64,000 bases of DNA from Protonemura montana. Taxonomy: Eukaryota > Arthropoda > Insecta > Plecoptera > Nemouridae. Numbering within the stretch: position 1 is the first letter of the stretch; each line of letters begins with the position of its first letter. Position numbers and translations under genes: made by a program. The notes under the pieces are model-generated. The model was not told where the DNA came from and did not search any database. It was given only the letters and a program-made list of their open reading frames with translations. The stretch is taken from NCBI GenBank assembly GCA_947568835.1, contig OX387604.1, positions 25,201,076-25,265,075 of the forward strand, given 5' to 3'. Shown here piece by piece: positions 1 to 64,000 of the stretch.

Positions 1-1
1 A

Positions 2-1814
2 AACTTGTTTGATTTCGAAGAAGAAACCAATAGAAAATCCATTGCTCCTTCTTTACGTAGAAGAAATAGTCATCGTTCTTCCATGAAGCAGATTAGTTCC
101 ACTGAAGTAAATATTCTTCGTAATACATCGGGGGGATACATAAATCCTGCACTTGATACAGACATAGATGTGATTCCTGACTTGGATTACGTAGCCGCTA
201 TGAGTTGCCTACAGAAGCTAATGGAATGTTCTCGCCAGAGGGATGCAAAGAAAATAGATATGGCCCTCTTAAGCCAATGCCGTCGGTGGGATTCGGGTGA
301 AACAGAAGAAAAAGACGTCATATTTGAGAGCAAGGACATAAGCGGTGAAGGTTTGAGCGAACCCGAAAACCGTTGGGAAAAGCACGACTACGTAAACGTC
401 GGATTTCGTTCGTCAGAGACAGAGACTGAGTCGGGGAGCGATGGATACGACGGTGGGAACAGTGGCTCTGAAAGTGAGGGAGCTTCGTTTCATACAGCAG
501 TCTGCACTTCATCTATGAATGCTACTCGGCTGTCGATCAGTGTCGACGATGCCTGGCTAGGGCACGTTGATGCCACCGCAGTTGAATTCATGCGACTTGT
601 TTTCCTGTGTGTGGAGCCGCAAAGAAGAAACCATCTGAAACAATTGTTGCTAGCATTGAAAGTCGTGTCACCGTCAACCAAGAGTCTGGCCAAGGTGAGT
701 CATCGATCACTTACTTTTGCAACCAAGAGACTGATGGGCTAGGCTAGATGGAACATTTCTAAAAAAAATATGCTGCCCTGTTTTACTTTCTCAATTTCCC
801 CTGAAAAATGTCTCTTATTTTGGTGTTGAGTGTAACTGTTTTGCTCTGCTTGAACTGACTTGCGGTTCTAAAAAGGACCTAAGAAGTCTACGTTTTGTCA
901 GCGTTGGCACCGACATCCTCAGGAATGTCAGAGCAGCAGGTGTTCGCCGCTTTTTATAACAGAAGTTTCCTTCCTGGTGCTCGTTGCCAACCACTTTGCC
1001 AATCCTTCTCTAATTTTGTTAGGATCATAATTTTCCCCAAATATTTATGAGATTTTTCTCAATTTGCAGATTGTTGATGCCCTGGCTTTGACTTTGACTA
1101 CTAACTCATTAGGGGATGTCGATGAAGATCTCATGAAACGTCTTCTCAACTTCATGGTTGCCCACCAGAGTGTTTTATTTGATATACCACAAGGATTACT
1201 AGAGCAGATCGAGCACAGTGCAAACTTCTTGAAAAGGCAGCAAGCGCCAAGTACCATTTCTTTACCGTTCGTGCCATCCATACAAACCCTCCAGAGTAAA
1301 GGCAGCAAGAATGCTCCACAAAGCAATGCAAGCTTAGTCACTGGAATTCGAGCACGGCTACCAACCACTGAGCTTGGTGCAATTTCTGCTCAACGTCAAT
1401 TTGTTAAAGCAAGTACCATCTCACTCCCAGCAAGACTTTCTCGAAACAACAGCGAGGGACAGGTTGCCTATTGTACGCAAGTTTCAACGGAAGAATTTGA
1501 GCAACAAAAGTTGACAGTCTCGCAGATGGCTATAGCAGAATTACTGGAGCAGCTTCTGAGCGATTGCAAGATGAGTGTAAAAGAAAAGAAGAAACGGCTT
1601 AAAACAGTGAGTTGCTTTATTTACTGTTAAATTTATAACTTCTTAATATAGAAATGTCACTGCGTTCTGAGACATTATGTGTTTCTTAATTCTTTTCTAG
1701 TTCAAAGACTCGTATCCCCACATCTACTATCGCCGCTTCCCGATAGCAGAAAGAACCGAGAAGAAAAGATTGCTTCAGCCTGTCTTTACAAAATTCAAAA
1801 GCATGCGCATCTAG
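2..1814 (+). CDS. DEPDC1-like protein, 3' part (N-terminus outside window)
   Basis: Three exons are visible: 2-694, 1070-1606 and 1701-1814 (TAG stop). All join in phase 0, with donors GTGAGT and GTGAGT and acceptors TTTGCAG and TTCTAG. They give 447 residues, open at the left edge. The middle part (LLNFMVAHQSVLFDIPQGLL) resembles the RhoGAP-like region of DEPDC1A/B, and the end (ELLEQLL, then KEKKKRLKTF and SYPHIYYRRFP) matches the conserved C-terminal block of that family. The DEP domain itself should lie upstream and is not seen. Family knowledge: DEPDC1 proteins take part in cell-cycle and Rho signalling, and their GAP-like domain is thought to be inactive. The first visible stretch is acidic and Ser-rich and is probably a linker. 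The family is fairly sure; A versus B orthology is not resolved, and arthropods may have a single gene. Confidence 0.78.
830..930 (-). repeat. Decayed copy of the ribozyme-bearing foldback element
   Basis: This stretch lies in intron 1 of the DEPDC1-like gene. It matches the element at 58611-58804 over one arm (GGTTCTAAAAAGGACCTA) and over the 42-base ribozyme-like core, which here covers 885-926 on the minus strand. The second arm is missing and the core is degraded, so it is probably inactive. Confidence 0.65.
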
Positions 1815-2286
1815 TTTAACGATCTAAGTCTAAAGTCTTCCCTTTATCAAGCACCTCATAACATAGGTAATTTTTTTTTTGTTAGTTAGGTTATTTAGTG
1901 ACATTTGTTAATACTGCACAGAGTTTTATTAGATATTCTTCATTTCATAAGATAAAGAAGAGGGGGTTTGTCTATTCTAAATTTGCTAGCCATGCACTGT
2001 AAGCAGTGTGAAACTCGGGACTCTAAGCTAACAGCAGAGAGCTTCTGATGTGCAAAACTATCTCCTTTTTAGAGAATCTCCCTGAATTGCTAACTTGGTT
2101 TGACATACTGTGAGGAACGTCAATTAATTGAACCTTAGATCCTGCCGACAGGACCTAATAATGACAGCACGGAAGTGGAAAAATAATTGTATCTTTATTT
2201 AGCTTCCCTGACATTATGTCAATTGTATCAGTTTGGTGCTCAAATAGAGGATAGAAGGTAAATTTCCACGACTGACAAACAAACCT
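1815..2286. other. Spacer between DEPDC1-like gene and unknown gene
   Basis: AT-rich DNA after the DEPDC1-like stop. It should hold that gene's 3' UTR and possibly the start of the next gene. I see no clear AATAAA signal close to the stop and no coding stretch. Confidence 0.5.
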
Positions 2287-2319
2287 ATGAATGCCATAAA
2301 AAATATTTGGCTCTTCCAA
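2287..2319 (+). CDS. Possible first coding exon of the unknown gene
   Basis: ATG followed by ten codons (MNAIKNIWLFQ) and a GTTAGT donor in phase 0, which fits the phase-0 acceptor at 2659. The exon is short and its start context is unremarkable, so this is only one possible 5' end; another start upstream or in exon 2 is equally possible. Confidence 0.25.
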
Positions 2320-2487
2320 GTTAGTGCAAGTAACTTTACGTGCCATTTTTACAATTTATTTTACAACTTTATTTTACAACTTTTATTTTATTGTCACTTT
2401 TTAATTGTTCACACCATAAGCTCCTCAATTGTTTTTATTTGGGGCAGGTTTTTTAGTTCCTTCGTTAGTTTCCTGTCTGACGCGCCA

Positions 2488-2612
2488 ATTTTCTGTTGTA
2501 CATTTTATTTGGTGCTGGATAACTTTATTTGAGATGGCACATACTTCCCTTTCTCTTTACAATTTTCTGTTGTAACTTTATTTTATTTTTTGGTGCTGGA
2601 TAATTTTATTAT
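2488..2612. repeat. Two imperfect tandem copies in T-rich DNA
   Basis: The block CAATTTTCTGTTGTA followed by a TTTATTT run and GGTGCTGGATAA occurs at about 2488 and again at about 2560. It looks like a local duplication just upstream of the first secure exon of the unknown gene. Confidence 0.5.
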
Positions 2613-2658
2613 CACATATTACCTTTTCTCCCCCTTTACAAATTTGGCAATTTTGAAG

Positions 2659-4809
2659 TGGGTGGAAAATAATCAATCGGCTGATGCACCGAGAAATTCC
2701 CCTATCCTTCAATTCGTTTCTGCCATTGGTGAAATCAACTGGAACTTGAAGACTCAGCCTGGGCAACGTTTTGAAAGCAACAATGAACTGTGTCTAGGTG
2801 AGTTCTTTTTTATGAATTTTGTTTTTTTTTAGAAGTAAACAAAAATCTTGCTTAAATTTTGTTCATCTCTTGTGATTGAAGTGCCAGATGCATTACATTC
2901 TAAAAAACCACTATCAACAAGCCACCAAATCCTTGTTAATTACAAGGATCAGTTGCAATTTTCCTGGACACTGAACGTATTTTCAAATGCATTTATAGCC
3001 TACCTATTGTTCTGTTGTGTTTTAAATAACAGTCATATGCAAGTGGAGATTGGATTTGCATACTTAAACTAGAAAGGGTACTGATGTTTTATCAACTATA
3101 GTGCTCTTAATTCTGCCTGTGTACGCCACTCTTTAGTTGTGTCTTGGATTTTTATTTGTCGTTTGGTTTTGAAAGTTCATTCAGGCATTAGCTTCCGCAT
3201 AACTATGTTGAGTAATCTGGGTTCAGGTGACATGAGGAGTCACTGCTCTAGTGGTTCAGTCTGTTTGATGCTTCCATCAAAGATAGTCTAGTTTTATTCA
3301 ATTACATGCAAAACTAGCCTTGCATTATGGCTAGCCATTTTTTCAAGAAGATGGTGAGCTTAAAAGCAAAGTCGCTTGGTATCTTTGTTAAATTTTCACT
3401 TCTGTTTCTAGGAATATCTTTTTTGTTCCCCTAGATTCAGTAGAAGTGCGTTGAAATTGGTCAGACAGTTTTCAGTTTGCAACCTAGGGAGTACCTAAGT
3501 TTGGTGAAATAATATAGTTCATCTTGAGGGATAGTAGTAACAATTGCATCGCTTCTCTATGACTTTCTAATAAAACCACTTACTTTGTCTGAATCAGTGC
3601 CCGAGTAGAAAATGCAAAGAGGAATACAACATATTGGCGCACTACATACCAGTCCCAAGTACTTCTACTGCCAAAGTGGCTCTGTTTTACGGCAAGGACA
3701 GCACTCGTCCGGTACGTATTTAACTCATTACGCGAGATATCAAATTCTCTGCTTCATGGTTTACCTGGTTATCGGTTGTTTATGGCCAGACTGTTGTGAT
3801 TGTTGTACCGGAAAAGGGTCTTGTGTCTTGACATTTTGGCTCAAGTATGAAATATATTATGAATCTTGAGAATTGTGCTGCCATCTCTACGCTTCAACTG
3901 ACATGCATGAATTAAAATGATACTTTTACACACTAGGTCTCGGTAAAATTTTCTTACAAGTTGGCACTTGTTACTTTTACTTCGTGAATAATTATAGTTT
4001 TGCAACCTGTAGCAGATCGTACAAGTCAGAGATTACATTTTTGGATACTTGCGTACTCGTATTTCTGTGCGGTGTTGGTCAGCTGTAATTTTGGACTGTT
4101 CTTGAGAAGCTAAATTTTATTATGACTTAAGTTCACAAAACCACATTAAGGAATAGAAACTCGGGCACAGCCTGGGTGAAGATTGATTTGCGATAAGTAG
4201 CAATACTTTAACTTCATTTTAAGCAGAACTTACTACTGTCATTCCTTCTCTTATTGTTGCCTAGAGTATATTTGTAGCTGGGAGTTGTTTGCGATGGAGA
4301 AACTCATACTAATATAGAGTACCAAGTTGTGATAAACAATGAAAGAAAGAGGGAGCGCACGTTGCTGGAGGTGAAGATTGGTGTAGAGATTTGTGCACTC
4401 GTCGATTTTTTACGTTTCGGTATGTTGCCTTTGTCACTTGTTGGGGGATTTATGTCTTAGAGATATTAATAACCGATCATTCTCAAATATTTCTACCAGT
4501 GACAAAAGCAAATGTAAAAAATCTCAACAAAATCTCGAGTGCACCTCTTCACACCATTCTTTGTCGCTAGTGAGTTGGCTCATGTTGGTTGCTCTTTCCT
4601 TCTTCACTATAAAATTTACCCATACATATTGTTCTGTAAACCAAAATTTATTGACTGATTTTTTTTTTTTCTAAATGCAGGACTTGGAGTGTAATGTGTT
4701 TGATTTTGGCTGCGAACCCTCTGAGATTGCACCGCAGCCCCTTAAGGAGAAAATCATCTGTCGTCTCCGCAAATATTTCTGCCGATATCTTGACCACAAG
4801 TCTATATGA
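2659..4809 (+). CDS. Unrecognised spliced gene, four exons
   Basis: Exons 2659-2797, 2882-2976, 3598-3711 and 4681-4809 have good donors (GTGAGT, GTATTT, GTACGT, then GTGAGT just after the stop) and acceptors (GAAG, GAAG, TCAG, GCAG). Their phases fit at every junction (1, 0, 0). The product is about 158 residues: a first part with FVSAIGEINWNLK, a middle with KEEYNILAHYIPVP and VALFYGKDSTRP, and a basic Cys-containing tail PLKEKIICRLRKYFCRYLD. I see no signal peptide, membrane segment or known motif, and I do not recognise the family. The TGA stop lies one base upstream of a splice donor, so the 3' UTR is probably spliced to 5547-5670. The 5' end is uncertain. Consistent phase through four junctions is the main support. 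Confidence 0.5.
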
Positions 4810-4967
4810 GGTGAGTGCATTCAAATTGATTCCTGCTCTAAATTATTTTCGATTTTTTCACCAAATTTTCAATGGTCGACAATTCAGTTTTTCAGCTTGG
4901 TAAAGATAGATTCATCTGCCACATGTATGCCATTTTTGAGCGCTTCAACCATGACAAAATCCTAACA

Positions 4968-5190
4968 CATTCTCCAGCCATAACACCAGTGCTTGTGTAT
5001 CGATGACGACATTGTGATACATTCTCCGGCTATAGCGTCCATGCCAAGCCAGTGCTTCTGCATCGGCTATAGCGCCAATGCCAAGCCATGCTTGCGTATC
5101 GATGAAGACATTGCGACACATTCTCCGGATAAAGCGCCAATGCCAATCCAGTGCTAGTGTATCAATGCCATCATAAGCACACATTCAACG
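4968..5190. repeat. Imperfect minisatellite
   Basis: Repeated blocks containing ATTCTCCGG, then ATAGCGCCAATGCCAAGCC, GTGCTTG and GTATCGATGA with ACATTG. About three degenerate units lie in the intron after the last coding exon of the unknown gene. Minus-strand open frames here are a by-product of the repeat. Confidence 0.6.
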
Positions 5191-5546
5191 CTGCAGTGGG
5201 GTTTTGCAGCATTTGCAGGGCTTTTGAAAAGAGTACACATAAGATAGTTTTCGTATCTTGAATCTCATCTTTCTGAAGCTGAAAATTCGTAAAACGGGGT
5301 GTGTGTCTTAAAGATACCTTTTGAAAAAACATAAAAGTAAAAAGGCATTGTAGCACCTTGCCTTATTACAAGCTGTCAGTTTCAAAGGTAAAGAATTAAA
5401 TTGATCAAAAATAAAATTTCTGTTAGATTGTTTCTCCACTTCTCTTCGAATTTCATCCACTGCATTACTTCTATTATATTTGTGTGCTTTTAAATTATGA
5501 TTCACGGATGAAAATGAATGTAATATAAATTGGTGTCCTTTTACAG

Positions 5547-5670
5547 ACAAACATGGCACCAGGCACAGTACAGCATCATTCCGTTCTTCGCTCTGCTCTG
5601 CCTCGCGTTCGACAATTTCTGCAAGAAATTCCCCTCTTGCAAACACTACAGTCACCATTTCCACTGCTTA
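5547..5670 (+). other. Probable 3' UTR exon of the unknown gene
   Basis: Bounded by the acceptor CCTTTTACAG and the donor GTAAGTTTGG. In the gene model it follows the stop and is therefore non-coding. In another frame it is open throughout and joins in phase to a frame of exon 4681-4810 (see findings), so a second coding use is possible but unproven. Confidence 0.35.
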
Positions 5671-8101
5671 GTAAGTTTGGTTAGAGCTGCCTAATCATGT
5701 GTCGATTTATATCTGCTCTTACCACAACTTTATCCCTTAAAATTCTCAATTGGGATGGGACGTTATTTTACGCAAGTTACTAGATGAATTATAGTCTAAT
5801 ATCAATATCAGATAATTATCATATTACAATTATCAGAACTAAACAATCCAATGGGATACTAATTTCCAGGGGCTAGAATCTGAATTAATATATTTATTTT
5901 TTAGTTTGCATTGAAATTTTTATCTACACAATTAAACGTGTTATCTGAAGTATATAGTGAATATTTATAATAATAAATAATATTATTAATAATAATGAAA
6001 TAGTATATATATAAATAGTATATAGTGAAGTATAAATCTGAACCAGATTTATTCATAGCCTTTTTTTTAGATAGCTTTACTCGCTATTCAATTGTGCAGG
6101 TAATTTGGTGTTTCACCCTTTTAATGGAGACTGCAAATTTTAGTAATTTGCTTGTGCCCCACGCACTGACAGTAAAAAGTTGTGAAATGGATTTGATCTC
6201 TTTTGGTCAATAAAGAGAGTAGAAATGTTGGTATCCAAGCCGCATTCTGAAACCTACTTGATCTACTGGACCTCTAACAAAATCTAACTGGGTCTGGTCA
6301 GTAACATCTGCCAGATTTTCATTCGGAAACCATATGTAACAGTGAAAAAAGCTTTTGACACAACTAGATATTTTTTACCCAATAGTATTGAAATTAAAGA
6401 TGGCGGAATACGAGGAGTGGAAATAGTTTGCGCTTGAATATTTTAGTCAGTTGTGGAGAAAAATATCGCTTCCATAATGATACGTGATGCTAATGCATTG
6501 GGTGTAAAATTTAAATCCAATTTAAAAAAAAATTGCTCTCACTCTTTTAAATCTGAAAGAAAGGTTCTGAGCTCAGAAGTGTTTGCCCATTGATGTCATA
6601 ATCAAAAATAGCTGACAACTGCCCGATGGTATGAGTGTTTGCGTTCTGTTACTGGAAATTTTTGCTCCACTGGCCGTTTGCTGGAAGACTCCTGGGATCT
6701 AGTAGATTATGTAGGTTTCGGAATGCAATCCCGTCAACGATATTAAGAATTTCAATATTCTAGAGTTTGAAAAAAATAGTTGTTTATATTAGTTGAGTTA
6801 TATATAGTTTGCACTGTTTTGCTTTGAAAGTGAAGTAAATATAAATATTACTTGAAACTTATCAAAAAACAGTTAAAATTAGTTTCTAATCTAATTTGGA
6901 AATTTGAGAAACATTTAAATTTTCTGTGTGCTATCTGTATGTATATAATAAGCTGAGAATTATAAAAGTTTAGTTTTTTTTATTAAGTCTGCACTGTCCA
7001 TTTCCTTGGACTGGACTGAGCCAGTAACTCTAAAACCACTTAGTTCCGGGAAAACTGGAGAACATAGTCATCGTGGAAAAATGCGTTTTAGATAGCGCCA
7101 GCATTGTTTAATCTGAAGTCACATGTATCCAGGAAAATGCGTGGAAATGCTCTTCGGCCACTTAAATCTTCTGCCACGCGATAGGCCATGCCATACCAAA
7201 AATCCCTTCACATTGACAAGGAACAAATGGTTTTTTCTTGGTTTGGAATGCTCTTGAGCATTTTGGGACAGATTAACACTTATTTTTCATGTTTTTAAAT
7301 CAATGTTGAAAGCTAAAATACCCCACGACCATATTTCAATGGATTTTGTTGTTATGTACAGTTTTCTAATAATTTCATAAAAATTTAACTCTTGAAAATA
7401 ATGCAATTCTAAAATCATATGTGCCTTCGATAAAAATCAGTTCTCAGCTAATTATTTACAGGTAGCATAGGGTAGTATGGTCCAATGAAAGTAAGGTAAT
7501 ATCTATTGTATTCTGACAACCAAACCAATGTTTTTAAGTGAGATGACTGTCTAATACATTTTTGTTAATAGTTTTTTTGCCTCCTGTTTTTATCAAGATT
7601 ACTTAAAATGCTACAGTATTTATTATCAGTTTATTATCTGTTTATAAGCTTTATGTTATTTTCCTCTGATAATGGCCAGTAATTGGTAATTGTCTTTCTA
7701 TGATTGCATCACTAGCAATTAGTTCTTGATAAGCTAAAATGTGTGAACATGAAACATGCTTTCCTTTGTTGTCGCATAGCTTTTGAGTTGTACAGATTAA
7801 TAAATTCTGAAACTGTCAAAAAATTTTGCTTTGTTGTTCAATTTTTCGAATAATCCTATCCATTCCAAAATACCCCGCATATCCTTGAAATAGGCAATCC
7901 AGTGTATCACGGCTGAAAGTGATTATTCAGAATTAACCTGCATTTAACAAAATATCCAAATTGCATAATGATCTAAACCAAAACGAGAAAAGCAATCATC
8001 AATGGTATCAAGAATTCAAACTTTAAAGGGCCATTCATTAAAATATTTCTAGGGATTGCCGCGGGCAAGGTTCAATTACGTACTCTATAGACGCGTACAG
8101 G
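5671..8101. other. AT-rich stretch without recognisable gene
   Basis: It holds the rest of a possible 3' UTR, AT-rich runs (for example around 5940-6020) and the inverted-repeat element at 6242-6726. No open frame here looks coding. Confidence 0.55.
6242..6726. mobile_element. Candidate MITE with about 30-bp inverted ends
   Basis: The left end GCATTCTGAAACCTACTTGA and the reverse complement of the right end (GCATTCCGAAACCTACATAA) match closely and continue with ATCTACTGG versus ATCTACTAG. The interior of about 430 bp has no coding frame. I could not define a convincing target-site duplication. It is best read as a non-autonomous DNA transposon of unassigned family. Confidence 0.55.
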
Positions 8102-8145
8102 CAAACATTGGCGCAGTCCCACTAGCGCTCTCTCCGCAAAGCAAG
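8060..8145 (+). promoter_or_regulatory. Candidate Eps8 promoter and first leader exon
   Basis: A locally GC- and CpG-richer patch (CCGCGG, ACGCGT, GGCGCAG) in AT-rich surroundings ends in the strong donor GCAAG|GTAAGG at 8146. The next clear plus-strand gene is Eps8. The position of the transcription start is not determined. Confidence 0.35.
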
Positions 8146-8473
8146 GTAAGGCAGCATGTCAATTTATACCTGTAGACCTTTATCCCGAGTACTAGCGCTA
8201 GGCCATCGAAACTGGGTGTCGGTAATCTGAAACGTACACTATTGTGTAGACGTGGGTTGTGAAATATATCTATCAGAAACCACCTGTAAGAATCTGGATG
8301 GACAAATAGTTATCAACCACATAGCGAAGCTGTCGAATGTGCGCGACGTAATTTAGGAGGACGTATTTTATATGATTGATTCAGTGGTGATGTGAACAGT
8401 GCGTCTACAGCTCATATTGCTATCGGTGATTATCGTGCTTGTATTAAAACAACTAGTGGTTGTTTCTCGGCAG

Positions 8474-8527
8474 TTTTAATATCGGTGCTTTTTATTAAAT
8501 ATCATGGAGTCCAATCTATCTTGTTCT
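8474..8527 (+). other. Candidate alternative 5' exon with short reading frame
   Basis: The acceptor TCTCGGCAG is followed by an ATG at 8504 (MESNLSCS) and a GTGAGT donor at 8528. If it is spliced directly to the Eps8 exon at 10901, this frame ends after seven more codons. It would then be an upstream ORF and not an Eps8 N-terminus. Confidence 0.25.
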
Positions 8528-10900
8528 GTGAGTAGTTTATACATTATATTTTTAAGAAGTTTCATCTTTTTGAATGGGTGGCATAGATTGGTGGTTTGGG
8601 GAAACAAACCATCTGTAATTGTCACTAACATACTGCTACCTATACTAGTTTCAGGCATGGGTTAGTTGGCTTGTTCTTTAAATGGGTATTAGTTACGGTT
8701 TTTTGAGACTTTGACATTCCTTTTCTGGGTTGTTAAGCATGTGAGCTAATATTTTTTACATTTCTGCTTTCTATTCCGATCCTAATTATGATCTTTAAAA
8801 TTCACATAATGTCCACTCCGTCAAAAATATGTATTATGAGGTCCTCGCATTCCTGATTTGTCTTGATACTTAATGGGCGCGGTGCGGTCTCTGGGTCTCC
8901 CTTATTGGGCCTGCATTCCTACACTTCGCCTTGGCTTCATTTTATAAGGAATTACTTTAGTGTTTTGTTCCTGTCACGATCATCGCATTGTTTGACATAT
9001 TAATTTATTCAAAGTAATAATGATTATCCGTGCAATTAAGATTCATAATATGAAACGTCAGTAAAATATTAATGACAAAATCAGCGTAGGTAAACTGGCG
9101 GTTACATGCCATTGACCAAGGATTTGCAGCAAATTTACGAAAACACTGGGTGGAAATCATTCTTGGCCAATTTTCAACAATATCGATTTGATTTTGTAAT
9201 CAATCGTTCGGTCATCGAGGTATCACGGACTGGGTTCCCCCGGATATGCTATGCTATAACGTTGATGCGAATGCGACCTTGTTTAGCGATGACCTGCATA
9301 CCAGAGACCAGCAATCTCGTAGCGAGCTAGTATAGCTCTTTCGAATGCGCCTTGCCTCTATGTCCTCACGTTACCTTCTCCACAATGTGCCAATGCTTCA
9401 AGAAACCGTAAGCATTTTGAACACGTACCAGTCAATTTCTATCAATAATTACATGAAGCTTTTACGAGTGTTTCGACACGTTATGGAAAGAAAGTTTTTA
9501 AACCGAAAGGAATTGATCGCGTATCATATATTGGTCACAATAAAAATGTATTAAACGCTTTACGTGGTGAAGTCTTACTCATTCTGGTCATTGTATTAAA
9601 TCGTGATGTGCTTTGGTACAATCCAATACCTAAAGTTGTTTCAATCGTGATTATAGTGGAGCAGTAAGAGCCAAGTAGTGACACTCTGCATGGTAACAAG
9701 GCGAAGATTGTCTTGACTGGCAGCTGCGTTTCTGTATTCTCCTCATTTTCTAGCACTACAATCGACTTGTAAATGAGCCGATTATCCTTGAAAGTCTAGC
9801 TGGAATGTGCGAAAGGAAATATTATTTTTGACAAACAAATTAGGTGCTTCTCCACTCTCTTTTAGCTTATGCATACAGTTAGCTCAATCATTGCTTCTGT
9901 AGCTACGTCCAGCGTCGAATTTGTAACAATCAAATCAATAAATAAGGTCACCACTATACTTAGATAGCATTGTATCACTCATTTTATTTGCAAATCAACT
10001 TTTCTTCAAACTTCTATGACGCAGTTTTGAGTTGACGTATTCTTAATAATAACTGATCATAATCACTCTTATCAAAGAATTTATGAAAAGATAGATAGGA
10101 GCAGATTAAATTGCTTGCCTAGAGCATGCTCCTTATTGTGGTTATGATACGTAAATACTTGTGAGGAATTCAATCGATTTCGGCAACACCCTATCATCCC
10201 AGCTAGTCTCCTCTGCCTTATGATACGAGGTAGAACTTGGTAACTTTCTTCCTGCTTTACTAATGTTACAACTGATATTTTCTTTCTATTATTACATCTA
10301 TTTTCTTTTTGGTGGCTTCTAGATTTGATCTGAAACCTACTTCATCTAACAATGCCGGTTGTGGGGGAGCAGCCTATTGGCTACCACCAGTACTGGTTGG
10401 ATCAAAGGCTAGTTCTCTGTCTCTTCTTACATCTGTACTCACTATGTAATGTATACCCCATTTCACGCTAAGAAGTAGAATTGATTTCGACAAGGACCCA
10501 CCTGTATTACCATCTGCCTTAGCAATGGGTCTTCTTCGAAGATGCAATGCAAATACAATAATTACGCTCTCCATCTGGTGAAATTGAGATTAGATGCCAC
10601 TATCATGCCAACACATGTAAACACTCTTCAGTTCATTTGTTAAAATGCTGACTTGTCTGATCAAGGCTTCCTAATTTTTCCAAAACATGGCATGAGTGCT
10701 AGAAGGGGAAGAGTGACATTTTACCGGGGTCCCCTGGCACCCATGAAATACGTAACAAAAACCAAACATGCCTATCTTAAATTAATCATTGCTGAATTTC
10801 AAACTATCCTTGTCTATTTATTTTCTGTTTAATCGCTATGTCCTATCTTACGCTTGCACCATCACATAAGCAAATTAAAGGGTATATTTGGTTTTTACAG
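8528..10900. other. Stretch with no secure gene, probably Eps8 5' intron
   Basis: Mostly AT-rich. It includes a patch with several open frames at 9106-9756 and an ATG-containing frame near 10352 (MPVVGEQPIGYHQYW) with no clear splice link. Nothing here is firmly coding. Confidence 0.45.
9106..9756. other. Patch of short open frames of unknown origin
   Basis: Plus-strand frames at 9106-9330, 9345-9554 and 9448-9669 and a minus-strand frame at 9535-9756 are all open, and the base composition is less AT-rich than the surroundings. The first encodes a plausible-looking stretch (KDLQQIYENTGWKSFLANF). I recognise no family. It could be an unannotated exon, or decayed coding DNA from an old insertion. 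Confidence 0.2.
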
Positions 10901-10931
10901 TTCAAGTTACTCGCCTGGACCTAGTGACAGG

Positions 10932-13900
10932 ATGCCTAACTACCACCGTGACAGTGTCCACTCCAATGGCTACTCGACAGGTAAATGGGCCAAAATAGAT
11001 TGACCGTATGTTTGATTTCGGAAATTGTACTGTATTTCGCGCCAAAAATAATAAGTGTTTCTTCTTTGGGTGAAATTTATTTCAGACTGGGCTGTCGGAG
11101 AGGGAGGGAGGGAGGGAGGGGGGGATGATTTCCACGAGATAGGGGTTGATTGTTCAGGAATGGCAGTGAGGAAGTTTGCGCGATTGCATCTGAATTTCAG
11201 GGCACTTAAAATTGAAGGGTATTGAAAATACAGTATACTGAATGTATTCCTGCAGTGTTTTCCAGAGGCATAGCAGGTTTTACACACACATTCTACTGCA
11301 CATATTGCATTTTAATGCAGGTACCTACACCTCATTGAATTGTATAACATTATGCTACTTATGGTTCATTGTAATTAAACTTGATTTCATCATTACAAGG
11401 TTGAGCTATCTTTCAAACAGATAGTAAGTAGGTTTGATTCAGAGATAGCAGTGTGGGCAGAAGCAGATTGTTGGATTGCTTGTATATGTATATTAGTTAG
11501 CATTGTTTTTGCAGCTCTTTTATTTTGTACTTTTTTTAAACTCCCTAATAATTGACAGCAATGTCCAGTAGTGGGCCACTTAATCTCCCTGTTTTCTATC
11601 TTTATGCGTTTATTGAAATCGTGTATTGGAGATCCCCAAGTCTAACTACATTGCAATAAAGCAGGTTAAAAGGTGCCCCTTGTTTATGCCCACAGATTAT
11701 GAATACAATATAGACATATAATCAGAGATACTTCAGATAAAATTAAATATGCAAATTACACCAAATTTAAGATGGCATTTGTTTGCTCAATAATCTAAAC
11801 AATTTCCAAACAAGATGTATCTCCTAACTAATCCTTCTTACATTATTACATGATCCCAAGGAAATATTGGCTATCTAGCATTCTCTTATCTTTCAACCCA
11901 CATCCATAGCAAACACAAACAAGTGGGATAGGATTTACATTTTTTGTCCTCTACCACCTAGAGCTTAGGAAGGTACTAGAGTTGATAGTTGTATTTCTTG
12001 GGAACATGAGCCTTGTTCTCGTTGACAACCACATCTTTATGCATCATTCACAATTCACAATAAAAAATGATATAATAATAAAAAATTCAGAAATGCAAAA
12101 AATGATAAAGTTTGGCCATGACTCCTAGCTTTTTATCTTAGGTGTGACCAAATTGAGCATAAATTATTGTTTGTGGTTATACACCTCTTGACGAATCCGT
12201 GTACAAACCAGCTCTGGATGTTCTGGATTCTTGTAGGACAGGTTTAGAACATTTAAATAATTGAACATATCTAAATCAATAGTTTTAATTAAAGTTCAGA
12301 TAATAATAAGTAGCATTTTTAGCAGCAAATAATCGTAATGAAAGTGTTAACCAGGTGAAAAAAAATCTTGTACTAGAGACTGTATTACATAAGATATGAT
12401 TCTTTGGCAGGTAGCAGGTAGCATTGAGTTGATCCCCTTAGCATTATACAAGCTGAATGGTATAATTTTTTATGTATGGTGTTAGGAATTTATACATTAT
12501 TTCAATTGACATTGGACATGATCTAAACAATTGTCAAGTACACATTCATATTAATTGCATCTTATTTTAAATTAAATGAGCAAACTTTTTGTTTTAGATG
12601 GGCAGCCTGGAGGTGGGGATGAAGCCCCTACATACAACATGGAACATTTGGCTACTTTTACAGTGGCTAAAGAAACTGGCATCGTTTACCCAGCAGATGG
12701 CATGCGACGCCTATTGCAGCTCGAAAAGTCCAACGGAATATGGTCACAGAAGATGCAACTTCGTCTGGACCGCAATTGGCTCCTCATAATGGACTATGAA
12801 ACGGGGGTAAGATATTAAAGTTCATTAACTTCTGAGGAGCAACGTACTTTCTTCAGCAGTTTCGCTTACACTAACCATTTCATCTCTGACTTTTTAAATT
12901 ACGACATAACATTTTGAAAGATAAAGATAGGGCTAATGACACCATCATTCTTAAATAAGCCAAGATTGACTCTTGTTTCTTAATCTTTACGTGTGTGGTA
13001 ATTTGGGTCTAGGTGAGTACTACCTACCTATGCCATAAATTAGTTACCTTGAATATTTTATAGCAAATATCAAAGAAATTAGGTATCTATCTATCAGTCG
13101 AGTCATACATGAGAATGAAGAGAATGATGTCATGTGATTGTTACACTGGATGGACAAAATAAATATCAGATAAAGATTACAGATAAGGTGGTTACATGTT
13201 GTACCATGGTATATGTATACCTAAATGCTAATTTTGCACTGTGTTATTTTGCACATATTGTAATTTGTTTTGTTTGATCTTGCATTTTTTCTGCTTTGAC
13301 AGGCGTATTTAAAAACTTTTACATCAATATGCACTTAAAGGAGTATATCAAGGGTCAACTCGGTCAAGACCGAAGCTATTACCTACACCAGAAAATGAGC
13401 GTGGTGCTATTTCTTCGATTATAAAGTTTATATTTTAATGTATATATATTTTTTGCTGTGCAATGTGCAAAACTTTTGCACTCTTTTCAGCTTACATGTG
13501 TTTTGTGGGGAACTCACTTGGCAAAGAGGACTTAACTTTATTATTACTTTTAATGTACTTACATTGTTTTGGTCAAAAACACATAAATGCATAACGAGGG
13601 CACACGAGAATGCCTGCAACTCACAGGTGCCAGTAAAAGATTAGCTGGTTCCTTTAAACCAACCATAAGAATACCAGTTCAGCTATTGATCAGTAATATT
13701 ACAATCCAAACATGATAACTCATCCTGAAAAATATCTGTTTGAAGGATTTACGAAAGCTTCCTACGAAGCATTCTGACCCAGGCATAGCTACATTTTTTG
13801 CTCTTTTTTTGGCTGAATGTTTTTTAAAGTTTTTAAGAAATATTTTAATGTAAGTATTATCTATGCAATAAGAATAGTCTTCTCCACGATTAATTCAATC

Positions 13901-16900
13901 CGCCAATGAACACAAAACCCATGATTTCAATTGTGTGGATGTTGGAAGTATAAGGCTTAAAAGACTCTTTGTTGCCAATAAACTTAAATTAAATATTTTT
14001 TTTTAGGCTGTGATGGAAAGATTCCCTGTCAAGCTGATCCAAGAACCAACTGCCTTCACTAGCCATGATCCAATGGAAATGTACAACAACATCCTTGTAT
14101 TCATCGTCGGTGATGACAGGAGCGATCACGTGCACAATCGTTCCGAGATGCACATTTTCCAATGCCAAAGCATCTCTGCTCAAGAACTGGTGGAAGACTT
14201 GAAGCTGCTGCGTGTGGGCAAAATGCCTCTCGGGCGGAGGGCAAGACCCATTCCACCGCCACCAGCAACACCACCGCCCGAACCACCCGGAAACGGCGTC
14301 AACGTGCGCGAACAGGTCTCCGTTTTCAATGCAGCCAACCACAGTGAGTTGCTAGGACTGTTCTAACCTCCTAGAATTATCACTCATCTCAACCACCATT
14401 TAGAATTATCATTCACGTCAAAAACCTTGTTGAATTACCACTCACCCTAACTACCAAATACCTTTTTGACCATGTTCCCCTGGAGATCGTAGTCCGATGA
14501 GAAATTCTGTGGAGAGATTTTACGACCCATGGGACCTAGGAATAACCAATGATCAGAAAAAATTGATATCAGCCGGTGTCATATTCATACTTCTTGTTGT
14601 ACTATTGTACTTATTTAAGTACGACAAGTGAACTACTGAACGTCTATAATTAGGTTGATGCAGATTCGTTTGTCGCATTCGCGTAGGTCGCTGCAGCGGT
14701 TTGGCACTGAAAGGAAGATCATCAGGGAGGGGATAGGTCAGCAAGCACGGGAGGAGTGGGAGGGGAAAACGTTAGACAGAGAGAGGAAATGAGAGGCTGG
14801 CACATCAATATTTCCACAATTCAGACTTTCAATAAATGGCAATTTATCATTTAAAAGCTCCTTTAATGGTGTAATAGTCACGAGTACTGCAACAGATGGT
14901 AAATCCTGATGTTGAGTGCATGCAATCATGCCAATTGATCAGGGTCAGAATACTGTGGAATCAGAGTCAACTATGCATGATAATGGAATAAAAATATTAA
15001 TAACTAGCTACATTGAAGAATGTTGATTTGCCAATCAAATAAGAAAGCATATTAAAAAAAAAGTAATGTAAATAAATAAATAAAAGTGAATGCATTTAAG
15101 TAAATTCTTCACGCAATTGACAAAGCGTGACGAACTGCTCGCCTGACAATTCCCACTCGGAATAGGGTTGGAATTTGTGTACATATAGCATGGTAGGAAG
15201 CGCTGGCAGGTTTTTAGTGAAAAGTCATGTAAATCTGCTAAATCTTAAGTGTAAATTATGAAATTTCCACAATGTATGAATTGATACTACCTATATTTCC
15301 ATGCAGCTGTCAGCTAATAGTTTCAGTAGCTACCTTTGTTGCTAAAATGCTTTTAAAGAAGAACTTTTTTTATTATTTTTATTTAGGACCCATAAAGTGC
15401 CATTGCTAATCTTATAGTCTGATATTGACACGTGTTTGTAAAGAGTAACCTGGAGATGTTAATAGAGGCATATGCCAACAACTCACTGCAAATTACAGCC
15501 AGAAAAAAAAAGGAACATACAACTGCTCCTTGTTACTTATTAGTAATTTAAGTAGTGTTATCAAATGGTTTAGAGTGACTAGGCACCCAAGAGAAGGCAG
15601 AATAATATAAGGAATGGAGAAAACCCCAAAATATTTATGCTACGTAGATAAGACTAAATCTGCAAACTGGATCCTTTGTGTTCAATGGATTTGACTTTTG
15701 GTTACCTGGCCTAGACTATGCTATTATTCACATGGTTCAATCTCACTGGTTTATGGTAAAACAAAAAACTGAAATCATGCCAGGCACTACTTAATAAACA
15801 TTTGTAGATGTACACAGAAAGTGGATCATTTGCTAGTTGCATTTAGATTTTTATTATAAAACTTTTGTAGGAGATCCAATTACATTAAATTGCATATCCC
15901 ATATTTCAATTCAAGCAGGTCATTCATGTTAACTGAATCGTGTATTGGTTATTTTACATTGAGCCTGCAGTAGTTTTTGCATCTTTTTTTCAGTATGAAA
16001 ACAAACAGTATCTCGTTGCAGTTAACACAAGGCAACCACGTCAGGCAATAGTGGAATTAAAAATCAATAGCCGCACAACTTGGTGTAGTGTAGTTGAAAC
16101 TCCTATGTAGGTTTTTTGGTACTAGCTTAGTAATTGAAATGGTTTGAAACGTGAATTAAGTATTTTGCAAACCAAACCATTTTGTGATTGCTTGTTTTTC
16201 TCATACATATATCTTAACAGAGCACAGCAATTTAATAGAAATGGATACGTTAAAATATGTCTTGGAGGAGAAAAATGTGTTACAAACTTGTACTTAAGTG
16301 ACACTTTCACCAAGATACTGGTTATCAAAACGTCCCAATAAATAATCTGCCTTTCAGTTTCTGGTGCATTTTTGGCTGAGGAATAAAACACATTTGACAG
16401 CATAACTAACCCTGCATGGGTAAATGTACGTTTGACTGTAACAATCAGCGGGAAGATAAAACCAGTTATATCACTACTGAATCAAACCTAGCATCAATAT
16501 AATAGTAAAGCATCTGGAAAACAAAGGTGTTATATTTTCCCAGGAACTGTCTTGCATGGTGCTCATTGGGTAAATGAATGTGAGAAATAATCACTTTCTT
16601 GCTTGTAAATAGCTTAAATCTTCACTTGGTAATTTTGTGCAGAAAGACACTGCATACTGATTACAACAGCTATATGTTTAAGGATATTTAACCTTGGCAT
16701 TCAGGAGTAACAGCACAGAGAAAATATTAAGTTGTAAAGTATGTAGTTACTTGTTACTACACATTTTGATGCTCACTATGTTGTGGTGAGCTTTTATTAC
16801 GTGGTTACATATTTTGGTTTCAATGTCATGTGTGACATTGAAACAAAGGTGCAAACCATGAATGAACTATGCAGGAAGTGACCAGTAGGGAGACAGATCA

Positions 16901-19900
16901 TATGTCTGACTACTTTCTCCTATTCCTACCAGCTTAATACAGAGATCCCCTGAAATTAAATTGGAGACATTTAAAAAAGCTAACTGCTTTCACTAATTGA
17001 CCCAGTTCACATCTTGGCTGCTCCAAGTTGTTAGCCAACTTGTATGCTGGCAGATTGAAAGACACACATGATCTTCAGTTCACATCGGTGATGGCAAGGA
17101 GTAGAAGCCAGCGATATGTGGAGAACATTTTTTGGGAATCGAAAGGTGGGGGTAGAGGGAAGGGTGCACCAAATTTTAGGAAAGTTGGGGGTAAGGAAAA
17201 CGGAAGAATTAGTAATAAACCATTTTAAATTTATTGCACCCTATAGGTAATACCAGCTGTTTTTGTTTTTGCAAGATTTCATCGAACTTCTTTGCTTTCT
17301 TTAAAGATTTACTTGTGTAGTTCCTTCAAGTCTGTGTGTAAACTTAATTTATTTCAAAGCTTTACTCGACTTTCAATTGAAACTGTGGCTTAACATAAAT
17401 ATAGCAATATATTTACCAAAATATTTCACTTTCAAAGCAATCACTTTTTCAATATAGTAAGGCAGTACCTTTAGAAAAACAGACAGCAAATGTAAAATCT
17501 GGTCGGTTAATCTTTCTCAGCAATGGACGGCCGTGGAATTGCCCATCCTGGCCACGATGGTCTATCGCTCAACGACGAAACCAGCTCAACTTCAAGCGAC
17601 AAATACGAACGAGACGTGACGATTCTTAACCACTGCTTCGACGACATCGAGAAGTTTATCGCGCGGCTACAGCATGCGGCCGCCGCCTCAAGAGAACTAG
17701 AGCGCAGACGCAGGTAAGACACTGCTTTCAGCAAGTATTGACCTTGACATTCACAGATTTAGCTTACAAATTTATTTGTCTTGGCGTATTAATTGTTTTT
17801 TGGAATTTTTTTTTCAATTGATTGATTATTTTTTTATTCAATCATCGATTTTGTGAAGCAATATCTCAAAAGTTTCATTTATGATTACATCAATTACCCT
17901 GGGCCATGGTTAAATTTATTGATGCTTGATCAATCAAAGTTGCAACAAGAAATGTTTACTAATCTAAGTGATTTATTTCTTGTGAAATTATATTAATCAT
18001 TTTCGCATAACAATTTAACTAAACATAATCTCGTGAAAATCAATTTGTGTTCAACGTAAGTTTTTTTATGTGGTTACTAGTTAGTAGAAACAGATAATTT
18101 TTAGCATGCAGGCAAGTAGCTCAGGTTTCATTGAAAACAAAAAACATGCAGGTATATCAAACGTGAAAGTTATTTTTGGCAAACACTGGATGTTACTGGT
18201 TGGCCAAATGATATCTCTTTGTAAAGAATGACAGTGCCAAGATATTCATGAAATATTTTTGGTGCTCAGACTTAATGTTCAGTTTCTTCTTTTCGTGGTA
18301 AACACAGAGCTAAAGATAATGATTATCTAATTTTTTCCTCTTATATGACCTCACTTCCTCAACTCAATTGTTTTTAAATCCATCAGATTCACTACCCTCT
18401 CAATTATTTTTAAGATCTTCTGACAGGAATGCCTCTGTGTTGCTTTTATGGAACGGTGTCTTAAACCAGGTGACGTGTAAGGAAGTTTCTGGGGTTGGTA
18501 GATAGAAGAAAACAAGTAAACAATCGATATCACGGATCTTACCCAAATGTTCCTAAATTACCCTAACAAAGGCACGTAAGTCATGTATCAAATTCCAAAT
18601 TTTAAAGCCTCTTTTTCTTCTGTCATACAAAACCCAGTTATGGACAATTATAATACTTGAAAGATTATTTATTCAAATAATAAACCTCTATGAAATAATT
18701 AAAAATGGTTGCTAGTAGAGCTAATAAAACAATACACTTATAAAATAAAATTGCTGATTAAAAAAAGCTAAAATAGCAATTAAAATTATAAAATGGTAAT
18801 ACAATGATTCAATGATTAATGCATAATAAATGATTGCCCTCCTTGTGGTCAGAGATCAATTTCACTAGAAAGAGTAAAAAGCCATAATATAGTGTCCATT
18901 AGGTTCTTTATTAGCTTTTTGATCCAAGTCTGCTCGCTTTCTTTGAAGACAATCACATATTCACTACTGAAATCAGGGACTTCAGATAAAAAAATAACTT
19001 CTGGGCGCAACCACAGAAATTTTACGAGATATGGAACTGTAAATATTACTGTAAAAGTTTGTAAACTTTTCAGCTTTGTAAAGATAAATTCAAGATAAAT
19101 ACAACCATGTTCATGCGCCTTTCAAGCGCCCACCTTTCACCTAGTCGCGCAATAAAAGTTGATTCGAACGTACTAGCTTGGTACAAGCGCAATGGCCGGA
19201 GAATATTGCATGGCTGTTTCCTGAAATAATTTATTTTCTCTCTTGCCCGAATATAATTCCGATGTGTAATAAAATATTCTGGAGGCAAATCACATGTCAC
19301 ATTCAATTGTTCACACGGTACATTTTAAAAAGAACTATGGTTTAGCTCTTTACTTCTCTCATCAATTGTGCTCTTGTACTTTTCAGGAATCGTAAATCAA
19401 AGAAGAAAGACCTTGGTGATGGAATGCTGACTATGAGAGCTAAGCCACCCCCAGAAGCAGAATTCATAGATATCTTCCAGAAGTTCAAACTATCCTTCAA
19501 TCTGCTGGTGAGAAAACTCGTAGAAAAATTGTTTGCTTGCAATTTGCATCTAATCTCGTCTACATGCAACCTTGCAACGATTGTGAAAGGTGTCACTTTT
19601 CTACAATTAGATATCAGTCGCCAAGGTTGAGATAAAATATATTTTGAGACTCATCTTGAAATTAAATTGGTATTCTCTAGCTAAAGTATGCTTCTTGTTT
19701 AAATTACCTAGAATTAGGAAGAGGCTGTGGTTTTCTTGTGACGTACCATAACCAAAATAAAAGGCTCATCTTCATTTAAGATTTTTTTTTAGTTAGTATT
19801 ATATTTGCATGTAAATTCAAAACAAATCCTTACAAATTTGCTTTTTTAAGTCTGAAGTATACTATGCAATTGTGACGATATACTTAAACCGTGATAGAAA

Positions 19901-22900
19901 CGTGACGAAGAAAACTTCTGGAAAACCCTAACCATCTACTAAATGTGCCACAGTTGAAAAGTACAAAAATATTTTGAAATTCCTTTAACCAAAAACGAGA
20001 CGTGACTTGACCAGTACTAGGTTTGATGACATTGAGCTGGTTGTGAGTGTAAAGGACTCAGAAATAATTACAGTTAAAGTAATTAAACGATGAGGATTGC
20101 CAAATTGTGCTGCTGTCTCATCATTCCTTTCATTTCATCTCAGCCTTGGGGTCATCCCACCAATACGCTTCAAAATACTAACTTGGTCCAATCTTTCTCG
20201 GCAGGCTAAACTGAAGGCACACATCCACGACCCCAACGCTCCCGAGCTGGTCCACTTCTTGTTCACGCCTCTTGCGTTGATAGTGGACGCTTCCCACGAC
20301 ACGCACTACGGTCCAAATCTGCCCGCGAAGGTGATTTCCCCCCTGCTCACCCGAGAGGCAGTCAACCTCTTGGTCAACTGTGTCACCAGTAAAGAAACCG
20401 AGCTCTGGAACTCGCTCGGCGATGCCTGGCTCATATCAAGGTATTTGAATTGATTTTCTGTCTGCTATGCCAACAATCACCCACAGTGCTGTTCAATTGT
20501 GCCCGTTATCATTTATGATGTGACGTCGGTAATTCTCCCCGATTGTCTTTTTACTGCTTTTTAGAACAATGCCATACTCTGAATCCCAGACAGAAAAATA
20601 TATTTAATTTAATTTTCAATGAAAACTAGGAATTTGATATATTTACATGGTGGTCTTATGTGTTTACCACAAAGAACTTCAAATTTTGATCTCATTTTTC
20701 ATGAACTCAATTAATGGAACTTCTTTAATTCGTGGCTAAGCGCCTAAGTCTCAGAAACAAATCGTCATCACCGCATCCTCTTGGAATTGTGATAACGGTC
20801 ATTAAGAACTCAGCGTTCTCCTGCCAGCTTTACAACCGTGCCATTGACAATGATTCATCATCGTTTAGGGACCAATGGAAGAGCTACGTTCCCGAATACC
20901 ACCCAGTATTCTTAGACGGCTGGTCTCCCGATTATCCCGTGTCCGATGAACGGGAAAGAGACAGGGAACACAGAGAACACTCGCAAGTAGTGGTAGGCCA
21001 AGGGATCATCGATGCCAAGCGAACGCAGCAACATCGTGAGAGTCAACACAACGAAGTGGAGCAGCATTACCCGCGGGAACCAGACCGCGAGGATTCGCAT
21101 TACAGCAGCGATTACTTTGATTATGAGCAGCAGGAAACATCACCGACAGACCCTCATCGGGGTTATGCTTTTGATAATCGAAATTATGGTCAACGTCCTG
21201 ATCCCCGATATAGAGAGGAGAGGTAAAACTCAAAACCAAAAGAAAAATTTGGACTGGCATGAAATATGGATTGCATGATATAGTTGAAAAATGGCATATT
21301 AACTCTATTTCTCTATCGTTTTTTATTCCAGGGTCTGCATGATTACCTATAAAATGCACTGTTTTTCTGTGTATAACTGTTGCTTTATGATGTTCAGCTA
21401 TCAATTGGTGTATGTTTAATTAGTAGTGTGGTCCTTTTTTGTGTTTTGCAGCGACACCACATTTTATATTTGCATGATGATTGCATGATAAAATGGCATC
21501 ACAATGTGCTGTTAACAACTAACATACTTTATTACGTATCTTTCCCAATTTTCTACCCAATATCTACTGACAAACTCTTGCAACCTAGAAATTACACTTG
21601 AACTGGGTATAAATGCGAATGGTGTGGAAACAATCATGCTCTTTCAGCAGAGAGCTTTGAATTATACCTGAACTGCATGTGGAGGCAATGTAGTGCTTAC
21701 AAATTAAAAACAATTTGTTTCTCATGAAACCTTTGAGTGGCTTTTTGGTTCCTTATTTGCTACTGGTACTTTTTTAAATAAAGAAAAGTTCCATCATACA
21801 AAGCATTGACTTTTACCATATTCCAGCTAGCCAAGCATAGCCAGCTGACAGCTTTCGAATACAGCCACACATTGTGGTATCTAGTTCTTGTTGCAAAGCA
21901 GCTAAGCCGTTTGAATTTCAGGGCTCGTTCGCAAAGCCCCGGCGGGTCAGAGGGAGAGTTCCATGAAGGCACGGCAGCTGGTCTACGAGATGCTAGCGCT
22001 CGCAGCGATATTTCTGCCGATTCCATCGAGCGCAACGGGGGAGGAGAGGGCCAGCAACGGTTCGAACATGCCCAATCTCGTTGGCTGGAAGAGCTGCGTT
22101 CGCGCGGTGCTAAAGTTGTCACCGTAACCTATCCGAGGACAGCAAACAATGATAAGGAGCTCACCGTCATACGCGGAGAATATCTTGAGGTATGAAGCAT
22201 TATCTAGCTTGTTGTGATCACTCTGTTTATGTTAACTAGTATATATTCTAACAAGTATTTTTATTTAAAAACAGTTGTCAATAAAGCTTTGAAGTTTATT
22301 TCGTAACGAGTGACACCCTGCTTATTATTAGACATGGGCCAGTCTGGAATGAAACTTGTTGAAAATAGAACTTGTAAAAGCAATGGCAAACAAATATTAT
22401 AGGAAAACAGTTTGTTTCTATATTCCGATGAAAATTAAATTATCAAAAACACCACCCTTGTGCTCTCTATTGTTTTGTTTTTGTTTTTTTTTTTTTTTGG
22501 TTCCATTTATCTAATGAAAATGTTTTCACAGATAATGACATACACGAAATTTCCTTTACAGGTTGTTGACGACAGCAGGAAATGGTGGAAAGCTCGCAAC
22601 ATTCGCGGTCAAGTAGCCCATGTACCACACACGATTGTGACAATTTATCAGGTTGGTGAAAACACTGGTGAATTCAGCAACCCTCTGTATGCCCCACCTA
22701 GAGGCTATGACCGGCAACCTGCTCTGTCAAGGGGTGGCCTGGCTCAAGACAATCCCAGTAATCACCACCACGGGAACATCGGTCAAAGACCCTTGCCATC
22801 AGGAGCACAGCACTATCGTAACCACCCAGGACCCCCAACATTCTCGGATTATAATAACCGCATTTAGTTTGCTTGCAAATTTGTGGTGCATATGCCAGAG

Positions 22901-25900
22901 GGAGAAAGTTATGGTGCACAAGTGGTTGCCATTAGGATCACAGCACATTTGTAACACCAACACCACCATGCATTCACAGATTACGACTACGATAAACTTA
23001 GTTTGCTTGCGACCAAATGCACACGTCGGAGAGAGGCAACTGTGATGCCGTGCAAGCTATTGCCATTATTTGCACTGCACAGCACTATTTTTTCTACACA
23101 GATGCTTTCTTGAATTATGACAAGTGTACTTTGGTGTGTTTTTATCAGCAGACATTTAAGATGCTTGTAACGGGGCAAATATGGTGGTCAGTAGTTTGAA
23201 AAAATATTGTAAGGTCCTTCACTTGATACAAATTATTTTGATATGTTGCATCTTCTCATTGCACTTTGATTTATGTTTCATGGAGCATGACGTAGCATGA
23301 GATTAGCCCTGACCTCTCAAGAGACATGGGATCACTGGATTTTTAAACTTCCAATTGGCATGGTTACATAATTTCAGTACAATAGCGGCAATCCACCTTG
23401 ACTGATACTGGCATTCACCACACGCACCAATGGAAATTGCACAATGTTTATATTTTGATGGTGTAGAGGCAGAAAGGAGTAACGAAAATGTTATCAAAAA
23501 TGTTTCATAATTTAGTGACAATCTGTTGAATATTTTCAGTGGATTCATTTAAGAAATCTAAAAAAGTAGTTGATTGATGAGATTCCGTACTTGCTTCCTG
23601 TAAAAGCATTCTACGGTTCTCAGGCTAATTGATAGTCATACGTGTCTTTTTGCCTGTACACCCACTTATCAGGAAATGCTTACAAATCTAGTATTTTCCT
23701 ATAGTCTGCAAATTGCACCTTGCACTTAGGGACTAGCACAGAATGCACATAGTAGGGGTTTGCAAGGGGGGAGGGGGGCCGGTTTGGAGGAGTGATTAAG
23801 GTAAGATTGTTGCTAGCAGGGAGATGGGCGCGAGAGCAGCACCCGTTCCCCGCCCGCCCCACCCCCAGCACCAGGCGTCGACTGGGTGAGAAAAGAGCGT
23901 ACTGGTAAGAAAGGAGAATTCCGTTACTTCTAGCCTGGCTCAAACCTGATCCGCCTAGGCGTGTATCTACGCCTCAGCTTGTTATGTACCAACACCAAAT
24001 CACTTCTGTTCGATGTGCTTCTCTTGCTTGCTTTTACATGTCGCAACAATATGTTACTTCCTAGAATTGGATTTCCCTACCTTTTTTACTGTGTTGTTAA
24101 CATTCTGATTGTTTAAAGTGCCACATGTGGCGGATATAAAGTGTTTCGTAAGTTGACGTGGGTGTTATATACACGGATGTAAGGAAGTCTCTATTTTTGA
24201 TACATTTTATTGTCATAACTGAAGAAAAGATAGGCTTGGAACTTTTCATATGAAATTGATTGCTGAGAGTGAATATTTTTTATAAGCGTAAGTGGCCACA
24301 TTGGTTGGTTATCCAGAAATTGAGATTATTATACAGGTGTAGGAGGTGCTGTATATGTTAAAGTGTACTTAATTCTGTTAAGTCTCGTTCATCAGATGGG
24401 AAATGTTTAATGTTTTTTATTCAATGTGTGTATTGTGTGCCTTCAATGTTTGCTAAATAATTTTCTGGATCAAAAGCTGAAGGTATGAAATAACTGGAGA
24501 AAGCATTTAAATAATAATGTACTGATAAAACTTATTACCTTTACCAACTTTATTCTAACAATAGCAGAAACCAAAACTAAAAATAATCTATTCTTGCATA
24601 ACAAGTATTATATTTAAAGATGTACATGTATATCTGGTAGGTTTATATAGAGTGTTAAAATTAATAGTATTAATTCAATGATTCCTTCCACTTCTGTGCA
24701 TTACTCCTTAAAAAATAAGATGTATGAAATAATAGCAATCTAGGAAAGGTTTCACTGGGATATATGTTGCTGGCTTTTCTACCAGCATACTGTGTTATAA
24801 TCGTTTATATATGATATATAGTATAGTATATATATATATATATATATAATAAATACAGAGTGCAGAATAGAATACTCAACATAGGCATGCTGTGTTGATC
24901 AAGGAACTTGGTTCTAAAGATTGAACATAATTGTTACTTTTTGTTGGTATCTTTGTCCTGTACGTCAGGTCTATATTTGTCACTTTCTCCAAAGTGCCTG
25001 TGTGTTGTCTCGTTGAAATGTGTCGCTGTTTCTATTTAACAATTAATTACAATTAAAAGTCAACTGTCTTGTAAAACTGTTTTGTGAATGTTTTTTTTAT
25101 GGAAACCTTAACCAAAATTAAGGTGACAAAATATTTTGTTGCTACTTGTGCTATGCTGGGCTCAATTCAATAAGTTTTTAAATGGATTTCAATTCATCAC
25201 CTTTTGAGACGACAAGATTATTGGACGTAAATAACTCCTTTTTACACTGGGTTATAATTGATAGGTACCTTGTGAATAACAAGTGATCTAATCTTAAAAT
25301 AGGAGAAACTTGGGACTTGAGCAAATTGATTAAATTAACATTTTTTATTATCATTTTGCTTTTTATCATGCCTGTAACAAGCATACACTTAAATTATTGC
25401 TTCCATCGTTGTCTATCAACTGTACCAACAACACATTTTGTTACCTTATCAACTTCTCCTGTATTCCATTTGGCATATTTGCAGTAACTAAGTGTTCTCC
25501 AATGCAACGTGGTAGGAAGAAGATACTCTAAAGAAACTGAATTACAGATTATTCTTCGGATTCGGACTTCAGTTCAGATGAAGACGGACTGCCGGCAAGA
25601 AAGAACATCCTGGTCGCGCCTCCACCTCCCCCTCCCCCTCCCGTTGACGATTCCTCGTCTGATTCCTCGACCCCCCGCCAGCAAAGCACTTCACTATCAC
25701 GAGGTAATGCAACACTGGCCTCATCTGAGGGCCATTCACTGAGAGTTCACTCTGCCTACTTAACTGCATCCTCCACTTTGTTTATGCACTGGCACCTGCC
25801 TTTGGAAACCATTAGCTTAACTTGTCATTTGGTGCAGGCTATTTAAGTTAATCTCCAGACGATAATCAATTGATAATTGCAATTAAATAGGCAGGAAATG

Positions 25901-27221
25901 TTTCAGTGATAGCTGTACGTACTTTTAATTTGTTACTTTTTGTATCCAAAACATCTAAGAATCTAAAAGTGCAAATACCGATTTGTACTGAGCTTTTTAA
26001 ATTATTTTTTCGGCATTTCTCAGCCACGAGCAGCCAAGATTTGATGCAAGAGGAATTACGCTCGGTGCTGACATTGTTCCGAGAGAAGCGGCCTAACTTG
26101 GGTATTGTGAAGACACCTGAAGTCTTCATCTACCAGAATTCTAATGCAAAAGAGGTGCAACAATGGCTCAGAGCTAAGAACTTCAGCGACAGAGTCTGTA
26201 AGCAGCTTCATGGTCTGACAGGCAATGAGCTTTTTGGCCTCTCAAAGAAGGAGCTTATTGACTGTTGTGGACAACAGGAAGGGACACGGCTTGACTCCCA
26301 GATTACGGTGCAAAGGAATATTTCTGGGGTGAGTTCAAATTTTGTGCCAGGTTTTAGCATCCTCCCAAAAACATAAAATAAAGTTGTAGCTGCTAATTTT
26401 ATGGAAAACAACCATGGTGCCAGGATTTATCCATTGGCCAAATCAAATAGAAATTGTTGCATCCAAAACTAGACACATTAAGCTTACTGTTTTTGATTTT
26501 TAGAAATCTGAAGATTGACTCATTTCTTGCTGCAGGTTGTAGGATTCAATTCACCTATCACTTTTACCCCAACAATTTCAATAGAAATACCCAACTAAAA
26601 AATGCACAAATTTAGCTACAAAAAGTATAAACAATTTGTCTGCATGGCAGTACAACACGGTGCGTTCGACTGAGCTGCGCAACATCCTGGCCAAGGCTCG
26701 TGAGAAGGTGGAGGAGAAGTATGACGTTGAGCAGCCGCCCAAAGTGTCGTCAGTGAAGGTTGCCCCTGCGGCCCAATCTGCCCCTAATCGACAGAGCTCC
26801 CGACCTCAATTGCCCACATATGGTGCGTAGAAAATTTCATCTGATTCAACTTGAGCATCTAAAGATAAATAGTCAGGCCACTGACAAAGATTCAATGTGT
26901 TATTTTTATTGGGTGACATGTTTTGTCAATCTCCTGACTAGAAAAATCAATAGTTAATTTGGTAAAAACAGGAATCTGTTTCCACGGCTGAAGTTATTTG
27001 TGCTGCTCTATAATTTGCTATTACATCAGTAGTTTAAGATTAACACTTATTAAGAAAGGTTGAAACGTTAAGACTACTTTTAAATTTATGTGTATAATTT
27101 TTTCCCCAAAGATTCAGACTCCGACGATGATCAAAAGAAGTTCGACGAAGGAGGGTTGGCCGACATGATAAAAAAGACAACTCTGAAACGTACAAGCATC
27201 CCACTCAACAAATCCAAGTAA
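10932..27221 (+). CDS. Eps8: Eps8: PTB-SH3-SAM actin regulator
   Basis: Thirteen coding exons: 10932-10980, 12598-12806, 14007-14343, 17521-17713, 19387-19507, 20205-20440, 20869-21222, 21922-22189, 22562-22655, 25548-25703, 26024-26328, 26651-26822 and 27112-27221. Phases agree throughout and give 867 residues (human EPS8 is about 820). Visible parts: PTB domain at about 27-165 ([10 protein letters not shown] to MHIFQCQSI); a proline-rich linker ([15 protein letters not shown]); the conserved middle region ([25 protein letters not shown]); SH3 at about 564-620 ([17 protein letters not shown]); a second polyproline run; a SAM-like domain at about 708-770; and the C-terminal helix ([17 protein letters not shown]) of the actin-capping region. 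Family knowledge: EPS8 caps and bundles actin filaments and works with ABI1 and SOS1 upstream of Rac. The start [14 protein letters not shown] was chosen as the first ATG of exon 10901-10980, whose frame is also open upstream. Exon 9 has alternative donors. Confidence 0.93.
22562..22867 (+). CDS. Eps8: Eps8 exon 9, read-through form with its own stop
   Basis: The exon encodes the second half of the SH3 domain. Unspliced, its frame runs on past the domain for about 71 codons ([36 protein letters not shown]) to a TAG at 22865-22867. This tail is Pro-, Asn- and His-rich and looks like protein. Phase-1 donors GTGAAA at 22656 and GTGAAT at 22668, twelve bases apart, both splice in frame to 25548. 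A third donor, CGTAACC at about 22823, also fits. The short form would end just after SH3 and lack the SAM-like and actin-capping parts. Confidence 0.5.
   Translation, partial: VVDDSRKWWKARNIRGQVAHVPHTIVTIYQVGENTGEFSNPLYAPPRGYDRQPALSRGGLAQDNPSNHHHGNIGQRPLPSGAQHYRNHPGPPTFSDYNNRI
22793..23090. repeat. Imperfect tandem repeat, period about 133 bp
   Basis: Blocks starting TTGCCATCAGGAGCACAGCAC (22793), TTGCCATTAGGATCACAGCAC (22926) and a shorter third at 23060 share order and spacing. They also share TTAGTTTGCTTGC further on. The first copy covers the end of the Eps8 read-through frame and its stop, and the others lie in the intron. Confidence 0.6.
24807..24851. repeat. (AT)n microsatellite
   Basis: A TA-dinucleotide run in Eps8 intron 9, preceded by the related ATATGATATATAGTATAG. 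Confidence 0.85.
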
Positions 27222-27344
27222 TCGGAGGCTGTCAACTTTGCTCTTGTAAGAAGGAACAGTTAAATGTCATTAACATTAAAGTCAAGGTGCTCGAACTTAA
27301 AATTATTTAAAAAAAGCACAAATAGTTCCTACTTACATTAACCA

Positions 27345-27350
27345 AATAAA
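27345..27350 (+). terminator. Eps8 polyadenylation signal
   Basis: AATAAA about 124 bases after the Eps8 stop, with a second AATAAA at about 27367. It fits the usual spacing for a short 3' UTR. Confidence 0.55.
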
Positions 27351-27858
27351 TACTTAGACTGTCAATAAATTAACAGATTGATATGAGAGCAAACATGTGA
27401 CAATTGCTGTCTTAATTGTAATTGCCTAAGGTGTATGGTTGACCATTCTTCTTAACTCTATCCTAGTTTTTAACTTTTACTAAGAGACTTTTTGGATTAG
27501 GGATGAATATGTATTCTACTTCATGCCATTGATAAATGTGGGAAAAACATCTTCTACGCTATTATTTAATTTCAAACACGATTAACTAATTTCTTCAATT
27601 CTTAGGTGCAGAAGGAAATTATGAATGCATTACATGAATATAATATAATGTAGCTGAAATATTAGTATTGTACTTTAATATATTTACACCCACTATCGAC
27701 CTAAACTATGCTTTTGTGATTTCCTAATAACAATATGAGTGCCAAACTGACAAATTCAAATCGTTCAAGCAACTTTGTTGTTCGCATGTTTGCAAATATT
27801 TCCTATCTTACTAGAATTGTAATCTAAGAAAAATATATATACATATGTACCAATGTAC

Positions 27859-27864
27859 TTTATT
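27859..27864 (-). terminator. Polyadenylation signal of the FAM89/LURAP1-like gene
   Basis: TTTATT on the plus strand is AATAAA on the minus strand, 62 bases beyond the minus-strand stop. Eps8 and this gene converge with about 500 bases between their signals. Confidence 0.5.
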
Positions 27865-27925
27865 TGCCTATTATATTTGATTAAATAGCCAGTTTATAAC
27901 ATTTGATGCATGTTGATGTGATCTT

Positions 27926-29445
27926 CTAAACGAATATCTCGAGGTCTGAAGTGTGTATTCCGGAGTCATACGAGTCATGGCACTCGTGGCTTGGTGTTGG
28001 TGTTCTTGCTCCTTGAGATCGATTGCGAGTCGGAGGATATGAGACTCTTTTCCGAACAAAACTATCTGAGCTCTGAAACATTGAAACAACCAGGTCACCC
28101 ACGGCACATCAACACCCAGCATAGACGACAACTACATTATGTATTTGAAAAAACCTTTCAAACTGAATTTGGAATGCTAAGTGATGAACAACTGAATTTC
28201 CCAATGTTTCTTAACATGTACCTGTTACTTTATCGAGGGTAAAAGCAGTCCTTGATAAAGTAACAGGTAAAAGTTACGAAACGTTGAAAATTTAGTTGTT
28301 CTTCGCTTAGCGTTCAAACCCCAGTTTAAATAGTTTTGTCAAAACTAGTGCTAAGGTTAGATTAAGTAGACATGAATCTAAAATCTAACACAATGTATTT
28401 TGTTGAGTGGACAAAAGAGGAATTGATGAACCTGTTATACCTTTTGGTTTTACTAGTCACGTTGTGGACTAAAATTATTTAATTTGACATGCCATGCAAC
28501 TTCAAGATTTAAGGTCGAAAAACTCTTAAAACAGAGCAGTGCCATGAAGCACAAAAAAAAACACTGCAGAAAATTGTGAATCTGAACAAGGTGATAAGAT
28601 TAAACAAATTACTCAATTATTAAATTTTTTATGTTACATAGATTCATTCTATTTTTAAGAGAAGCACAAGTATTCATAATTAACTACAGGTAAGAAATCG
28701 TAAAGAGAGATTAAAATTGAGATTTTCGAGCCAGATATTGGAGACCACCTCTGTGTGGGCCGAGTGGTTACCTTTCCAAAACTAAATCATGGAAAACATT
28801 TCCATTATATTATACAAACTGGAATAATAAAGTATACTAACGGTAGGCCGTTTCATCCCAGAACCATCTCTTGTCGGCGTTGACAAAGTCGAGCAAGGAG
28901 ATGGTATTTCACTTGAGGTGTCCGAAGAGCAATATGACACTTGTTCTCTAAAGTTCAATATATCTTCTTGCAGCGCGAATAATTGCTGAAACAGGTCTGT
29001 ATCTTGAGCCATCAATCCGATCTACAACAAAAGAAAGAAAGCATACCAACAGCAATAACTAGGGCAATGGTTACGGTCAGTCATAGAAGACTAATTATTA
29101 TTATTATTATTATACATAATTATAAATAGTCACGGCGCTGTAAGTCTTTCTTCCCATTCGAACAAAGATTCAATTATACGATTGCAATTAATGATATTCA
29201 CATACAATTTCGTGTTTGAGATGATGGAGCTTCGTTGTGAGTGATGTAAACTGACTACAGGAATGAAACTGATGAGGAGAATGTGACGCAAGTGGCACCC
29301 CATCGTGCCTTGAGGGATTTTCGACAATCCAGGTATCTTTTCGTATCTCGTTGCGCAATTTCCAGGCAGTGAAGAAGTGCCTCGATAGCGCGAAATGATG
29401 GGCAGGAAATTGCACCAACTGGTCATTGTAGCACATTGACGCCAT
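27926..29445 (-). CDS. FAM89/LURAP1-family leucine-rich adaptor
   Basis: Three minus-strand exons: 29445-29206 (80 codons from MASMCYNDQLVQ), 29021-28842 (60 codons) and 28072-27926 (48 codons and TAG). All join in phase 0, with donors GTATGT and GTTAGT and acceptors TTGTAG and TTTCAG. The product is 188 residues, close to human FAM89B. Across the first junction the sequence reads HLKHEI|IGLMAQ then DLFQQLFALQEDI. This lines up with the family core, which in FAM89B reads LLRKEMVGL followed by SLLCQLYSLYESI. The last exon is Ser- and Arg-rich and ends SYDSGIHTSDLEIFV, a possible PDZ ligand. Family knowledge: LRAP25/LURAP1 proteins link MRCK and LIM kinases to actin control. Whether this is closer to FAM89 or LURAP1 is open. 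Confidence 0.72.
28148..28382 (-). mobile_element. Foldback element with about 90-bp inverted arms
   Basis: The left arm (about 28148-28238, ending TACCTGTTACTTTATCGAGG) and the right arm (about 28250-28340, starting CCTTGATAAAGTAACAGGT) are imperfect reverse complements around a loop of about 11 bases. The outer part, with TTAGCACTAG and CATGTCTACTT-like blocks (minus strand), is shared with copies near 45.5 and 54.5 kb. It lies in the second intron of the FAM89/LURAP1-like gene and codes for nothing. Confidence 0.7.
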
Positions 29446-29521
29446 CGACGCTAGCTGCAGCCATGGTTTACGTTAGCAGTCTTAGGAAAACCCTCGGAGA
29501 GTTCCGTTGTTTTTAGTACCA
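29423..29521 (-). promoter_or_regulatory. 5' leader with overlapping upstream ORF
   Basis: The acceptor TTTATTTCCAG starts an exon at 29521. The first ATG (29464, MAAASVDGVNVLQ) is out of frame with the main ATG at 29445 and stops at 29423, overlapping the main frame by about 22 bases. Such an arrangement usually lowers initiation at the main ATG. An alternative is that translation starts elsewhere. Confidence 0.4.
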
Positions 29522-29749
29522 CTGGAAATAAAATTATTTGTCACGCACATGATGGTCTTATTAAAAAAATGCATAACTTGTAAAATATATTTTCGTCTCG
29601 AAGCCCTAGGACGAAATGTTTAATTTTTTTATGTGAGTATCAGTAACTCACGGCTACAAATATATGTATGTATGTAATATTTTATTTAGCAGATGCTATT
29701 TTGAAATACATTTTTTCACATTAGCTGTTGAACTCTCATATAGGATTTT

Positions 29750-29868
29750 GATATATATATATATATTAATATTTGTATATTTATATGTATTTACATAACA
29801 TATCAAATATAAAACATACATATCTAACATACATACACACACACACACACACATATATATATATTATA
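29750..29868. repeat. (AT)n and (AC)n microsatellites
   Basis: AT runs at 29750-29766 and 29853-29864, and an AC run at about 29833-29852. Confidence 0.85.
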
Positions 29869-30300
29869 ACTAGAAGGGCTACGGTCTGTTATTTTTAATC
29901 GTGCTTGACCTCTGTGTTCAGACAGTTCCATGACATTTACAATATTTGATGTTACCCTCGACTCGGTTCTGCACAATAACATACTTGGACACAAAAATAC
30001 ACAATTGAGCGTCTTGAATAAAATAATAAATAAATTTATATATAATAAATAAATAAAATAATTGTCAGCTTACCAAATAAAATGTTGACGGTGTCCGTCC
30101 AACCGCCTTCTGTGGATAACTAAGAGCGAATGTGAAAGTTGTACTGGTCGAAAATAATTCTCTTGTCTAGACTCGTACTACTAGTTGTAGGTCCAAGGAT
30201 TTACTGGTCACACTTTGAAGCGTATTACTCAAGATCACACCACAGATTCTAGATAGGAAGTTACAGCAGATATTCTTGTCTTAGTCCGGGTTAAGCATAC

Positions 30301-30345
30301 CGTGTCGCACTGGTCCGGTTCGCTGCTACAGGCGCGGGCGGGTCG
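30301..30345 (-). promoter_or_regulatory. Candidate first leader exon and promoter of the FAM89/LURAP1-like gene
   Basis: A small GC-rich patch (GCGCGGGCGGGTCG on the plus strand) is followed on the minus strand by the donor ACACG|GTATGC. It is upstream of the acceptor at 29521 and has no other likely owner. The transcription start is unknown. Confidence 0.35.
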
Positions 30346-31960
30346 AAGTGAAAGGAAAAGAATGACTTATATAATTAATTCTTTTCTTGGCCACTTTGAC
30401 GTTTGAACTACTACAACTCTTCGTTTATTTTCTCTGTTGATGCTGTTGATAAAGCGCCAGGCTCACCCTTGAGAGTTCAAGCACAGATTGCCGATACGCT
30501 GTGATGAATTCTGCTACCATGAAGTGTGTGAAAATCAGTTTTTCTACACACGTGATGACTTAACATCACAAGGGAATCTTGTTGGTGCAAATATTTAACG
30601 TGTAGTTACGTGTTTTAGAAGGCTTCGGAGCCGGTATTAAAGCTCGATATTTTTGCTGCCTAGTGGCGACTGTTAGAATTCTTCTTTCACATCGACACAA
30701 CACTTTCAAAGGCTTCATTTTCATCTTTGATTCAAGCACACATCGTTCCTACCCTCCAATGTAATTTCTTTCCTAGGCACAAGGTATTTTAATTATATAT
30801 TTTTGTAATAATACTGAGCGGTGTGGCTATTTTGCTATTTAGTTTGTGCCTAGAAATAAAAGCAGCATATTAAATGATAGCTTCCAAAGACTTGAATGCA
30901 TGACTGATGAATTGGAGCAAGCAGTTTGCGTTGAAGAACATGAAATTCTGGGTGACTGGGTGGCTGGGATGGTCTCGGTACCATTTTGAGAAACATGGTC
31001 TTGATGCTGTGTCGTTTATTAGGAGCTCTTTGTTGTTTTGAGTTTGTGCCTATGGCACGAGCCACCAAGAGCCGGTATGCTGAATGTACGTCCTTATAGA
31101 ATGGCAAAGAATGGTCTCACAGAGCATTATGGTTTTTGCATGACCTCATATTCCTTTCACCGTCGATTGAAGGCTCATTTGCTTCATTCTTCTGTAGTTC
31201 ATCTTTCCGATTACATTATTTGGACGATGAAAGTTCATCTCACGTTAACTTGAAGAATACCCAAAAAAGTTTGGAAGTTCGAGACTCGGCAGATGTATTT
31301 ATGTCGTGCAATGGGTGTTAAATTTCACGCGTACTATTTTGCGTGAATATGGTATGTGTGTTGTTTACCGAGTGGTTCTCGTGGTTTTGCATATTTTATT
31401 TTGGTTATTGTTTTTTTAATACAATGATCATGCTAAAGCCGTTTATTATTTGAGACTGTTACCTTCTTTAAAAAAATTATACAACTAATTAAACACAAAT
31501 TTAAACAAAATTTACAGAAAATCTTACCAACTCTGTTGGCGAATCAGTGCACCTATTGGATTAATGGACTGCAACAGTGTATTTGTTTGGTATTAGATTA
31601 CAGTTTTGAAGTGCAGCAGTGCACTCGTTTTATGTTTAAATAGGTATGAGGACTTAATCAAAGTGCACTAGTATCTTGTTTCATTAAATTTGTGGATTCA
31701 ATAAATCAGTACACTCTTTTCGTGATTAATTGCTTCATTGATTGGTCGGTTATTTTACAATGCATGTTCTTTCAAGATCTATTAAAGAGCGGAACCAACA
31801 TTTAAGTTTGGAAACTATCTTTCAATAAAGTTTTACGTTCTCTCCCTTGGTGATGCCAGGTATTTTCAAACGATCTAAAGAAGAAATGTCAGCAAACCAA
31901 ACTTACCGGCATATCTGGAAAAATCACGAAGTACGTTTAACTCATGAACTTAAAGCACTC

Positions 31961-32013
31961 GTGAAGTTTCTGAACTAACTTTCATCCCTCCAACCTCTCT
32001 CCCGAATATAACT
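31961..32013 (-). mobile_element. Fragment of the 5S-headed SINE
   Basis: The stretch with CATCCCTCCAACCTCTCTCC matches, in reverse, the middle of the SINE at 33013-33457. It stops abruptly where the dispersed repeat at 32015 begins. Confidence 0.6.
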
Positions 32014-32014
32014 A

Positions 32015-32520
32015 ACCGCTACGTTTAACGCATTTACGCAAAGATTAACGCAATGATTCTGTTTTTTTTTTTTGCTTATGGCTCTGGTTCTGTATTTAAA
32101 ACTGTGAAGTGTTAAAAATCAATCGTCATAAGCCAACCTCTCTTGAACAGATGTTATTTTACAATTATTTCTGTAACAGTAATTTTACATGTAATTGTAC
32201 TCATAAGTAAGTCAAACAATTTTTCAAAATGATATCAAGTAAAAATCTATTCGGCTGGTTGTGATTGAGATCTAAGTTGGTATTATCTTTATCTTTAGCT
32301 TGGCTTGTCTTAGTTTAGCTTATTTCAAGCATACAGAAAATCAGTTGTCTCTGCCTCAACTTGACAATGTAGATGAAATATTTTTGCCATTAACATATTG
32401 AAATTATCAACATTTTAAATGTTAATTTGGATGTAGAATAGTTTTAACCGATTTATCGCAGAACAGGATTTATCTTTCATAGATAGGGTGTGGGTTCGTA
32501 CTCTGGGAAGTGCACGGATG
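32015..32520. repeat. Dispersed repeat, copy 1 (about 500 bp)
   Basis: Nearly the same sequence recurs at 36837-37343 in the same orientation, with small indels. Shared landmarks include TTCTGTATTTAAAACTGTGA, ATTCGGCTGGTTGTGATTGA and the end block GGGTTCGTACTCTGGGAAG, which has a B-box-like core. No open frame is present. Confidence 0.75.
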
Positions 32521-33012
32521 TCATGCCAAAATCCCTACACTTCAATGTATAGTTGTAAAATATCGAAAGCGAATCACTGTCATCGATTATTTGTTCTAGT
32601 TCACTGGTACTGAAATCAAGGCGTGACAACTGACAATCCCTAGACTGATTCGGTAGTTAAAAACGAAGCATTTTATCAACCAAAACAATAAAATGTTACT
32701 TAATCTTCGCCCTAAACGAGTTGTGGTATCCTTGCAGGCCTCCGACAATGACCTAGGACCTAGGTCCTAGACAGTAATTAATTGACAGTACCTACTGACC
32801 TGATAGGTATGTACCGATGAATACCAGTCAGCATATATGTTGTTGTCTGAGAAGACTGGAAAACAAGAACACTACAGGCAAACACATTTATTTTCTTTGT
32901 GCATCGAACTTGTGAAATATAAAACACGGCATTTTGTAGAGTCAAACTAAATCAAAGAACGTTCTGTGATAAGTTTTACAAGTCTTATAAGATATATCAA
33001 AGAAACGTCAAT

Positions 33013-33457
33013 ACCGAACGGTTTGGTGTGTTGGAAACACCGGTTCTCGCGAGATCACCGAAGTTAAGCAACACCGCGCTGAGTCAGGTGTTGGATGGGG
33101 TGACCATGATACACATTCCTATAGTTCTGTTCGGGAGAGAGGTTGGAGGGATGAAAGCTAGTACAGCAACTTCACTCGCCTTGCTTGTCAACCCCTCGAC
33201 AGCATGGATTTGTGGAGGAATCCTGCTGTTTGAGTTGTACCGTCCTTCGGAAGGGACTTTAAGCCGGTGGTCCCCTAAGTGCTCTTCGTCAGGAGTTGGC
33301 TACGTGCCGGCACCGGGTTTCCCCTCCTCCGATCTAGGCTAGGTTAAATTCATCATCGTCCTCATCATCGTCGACTGATTCACCGACGCCATTAGACCAG
33401 CGCCGCAGGGCTAGATATCAAAACAGTGCGTCTTTAAACACCACAAATCAATCAATC
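33013..33457 (+). mobile_element. SINE with 5S rRNA-like head, complete copy
   Basis: The head (AACACCGGTTCTC, GATCACCGAAGTTAAGCA, TTGGATGGGGTGACC) follows the order and wording of 5S rRNA with its internal RNA polymerase III promoter. The body is unrelated, and the 3' end has ATC repeats and an AATCAATCAATC tail. It is flanked by a 10-bp direct repeat, AAACGTCAAT, at 33003-33012 and 33458-33467, the expected target-site duplication. Known group: SINE3-type elements, mobilised by a partner LINE. A 104-codon frame inside it is accidental. Confidence 0.85.
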
Positions 33458-33640
33458 AAACGTCAATGAAATCTTACTTAAACTGCAAATGCTTGCAATG
33501 GCCAGAGTATTTTGTCATTGTGAGAAATTACTACCCTAACCTTTTGGGTGTTACCACACCCACACTACATACTTTTGGCATTTTATTTACACTCGCATTT
33601 AAATTTGAATTTCATGACGGTGCAGAGGTTACAGTAATCT

Positions 33641-33695
33641 GTTTTTAGTTTGGTTTTTAGTTTGGTTTTTAGTTTCTAGTTTGGTTTTTAGGTTT
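33641..33695. repeat. T/G-rich minisatellite
   Basis: About four copies of the unit TTTGGTTTTTAG. Confidence 0.8.
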
Positions 33696-34059
33696 TGGTC
33701 CTGTTCCACTAACAAGCGTTCCGAAAATTTGGACAGAAATTAAAAGATAACTCAACATTTCAGTCTCTACAGTGATACTGCAAGAAGCCCTACATAATTG
33801 GATGTCCATATTTTATGGAAATTCTACGACTCCACCTCAACATAGGCACACGACCGCCTCCTTTAGATTTTTTTTTAATTCCCTTCTCTTGTATTTTTAC
33901 AATTCAACAGATTTATTTTCAATTTCCATGAATTATAATTATATACTCTTTTAATAAACCTCCTGCCCTATTTACAAAATACCATCAAAGTCCACAGAGT
34001 TTAGAATTTTCCAAAAATTCCCCAAATCATAAAACATTCTATATTTACTCACTAGATGT

Positions 34060-34355
34060 TGCTAGTGGCGTCTGTCACAATCACATGCTGCTGCGTGACT
34101 ACGAGTACCACGTGATTCTCCAACAAACTGGCAAATACAAAAATCAATACTGCGTCTTCTGTCCAGTAGCAGTCATATCAAAACGAGCCAGCCGGTCACC
34201 AAGACGCTACAGAAAACACTAGGGAAACAACAGGGGGCCCCGATATTTCCAACCAATTCTTCTAGCAAGGTAGCAGGACGTTGGGCAAGGTGTACCCCAG
34301 TCCGGGCAGTGCCCGTAGTGTATGGAATCTGCAGGCGACTGGACAGTCTTGTACG
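34060..34355 (+). promoter_or_regulatory. Promoter and leader region of the Patsas-like gene
   Basis: Less AT-rich DNA immediately upstream of the first coding exon, with an E-box-like CACGTG at about 34111. An in-frame stop at 34263 precedes the chosen start. No TATA box is evident. Confidence 0.35.
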
Positions 34356-37300
34356 ATGGTGGCCGAACATTCCGCAGCCACCGTACGAGAGGGGAAGGAT
34401 AGTAACATTCTATGTTGCTCAGACACTTCCGAATTCCATATGGGGCACTCCTGCAAGTCCATCTTTGACGTTGTCCGGACAGGGTAAGAACTGATTATGA
34501 ATATTTTATCATCTTTGTTGTATAAACATATTTGGTTTAGTTGCTTTGGTTCTGTTTTGTTCAAGGAATTATAAGTACCCTATTGGTGCATAATTGGTTG
34601 GATATTGTTGATGGATTTTTTCCATTGATTTAATTTATGAATTAAAATTTTCACCATCAAACATTCGTACCTTCTGTCTCATTGTACTAGTACGGCGTTA
34701 CTGTTGTCATTGTCGTAATATCATCTACAAACTGTAATCTATTACAGCTTTTGTCGTCATGTTCTAATTGGTTCTTTTCGCAATGCAAAATTATTTAAAT
34801 TTTAGTAAACATTTTTTAAACATTTGAAGCATACAAGCTCATATTATTCGGGATCTACGTAACTCTATTTTAAGGTGTTAGTAGAAATGAAGGAGTTTCA
34901 TAGAATAGAACTCTAATGGAAATGGCCGATAATCCAGAATAGCCGGCATTTGAGCGGGAAGAAAAAAAGCACATGTAGTCAAATGTGGATCTCAAATTTC
35001 CATTTTTACTACTTGACAAATTTCAACGGAAAAAGTGTCCATTTGACGAGATATCCTTGCTATTTTTTGTAGGAACTAGGAAAACGGCACAATATGGCAC
35101 TTATGCGAAGAATATATCGATACTACAACTAAACAGTATTTTTCAGGGAAGTGTGTGACATCGAAGGCCTAGTTGAGAAACTGGGCCCAGAGGCACTGAG
35201 CGCTCGGGACGAATGGGGCTACACACCTGCCCATTGGGCTGCTCTGGATGGCAACGTAGAGGTGATGCGTTATCTGGTGGAGCGTTCTGCCCCTGTCGAC
35301 CTCTCCTGTTTGGGGACTCAAGGCCCGCGCCCGATCCATTGGGCTTGTCGCAAAGGGCATGTCGCCATTGTGCAAGTCTTGCTGCAGGTTTTTATGATTA
35401 TATATTTACAATTTTTTTTTAATGTTTTGCAAAAAATAATTTAACTACATAAAGATAGTGTTTGTTATGTAGTTTTAAAAGTTGCTCGCGCCTAGATCAC
35501 TTGACTGGGAGTAATTGGCTGTAGAATGTTCTAGCCCCCAAAAACGTCTTGAAATATTAACAATTTTCTGAATTAATGTGACGTTGGGACAAATAACATC
35601 TGTGATGTTTTATATTGGGCATGTTCAGCTAATACATATGATGCAAGGAAAGCGATGAAGTGAATTAAAATGTTGTTTTCAAAACAGGGTTCAGCACATT
35701 TTGCAGTAGCTTCCTTGTCGTAGCACAAGTAGGTTAGTTTTGTAAATCTTGGCCCCCGCCAGGCCTCTTGGAGTGTGAAGTAACACATGTTTATTAAACT
35801 GAAACGATTTCCCAAGCTTTCCCGAGAAACAGCAAGATTAGACAATCTCTTCAAGTGTGTTTATTTTGGAAAATGCATAGAATTGAATGAAGGTAAATTT
35901 TCACCAATTAAGTATGATTAGCGGCCAGGCTCGTGAATGCTGGCCAGTTTCCTCTTCAGTCAAGTCCTTTAACATTTTAGAAATCTCTTTGAGCCAATAT
36001 TGAATGGCTGAGCAGCAAAACGTTTAAAAAATTGGAAAATTTACTCATTTAAAATATCACACAATATTTATTTGTTCATTTGTTGACATTTTTTCGTAAA
36101 TAGTGCACATCTTGAAGAAATCCTAAATTTTATATCTCAAGTTTTGCCGCTAACAACCATAATCAAAATAAGATATAATTAAACTCTTAAAATACGTTAC
36201 TTTTAAAGTAAAAAAGGGTGTACTGCATTTGCAATGCAAGTTTTCCATTAAGGTAAAAGATAAACGTCTTACGACAACGACACGTTATGTGAGTATTTCA
36301 AAAGAGACGTCTCTTTTCAGGGTGGCGTAGGGGTGAACGCTGCAGATTTCAAGGGCCTAACGCCACTGATGACTGCGTGCATGTTCGGAAGGGCCGCTAC
36401 TGCCGCATTCCTCCTCGGCATGGGGGCCCTAAACCACTTGACGGACATAAATGGGGACACTGCCCTTCACTGGGCAGCCTACAAGGGCCACCCTGACCTC
36501 ATTAAGCTGCTCATGTACTCTGGGGTCGATTTGCAGAAGCCTGACAACTTTGGCTCCACTCCGTTGCATTTGGCTTGTTTGTCTGGCAATGTCAACTGCG
36601 TGAAGATTTTGTGCGAGAAGGTATTTTGATTTTGAACTTTTTGTCATCGTTTGATTTGTAATAGTACTTACCTTATAGTGTATCTTTTTATCCTCATTCC
36701 TTGGCTTAGTGTAACTGGTACAAGTTTCACTAATGTCCTGAGGTACTGTGCTCCAATTCAGTAACTATTGAGATGAGATGAGATGAGATGAATTCACTAA
36801 TTATGTAAAAAATGAAAATTTCTCATCTCATTATGGACCGCTACGTTTCGACAAACAAAGATATTTGAAAGATAAACGCAACGATTCTGCTTTTTTGCGT
36901 ACGATTTTGGTTCTGTATTTAAAACTGTGAAGTGTTAAAAACTTAACGTCATAACTCATAAGCCAACCTCTTTTGAACAGATATTATTTTACAAATATTT
37001 CTGTTACAGTAATTTTACATGTAATTGTACTCATAAGTAAGTCAAACAATTGTTCAAAATGATATCAAGCTATTCGGCTGGTTGTGATTGAGATCTAAGT
37101 TGGTATTATCTTTATCTTTAGCTTGGCTTGTCTTAGTTTAGCTTATTTCAAGCATACAGAAAATCAGTTACCTAGCCTCGACTTGACAATGTAGATGAAT
37201 TAGTTTTGCCATTAACATATTGAAATTATCAACATTTTAAATATTAATTTTGAATGTAGAACAGTTATAACGGATTCATCGCAGAACAGGATTTATCTTT

Positions 37301-40300
37301 CATAGATAGGATTTGGGTTCGTACTCTGGGAAGTGCACGGATGCCGCTCGACTAACAAATTGTGAATATTTTTAACCACTGATCGAGTGACATTGCACAT
37401 GTTTATTTCCAGAGCAAGATTGAGCTGGAACCGAAAGACAAAAACGGAAAAACGCCCCTACTTTTGGCAAAGAGTCACCGGCACAGCGACATCGTCCAAG
37501 TATTGGTTTCCGAGCAAAAACGCCAGTCGCGCTGGATGCCCCCAATCTCCGAGATCTGGTACCATATTTTTCAATACCTTATAGAACAAAACTATCCGTT
37601 ACCCTTATTAGGTTACTGTTGAAAGGAACAGAGTACATGACTAGAGTATCACAGTACTGATTGTTTGTACCCTATGATAGCTTTTAGAAGTTTGCAGTTT
37701 TATAGGGAAGCTAATTTTTCCAAAATCCTTTAGCTCTGTACATCGATAGTTAATAGTGTGACCTCCTTTTAATTTAAGAAATTCCAAGATTTGACACTAA
37801 AAATGACTTAAAATCAGCAACTGGACCTCTAATTACGAGATGAGCCACGAAAACAATGATACATATGTTAAGAAAGCTCAAACCGTTTAATCCCCTTGGC
37901 GATAAGGGTTGATTTTAAGATCTACACACGACTAGAGAATAGTTTTATGAAAATCATATCAATCTAAAAGTAAATACACAGTCTACAAAGAAAGAGTGTG
38001 TATGGATGTTGATATTTGATGTTTATTTTGATGATTCATTTTGATGATTGTTTATTTGGTAAATCAAATTTGCCTACAAAAATTAAGATATTACAATACA
38101 ACACAATTTAAAAACTTGATATTTTGAAAAACATAGAAGAGATGAGTTTTAAAAAACTGACCCTAAATGTACAAACCTGAAGATGTGGTTCTGAAAAAAA
38201 ATACTTGCATAGTGAAAGTGTTTGAGGCCAAAAAGGGTGTTTTTTTTTTTTTTTTTTTTTTTATCGGAAGCTTTTATGTTTTTTATGCTATCAAAGTGAA
38301 GTTGTAATTCCTACCGAGAAAAGGTTTTTCGGCATCTAATGCTCTTTTAAATTTGAAATTCAAGCAATTTTTTTGCAAGGGTTGACGGTGGAATCCACTA
38401 GGGGTCGAGATCAATCTTAAAATCAAAGTTAATTTGTTGATTTTTAACTACATTTTGGTGTCCCCTAAAAAGTCTTATTTTGAGAGGTCTTAAGGCTGAT
38501 TACTTGTTATGGTGTTAACTGGTCATGTTAATCATTTGTGAAATCTTTGATTCAAATTTCCTCGAGCTAAAAAAAAAAAAATAGCTTTATGCAAATAAAA
38601 TAGCTATTATTTGTTTTGTGTACCGTGAAAAATTTAGCTGACAGGGTTGTCGTAGTAGCCTGCTCAGTCTTACCGTTTCGTGATTAAGAAAATGTTTTCC
38701 AGGGGCCTCCTATTTGGAGGAGCGGGGGACTCAAAAGGTCCCTTGCTATTATTCATGGGCTCAGTTCTTCTTTGGGGATACCCAATGTACCTCCTTAGGG
38801 TAACCAAAAGTTATAAATAATTCCTGCTTCTTACTTACTGCATGTTTTCATCACTTTAGCAGAGAGAATTAAGTGTAGTAATTAGCACAAAAAACTCAAG
38901 AAAATTATTTTTGTGCAATTTTATTAATTAATATTATTAATTATCAAGTTTATTTTTGAGTTTATACAAAAATAAACTTAACTTTTGTATGCATTTCTGT
39001 GCTTGATCACTCTATTGCGCGTCTTATTTCATTTGCACGTTAGTTTTTCTTTAGTCACCATGCCTTATATTCTAGTTTCTTCTTTACTTAAAGAATTCAC
39101 TTGTTCATCCATTTGGAAAAACTGATAATTTCAATATTATAATACATACAATGTTATTGCACATTTGACTTGAATAGATTTCGCACAAACTAACAAGCAT
39201 AAAACTGATCGAAGATGAATTTCACTACTTTGGGCCGTTTTTGACCGAAATGAGCTAAAAGAAAAGTGAAATCCATTCACGAGCAGTTCACGTGGACCAA
39301 CTAGCATTGATGAAAGTTATCGTCTAATTGCAGTGTGTGCCCATTACGTGGAATATTCTGCGCGGTTCACACTACTGCTTCATTTATTGGAACCTCCTAA
39401 TGTGGCTGAGCTGGATTATCGCCAATCGAAGGGACCCAGGCTACGTCCCACTAAACACAGACGGCTACCACCGAGCAATCAAGCAGATATCATACTATGA
39501 CAAGTGGAAGAAAAGGAACATCGTACTCTCTCGCCTTTGCCACACTTGCCGATGCCTTCGACCGCTCAGGGCTAAACATTGCCGAATATGCAACAGATGT
39601 GTGGAATACTTTGATCATCACTGCCCATTCATATACAATTGCGTAGGGTTGAGGAATCGAATGTGGTTCTTTATGTTTGTAATGAGCATAGCGATCAATT
39701 GCTCGTTCACGATCTACTTTGCATGTTACTGCATTGCGATTGAAGGATTCGAGATGCTTTACGTCTTGGGGCTTATTGAGGCATTCGTCTTCTGCGGCCT
39801 TGGATGGATTCTCACCTGTACCTCGGTAAGCATGCGAAAAGGGCGTCTGCCACGCCTGTAAAGACGTGATGATGATGCTTTACAGAAGTCTGAAATACTT
39901 TAAAACAGTAATATAAAAGTTAGCATAAATCTTCCTCTTATACCTTGGAATAGGGGATTTACAGCGATTCAACCGATTGGCCAATTTGCTAGTCAAGAGA
40001 TAGAATCAAGAAATTCATGAGAAAATACACCACGATAATTTGAATAAGGTTATATATGTAATTAAAATTATATGAAAGAAAATACGAATAACAGTTTTCT
40101 TCAGCCTTGAATTCTTATTGGATCAATTCACGATTTGTGTCTTTGAAAATGTCTGCAAAAATTCAATGCTGAGTGAAAAAAAAAACAAGAACGTATCACA
40201 TTGTGATCAAAACATATTTTGGGTTTTTCCAAATTTACCAAATTTTCAAGATATTTTCAGTTCAATTAATATGTGTATGCACACAAATAGTTATACTGAT

Positions 40301-41361
40301 AGAAAAGTTGCAAGAATATCTTGCTAGACGGCTTACAACCAACCAGCTTACCTCCAGCATATCTGTAATCAGTTTGGGGTTTCTCGGTCAAAATACTCAG
40401 TACAGGAAAGTGAGGAAAGCACAGAGAGCAAGTTCAGTACTCCAATCGAACACAAAACGAGTACACTTGTCAAGTACAGTACTCCAATCAAACACTAAGA
40501 CTTCACTTGTCAAGTGGCGGATGGTGGTGGAGGAGCCGCGTTGACCTTGAGAGTTTGTCTTCGCTATCTTCGCATTCGGATTTTGCTATAAACTACACCT
40601 TTCTCTCAAATCTGCCCTAACTCCCCCATTGAAGGTCCTACCTCCCCCATTGAAGGTCTTACCTCCCCCATTGAAGGTCCTTTCTGCCCTACCTGCCCTA
40701 TTTTTCCTATTGAAGGTCCTACCTGCCATATCTGCCCTATCTGCCCTATCTGCCCTATCTGCTTTATCTGCCCTATCTGTCCTATCTCCCCTATCTGCCC
40801 TATTGAAAGTATCGCTGTTTGGGCAACACTAAAAAAAATCGACTTTTCTCACATGGAGAAACTGAGCAAAAATATTTTATAAAAATCAAATTTACATTTA
40901 ACAAGTTGTTAATTCGGATACTTTTTTGAGTATTTATCTAAATATCTTCTTTTGAACCTTCTAAAATATCAGAAAATCTGTAAAAAGAATACCTTTTAAC
41001 CGAATTTGAACCAAGCTTAGCTTAATTTTGCTCACATTCAGGCATGGAAGGAGCAAAAAGGAATCTTTGACTTCTCAATTGTCATTAAGACTCGATCCCT
41101 TTGCGAACAGAGGTCCAAGCAGTATCCATAGCATTACTTGTTTCTAATTTGTTTCTGTTTATTTGACAGGTTCTTCACGCCTGCATGAATCTTACAACAA
41201 ACGAGATGTTCAACTATAAGCGATACTCATATTTGAGGGACAAGAGAGGTCGGTACATGAACCCCTTCTCTCGGGGGCCCATTTTGAACTTGGTAGAGTT
41301 CTTTGTGTGCTCCCCGGAGCCCGGCTATGAGCATGACTATTTGGACGAAGAAGCCATCTGA
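34356..41361 (+). CDS. Patsas: Patsas-like ankyrin-repeat palmitoyltransferase (DHHC)
   Basis: Seven exons: 34356-34483, 35147-35387, 36321-36620, 37413-37558, 38703-38799, 39334-39825 and 41170-41361. All are in phase and give 531 residues. About six ankyrin repeats fill residues 60-280 (GYTPAHWAALDGN, RPIHWACRKGH, TALHWAAYKGH, TPLHLACLSGN). Two membrane segments follow, then a DPG motif (338-340), a canonical zinc-binding DHHC domain with DHHC at 398-401 (spacing CX2C-X9-HC-X2-C-X2-C-X4-DHHC), two more membrane segments and a TTxE motif (TTNE, 477-480). All catalytic features are present. Family knowledge: these Golgi or membrane enzymes attach palmitate to cysteines, and ankyrin repeats recruit substrates as in HIP14. 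The start at 34356 is the first ATG after an in-frame stop. Orthology to fly Patsas, as against HIP14, rests on remembered sequence around the DHHC domain. Confidence 0.9.
36837..37343. repeat. Dispersed repeat, copy 2, in a Patsas intron
   Basis: Same sequence and orientation as 32015-32520. It ends about 70 bases before the acceptor of exon 37413-37558. A short GATGA run (about 36773-36790) lies just upstream. Confidence 0.75.
38240..38262. repeat. Poly(T) run
   Basis: An uninterrupted T run in a Patsas intron. It could be the A-tail of a minus-strand retroposed sequence, but nothing recognisable adjoins it. Confidence 0.7.
40436..40520. repeat. Two-copy tandem repeat, about 42 bp
   Basis: The blocks CAGTACTCCAATC ... 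CACTTGTCAAGT occur twice in succession in the last intron of the Patsas-like gene. Confidence 0.65.
40620..40810. repeat. Compound minisatellite
   Basis: About three units of CTCCCCCATTGAAGGTC are followed by a run of the 9-bp unit CTGCCCTAT with variants. The 9-bp period makes an open frame repeating Leu-Ser-Ala, which is an artefact. Confidence 0.8.
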
Positions 41362-43480
41362 CATAGGTAAACGGTCCGGTCAAAATTTTTACTGGCACCT
41401 AATTCGCATCTACGACTACGCTACTTCACTAATCAAATCGTCGCTAAAAATTTTAATCGAGGCATGTTGTTGAGTTCAGAAGTTTTCCATCAAGTTTAGT
41501 ACTGCGTTTAGTATGCATTTTCTTATGACAAGAGAGGTTCTTCATCGTGAATGTCCATTTAAAAACAAGTAGAACAAAATCCATCAAGAATGGTAACTGG
41601 CTTGTTCTAAGGTTATTCAAAGTAATTTTTTATTGCGTAGACTCAAGCCATGTTTAATTTTTTACGTTTAATCTCAATAGAATTTAATTACTCTGGATGG
41701 TTATTCAAATGATTTTCGAGCACTAAAAGAACACTAAATTTAGAACATAGCAAGAGGCATATTATAGGAAGCGATTGCAAAAAGAACTGAAATTTCGTTC
41801 AAAGCCTTGTTCAGAATTTGTCATATCAAGTTTAAAGTGCATTTGGTTTGACTGTCGCCTTGACTCTGTGCGAGGAAGTTAATTTTTTATTCGTGAACTT
41901 TTAATTAATTCATTGATTAAACTCTATGTAGTACCTAGATCCTTCTATACACGCAAGGGACGCCTAAGAATGCGTCATTAAATACCACACACACCAAGCT
42001 GACTACTCACCAAGCTCAGCGTAAAGGAAGAGTTGTCGTAAATAGTGGATTTGTCGTAAACCTTGCTCGTGGATCTGTGTTTTTGGAAATAAGGTCCAGC
42101 TCAAATTAAATCGATAATGCATTAACAATTTCCCTCAATTCAACTCCATATTATCATAGATGAAAACTTCTGAAACCAAAACAGAGCTGCCGTAAAGAAT
42201 CTTTTTTATAATTAATATTTTTACCGCGTACATTCATTCGAAAACAGTGATGTGACAGAACAAACCGATTTTTGCTAACTCTTAAAATCATCTAGAGCTA
42301 AACAAATCTAAAATCAGGTATTAAAGGTAACTTGATTAATTATTAGAGATACCTTTTGAAATATGAATTCTAAATATCTGAAAACTGTTTCAGATATATT
42401 CTAGTCACAACATTGTTTGAAAAGTGTTTTTTACTTTGCCAAGTTGATTGAGTGCTCTCTCAAATGTGTCCAGTCTCATTTGACCAACTGTTCAAAGGAT
42501 TTTGAAATACTCAGCCTTAATTAGGGTTTTGGAAGCAGTATTGGCAAAAACGTCCCATAGGAATAAATGTTTCACACATACATATACTCTGCAGAAAATC
42601 AGATTTAAGATTTTAAAACAAAACTCAGAGGATTTCGGAAATGAGAGTTTAATGATCAAAATACAAACTAACAGTTTTTTGAAAATATTACTTAAAAAAA
42701 ATTTTATGTTTGGAAATAAGAGAGGAAAATGTTTTGACTGAAGGTGAGGCATATTTTGAGGATTCATGTGCCTATGCTAAAATGCTTTCGTCAATTTGTT
42801 TTCTTAATAAGTATTATTTACTATATTATGAAGTAAATATTATCGAGGAAAAAATCACACCGTTACGGTGATTTGTTGTGATATGCATATTGCAACTAGT
42901 GATTGAATTATGCGTAATTAACAATTGTTTTTAGAAAATTGTGTGCATGGAGTTTACAGGTTTAATAAAACACGACTAGCTTATGCTTATCCAATGCAAA
43001 AGTAGTTTTCAGTGAAATATCTGGAAAACGAAACATAAACATGTATTTTATCGCACTCGTGTAATAATGATAATGAAAATTGGATATGATGGAATCGAAA
43101 AATAAAGAATCGCTTGAGACAGGAGTTGATTTTTTAACTGATCGTTCCTTAAAGTCTGGTATCATAACAAACAATATATTATTAGACTGTATTTAATGCT
43201 TCATCGAATATCCAACCACTGGTTTTTATTTAAAACCTACTTGCTTAACTTTTAACTAAGAATGACAGAAACATTTACAAAATTAAATTAAATCAATATA
43301 TTAATAACAAAGGACTTTGCATATTTTTTACTGGAATAGTCGAATAATATGGTGAAGTTTATACTTAGCAAGTATTGTACGAGTAAACGACTCAAAAACT
43401 GCCTAAAAGTAAATTCATACTAAGTCTTTGCCATCAAAACTAATAAAATCAAACAAAATTATTTCATAGTATAAAAGTGC
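41362..43480. other. Spacer between the Patsas-like and JHAMT-like genes
   Basis: AT-rich DNA, including the Patsas 3' UTR. I find no coding stretch. A possible short SINE-tail remnant (TGCGTCATTAAATACCAC) lies at about 41970. Confidence 0.5.
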
Positions 43481-43496
43481 TTTATTTTTTTTATTT
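43481..43496 (-). terminator. Polyadenylation signals of the JHAMT-like gene
   Basis: Two TTTATT copies on the plus strand (43481 and 43491) read AATAAA on the minus strand, about 220 bases beyond the stop. Confidence 0.5.
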
Positions 43497-43710
43497 CGTA
43501 ACGGTATGTTAAAATACCATTCCAATTACAGAATAACACATAAGTTCAGGTCAATATTTCAAATTTATATGAAAATTCTCACTTCACGCACATGCTTTTC
43601 TCTAGGCGTGTTGCAATTTGGAATGCATATAATTTCAAGATCACAGCCGATGATGACATTTTTATCTCAGTTTTGTCTCAAATCACATTTGCAGCCCACT
43701 ACAAAAGTAG

Positions 43711-46456
43711 TTAAAACTTCTTGAAATGGGCTACTATTATTTCGTACCGTACTTTTACAGATTGATCATCGTTAATCACATTATTATTTTGATCCATTAT
43801 CTGGTTGCTTATATCAACTAAATTCAGATTAAGGGTCTCTGTGACACAATCGTTCATAAATGCATCTTTTAGATCATTAGGAATCTGATCCAAAAACGGA
43901 TTGACCGCCTTCAGGGCTTCTGAAAATAAAGCAAAAAGATCATTAGGAAAAATGATTAGAAAATTTAGGAAATTACAGAAGAGTGCTCAATTCTCTTTCA
44001 GAAAACTAGACACAATAGATTGTTACAAAACCATTTTCCCAGAGTTCTGTAAGTGTGACGTAGGGATGGGGCATAATGTTTTATACGCCAAAAAGCAGTT
44101 CACACACTAACTACATATTTGGTAAATAATTCAAGCTAGTGTACAGTTTGGAACTAATATCAAGAACAAGAAGCATCGCTCCTTCACTCGAACGTTTCTT
44201 TAAATACGAATTGAAGGGAAATACAAATGAGTCCCCTATCCAATGAAAGTCACTCTCTTGCGATGGAATTGTTACGTTCCTCTACTGCCTTTTCCTTTAC
44301 TACCTTTTATTGCCTTTTTCTTTACTGCCTTCTCCTTTGCTGTCTTTTCCTTTACAGACTCCGAGGGGATAAGTCCTGAGACTGGGAAAGTTTCCAAACG
44401 AACTGAGCTGTTAAGTTCAAAATAGGCATCACAACCCCAAGGTTTTCTCATACATTTAGGTTTTATTACCAACTGCCAGTATTTACTACCAGTATCTACT
44501 TCTAGCATTGCCATATAGGCAAGAAGTATAATTCTTTTATGAAGATTATATATTTAGTGCTAATCATCCTCGCAACTCAGAAATTGTTCTACTTCATTAG
44601 TGGCTAAATACGTTTTTAAATGCATTTCAAGTGGAATAGAAGAGATCCAGCGGGATTTCCAAGTGTGATATCAGCAATTAAACCAAAATGTATTAGAAAA
44701 CTATTGTTTCCGATGTGATTTTGACAATGACTGCTCGGCTCGTTCATAAAAAATCGGAGTCACGTAACACATCCCCTCGTAGGTAGTACAGGAATAGACA
44801 GTAAAGGAATAGGCAAGACAGGAAAGAATTTAGATGAGTAGGCAGTGCAAGAAAATTAAGGGTAAAAAGGGTAGCAGGTAAAGTAGGCAGTTCAGGAATA
44901 GGCAGTATAGGAACGAGGCGATGAAATGAGACCATGCGAGCGTAGAAATGGCCAGGCAGGTATCGTACTTCTCAGGTGCCCCGTAGTGCCGAATGGAAAA
45001 CTTCGTTTCTCAGTGCGGCAACTGATCACTTGGAAGCCGCAGTTGTGCACAAGGTCATCGAACTCCTTACGAGGGTCACTGGAATGCTGGTAAGGAGACA
45101 CGAATTGCGATACATCCTGCGAAAATAAAAACACATCACATCAATTAGTCAAGCTAAATAGATTTTCCAGAGCCTTTACATTTTTGTTTCTAGAATTCTA
45201 TTCTGTTCAGAACTGTCGATAGGAATTTGGTGTCATGTATCTTTCGAAACTAAATTTAGTCAAATTTTCAAATATTCCATGTTTTTTTAGGTACACAAAA
45301 GTCAAAGCCGACCTCTCTGCCATAAGTAACTCTATTACGTAAGTAATGACATAAAGTCAAAGCCCTCTGGATTCATTTCTGCCTTTTCGGCCTTTTGGCC
45401 TCGTTTATGTTGATTTTTTCAATGCTCTTAAATTATCTTTAGAGGACTGTGAAAAGCAGAAATTTAAAAAATAACACACTTGTATGATGGTTTTTAGACT
45501 CATGTCTACTTATTTATCCTTAGCACAAGTTTTTTGAAAAACTATTTGAACTGGGTTTTGAATGCTAAGTAAAGGGCCTTTACTTAGCATTCAAAACCCA
45601 GTTCAAATAGTTTTTCTAAAAACACACTTGTATTTCTGTCGTATTGAAATTTTAAACAATTTCACAGTCTGGTTTAATTATTTCCTGGGAAATTGCAATA
45701 AAGGTTACATTTTTCTAGAGTAGTTGAGTGTTATCATTATTACTCCGCGGTTTCAGTTTTTTACATGTTAATATATAGACAAAAATGAGCAATTTGTTTA
45801 ATTGTAGGTTTTTTTTTAGATTATGATCAGATTACCTTCATATATTCTTGCCACTGGCTTTTCTTAGCCAATCGTTCGTAGAGAGAGAACACCGGACAAT
45901 TTGCCAGCAGCATAACTAGCGCTTCACCCCCAGGTTTCAAGAGGCTATACATATTTTCCATTGCCAGTCTGTAAAAAGATAACCAATTTAGACAAATCTA
46001 AAAAACTTAAAAACTTATAAGTAAAAAATATATCAATGTTTTAACTTACTTTTGTTCAGAAACCCAGTGAAGACAGTAGAAGGAAAACAATTTGTCAAAC
46101 ATGCCATGAAAGATGTGGAGATCTTTGTCATCGTTTCCAATAACATTACTGAGTTTAGAAGTATCTAGCCTCTGAGTAGCAATATCCAATTGGGTAAACG
46201 ACAATTTTGGATCACGAAAAGTTCGAGTAGCATGGTTGACCATTTCGATTGACAAGTCACATCCCACAAGTTTTCGGATATTTTTTGGCAGCTTCGGAAG
46301 TAAAATGTTGGAAGTGACATCTCCTGCGCCGCATCCTATGTCAAGAATCAGGTCTCCTGCATTCCAATTGATTGTATCGATACAATCAGTCAGCACGTCA
46401 CATGCGTCTCTTTTCTGCATGCCGTTTGCCTTAGTGTAACTATCCGCATTGTTCAT
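43711..46456 (-). CDS. Juvenile hormone acid / farnesoic acid methyltransferase (JHAMT-like)
   Basis: Four minus-strand exons: 46456-46050, 45968-45836, 45116-44969 and 43919-43711 (TAA). Phases are 2, 0 and 1, and all splice sites are GT-AG. The product is 298 residues, the normal family size. The N-terminus (MNNADSYTKANGMQKRDA) is typical, and residues about 36-50 hold the SAM-binding motif LILDIGCGAGDVTSN. HWVSEQK, then NMYSLLKPGGEALVMLL, the DVSQFVSPYQHSSDP block and a C-terminal LKAVNPFLDQIP also fit. Family knowledge: the enzyme moves a methyl group from S-adenosylmethionine to farnesoic acid or JH acid in the cytosol, the last or near-last step to methyl farnesoate or juvenile hormone. 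The start lies four bases after a good acceptor (TTTTTATCAG), so the 5' UTR is split. Other class I methyltransferases are less likely, because the match extends beyond the SAM motif. Confidence 0.88.
45480..45616. mobile_element. Foldback element with a perfect 40-bp palindrome
   Basis: The arms 45536-45575 and 45577-45616 are exact reverse complements around a single G. The left flank (GACTCATGTCTACTT and TTAGCACAAG) is shared with copies at about 28.3 and 54.5 kb. It lies in intron 2 of the JHAMT-like gene. Confidence 0.8.
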
Positions 46457-46840
46457 CGTCCTGATAAAAAGAAGATTTTACGTTTGAAATCATGAAAAAA
46501 ATCACAAGTCAATTCAATTTACACAAATGCGATATAAAGAAATTACACAAATATTGATTTCCCTCCATTAGGTAACAATTATTGGTGCTTAAAACGTATT
46601 AAGAATTGCCAAGAAAAATTGTGACATGGTGCTCATCGCCACAAAATCGTATCTAGATGAAAGCTGATTGTTCACATTTAGCACTGATTGAGCGAATTTG
46701 CGAAACTGCACATCTTTACGGTTGATTTTGTCACCCTAGGTGCCGCGAAAATATCTGCCTGTTTATTATAGAGTTTGCTGGATTAAGACAGCCACTTCAT
46801 TAGAAGCTTACCTGGAAAACTTGAGTATAATCGCAGTCAC

Positions 46841-46951
46841 CTGTGCACTGACCTCACTGCACCAAGGAACCAAATCCTTGGCTCCTCTTCCCTTGCTTTC
46901 ACTCGGTTTCGAAATGTACTCAGCTCTCGGCTCGTACTTGGTATTTATATG
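46841..46951 (-). promoter_or_regulatory. JHAMT promoter: TATA box and leader exon
   Basis: On the minus strand CATATAAATACC (about 46941-46951) is a good TATA box. About 30 bases on, near 46915, transcription could start. The exon would end at 46841 with the donor CACAG|GTGACT, pairing with the acceptor just before the ATG at 46456. Spacing and splice sites agree, and no transcript evidence is available here. Confidence 0.45.
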
Positions 46952-48111
46952 GCTGTCCTAAAGACGAGTTCTTCGACTATAAGTTTCATCTCAGCTTATT
47001 ATTTTTAATGTCCAATGATGGCTGCTGCTTTGGAGTGATTTTCTTAGCTACCCCCACTTTCTGCCTCATTTGCTTTCAAAAGTAACTTCACCAAGACATT
47101 TGTTTTAAATTTGGTGAGATTTTTTCCATGATGATAACCTCTTGTGTGCTTGGAGTCGTATCCTCATTTACGTTTGGGACAATACATTTGAAATACAGCG
47201 TGACACAAGAAGTGCGTCAACAAAATCACGTTCAGCTGTCCTTGCTTACAAATGTTGCTCCAAAAATAAATTATTTGCTTATTGTTGGTGTTTATTTTCA
47301 CGATACTAACGTTTTCAAGTCTGTAAGTTGGTGAAAAGACTGGCGTTTTTTGTCGAGAGGTTACCCCTTATGGAAAAAGCGACTCTATTTGCAAAAACGA
47401 TCCTCTCTTCTAATTTGCAAAAATTGCTAAATTGGTTGGTGAATCCTTCCAATTCAAGCATAATTTAAACAAAACACTCATTATAAAAGTCCAAAAAACC
47501 ACTGATTTATTTTGCAAAATTTTGCATTTTACTGCCAAAAATATTTCTGGATTTGTGGTGTCACCCAGCTAGTTTTACTAAGCATTTTGAAAAAAAAAAC
47601 GAAAAAGTTTGCAAATCTGGTTTAAAATAAAAGTCGGTTGTAATTCAGAAAGCAAATTTAGACTGATATGCAACGGTTGAATTTATTGTTGGTATCAATT
47701 ATTTACCGACTTTCTTGAAATAATTTAGTGCTTCTTTCCTGCATTTCTATTGGCTAAAAGATTATACTGATTTACAAATCAGTTTCTTAACTCAGGCTTT
47801 TGTTGGCTGCTTTATTTTGAATAATTTGCTGTGAAGCAAGTAGGTACGTGTTCGTTTGGAAACAAGATTTGAATATTTCCTGATAGCTAATAAAACATTC
47901 TTTCTCGACTGTTCGTAAGGCTTAGATATTTATTTAACGCTATGTGGAAATAAATACGAGTTTCTTTTCGTTTTTTCTTTCAGTAATAGCTAATAAAAAA
48001 AAGCTCTAATAACTTGATAAAATAACATGACTCGATGTTCGCAATTAAAGTAATATTTTGTACCAATTATCACCCAGATCGAATAATTAGAGATAAAAAT
48101 GATTTAAAACA

Positions 48112-48372
48112 CTAACTTAACGGGTATGGTGCATAAACACTGGAGAACTCTGTACTATTAAATAACATATTAGGCATTTCAAACGAAAGGGTTAAAATAA
48201 TATTTCTTTTGTTGTTAAAAAACGTATAAATATTGTTCAACCCAGTGACCTCCCATCTTTGATGAAGATTAGTTTTTAAAGTTCCTAGCTCAATATAGTT
48301 ATAGTTGACCCCTCCAGGATTTGTAGCGGGTGCTGGAACATATGAGACTATAAGCCACAGACAACAAGGCAC
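48112..48372 (-). CDS. Unidentified 86-codon open frame
   Basis: The residues read plausibly as protein (GGVNYNYIELGTLK, TLSFEMPNMLFNSTEF) in AT-rich DNA. I find no family, no clear splice partner and no promoter. It may be an exon, a relic, or chance. Confidence 0.15.
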   Translation of the reverse strand: MPCCLWLIVSYVPAPATNPGGVNYNYIELGTLKTNLHQRWEVTGLNNIYTFFNNKRNIILTLSFEMPNMLFNSTEFSSVYAPYPLS

Positions 48373-49978
48373 TTAGATGCCTACTTTTTATTGCTCACTT
48401 ATCAAATGATTACATTTACGTACGCACGTTTCTTCTGAGAGTTTTTAACGCTACGAAAAATAAATAAAAACATCCCAATTTGTAATCTGTATCGTCACAA
48501 TCAGTTAAAAAAACAAATACATAAAGAATTGAAGCCAAGAGACGTATTATCATAAATTATACAGTGTATATCAAAGTAATTATGCAAGAAAGCTGATGTG
48601 GGGCTGGACCATGAGCTGGACACCAAAAGAATCTAATGGGTAAAAAAAGGGGCAGTTTATTTTTAGTTGTGCTAGTCAGGTTTATACGATATGAAAGCTA
48701 TTAATAAATAAAAATAATTTTGGAGTCGTTCGTGTTCCGGTTATCAAGTTTGTTTTAGGTTTCCAAAGTCCTGACCTACATTACGCCTAAATCTGTGAGA
48801 CTAGAAAGACGTAGTGATTTCAATAATGATGCATTACATGGCTTTACACTATAGGATACTGTGAAAGAAAATAAAGAAAAAAGTAAGTTCATGAAAAAGT
48901 GCATCCATAGAAAGAGGCCATAGCGACCAGTAGGTACCCAAGAAAGTTTGGATGAGCTTTTTCGGTTATCTTTGGAAAATCATCTAATTTTCATTTGATA
49001 GTAACTGAACATTTTCCTTTCAGCAGTAAAAAAGAAATAAGTTAAGAATATGCAATTAGGCGTTTAAACGGTGAAGAAATTCTGGATTCAGGTAAGCATG
49101 GATAGCGGCGATGAATTTTATTTTTCTTAATCTCATGTCAAAAATATTACTCTGAATTTCTTGTTGTTTTTTTCCCCAATTATGCATTCAAAATCCAAAA
49201 GATCTTTATATTTCCCTTTATTTGACTCGTACTTGAGAGCATAGAAACAAAACTGAACTTTTTCTATGCTTTGATTACTTCGTACGCACAACACGCACTT
49301 CATTCAGGAGAATGTCGCTTACATGTAAAATCCAATTCTATCTGCTCTTGTTGTGTAATTTATCCTAACGAAGGAGCACAGAATTCATGCAATTAAGACG
49401 TATGCACATTTGATGGACCTACAGGGAAATTACATTCGCTTTGAATCAAGTCTTGTATATATTCTAAGATTCTGGCGGAGAAATTAGTGAGCTTCGAAAG
49501 GTGAACCCGCAGCCAGGTTCTCGAGTCTAGATATTGTGTGCCATATGTTACCCGCAAAACTAGCAAGGAAATTATTTAAAACGAATGTGATAAGATTTGT
49601 GCACAACACACCTAACCACATCATAATTTTCCAAATTACTTCAACGGGTCTTTAATTGTTAATGTCATGGGAAAATATGTATTATAATTATCCTGGATGA
49701 TTTAATTTAGTTGCAGTGAAATTATATCAAGAGCTGATTTGGTTGTAAATCTATTTAATAGCATCGGTATAAATTCTTACACGGTTATTTAAAAATACTT
49801 TTCTCTTTTCGGAAAAAGGACAAAATAACAAATGTCAGATTCTTTATCTCAAATAATGAAAGGGGAACATTTTATATATTTTTTATATTAAAAAAATAGT
49901 TGGACTTAAAATGTATCATCTCATTCTATGCAACAGAGTTAGCAATTTCGTGGTCGATTCTGGTACTTTTTTGGAGAG

Positions 49979-50029
49979 GATGGGTGGATGGGTGGATGGG
50001 TGGATGGGTGGATGGGTGGATGGATGGAT
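49979..50029. repeat. (GATGGGTG)n microsatellite
   Basis: About six near-perfect 8-bp units ending in GATGGATGGATA. Confidence 0.85.
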
Positions 50030-50556
50030 AAAGCTGGGTGATTTTCGGAGGGTAGGGGAAGAAGGTGGCAGCCCCGCCCAAGCACAGTTTTTGGATCAGT
50101 ACAAGAGACCTGCTCGTGGATTGAGAAGCGATTCGTCTTCTTCTTCATAGCTGTCTGCTTTTGCCGCAGAGAAAAAACATTTCCTTTTAGGCCTGCTTGC
50201 CACATCTCCAAGCAGTATACACACTCCGTGATAGGCGGAGGAAGGGGGATCAAAAACAGATTAAAAAAAACTTCAGCCAAAAGAACACTTTTCGCTTATT
50301 TCTTTTATCTCCCAAGAAAATGGTGGACGATCAAAGGCAAATGTAAAAATCTAATAATTGAAATGGTTACCTAGAAATGACTGTCTTGAAAACTTAATTT
50401 GATAAGTTGCACGCATTGGCAGTCAACATAATTAAAATATACCGGTGAATTGATGATATCATAAAAAAGAAGCTCAGTCAAATATCTTCCTTGCTAGTTA
50501 AAATGTAGGTTCCAATGACAACTATTGACCAGTTCTTTAGCGTAGTTTGCTAGCGT

Positions 50557-51030
50557 TTGATTATTATGAGTTTGTTTAGTTATTTTTGTTTCATTGTTAG
50601 GCAGTTTATTTCTATGTTTGTGTGTTTGAAAATCGCATTAAAAATTCCGAAAGATATTGGCACTTCCAAGGTTAACGAAGCCGTTCAAGATGCCTGTAAT
50701 TATGATTTTAACTCGGAGTTCCAATCTACAGAAGGGGGCGATCGGTTGTTGACTGGAACAGAGTTCGAATCGATAGCAGGTTAGTTGCCTACATCAAGAA
50801 AACTCTCCGAGAAGAAGAAACTTGCAAACATGTCGGATGCTGGGTTCCGTAACGGAGAGCAGAGGCACAGCACGGGCCCCATTCCAAACACCATCTTATC
50901 GCGGTTATCACACTTAGGTAGCCCCGAGATCCTAGACAATCACCAATCTTATAGGATTCCTCTCTCCGACAGTCTAGGTCGAAGTCAAGTTGCTTTTCGA
51001 GAGGATATTCTTTCAATACCATGTTCTTGA
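50557..51030 (+). CDS. Two adjacent open frames of unknown origin
   Basis: Frames at 50557-50784 and 50785-51030 lie back to back in the same frame. The first has protein-like content from about 50631 (KIALKIPKDIGTSKVNEAV, LLTGTEFESIAG) and ends at a potential GTTAGT splice donor. A possible acceptor (CATTGTTAG) lies at about 50600. The second encodes a Ser- and Arg-rich stretch. I recognise no family. Real exons of an unseen gene and decayed coding DNA are both possible. Confidence 0.25.
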
Positions 51031-51843
51031 GAAGATGAAAGAAAATAATTGGGAAGTGTGGCTTGTAAGTGGCAATTGTGCAACTTTATTTTTTATAATT
51101 CACAAAAAAAATCAAAGATTAACCTAAAAATGAATAGGTACAATTTTTTTAATAATATCTTTTCAAATATTACTTAAAATTTACATAATGTTTATGTGCA
51201 TTTACTTTTGAAATATATACTTTTTTTTATTCTCTTCTCTCTACCCTCGTAACACGAAACTCAAAAAAGGTGCAAATAACGCGTGATTTAGGTGACACAT
51301 GGACCTCTGATGCTCTGGTGCTCTGGTGCTTCGAGCCTGTGGTGCTGCTGTGCTGAAAACAAGATAAACATCTCATGCTTTATGTCCAGCTAGTTCGTAA
51401 ATGCCCAAATACTCGACTATTTTAAGTTGTCAGCAGATGGCAGGAAATGCCATGGCTCCATGGTTCACATATGCATATTATGAATATATTGTTTGTTTTG
51501 TCTCGGGTATAATTAGTATTCCATTGTACTGTTTCTTATCTCAACTGGACAGAGGTGACTCGTGCAAATATTGAAGCTGGAAACTAGACTAGACTCGGAC
51601 CATATAATGCTCGATTGCTATTTGCATTTAACGCTACTACTAAGCTAATACCGCTAATACAACCCAGGGTGGGTGCTAATTGTATTTGCAATTTATGCGA
51701 TTTATGCGGACGGCTTGTGCTATCTAATAGTAATAGGGTGATTGTTCGCATTCTCCCACTACCCAAGCTATCTGATTTTAGCTTATGATTAAGCCTGCAT
51801 TTTAAGGTTGTTATGATTTTTTTTATATTGACCTGTCCTGGTT

Positions 51844-52116
51844 TTATTTAATACCCGTTTCAAGTAAAGGTGATTCTAATATTTTCAGAAAATTGTTCCG
51901 TATGACATTTTCGGTATTTTCATATATTTGAACCAAGGATGTGAACAGAATTGACGTATATCTTTCAAACATTTCCCTGGCAAGATTATGCGACTGTCTG
52001 ACGAAGGTTTCATTCAACGTATAGTTTCTTGTAAGGAATTTCAACGTGAATTTGCACTTGTGAAGGAGGATCGATTCTGTCCAGAATCCTCCTGCCTTAT
52101 TCTCATCTCGAAACAT
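51844..52116 (-). CDS. Unidentified 90-codon open frame, possible last exon
   Basis: ATG (MFRDENKAGGFWTES) to TAA is uninterrupted in AT-rich DNA, with protein-like content (HNLAREMFERYTSILFTSL). A pyrimidine-rich acceptor (TGCCTTTAG) lies three bases before the ATG. It could be the final exon of a minus-strand gene whose other exons I cannot find. The family is unknown. Confidence 0.25.
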   Translation of the reverse strand: MFRDENKAGGFWTESILLHKCKFTLKFLTRNYTLNETFVRQSHNLAREMFERYTSILFTSLVQIYENTENVIRNNFLKILESPLLETGIK

Positions 52117-52746
52117 TCTCTAAAGGCAAAATCCAACACTAGAAGCAAATATCAAAATGATTGAACTCGCAAAGAATTGTGATTGTTAAAGCTTTTGTGT
52201 CCACATCACTTATAAGAATCATTTTTATTCTTGGTCAATTTAACGCACATTTCAATTCCTATTCAATTCATTTCAATTCACGCAAGTTAGTCAAATGGTT
52301 AAAAAAATGTTTTCCAATACACTGCGCATATGAGGACCAAATTTGATCCATACTTGTACATAATATGAGTTTACATATACATGTTTCGATCTGGTGTTCC
52401 CAAAGTTTTGTAATTAAAGTTAGCAAATAGAAATAGAAGTGGTGTAGGTACTAAGCTACGCGATGTATATGTTAGTATTGTACAGCACAGGTTGTAGCTT
52501 GAGCTTCTGACAGCCTTAAAACAACTTTTCTTGGTACGAATTTTAATTAAAGAACTGTGAAAGTACGATGTAGACGTGTATGCGGCGCATGTAAACAATT
52601 ACTCTGCGAAACTTGCAAAAATCTATCCCGAAAAAGTGTGTTTATCCAGACATTAAAAATAACTCACCAAATTTCCCGATTAAAAAAAAATACAGAAATG
52701 TATCATTTGAAAGAAAGATACATTTTCAATAAAGCCATTTCTCTTT
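52117..52746. other. AT-rich stretch, nothing recognised
   Basis: No coding or repeat feature is evident. A frame at 52557 with several cysteines runs into the adjacent SINE and is probably accidental. Confidence 0.5.
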
Positions 52747-53151
52747 ACCGAACGGTTTGGCGTGTTGGAAACACCGGTTCTCATGAGATCACCGAAGTTA
52801 AGCAGCACTTCGATGGGTTAGGTATTGGATGGGTGACCATCATACACATGACCAGTTCTGTTCGGGAGAGAGGTTGGAGGTATGAGTCTTGCTTATCAAC
52901 CTCTCGACAGCATGGATTTGTGGAGAAATCCTGCTGTTCGAGTTGTACAGTCCTGCAGAAGGGACATTAAGCCGGTGGTCCCCTTGGTCTTCGACAGGAG
53001 TAGGCTATGTGCCGGCACCGGGTTTCCCCTCCTCCCTACTATGCTAGGTTCATCATCATCCTCATCATCATCCACTCATTCATCGACGCCATTAGACTAG
53101 TGCCGCAGGGCCAGTCGTCAAGTGCGTCGTTAAACACTACAAATCAATCAA
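52747..53151 (+). mobile_element. SINE with 5S rRNA-like head, second copy
   Basis: Same order as the copy at 33013-33457: head with GATCACCGAAGTTAAGCAG and TTGGATGGGTGACC, then the GAGAGAGGTTGGAGG body, a CATCATC run and an AAATCAATCAA tail. It is about 40 bp shorter because of an internal deletion. The target-site repeats are not clear. Confidence 0.8.
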
Positions 53152-53379
53152 ACTTTTCTCAAAAGAAATATAAACTAACACTTTCTCTATCTAGAACGTT
53201 AAGTTATACAGGTTCTAAACGTATTGACATATTTTAAAGACGATATTCCAAGAAAAAATTTTGATCACTCCAGTCCGCTTAGAAATCGATTCACCGAGAT
53301 GGTCAATACGTGAAATATCTTCCATAAAAAAAACCACTAGAATCTATAAAATAATTGCGTGGGAGATCTACGGAGATCT

Positions 53380-53495
53380 CAGGTGGGTGGCTCGGGATAG
53401 CTAGGTGGTGGATGGAGAAGAAAGGGGCGGTTAAGGAGGGGTGGTGGAGCGGGCGGCGGGGGAGGGGTAGGGTTGGGTGGGGGTGGTGGGTTATA
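53380..53495. repeat. G-rich low-complexity stretch
   Basis: Runs of GGGTGG, GGGGTGG and GGGCGGCGGGG on the plus strand, which could form G-quadruplexes. No gene is attached. Confidence 0.6.
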
Positions 53496-54504
53496 TTGCG
53501 TCACTGTTACGTCAATGTCTCTGCAGTCCTACATAGTACTGGTATAGCTCTCTCTCCTTGCTGCTCTCTGCTCTCTGTTGGTTACCCAGCCCCAGGCTAG
53601 CTTTACTATCTGGATTATTGATGTTTCTCTTCCTTCTGCTTTTCGTCTTCCTTGTCCTCCTCCTTTTGTTTGTTGTTTCATCTTGGTTCTTCTCTAGCTT
53701 GATATTCTCTTTACGCCACAACATAGAAATCAGGATGCACAGCTGTAGTCTCTGTATACCCTAAAGTCGCTGGCTACGAGTCCCCGCATTTCTTCACTCT
53801 TCTCTACCCAACTTTCTATTTGTTCTAAGACGACAATGACGCGGCAGCCATTTTTGATATTTATACAGAATATTCTTTGCTGCAAGTTTTTGATAAAAAC
53901 GACGTCGACGCTTGGAGATCTAATGTAAAGTTTTGAGAAAGAAACTTGGTGCTTATTTGCTAGCAAAGTTTATCGCTAATGTGGAGCTACGGCCGTTACC
54001 GTAATTAAACGGCAATGATTTTTTTATTATTTAATATTATTTAAAATCTTAATAAAATGCATTATTTTAAATATATTTTGATATGCGTCCCTCATATTTT
54101 GTGTTGCATAGCATTACCTACTTCGAGAAAATCCAATTAAATTAACCGAGTTTTTCCTATATGGAAAAGAAGGAAATAATCTCATGAGAAAGTTTCGTGA
54201 AAGATTGTAAATAAAGTGCCATTCGTGATATCCATATCTAAACCGTTTTTAATATTATCCGTCGAGAAAGAGGTGGCACTTTCAGTGAGGACACCGGATA
54301 CACCGGATACTCCGGAAATATCCGCAGCATCAGGGATCTTTAGATCCCTGAAGTTTATTGATCAATACCTCCAAAGATTACGTGAATAACTGCGGAACTT
54401 AATTGGGAACGCACCAAGCAAGCAAATGCGAAACAGACGTATGCGTATAGAAGTGGAAAATCTCCAACAAAGAAAGAATGTATTTTAAAACGACAAAGAC
54501 ATTA

Positions 54505-54612
54505 TGATTGTTTTTAGACTCATGTCTACTTGATTAAGCCTAAGCACTAGTTTTAACAAAAACTATTTGAAATGGGTTTTGAATGCTAAGTAAAGGACAA
54601 CTAAATGTCCCA
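54505..54612 (+). mobile_element. Single-arm copy of the foldback family
   Basis: GACTCATGTCTACTT, CCTAAGCACTAG, AAAACTATTTGAAATGGG and TTTTGAATGCTAAGTAAAGG match one arm of the elements at 28.3 and 45.5 kb. The other arm is absent. Confidence 0.65.
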
Positions 54613-54828
54613 TTCTTCTTCGCACTTATTCGCATTTAATCAATTTTTTGTAATACCCTTAGTTTTTCAAATAAACGTCTCTGAAATTGGGAGGATCTCA
54701 CACAAATCTTCTCCTGCAATCCAGTCTTGGATAGGAAGCTGAATCAGAACACAGAAGGATCGAAAACCAAGTGAAAGCAAAGCTAACCAAAATCTTCACC
54801 AATCGTAGAATTCCAAGATTGAACTAGG

Positions 54829-55304
54829 TCAATTTTCGGGGTTGGCTCTAACGTGTTCCACCCAGTACCGAATCAGAAAACCCGTCGCATTCGAATTCGA
54901 GAGAGCAAACGCCCACTGAGCGCCACATACAGTTGGAATGGAATCCGACGTCGCATGCCGTCTGCGTGGGCGTGTGGCGCCGCGACGCTCCGCGCAGAAG
55001 TAGTCAGCTCCGACATTTCTATTGGATCTATTCCTCTTCCAAACATTGCAGTTGGCGAACAAACAGACAGTCGCAGAAAATACACCGATTTCCCTTGCTT
55101 TTTAAATCGTCGCTCGTTTCGAGGAGACTTCCTACTTCCTACCGGCTGTTTATAGGCGTCCCTTTCAAAGACCGAGGTCGCTTTAACACGTCAACGGTGA
55201 TACTTTCGGCGGCGCGTCTCGAAGAAAACTATTATTGGAAAAGGATTCCTTTATTACATGAACGATATCAATGGCACCTTACTACATATAGGGCGTGTGC
55301 ATGA
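54829..55304. other. GC-richer patch with overlapping open frames
   Basis: Several frames on both strands are open over the same bases, which reflects composition more than coding. CpG is frequent (GACGTCGCATGCCG, GGCGCCGCGACGC). It could be a promoter or first exon of a gene not in view. No protein family is recognised. Confidence 0.25.
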
Positions 55305-55835
55305 CCTCTTTTCAAAGACCGGTTAAAACAATAATAATTCCAAAAAAAAAAAACGAGGTGCATATTGATTATTTAACGTTGCGTTTTTATAAAGAAGATA
55401 GAGAAGTACAAGAATATGTTTTTTTTTTTTTTATAAAGCGAGTAAGTTATTAGATACAATAATTCACGAATAAAAATCTTCCTGGCATGTTGACATAAAT
55501 CTTTTATCAAACTCTAGCACATTCTAGCTAATTCACGTTCAGCATGCGTCTAGTAATCTTGCGTAACGTTGTATTCGAACGAATGAATCGGTGACCGTAC
55601 CTCATTTCAGATTCCATCGGATTCGTTTCGAATGTAATGATTGCGAAAGATTCGTTGTCACGGCTCTCGAGTCTCGCATCTTATCTCTGCCACGCATGCC
55701 ACGCACAACACTACGCACTGCGATTTTAGACTCCTAGAGGGCCACGACGGTCTAAGAGTTGCTAACTACGACTCACTGCTTTTTCTGGGTTCCCTGTTCG
55801 TTGATAACGCCATTTTCAGCGGTTTTCTTTGTCGG

Positions 55836-56465
55836 TTGATTGATTTGTTGTGTTTGACGTCGTAATGTTTTAACAACTGCCTAACCTAGCCTAGAAGGAG
55901 GAGAACCTGTGACATTTTTACCGATCTTAGTTGATTTTAGAGGATATTTGTAATATTATTTTGTAAAAAATTGTCTTACAGTTTAGAGAATCGATGCAAA
56001 CTGTGTTTATATGTACTCGTATAAGTTCATTTAAACCGATATCTTAAATCGAATCTTTTAGAAAGTGTTTTGTGGGTGATCTTTTACTGTGATCTTATTT
56101 ACTTATTATACTGTTTATTACGTTTCTAAATTCTAATATCTTTTATTTGAACAGACGGGAGAAATAATAAAAAAGATCGGCACCTGCACCGGTAGCCCAC
56201 TCCTGTAAAGAGCACCAAGAGCCCAAAGTATCTTTCAAAGGACAGTACAGCTCGAACAACAGGATTCCTCCTCAAATCCATGCTGTCGAGAGGTTGATAA
56301 GCAAGGCGAGTAAAGTTGTTGTACTAATTTTCATCTTTCCAACCTCTCTCTCAAATAGAACTAGTATTGAATACGATGGTCACCCATCCAATACCTGATA
56401 CAGCGCAGTGTTGCTTGACTTGGGTGATCTCATGAAAGCCGGTGTTTCCAACACACCAAACCGTT
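55836..56465 (-). mobile_element. 5S-headed SINE interrupted by an insertion
   Basis: The 3' tail (TTGATTGATTTGT, ACGTCG) is at 55836-55905 and the head and body are at about 56179-56465, both reading on the minus strand. The roughly 270 bp between them do not match the SINE. This inner piece has CCGATCTT-like ends in inverted orientation. Confidence 0.7.
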
Positions 56466-56996
56466 AGTTCCATATTACTGCTCGCCATTATCTTGTTTTG
56501 CTTACCATGTTTTAGAGTTGTAGTGTAAAAAGGCAGTTAATATAGTGGCATAAAAGGCAGTATAACAGTAACATTGATCCACGTGGATCTGGATTCAAAT
56601 CGGGGTAAAAGAAAAATAATAAGGGCTAAAATTTACTTTCAGTTGATCGTCTTAAAATAATCCTATTGATCACATCTTAGACTATGATCACTGTGAACCC
56701 TGACTACGCTGTAGTATTAAACACGGCTTTTCGTTATTAAAATTTATCATAATGACCTTGACAATTGTACCTTACTGTCGAAGAAACTCATAAAACAATG
56801 AGTGAATTCACAACCTGTATAAAAGAAAGTCTCATGCCTATTTTATCTTCTAGGCTGTTGATGTCATAAGGAAACTACGCTACTTTTTCGAGTAGACCGT
56901 CATTGCTAAAACCTGGTCACTCTCTGCGTGCCAATGTTCTCTAAAATTATTCAGCTCGACGCTACACTTCGGACAGATCGAGAATTCATTTTTTAA

Positions 56997-57599
56997 ACCC
57001 GAGCAAATGTGCACCAGCTCAAGCTTGAACCCGAGCAAATGTGCACCAGCTCAAGCTTGAACCCGAGCAAATGTGCACCAGCTCAAGCTTGAACCCGAGC
57101 AAATGTGCACCAGCTCAAGCTTGAACCCGAGCAAATGTGCACCAGCTCAAGCTTGAACCCGAGCAAATGTGCACCAGCTCAAGCTTGAACCCGAGCAAAT
57201 GTACACCAGCTCAAGCTTGAACCCGAGCAAATGTACACCAGCTCAAGCTTGAACCCGAGCAAATGTGCACCAGCTCAAGCTTGAACCCGAGCAAATGTAC
57301 ACCAGCTCAAGCTTGAACCCGAGCAAATGTACACCAGCTCAAGCTTGAACCCGAGCAAATGTGCACCAGCTCAAGCTTGAACCCGAGCAAATGTGCACCA
57401 GCTCAAGCTTGAACCCGAGCAAATGTGCACCAGCTCAAGCTTGAACCCGAGCAAATGTGCACCAGCTCAAGCTTGAACCCGAGCAAATGTGCACCAGCTC
57501 AAGCTTGAACCCGAGCAAATGTGTACCAGCTCAAGCTTGAACCCGAGCAAATGTGCACCAGCTCAAGCTTGAACCCGAGCAAATGTGCACCAGCTCAAG
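56997..57599. repeat. 32-bp satellite array, 19 units
   Basis: Units starting GAGCAAATGTGCACCAGCTC occur every 32 bp from 57001 to 57577 with almost no divergence. Each unit contains the palindrome TCAAGCTTGA. The only differences I see are GTACAC for GTGCAC in units 7, 8, 10 and 11 and GTGTAC in unit 17. Open frames through it are artefacts. Confidence 0.95.
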
Positions 57600-58610
57600 G
57601 TGTGGTTTGTTTAACACCCGCCCGTGGTTATTCGCTTGTCAATATTTTTAATTTATGCTTAAAAATAACGAATCACAAATACCGTCCGAATAAACAGTTT
57701 TTTTCTAATATTTAATTTGGAACGATTATCTGTCGCATTCAAACTGGTTCTGAGAATTCAGACACTAGACTAATGTGCATCTTATTGGGCTACAAATTGG
57801 AAAATAAAGTAAATAAAACCAAACGAAATTACACAAACTTCTAATTTTTTATTGAGATTTGGCAGATGGGTTCCTTTTTTTTTTAAATAGAAAAAATAAA
57901 GTTAAATTCACCGATGAAATTATGGCCGCGCTGTATACCATGTAACTCACCAAATATGTCATCAATCGTGGAAGAAAATAAAATACAAATACAAAAACAA
58001 ATACAAATCGTTTATGGCACTGCGTTGTTCTGAATGCATACAGCAAACCTTGCAAACCTTGTTGTCTGAATATGATGAAACTCACGTAGATAATTTCTAG
58101 ATAAAGAAATCAGAAAGAAAACTCGCTAACGCGTGGAAATAAGATACAGCTGTGCGGTTGTCTAATAATGTATTGCAATATTGAAGGAAAAGTGCAGCAC
58201 TGAGCTTCAGAATTTAAGAGACGTTGGTTGGGTTAAATATGGAGACAAAGTCCCAATTAGAAAGTTATTGAAAATATGTATCATTTAATGTGGATTATGA
58301 TAAATAATGTCATGCTATTCCATATATGTTTTGTTTACAAAGTAAGAAGTCATTCGTCAATTGGGTTTAATTGTACCCATCTTCTTGAGATTAGCAAGCA
58401 ATTAAACATAACGCAATAAGCTAAATAACTCACACCACAAATCGTTTACCATAAAAGAAAAAAAAATTGAATTGCTAAGCTTGTTTTTTTAATTTTTAAT
58501 CACTTTATCGTTACCAATCTGTAAAACGACCATTAATCAGAAACTTAATTTACAATTAAAATTACGTAAAATCAGTAGATACAGATCCTTTACCTGTCAA
58601 ATAATCTCAT
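57600..58610. other. AT-rich spacer, nothing recognised
   Basis: Between the satellite and the ribozyme-bearing element. No coding frame or clear repeat. Confidence 0.5.
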
Positions 58611-58804
58611 ATTTGTTGTGGTAACGGACTTGCTCTGGTGGGATTGACTTGTGGTCCTAAAAAGGACCTAAAAAGTCGACGTTTCGTCGGCGATGGCGCC
58701 GACATCTTCAGGACTGAAGATCCTCTGGTCCTTCTGGTCCTTCTGGTCCTTTTTAGGACCACAAGTCAATCCCAACAGAGCAAGTCCGTTACTTACCACA
58801 ACAT
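58611..58804. mobile_element. Foldback element carrying a ribozyme-like core
   Basis: The arms at about 58611-58668 and 58745-58804 are nearly exact reverse complements (one mismatch in 48 bp, then a 4-base indel). The 76-base loop holds the hammerhead-like motif and three direct CTTCTGGTC-type repeats. Hammerhead ribozymes are known in Penelope-like and related non-autonomous retroelements, so that origin is inferred. It codes for no protein. Confidence 0.65.
58674..58715 (-). ncRNA. Hammerhead-ribozyme-like motif (minimal, stem I open)
   Basis: On the minus strand the order is AGTC, CTGAAGA, a 7-bp stem GTCGGCG/CGCCGAC closed by CCAT, GAAAC, GTC, GACT. This gives stem I (AGTC/GACT), the CUGANGA core, stem II, the GAAA core and a GTC cleavage triplet. 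Stem III is only the palindrome ACGT, as in the minimal hammerheads of Penelope-like elements that work as dimers. One extra T separates the core from stem II; an extra base at this place is known from a viroid hammerhead. Activity is untested. Confidence 0.5.
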
Positions 58805-61404
58805 TCACCCACGGCTCTGAACCACTTCACCAAACCAATCTCATATTTGCCAAAATTGTGCACCCCTGTGCGTTTAAGCATTTAGCATTTTAGGCGCAGG
58901 TGAAGTGATTGCACCACAACTAATTGTAAAAGAGGAGAACATTAGCGACACTTGCCTAGAAATGGGTTACCTGAGCCCCAGCTGTTGCTATTGGATAGCA
59001 TACTACGACATATTTGTCTAGAGAAACCCATCCCTAAATCTGTTCTATGAGACTATTAGACTATTAGACTATTATGCGTGTATCGTAGCTTCCATAACAA
59101 TGTTTCATGGCGCAAGCAAGCTCTTGTGTAGTGAACATATGCGGCCGTTATTTCAAACAACGATCCTGCTAGAAATAGTTAGCTTTATAATCAATGTTTG
59201 GCAAGATTTAAGAGGGTAGTTTCTGCGCAGATTAGTGAAATAATCCTTCGTGGATAGAAGGAACAATTTAATTGTTTATTAATTGCTGGTTAAGTAAGAC
59301 CATGGACAGCTGGACTTGAATACGAAATATTTCAAATTATCAATCACTTAAGTAACTAAAAGGAGAAGGCTATTTTTTATTTTTTTACTTTAGTTCAAAA
59401 TAATGTTACCATGTTAATGTATTCAGGATGTCAGAATGTAGGATGTTTATGTTTTTTCTTGTTATTCGAAGGTCATACACCTGTAATCACATGAAGAAAT
59501 GTGTGCAGGTAAGACAATTAAAATGTACGCATATTTGTTGCCCCCCCCCCCCCCCCCCTCCCCACTCTTTATTCGTTTGGATAAAATAAACACTTTTGTA
59601 CGTGAGACTTTGGGAGCAATGAGTCGTGCTGGCGGGCAACAGAGTGTGGGAGTCTGGGGGAGGGGGAGGGTGATGGGCTTATTCCACAGAAGGGTGGGCA
59701 GGGTTTAATACCCTGCCCACTTATCTTATATCGAACGAACGCTCTGAGAATAGAAATACGAAAGTTGTAGGTGAGAAGATAAGGCTGCGAAACCGTTTCG
59801 TTATTAAAAGCCGACCTGTGGAAATGATACTTTAAAAAAAAAATGTATTTAAATGAAATCATATGTAATTACTTATACCACTTCCTGTTCCATCTCGAGA
59901 ATCATTCTTATATGAAGGGTGCACGCATGTTTCTGCTCCAATAAGAAGTGTCTTAACTCCTCAACCCTATAATAACATTCAGGCCGTGTGAAATGAGCCA
60001 GCTAATTTTTTTAATCTTTAAAATCAACCCATTGAAAACTAAAAAATAAGATAATTTTTACTGAACCTGAATCAAATTAACGGTACATTCACGTTTGATT
60101 AGGTCACCAATTCTTTCAGATGTCTGACACCATGTGACCAGTGCCACAGTGTTCGTCGTTAAAACAGTGTGTCGTGAAACACAACAGTTCTTTCAGAGAA
60201 TGTTAAAGAAATGATATGTTGGTCGTCCTATTCTAGAATTTCATATAAAATAGTTTGATTTTGTCTTTTTTTCAGAGTTACTATTAAGAGCTCGTGATTC
60301 GCGCTCTTCGCAAGGTAATTTCCTTTTCTAAACTTAACCTCTCTTTTGCTTTGCCCCGTTATTATTCATATAGCCTAAGCCTTCGCTCTTTCTCCCACCA
60401 CACATAATTTATTCTCCTCACATTTTGAAAATGGTTCTTTAGCAAAGAATGGCTTCCAAGTTTGATCGAATTGTAGACATTTTATCAGAACCTAAGTCAA
60501 CTCGATCCGTTCCTTGGCGAATCCTATAATACCAAAGAATCAGCATTCTTAGCACAAAGAAAACTTAGTCGAGTGCGTGTTCTAGAAAAGCCATATTTGC
60601 TACCGGAGATAATTTTCCAAACAGTCATTCATCACTGAAGCAGTTTTTGTTCAGTTGCTTCTAGTGTTTGCAGAGCAAGTGTACTGCATGACTTTTCAGT
60701 GCAAGGGAAGTGAACGACGGTTGTGAAGGTTGAAATGCAAGGGCACACCAATGGGAACGGGGGGTTCGGCAAAACCCGGAACACGCAAGTGTAGCTTTGC
60801 AACCAATCCAAATCGGGAAAGTCATTTGGAACACGCGCAAACTCGTCGACCAATCTTTCCTTTTCAACGAGAATTCATTTGAATTAATTTTCTTTGCGGG
60901 AAAAGCGAGTTTCCTCACTGAAAGCCTCGTAAGACTATATCGTTTGAAAGCGGGTTAGAACATTTTTTCGAGAATTTTTTTCGCTTTTTATAAACGGACT
61001 TTTTTTTATGGGAGGCATTCCTGTTTTATTTGTTTTATCTTTTGGAATTGGTTTGATCAGTGATGAGACTGAACATATCAAACTCTGAAGAAACGTCTTA
61101 AAAATATGTATTTTCTAGACACAAACACCATCTCAATTTCATGAAATTCATCATCACCTCCTTTCCCTCATAGTTTCACCAAAGAAAATGCGTATGGCAA
61201 ACAACAAAAAGAAATTTCATTTCATGCCATCGGCACGTTCTCAAGTACCTGTAAATAAGATTTACTTTTAGACATACTACCTTTGAGTAACGGATCTTGA
61301 CATGTAGTCAAAGATATAAATACTTTGATTATCATCCTTCCACCAATCATAAGCAGTATTTGATGACATAATCTTGTCATTTGATGCAACCAGTTGAATA
61401 AAAT
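58805..61404. other. Spacer with small repeats
   Basis: It contains a poly(C) run (about 59540-59559), a G-rich stretch with a perfect hairpin (GTGGGCAGGG / CCCTGCCCAC at 59694-59720) and a SINE-tail fragment at 60126. Minus-strand frames at 60632-60918 overlap each other and do not look coding. Confidence 0.5.
60126..60186 (+). mobile_element. SINE tail fragment
   Basis: GACACCATGTGACCAGTGCC and AAAACAGTGTGTCG match the 3' part of the SINE (GACGCCATTAGACCAGCGCC, AAAACAGTGCGTC). The head and body are absent. It could instead be the end of the partner LINE. Confidence 0.45.
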
Positions 61405-61431
61405 TTGACGACCAGTCAAAGGTCATCTGAG

Positions 61432-61640
61432 ACAGGAGCAACAGCTGCTGCCGTAAAGACGCTGCGGAAAGAGACGCTTTTCAAACAGATGACGAAACTG
61501 TGGACCCCAGCAGACTACTGCAGCACCCTGGACTGCAACAGGCCCTGTGTCACCCTCGGCTTCTCTTTAGCAGACTTCTGGGACGCCAACGGGCAAGGTC
61601 AAGCTAAAAAGACGACCATAAACGTAGTCCTATGTACGAA
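61432..61640 (+). CDS. Candidate exon of unknown gene
   Basis: This is part of an open frame that spans 61405-61803. The stretch has higher GC and protein-like content: TGATAAAVKTLRKETL, WTPADYCSTLDCNRPC and SLADFWDANGQGQ. Three cysteines fall close together (CSTLDCNRPC). A weak acceptor (GAGACAG) precedes it and the possible donors are weak. I see no signal peptide or known motif. If real, its neighbours are beyond recognition or outside the window. Confidence 0.3.
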
Positions 61641-64000
61641 AAACATGCAAATATGCAACTTTATTCATTTATTTTTGAGTGGAATAGTTTTTAAGATTCT
61701 TTGTGGTTGCCGTAACTTTTGGACCTCCCATCCAATTATTACCAACAATTATTTTCTGGAAGATTTGTCGGTTCTGCTGTATTTCCTACGGACTCAGGGT
61801 TGAAAAATCTAATTGCTTCTTAGCACGGAGTCTTTGTTTTGCATTTGTCAAGTTACGTGGTCCCGTATTCTGAGACCGAAAATTCTTAATTAAACCATTG
61901 TAAAAATTGACCAAATTTGCGTTTTAATCTCATCTCACAGAAAAAAGATACAGAAACGGAGTACTGTACAACCTTCAGCTTTTGCAGAATACTCTTTGCT
62001 GACCAAGATTGACACAAAGAGTTCCTACTTTAATAATTCTTCAAAAATAGTTTGAAAATCTGTAGCCGTCTTACCATTGTAGAGAGATTTGTGTCCTGGC
62101 CGTGCCCTGCTTCCTAAGTTTGTTCCCATTCGGCAATACGGTTACACTTACTTGTAATATTGATCTGTCAGGTTCACTTGAAGGAAACTGTACTAAGCAA
62201 TATAGGCGCCAGTACACACACCCCAAGAACAATCACATTCTCTTACTCGATTACTTACCCCTCCCCAACCCTCCCCCCCACACCATCATGGATTAGTTTA
62301 TATTTATTTTTATTTTCTCATTGGAATATATTGTGCTGTAAAAATATTCAACCGGCAGAAACAAAATCACTTCTTCCACAAGCAGTATAAGACAATAATT
62401 GCTGATTCAAAAAAAAACACCCTAGAATCAGGAATTTTGACTATTTTCATAAATATTTGAAATCGTGTACAAATGGCATTTCACATTTCTCTCTCATATG
62501 TTAGTCAATTTGATACAGGCACGAAGTCTACAAGTTCCGTTAGTTACTTAAAGACATGTTAATTCACATGTAATATGTAAGTTAGTTTCAGCAAACGGAT
62601 TTGTCATTTTCGTTATGGCAAAACAATGAGATTGGCTACTTTGGTCTTAGCAGAGTAGATTAAACCATATTAAACTTAGCTCCAAGTGGGTCGTAAGCTG
62701 GACTTCAAACCCGTCAGTACCACAGGTCTCGCTAAATGGCTCTGAAGTTAAATAGTAGTTAAGCAGAAAGTGGATTTCATGATATTACAGAGAATTCAAA
62801 CTTAAATACAAGTCTCTACCCCACGCTTTCTCTCTATTTCTCTCCTAATCCCCCCCCCCCCCCTTATTGAAGACCTCACTCAACCTCCCACATCCGATAC
62901 AGGCTTATGACAATGCAAATTTGTCGCATATGTCGTTCCCTTTTGCATTATCTTAGATTTCCCACCCCATTTAGTGAACAATCGGTAATTTCTCAGTACC
63001 TTCTACAAGAAAGGGTCGCTGGTTAGTTGTCTTACATAGACCTTGAGTAACTTCGAAGGAAGTCCTTGAAAGCCAAGATATTCCTGAAATTGACGCGGAA
63101 AATGCTGAAAGTGGTGCTGAAAAAAGGTTAATATATTTAAAGTAAATTAAAATTTATGTACAATTAATAATACTATCAAAAAAAGGGGGGGCTGCTTAAA
63201 TTGCGTCTTTATTATAAGAATACGCAAATGACGTTTAGCTTTCATGACGAATGGTAAAATTGAAAGAAGACGTTAAAATGAGATACATGCTTTCAATTGA
63301 AAATCACATTTTTCCATTTCCATCTAATCAGAATCGCATGCGAACATTTTTTGAGATGATAAAAAACACTGTTGAAACTGAATTTAAAACTTATCTTGCA
63401 ACTTATCTTCACAAATCTTAACAAACCTTGCAGCCTATGGCTGTCCAGCTGCTAACTTTGAAGTTCTTTGACGGCAAGTTCCTAAAGTTTGTTCAATATT
63501 GAGAACGTGCTGGTCACAGTAATATCTGATATGAACTGAAATATTAAAAAATATACATTATATGAATCCCGTTCCACAATGCTAAGTCAGAAACTGACAA
63601 CTTTTGGCATCTGCTTTGATAAACCATTAAACTAACTTTAATAAGATCAAGGGTTGGTAAATAAAAGAAGATGTAGTGTTATGATAATAGTTACAGCTGA
63701 AGCTATGCGAGCTCATAGAAGAGCTCTTTGGGTTTCGCTGTCAAAATATGATGACACGAAATTCCTCATTTCCGAGTAAAGCAGCATAAACACGTTACTA
63801 GCACCACAGCTATGTTGGTCCCCACCCTACACTTACTCTCTTCGCCCACCCCTACCCCACCCCTACCCCACCCCTACCCCTTCCAAACTACCTGTCTCTT
63901 GGCCACACATCTCTAGTGTAAAGGTAGGCTGTACAATCTTACCCCTTTTAAACATTGCATGTGAGAAGCTTACCTATTACCTGCAGCTTAAAGAAAAGAA
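61641..64000. other. Final stretch without recognisable gene
   Basis: Mainly AT-rich, with poly(C) at about 62851-62863 and a CCCCTACCCCA-type repeat at 63844-63884. No coding stretch is evident. Confidence 0.5.
63844..63884. repeat. CCCCTACCCCA-type repeat
   Basis: About three to four units of the C-rich 11-bp motif. Its complement is G-rich and could fold as a quadruplex. It is internal and not a telomere. Confidence 0.8.

Follow-up and report, generated by a model that had tools for sequence, protein, structure and literature searches.

A 221-bp insertion at 58616–58836 of the window, the 64,000-nucleotide stretch of Protonemura montana DNA analyzed here, is quite probably a short Penelope-like element (PLE) insertion, in which two primed cDNAs were joined and the 5′ end of the copied RNA was either the transcription start or a hammerhead cut. 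The insertion is bounded by a 13-bp target-site duplication (TSD), AATCTCATATTTG, whose left copy (58603–58615, no strand) is identical to the right copy (58837–58849, no strand). Inverted pLTR units, a one-sided tail and a variable TSD were all found, and they fit a PLE.

Positions within the unit are given as q coordinates of the half-unit of copy L052. The initial C of the CAGTC that precedes the hammerhead core is q1, and the predicted cut lies between q39 and q40. The arm without a tail (58616–58716, minus strand) is 96% identical to the L052 half-unit over q1–107, and it corresponds to the PLE unit between the proximal reverse transcription start and the likely transcription start, with q1 at 58716. 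It contains, at its inner end, a putative minimal type I hammerhead at 58674–58715, minus strand, which was recognized by its motif pattern and stem pairing. A filler of 28 nt (58717–58744, no strand) forms the joint of both arms. The second arm (58745–58801, plus strand) is 99% identical to the L052 half-unit over q49–140, tail included, and, being truncated at q49, it lacks a hammerhead of its own. Other copies, such as L050, L052 and L055, have a hammerhead in both arms. The AC-rich tail of 35 nt (58802–58836, plus strand) is attached to the second arm only.

The original prediction described a hammerhead inside a near-perfect foldback. The foldback was confirmed by the inverted arms 58621–58668 and 58745–58792, which are 98% complementary over 48 nt and 76 nt apart; the strand fold of the foldback was computed at −124.1 kcal/mol (z −12.8). 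The element itself, at 58616–58836, is slightly larger than originally given. The notion of a hammerhead placed in an unrelated foldback was not upheld, since both arms represent the part of the PLE unit that follows the ribozyme, with the ORF start included, arranged head to head.

Hammerhead motif and its genomic copies

The minus-strand motif CTGAAGA-T-[GTCGGCG CCAT CGCCGAC]-GAAACGTC is located at 58711–58678. All of its parts are read on the minus strand. Stem I (AGTC/GACT) is formed by 58715–58712 with 58677–58674 and has only four pairs. The core CTGAAGA (58711–58705) is followed by one extra base, T, at 58704, which separates the core from stem II (58703–58697/58692–58686). The GAAA segment occupies 58685–58682, and the cut is predicted between 58678 and 58677, with 58677 as the first base after the cut. 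Stem III is absent from the window motif except for the palindrome ACGU, in agreement with the minimal palindromic stem III that had been predicted. Stems I and II around the core, an NUH cleavage triplet and little or no stem III place the motif among the minimal type I hammerheads.

The pattern CTGANGAN{6,30}CGAAACG matched once in the window against 0.01 matches expected. This supports the predicted minus-strand motif and argues against the possibility that an ordinary hairpin repeat contains a nonfunctional sequence resembling a hammerhead by chance. Such a look-alike would be favored by the looser pattern CTGANGAN{4,34}GAAAC, with one match in the window against 1.31 expected, and by the best fold of the 57-nt stretch, in which stem II forms and stem I does not. 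It would also be favored by the Rfam search, which had been proposed as a check of the original prediction and in which the hammerhead models gave no match in the window at the gathering score; at E ≤ 10, eight matches were obtained on 58550–58900, with no hammerhead among them. The Rfam hammerhead models describe forms with stem III; therefore, no match to them is expected for this motif.

The genome-wide search and the covariation of the stems speak against the look-alike. In the 258-Mb genome, the pattern CTGANGAN{6,30}CGAAACGT gave 1150 matches, compared with 61 for the reversed control. A 33-base form with an 18-nt stem-loop accounted for 22 of the first 30 matches listed, in two subfamilies, and more subfamilies with other stem II sequences and the same layout appeared later among the matches listed. 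Pairing in the two stems was counted across the 46 distinct motifs that were read: 86% of cells were paired (stem I, 80%; stem II, 89%), compared with a mean of 66% and a maximum of 70% after shuffling, and with no more than 55% when the stems were slid by −3 to +2. At least five of the first six stem II pairs were kept in 40 of the 46 motifs, and all six were kept in 23. The covariation score was 0.749 for ten variants picked by hand from the 46 motifs, with broken-stem copies left out, compared with 0.294 for shuffled and at most 0.258 for slid stems; the recount of pairing took all 46. The core letters and the single base between the core and stem II were fixed by the search pattern, and their constancy is no test. 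Both stems thus covary among the genomic copies, a check that the original prediction had proposed, and we regard a chance origin as extremely unlikely.

Family of insertions and inner ends of the arms

We read 72 loci of the window family, of which 22 were found by similarity to the window copy and 50 were stretches around exact arm-end places. Two inverted arms could be scored in 52 of the 72 loci, the second arm of L074 being doubtful. The remaining 20 loci have one scorable arm, with or without a tail, and in a few of these a second arm is present but broken. A tail was scored on exactly one arm in 51 of the 52 two-armed copies and on both arms in none; L078, the sole two-armed copy without a scored tail, shows a tail by BLAST. 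The TSD score was at least 9 in 44 of the 52 two-armed copies, compared with 2.3% of permuted flank pairs, and among these 52 copies a TSD was absent in L074 and L078. The flank of L096 resembles the 5S rRNA-like stretches at 33013–33136 and 52747–52867 of the window, which score above the Rfam gathering cut-off; a dispersed repeat derived from 5S rRNA is possible. A tandem array of 32-bp units is located at 57500–57599, where three 36-nt copies match at a level of at least 97%.

Among the 52 two-armed copies, none shares both its inner ends and its filler with another; therefore, most copies look independently made. This disagreement in both inner ends and filler is evidence against a self-contained non-autonomous family (MITE-like or SINE-like) whose foldback, with its joint, is copied as a unit. 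Copying as a unit does find support in the window copy and in L040, which lies 271 kb away, since a filler of 24–28 nt is common to both (local alignment score 21) although their TSDs are different. A pairwise comparison of 20 fillers, each 12 nt or longer, gave no other clearly alike pair. The window filler had no match in the other 18, and one further pair, L093/L117, showed a weak, low-complexity likeness with a score of 12. The window copy or its twin L040 was probably copied once as a unit, judging from the filler. As a general explanation, a MITE or SINE copied as a unit is disfavored by the differing joints and is quite unlikely, while the window/L040 pair suggests that such copying can occur. 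Of the small non-autonomous retroelement family that was predicted, the retroelement origin is retained, and the family copied as a unit is mostly given up because of the differing joints. The positions at which the arms end were unexpected.

A total of 78 arms across the loci read were chosen by an exact anchor match far from the cut. Their inner ends form two peaks. The first, at q−2 to q2, contains 17 of the 78 arms. The second is at exactly q40, the first base past the predicted cut, and contains 11. A further 14 arms end at q41–46, five lie within q20–39 and three extend beyond the start, while none of the 78 ends at q34–39, the six bases before the predicted cut. The excess at q40 (11 of 58 internal ends) has a binomial P of 1.2e-10 if ends were uniform over q3–84. 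Arms within a copy depend on one another; therefore, the count was repeated per locus, and 12 of 50 loci have an arm ending exactly at q40 (14 of 80 arms when inexact anchors are admitted). By eye, no remnant of the ribozyme was found 5′ of q40 in the arms ending there; therefore, q40 is a true end and not a point of divergence. Within a copy, the end class of one arm does not correlate significantly with that of the other (Fisher P 0.12, from a hand-entered table). The tail arm is truncated more often than the other arm in this set, but the set was partly chosen by similarity to the window copy, and the excess was therefore left unused.

The first peak fits a transcription start. By hand count, AAATAAAA precedes q0 by approximately 31 nt in L119 and L099, and TATAAAAAG, an apparent TATA box, lies at a like distance in an older, longer copy of the window family at 832–959 (minus strand) of the window. 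The second peak appears to have been made by the ribozyme. Its position suggests that the motif may cut its own RNA in living cells before reverse transcription, and the best reading of these sequences is that hammerhead-cleaved PLE RNA would be reverse-transcribed in vivo. Ends of genomic PLE copies at the cut site were not mentioned in the titles and abstract openings searched, a scope in which most subscription papers do not fall.

The same ends might arise in a PLE insertion without any cleavage of the RNA, if reverse transcriptase stops at the folded hammerhead, at stem I. Evidence for this comes from subfamily 2, which has 1740 anchor places; of the first 100 in the list, 97 were read as arms. 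In this subfamily, 27 of the 97 arms begin at +1 to +7 of the cut and five at −20 to 0, three of the latter being judged palindrome artefacts of the aligner. The mode is +4 (nine arms), just before the three-base stem I strand GGG, and not +1 (four arms); the step is present but blurred. Either trimming at the joint or a stop of the polymerase at the three-base stem I would explain the mode at +4. However, stem I of the window family occupies q40–43, so that ends at q44 would be expected if the enzyme stopped before reaching it. One arm only ends at q44, and the peak is at q40. Therefore, cleavage receives the larger share, without certainty, and a stop at stem I is rather improbable. The third subfamily provided two palindromes only. 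Three more places of subfamily 2 (the GTAAC subfamily) are present in the window, namely, the inverted pairs 28141–28383 and 45484–45623 and the single arm 54504–54611. The match of the single arm ends exactly at +1, and the pair at 45484–45623 has an apparent TSD, ACACACTTGTAT.

The arms may alternatively have arisen by self-priming (snap-back) of one cDNA or on an antisense template, and not from two primed cDNAs. We consider this alternative somewhat improbable. Snap-back has been proposed for the PLEs of Adineta vaga in the part of PMC3846280 that was available, and in the window family the palindrome GTCGAC spans the cut. However, snap-back at this palindrome predicts ends at q37 without filler, whereas ends at q34–39 are absent and a filler of 8–30 nt is present in those copies in which both arms end at the cut; it is therefore disfavored. 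A simple snap-back copy should also have two tails, whereas two tails were seen in 0 of 52 copies.

Coding sequence near the unit

In L052, a reading frame begins with an ATG at q12 and continues through the tail without a stop. The predicted cut lies 28 nt beyond the A of this ATG. Sequences resembling the coding region of an endonuclease C-terminus are found just upstream of two units. One, C1:16928690–16928803, lies approximately 400 nt upstream of the unit at 16929207–16929335 on the same strand. The like arrangement is observed at C1:21713177–21713064, which has one stop inside and is followed by the unit at 21712712–21712584. We take the peptide of C1:16928690–16928803 to be a PLE endonuclease C-terminus by its features; the endonuclease-like peptide of C1 had no Pfam match. 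It had 134 matches in the genome at E ≤ 1. Among the matches, eight with equal scores on C5, C11, C12, C13 and C14 have equal open frames of 487 aa, and each is at most approximately 1.1 Mb from a contig end; they are possibly recent duplications near chromosome ends. At C1:6775140–6775834 (L026, L027), a weak match to the endonuclease-like peptide (E 0.02) lies within a subfamily-2 copy, between its two hammerheads, with the strand as expected for the unit.

L182, a relative of the same peptide, has a 538-aa frame with an RVT_1 match at E 1e-14. Compared with solved structures, its best matches are bacterial and group II-like reverse transcriptases, with telomerase reverse transcriptase at E 0.02. 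A GIY-YIG-like motif is visible in L182 by eye, and the Pfam GIY-YIG model gave no match there. L182 is 5′-truncated, and no hammerhead fitting the search pattern was found on its coding strand. In the genome, the GIY-YIG model gave one match, presumably a host nuclease of the SLX1 type, and the RVT_1 search covered 150 scored of 1781 candidates, none of which was assigned to a class. No intact full-length PLE with the exact unit of the window was recovered by the N-terminal peptide search (150 scored of 711 candidates), and no single intact element was seen to combine a reverse transcriptase with a GIY-YIG endonuclease. In this set, the only frame longer than 202 aa was one of 747 aa on C12, which was rejected as a full-length PLE because it is a minisatellite. 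At L180 12–1145 (C12), a minisatellite is open as a long frame and runs into a PLE unit.

Proposed origin and known systems

The anatomy of the insertions, their TSDs, the one-sided tails, the joints that differ between copies and the double peak of inner ends are all observed in the genome. We infer two-strand priming and a joining step as follows. Transcription of the PLE, directed by a TATA box, would start right before the hammerhead, and the ORF would begin within stem II. Reverse transcriptase would start internally, approximately 96 and 129 nt into the ORF, and the stretch between these two sites would become the tail. The target would be cut on both strands, and one cDNA would be made from the distal site, with the tail, and the other from the proximal site, without it. 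Each cDNA would extend toward the 5′ end of the RNA. In a considerable fraction of copies, this end would have been created by the hammerhead cutting its own RNA, and in the others it would be the transcription start. The two cDNA ends would then be joined head to head, and the resulting foldback would carry a single tail and a TSD, with a joint that varies between copies.

We are evenly divided on a broader proposal, according to which animal genomes hold a base-resolution record of the action of PLE ribozymes in vivo. Under this proposal, much of the copied RNA would owe its 5′ end to self-cleavage, cDNAs with and without the tail on opposite target strands would be joined head to head, and short foldbacks would be products of cleaved or monomeric PLE RNA. 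If the inner ends mark the cut, the use of the ribozyme in vivo could be scored from the genome of any sequenced animal with PLEs. The one-tail rule also constrains every model of PLE insertion.

Hammerheads of this class have been described before, as have inverted pLTRs, the tail and the TSD. The primary papers on PLE hammerheads are reportedly Cervera and de la Pena 2014 and Lunse et al. 2017. The closest account of insertion, in the available portion of PMC11167929, concerns Poseidon_Ac (PAc), a PLE of Anolis carolinensis. Its ORF starts at stem II, and its cut is 26 bp past the start codon, compared with 28 nt here. Reverse transcription of PAc starts at two internal sites within the first part of the ORF, with the tail lying between them, the start region is AC-rich, and both target strands are cut and extended. 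The AC-rich tail and the frame open through the tail are likewise shared with the element studied here. However, the same portion of the article reports no PAc RNA reads beginning or ending at the cut site, cleavage by the PAc ribozyme only with added protein, and in vitro insertion of ribozyme-dead PAc RNA, with no requirement for cleavage. These results count against the reading proposed here. In the present family, in contrast, putative cDNA ends pile up at the cut, and the copies are short and lack an ORF.

Type I hammerheads of PLEs and Terminons are described, in the available parts of PMC7761336 and PMC7229834, as lacking stem III and loop-loop contacts and as numbering thousands per animal genome; the former source adds that PLE hammerheads are thought to cleave as dimers. 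The core without stem III found here is like theirs, and no difference in motif was established, the extra base between the core and stem II being outside the comparison. The family also resembles the metazoan non-LTR retrozymes, which are short non-coding retroelements with a type I hammerhead, in both respects (PMC7229834, in part). Retrozymes are head-to-tail tandem repeats in that source, whereas the copies here are head to head with TSDs. A retrozyme was rejected because the two-armed copies (n = 52) are inverted and are not direct tandem repeats delimited by hammerheads.

Pen2 and the related EN+ PLEs of Adineta vaga, as described in the available part of PMC3846280, have head-to-head inverted pLTRs that include the first ORF codons, an optional 31-bp tail on one pLTR and a TSD of 9–10 bp. 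The word "hammerhead" is counted nowhere in that paper, and the copies described in this part contain RT/EN coding sequence, unlike the element here. The inverted units, the tail on one of them, the short TSD and the first codons within the unit are common to the Adineta vaga elements and the insertion in the window.
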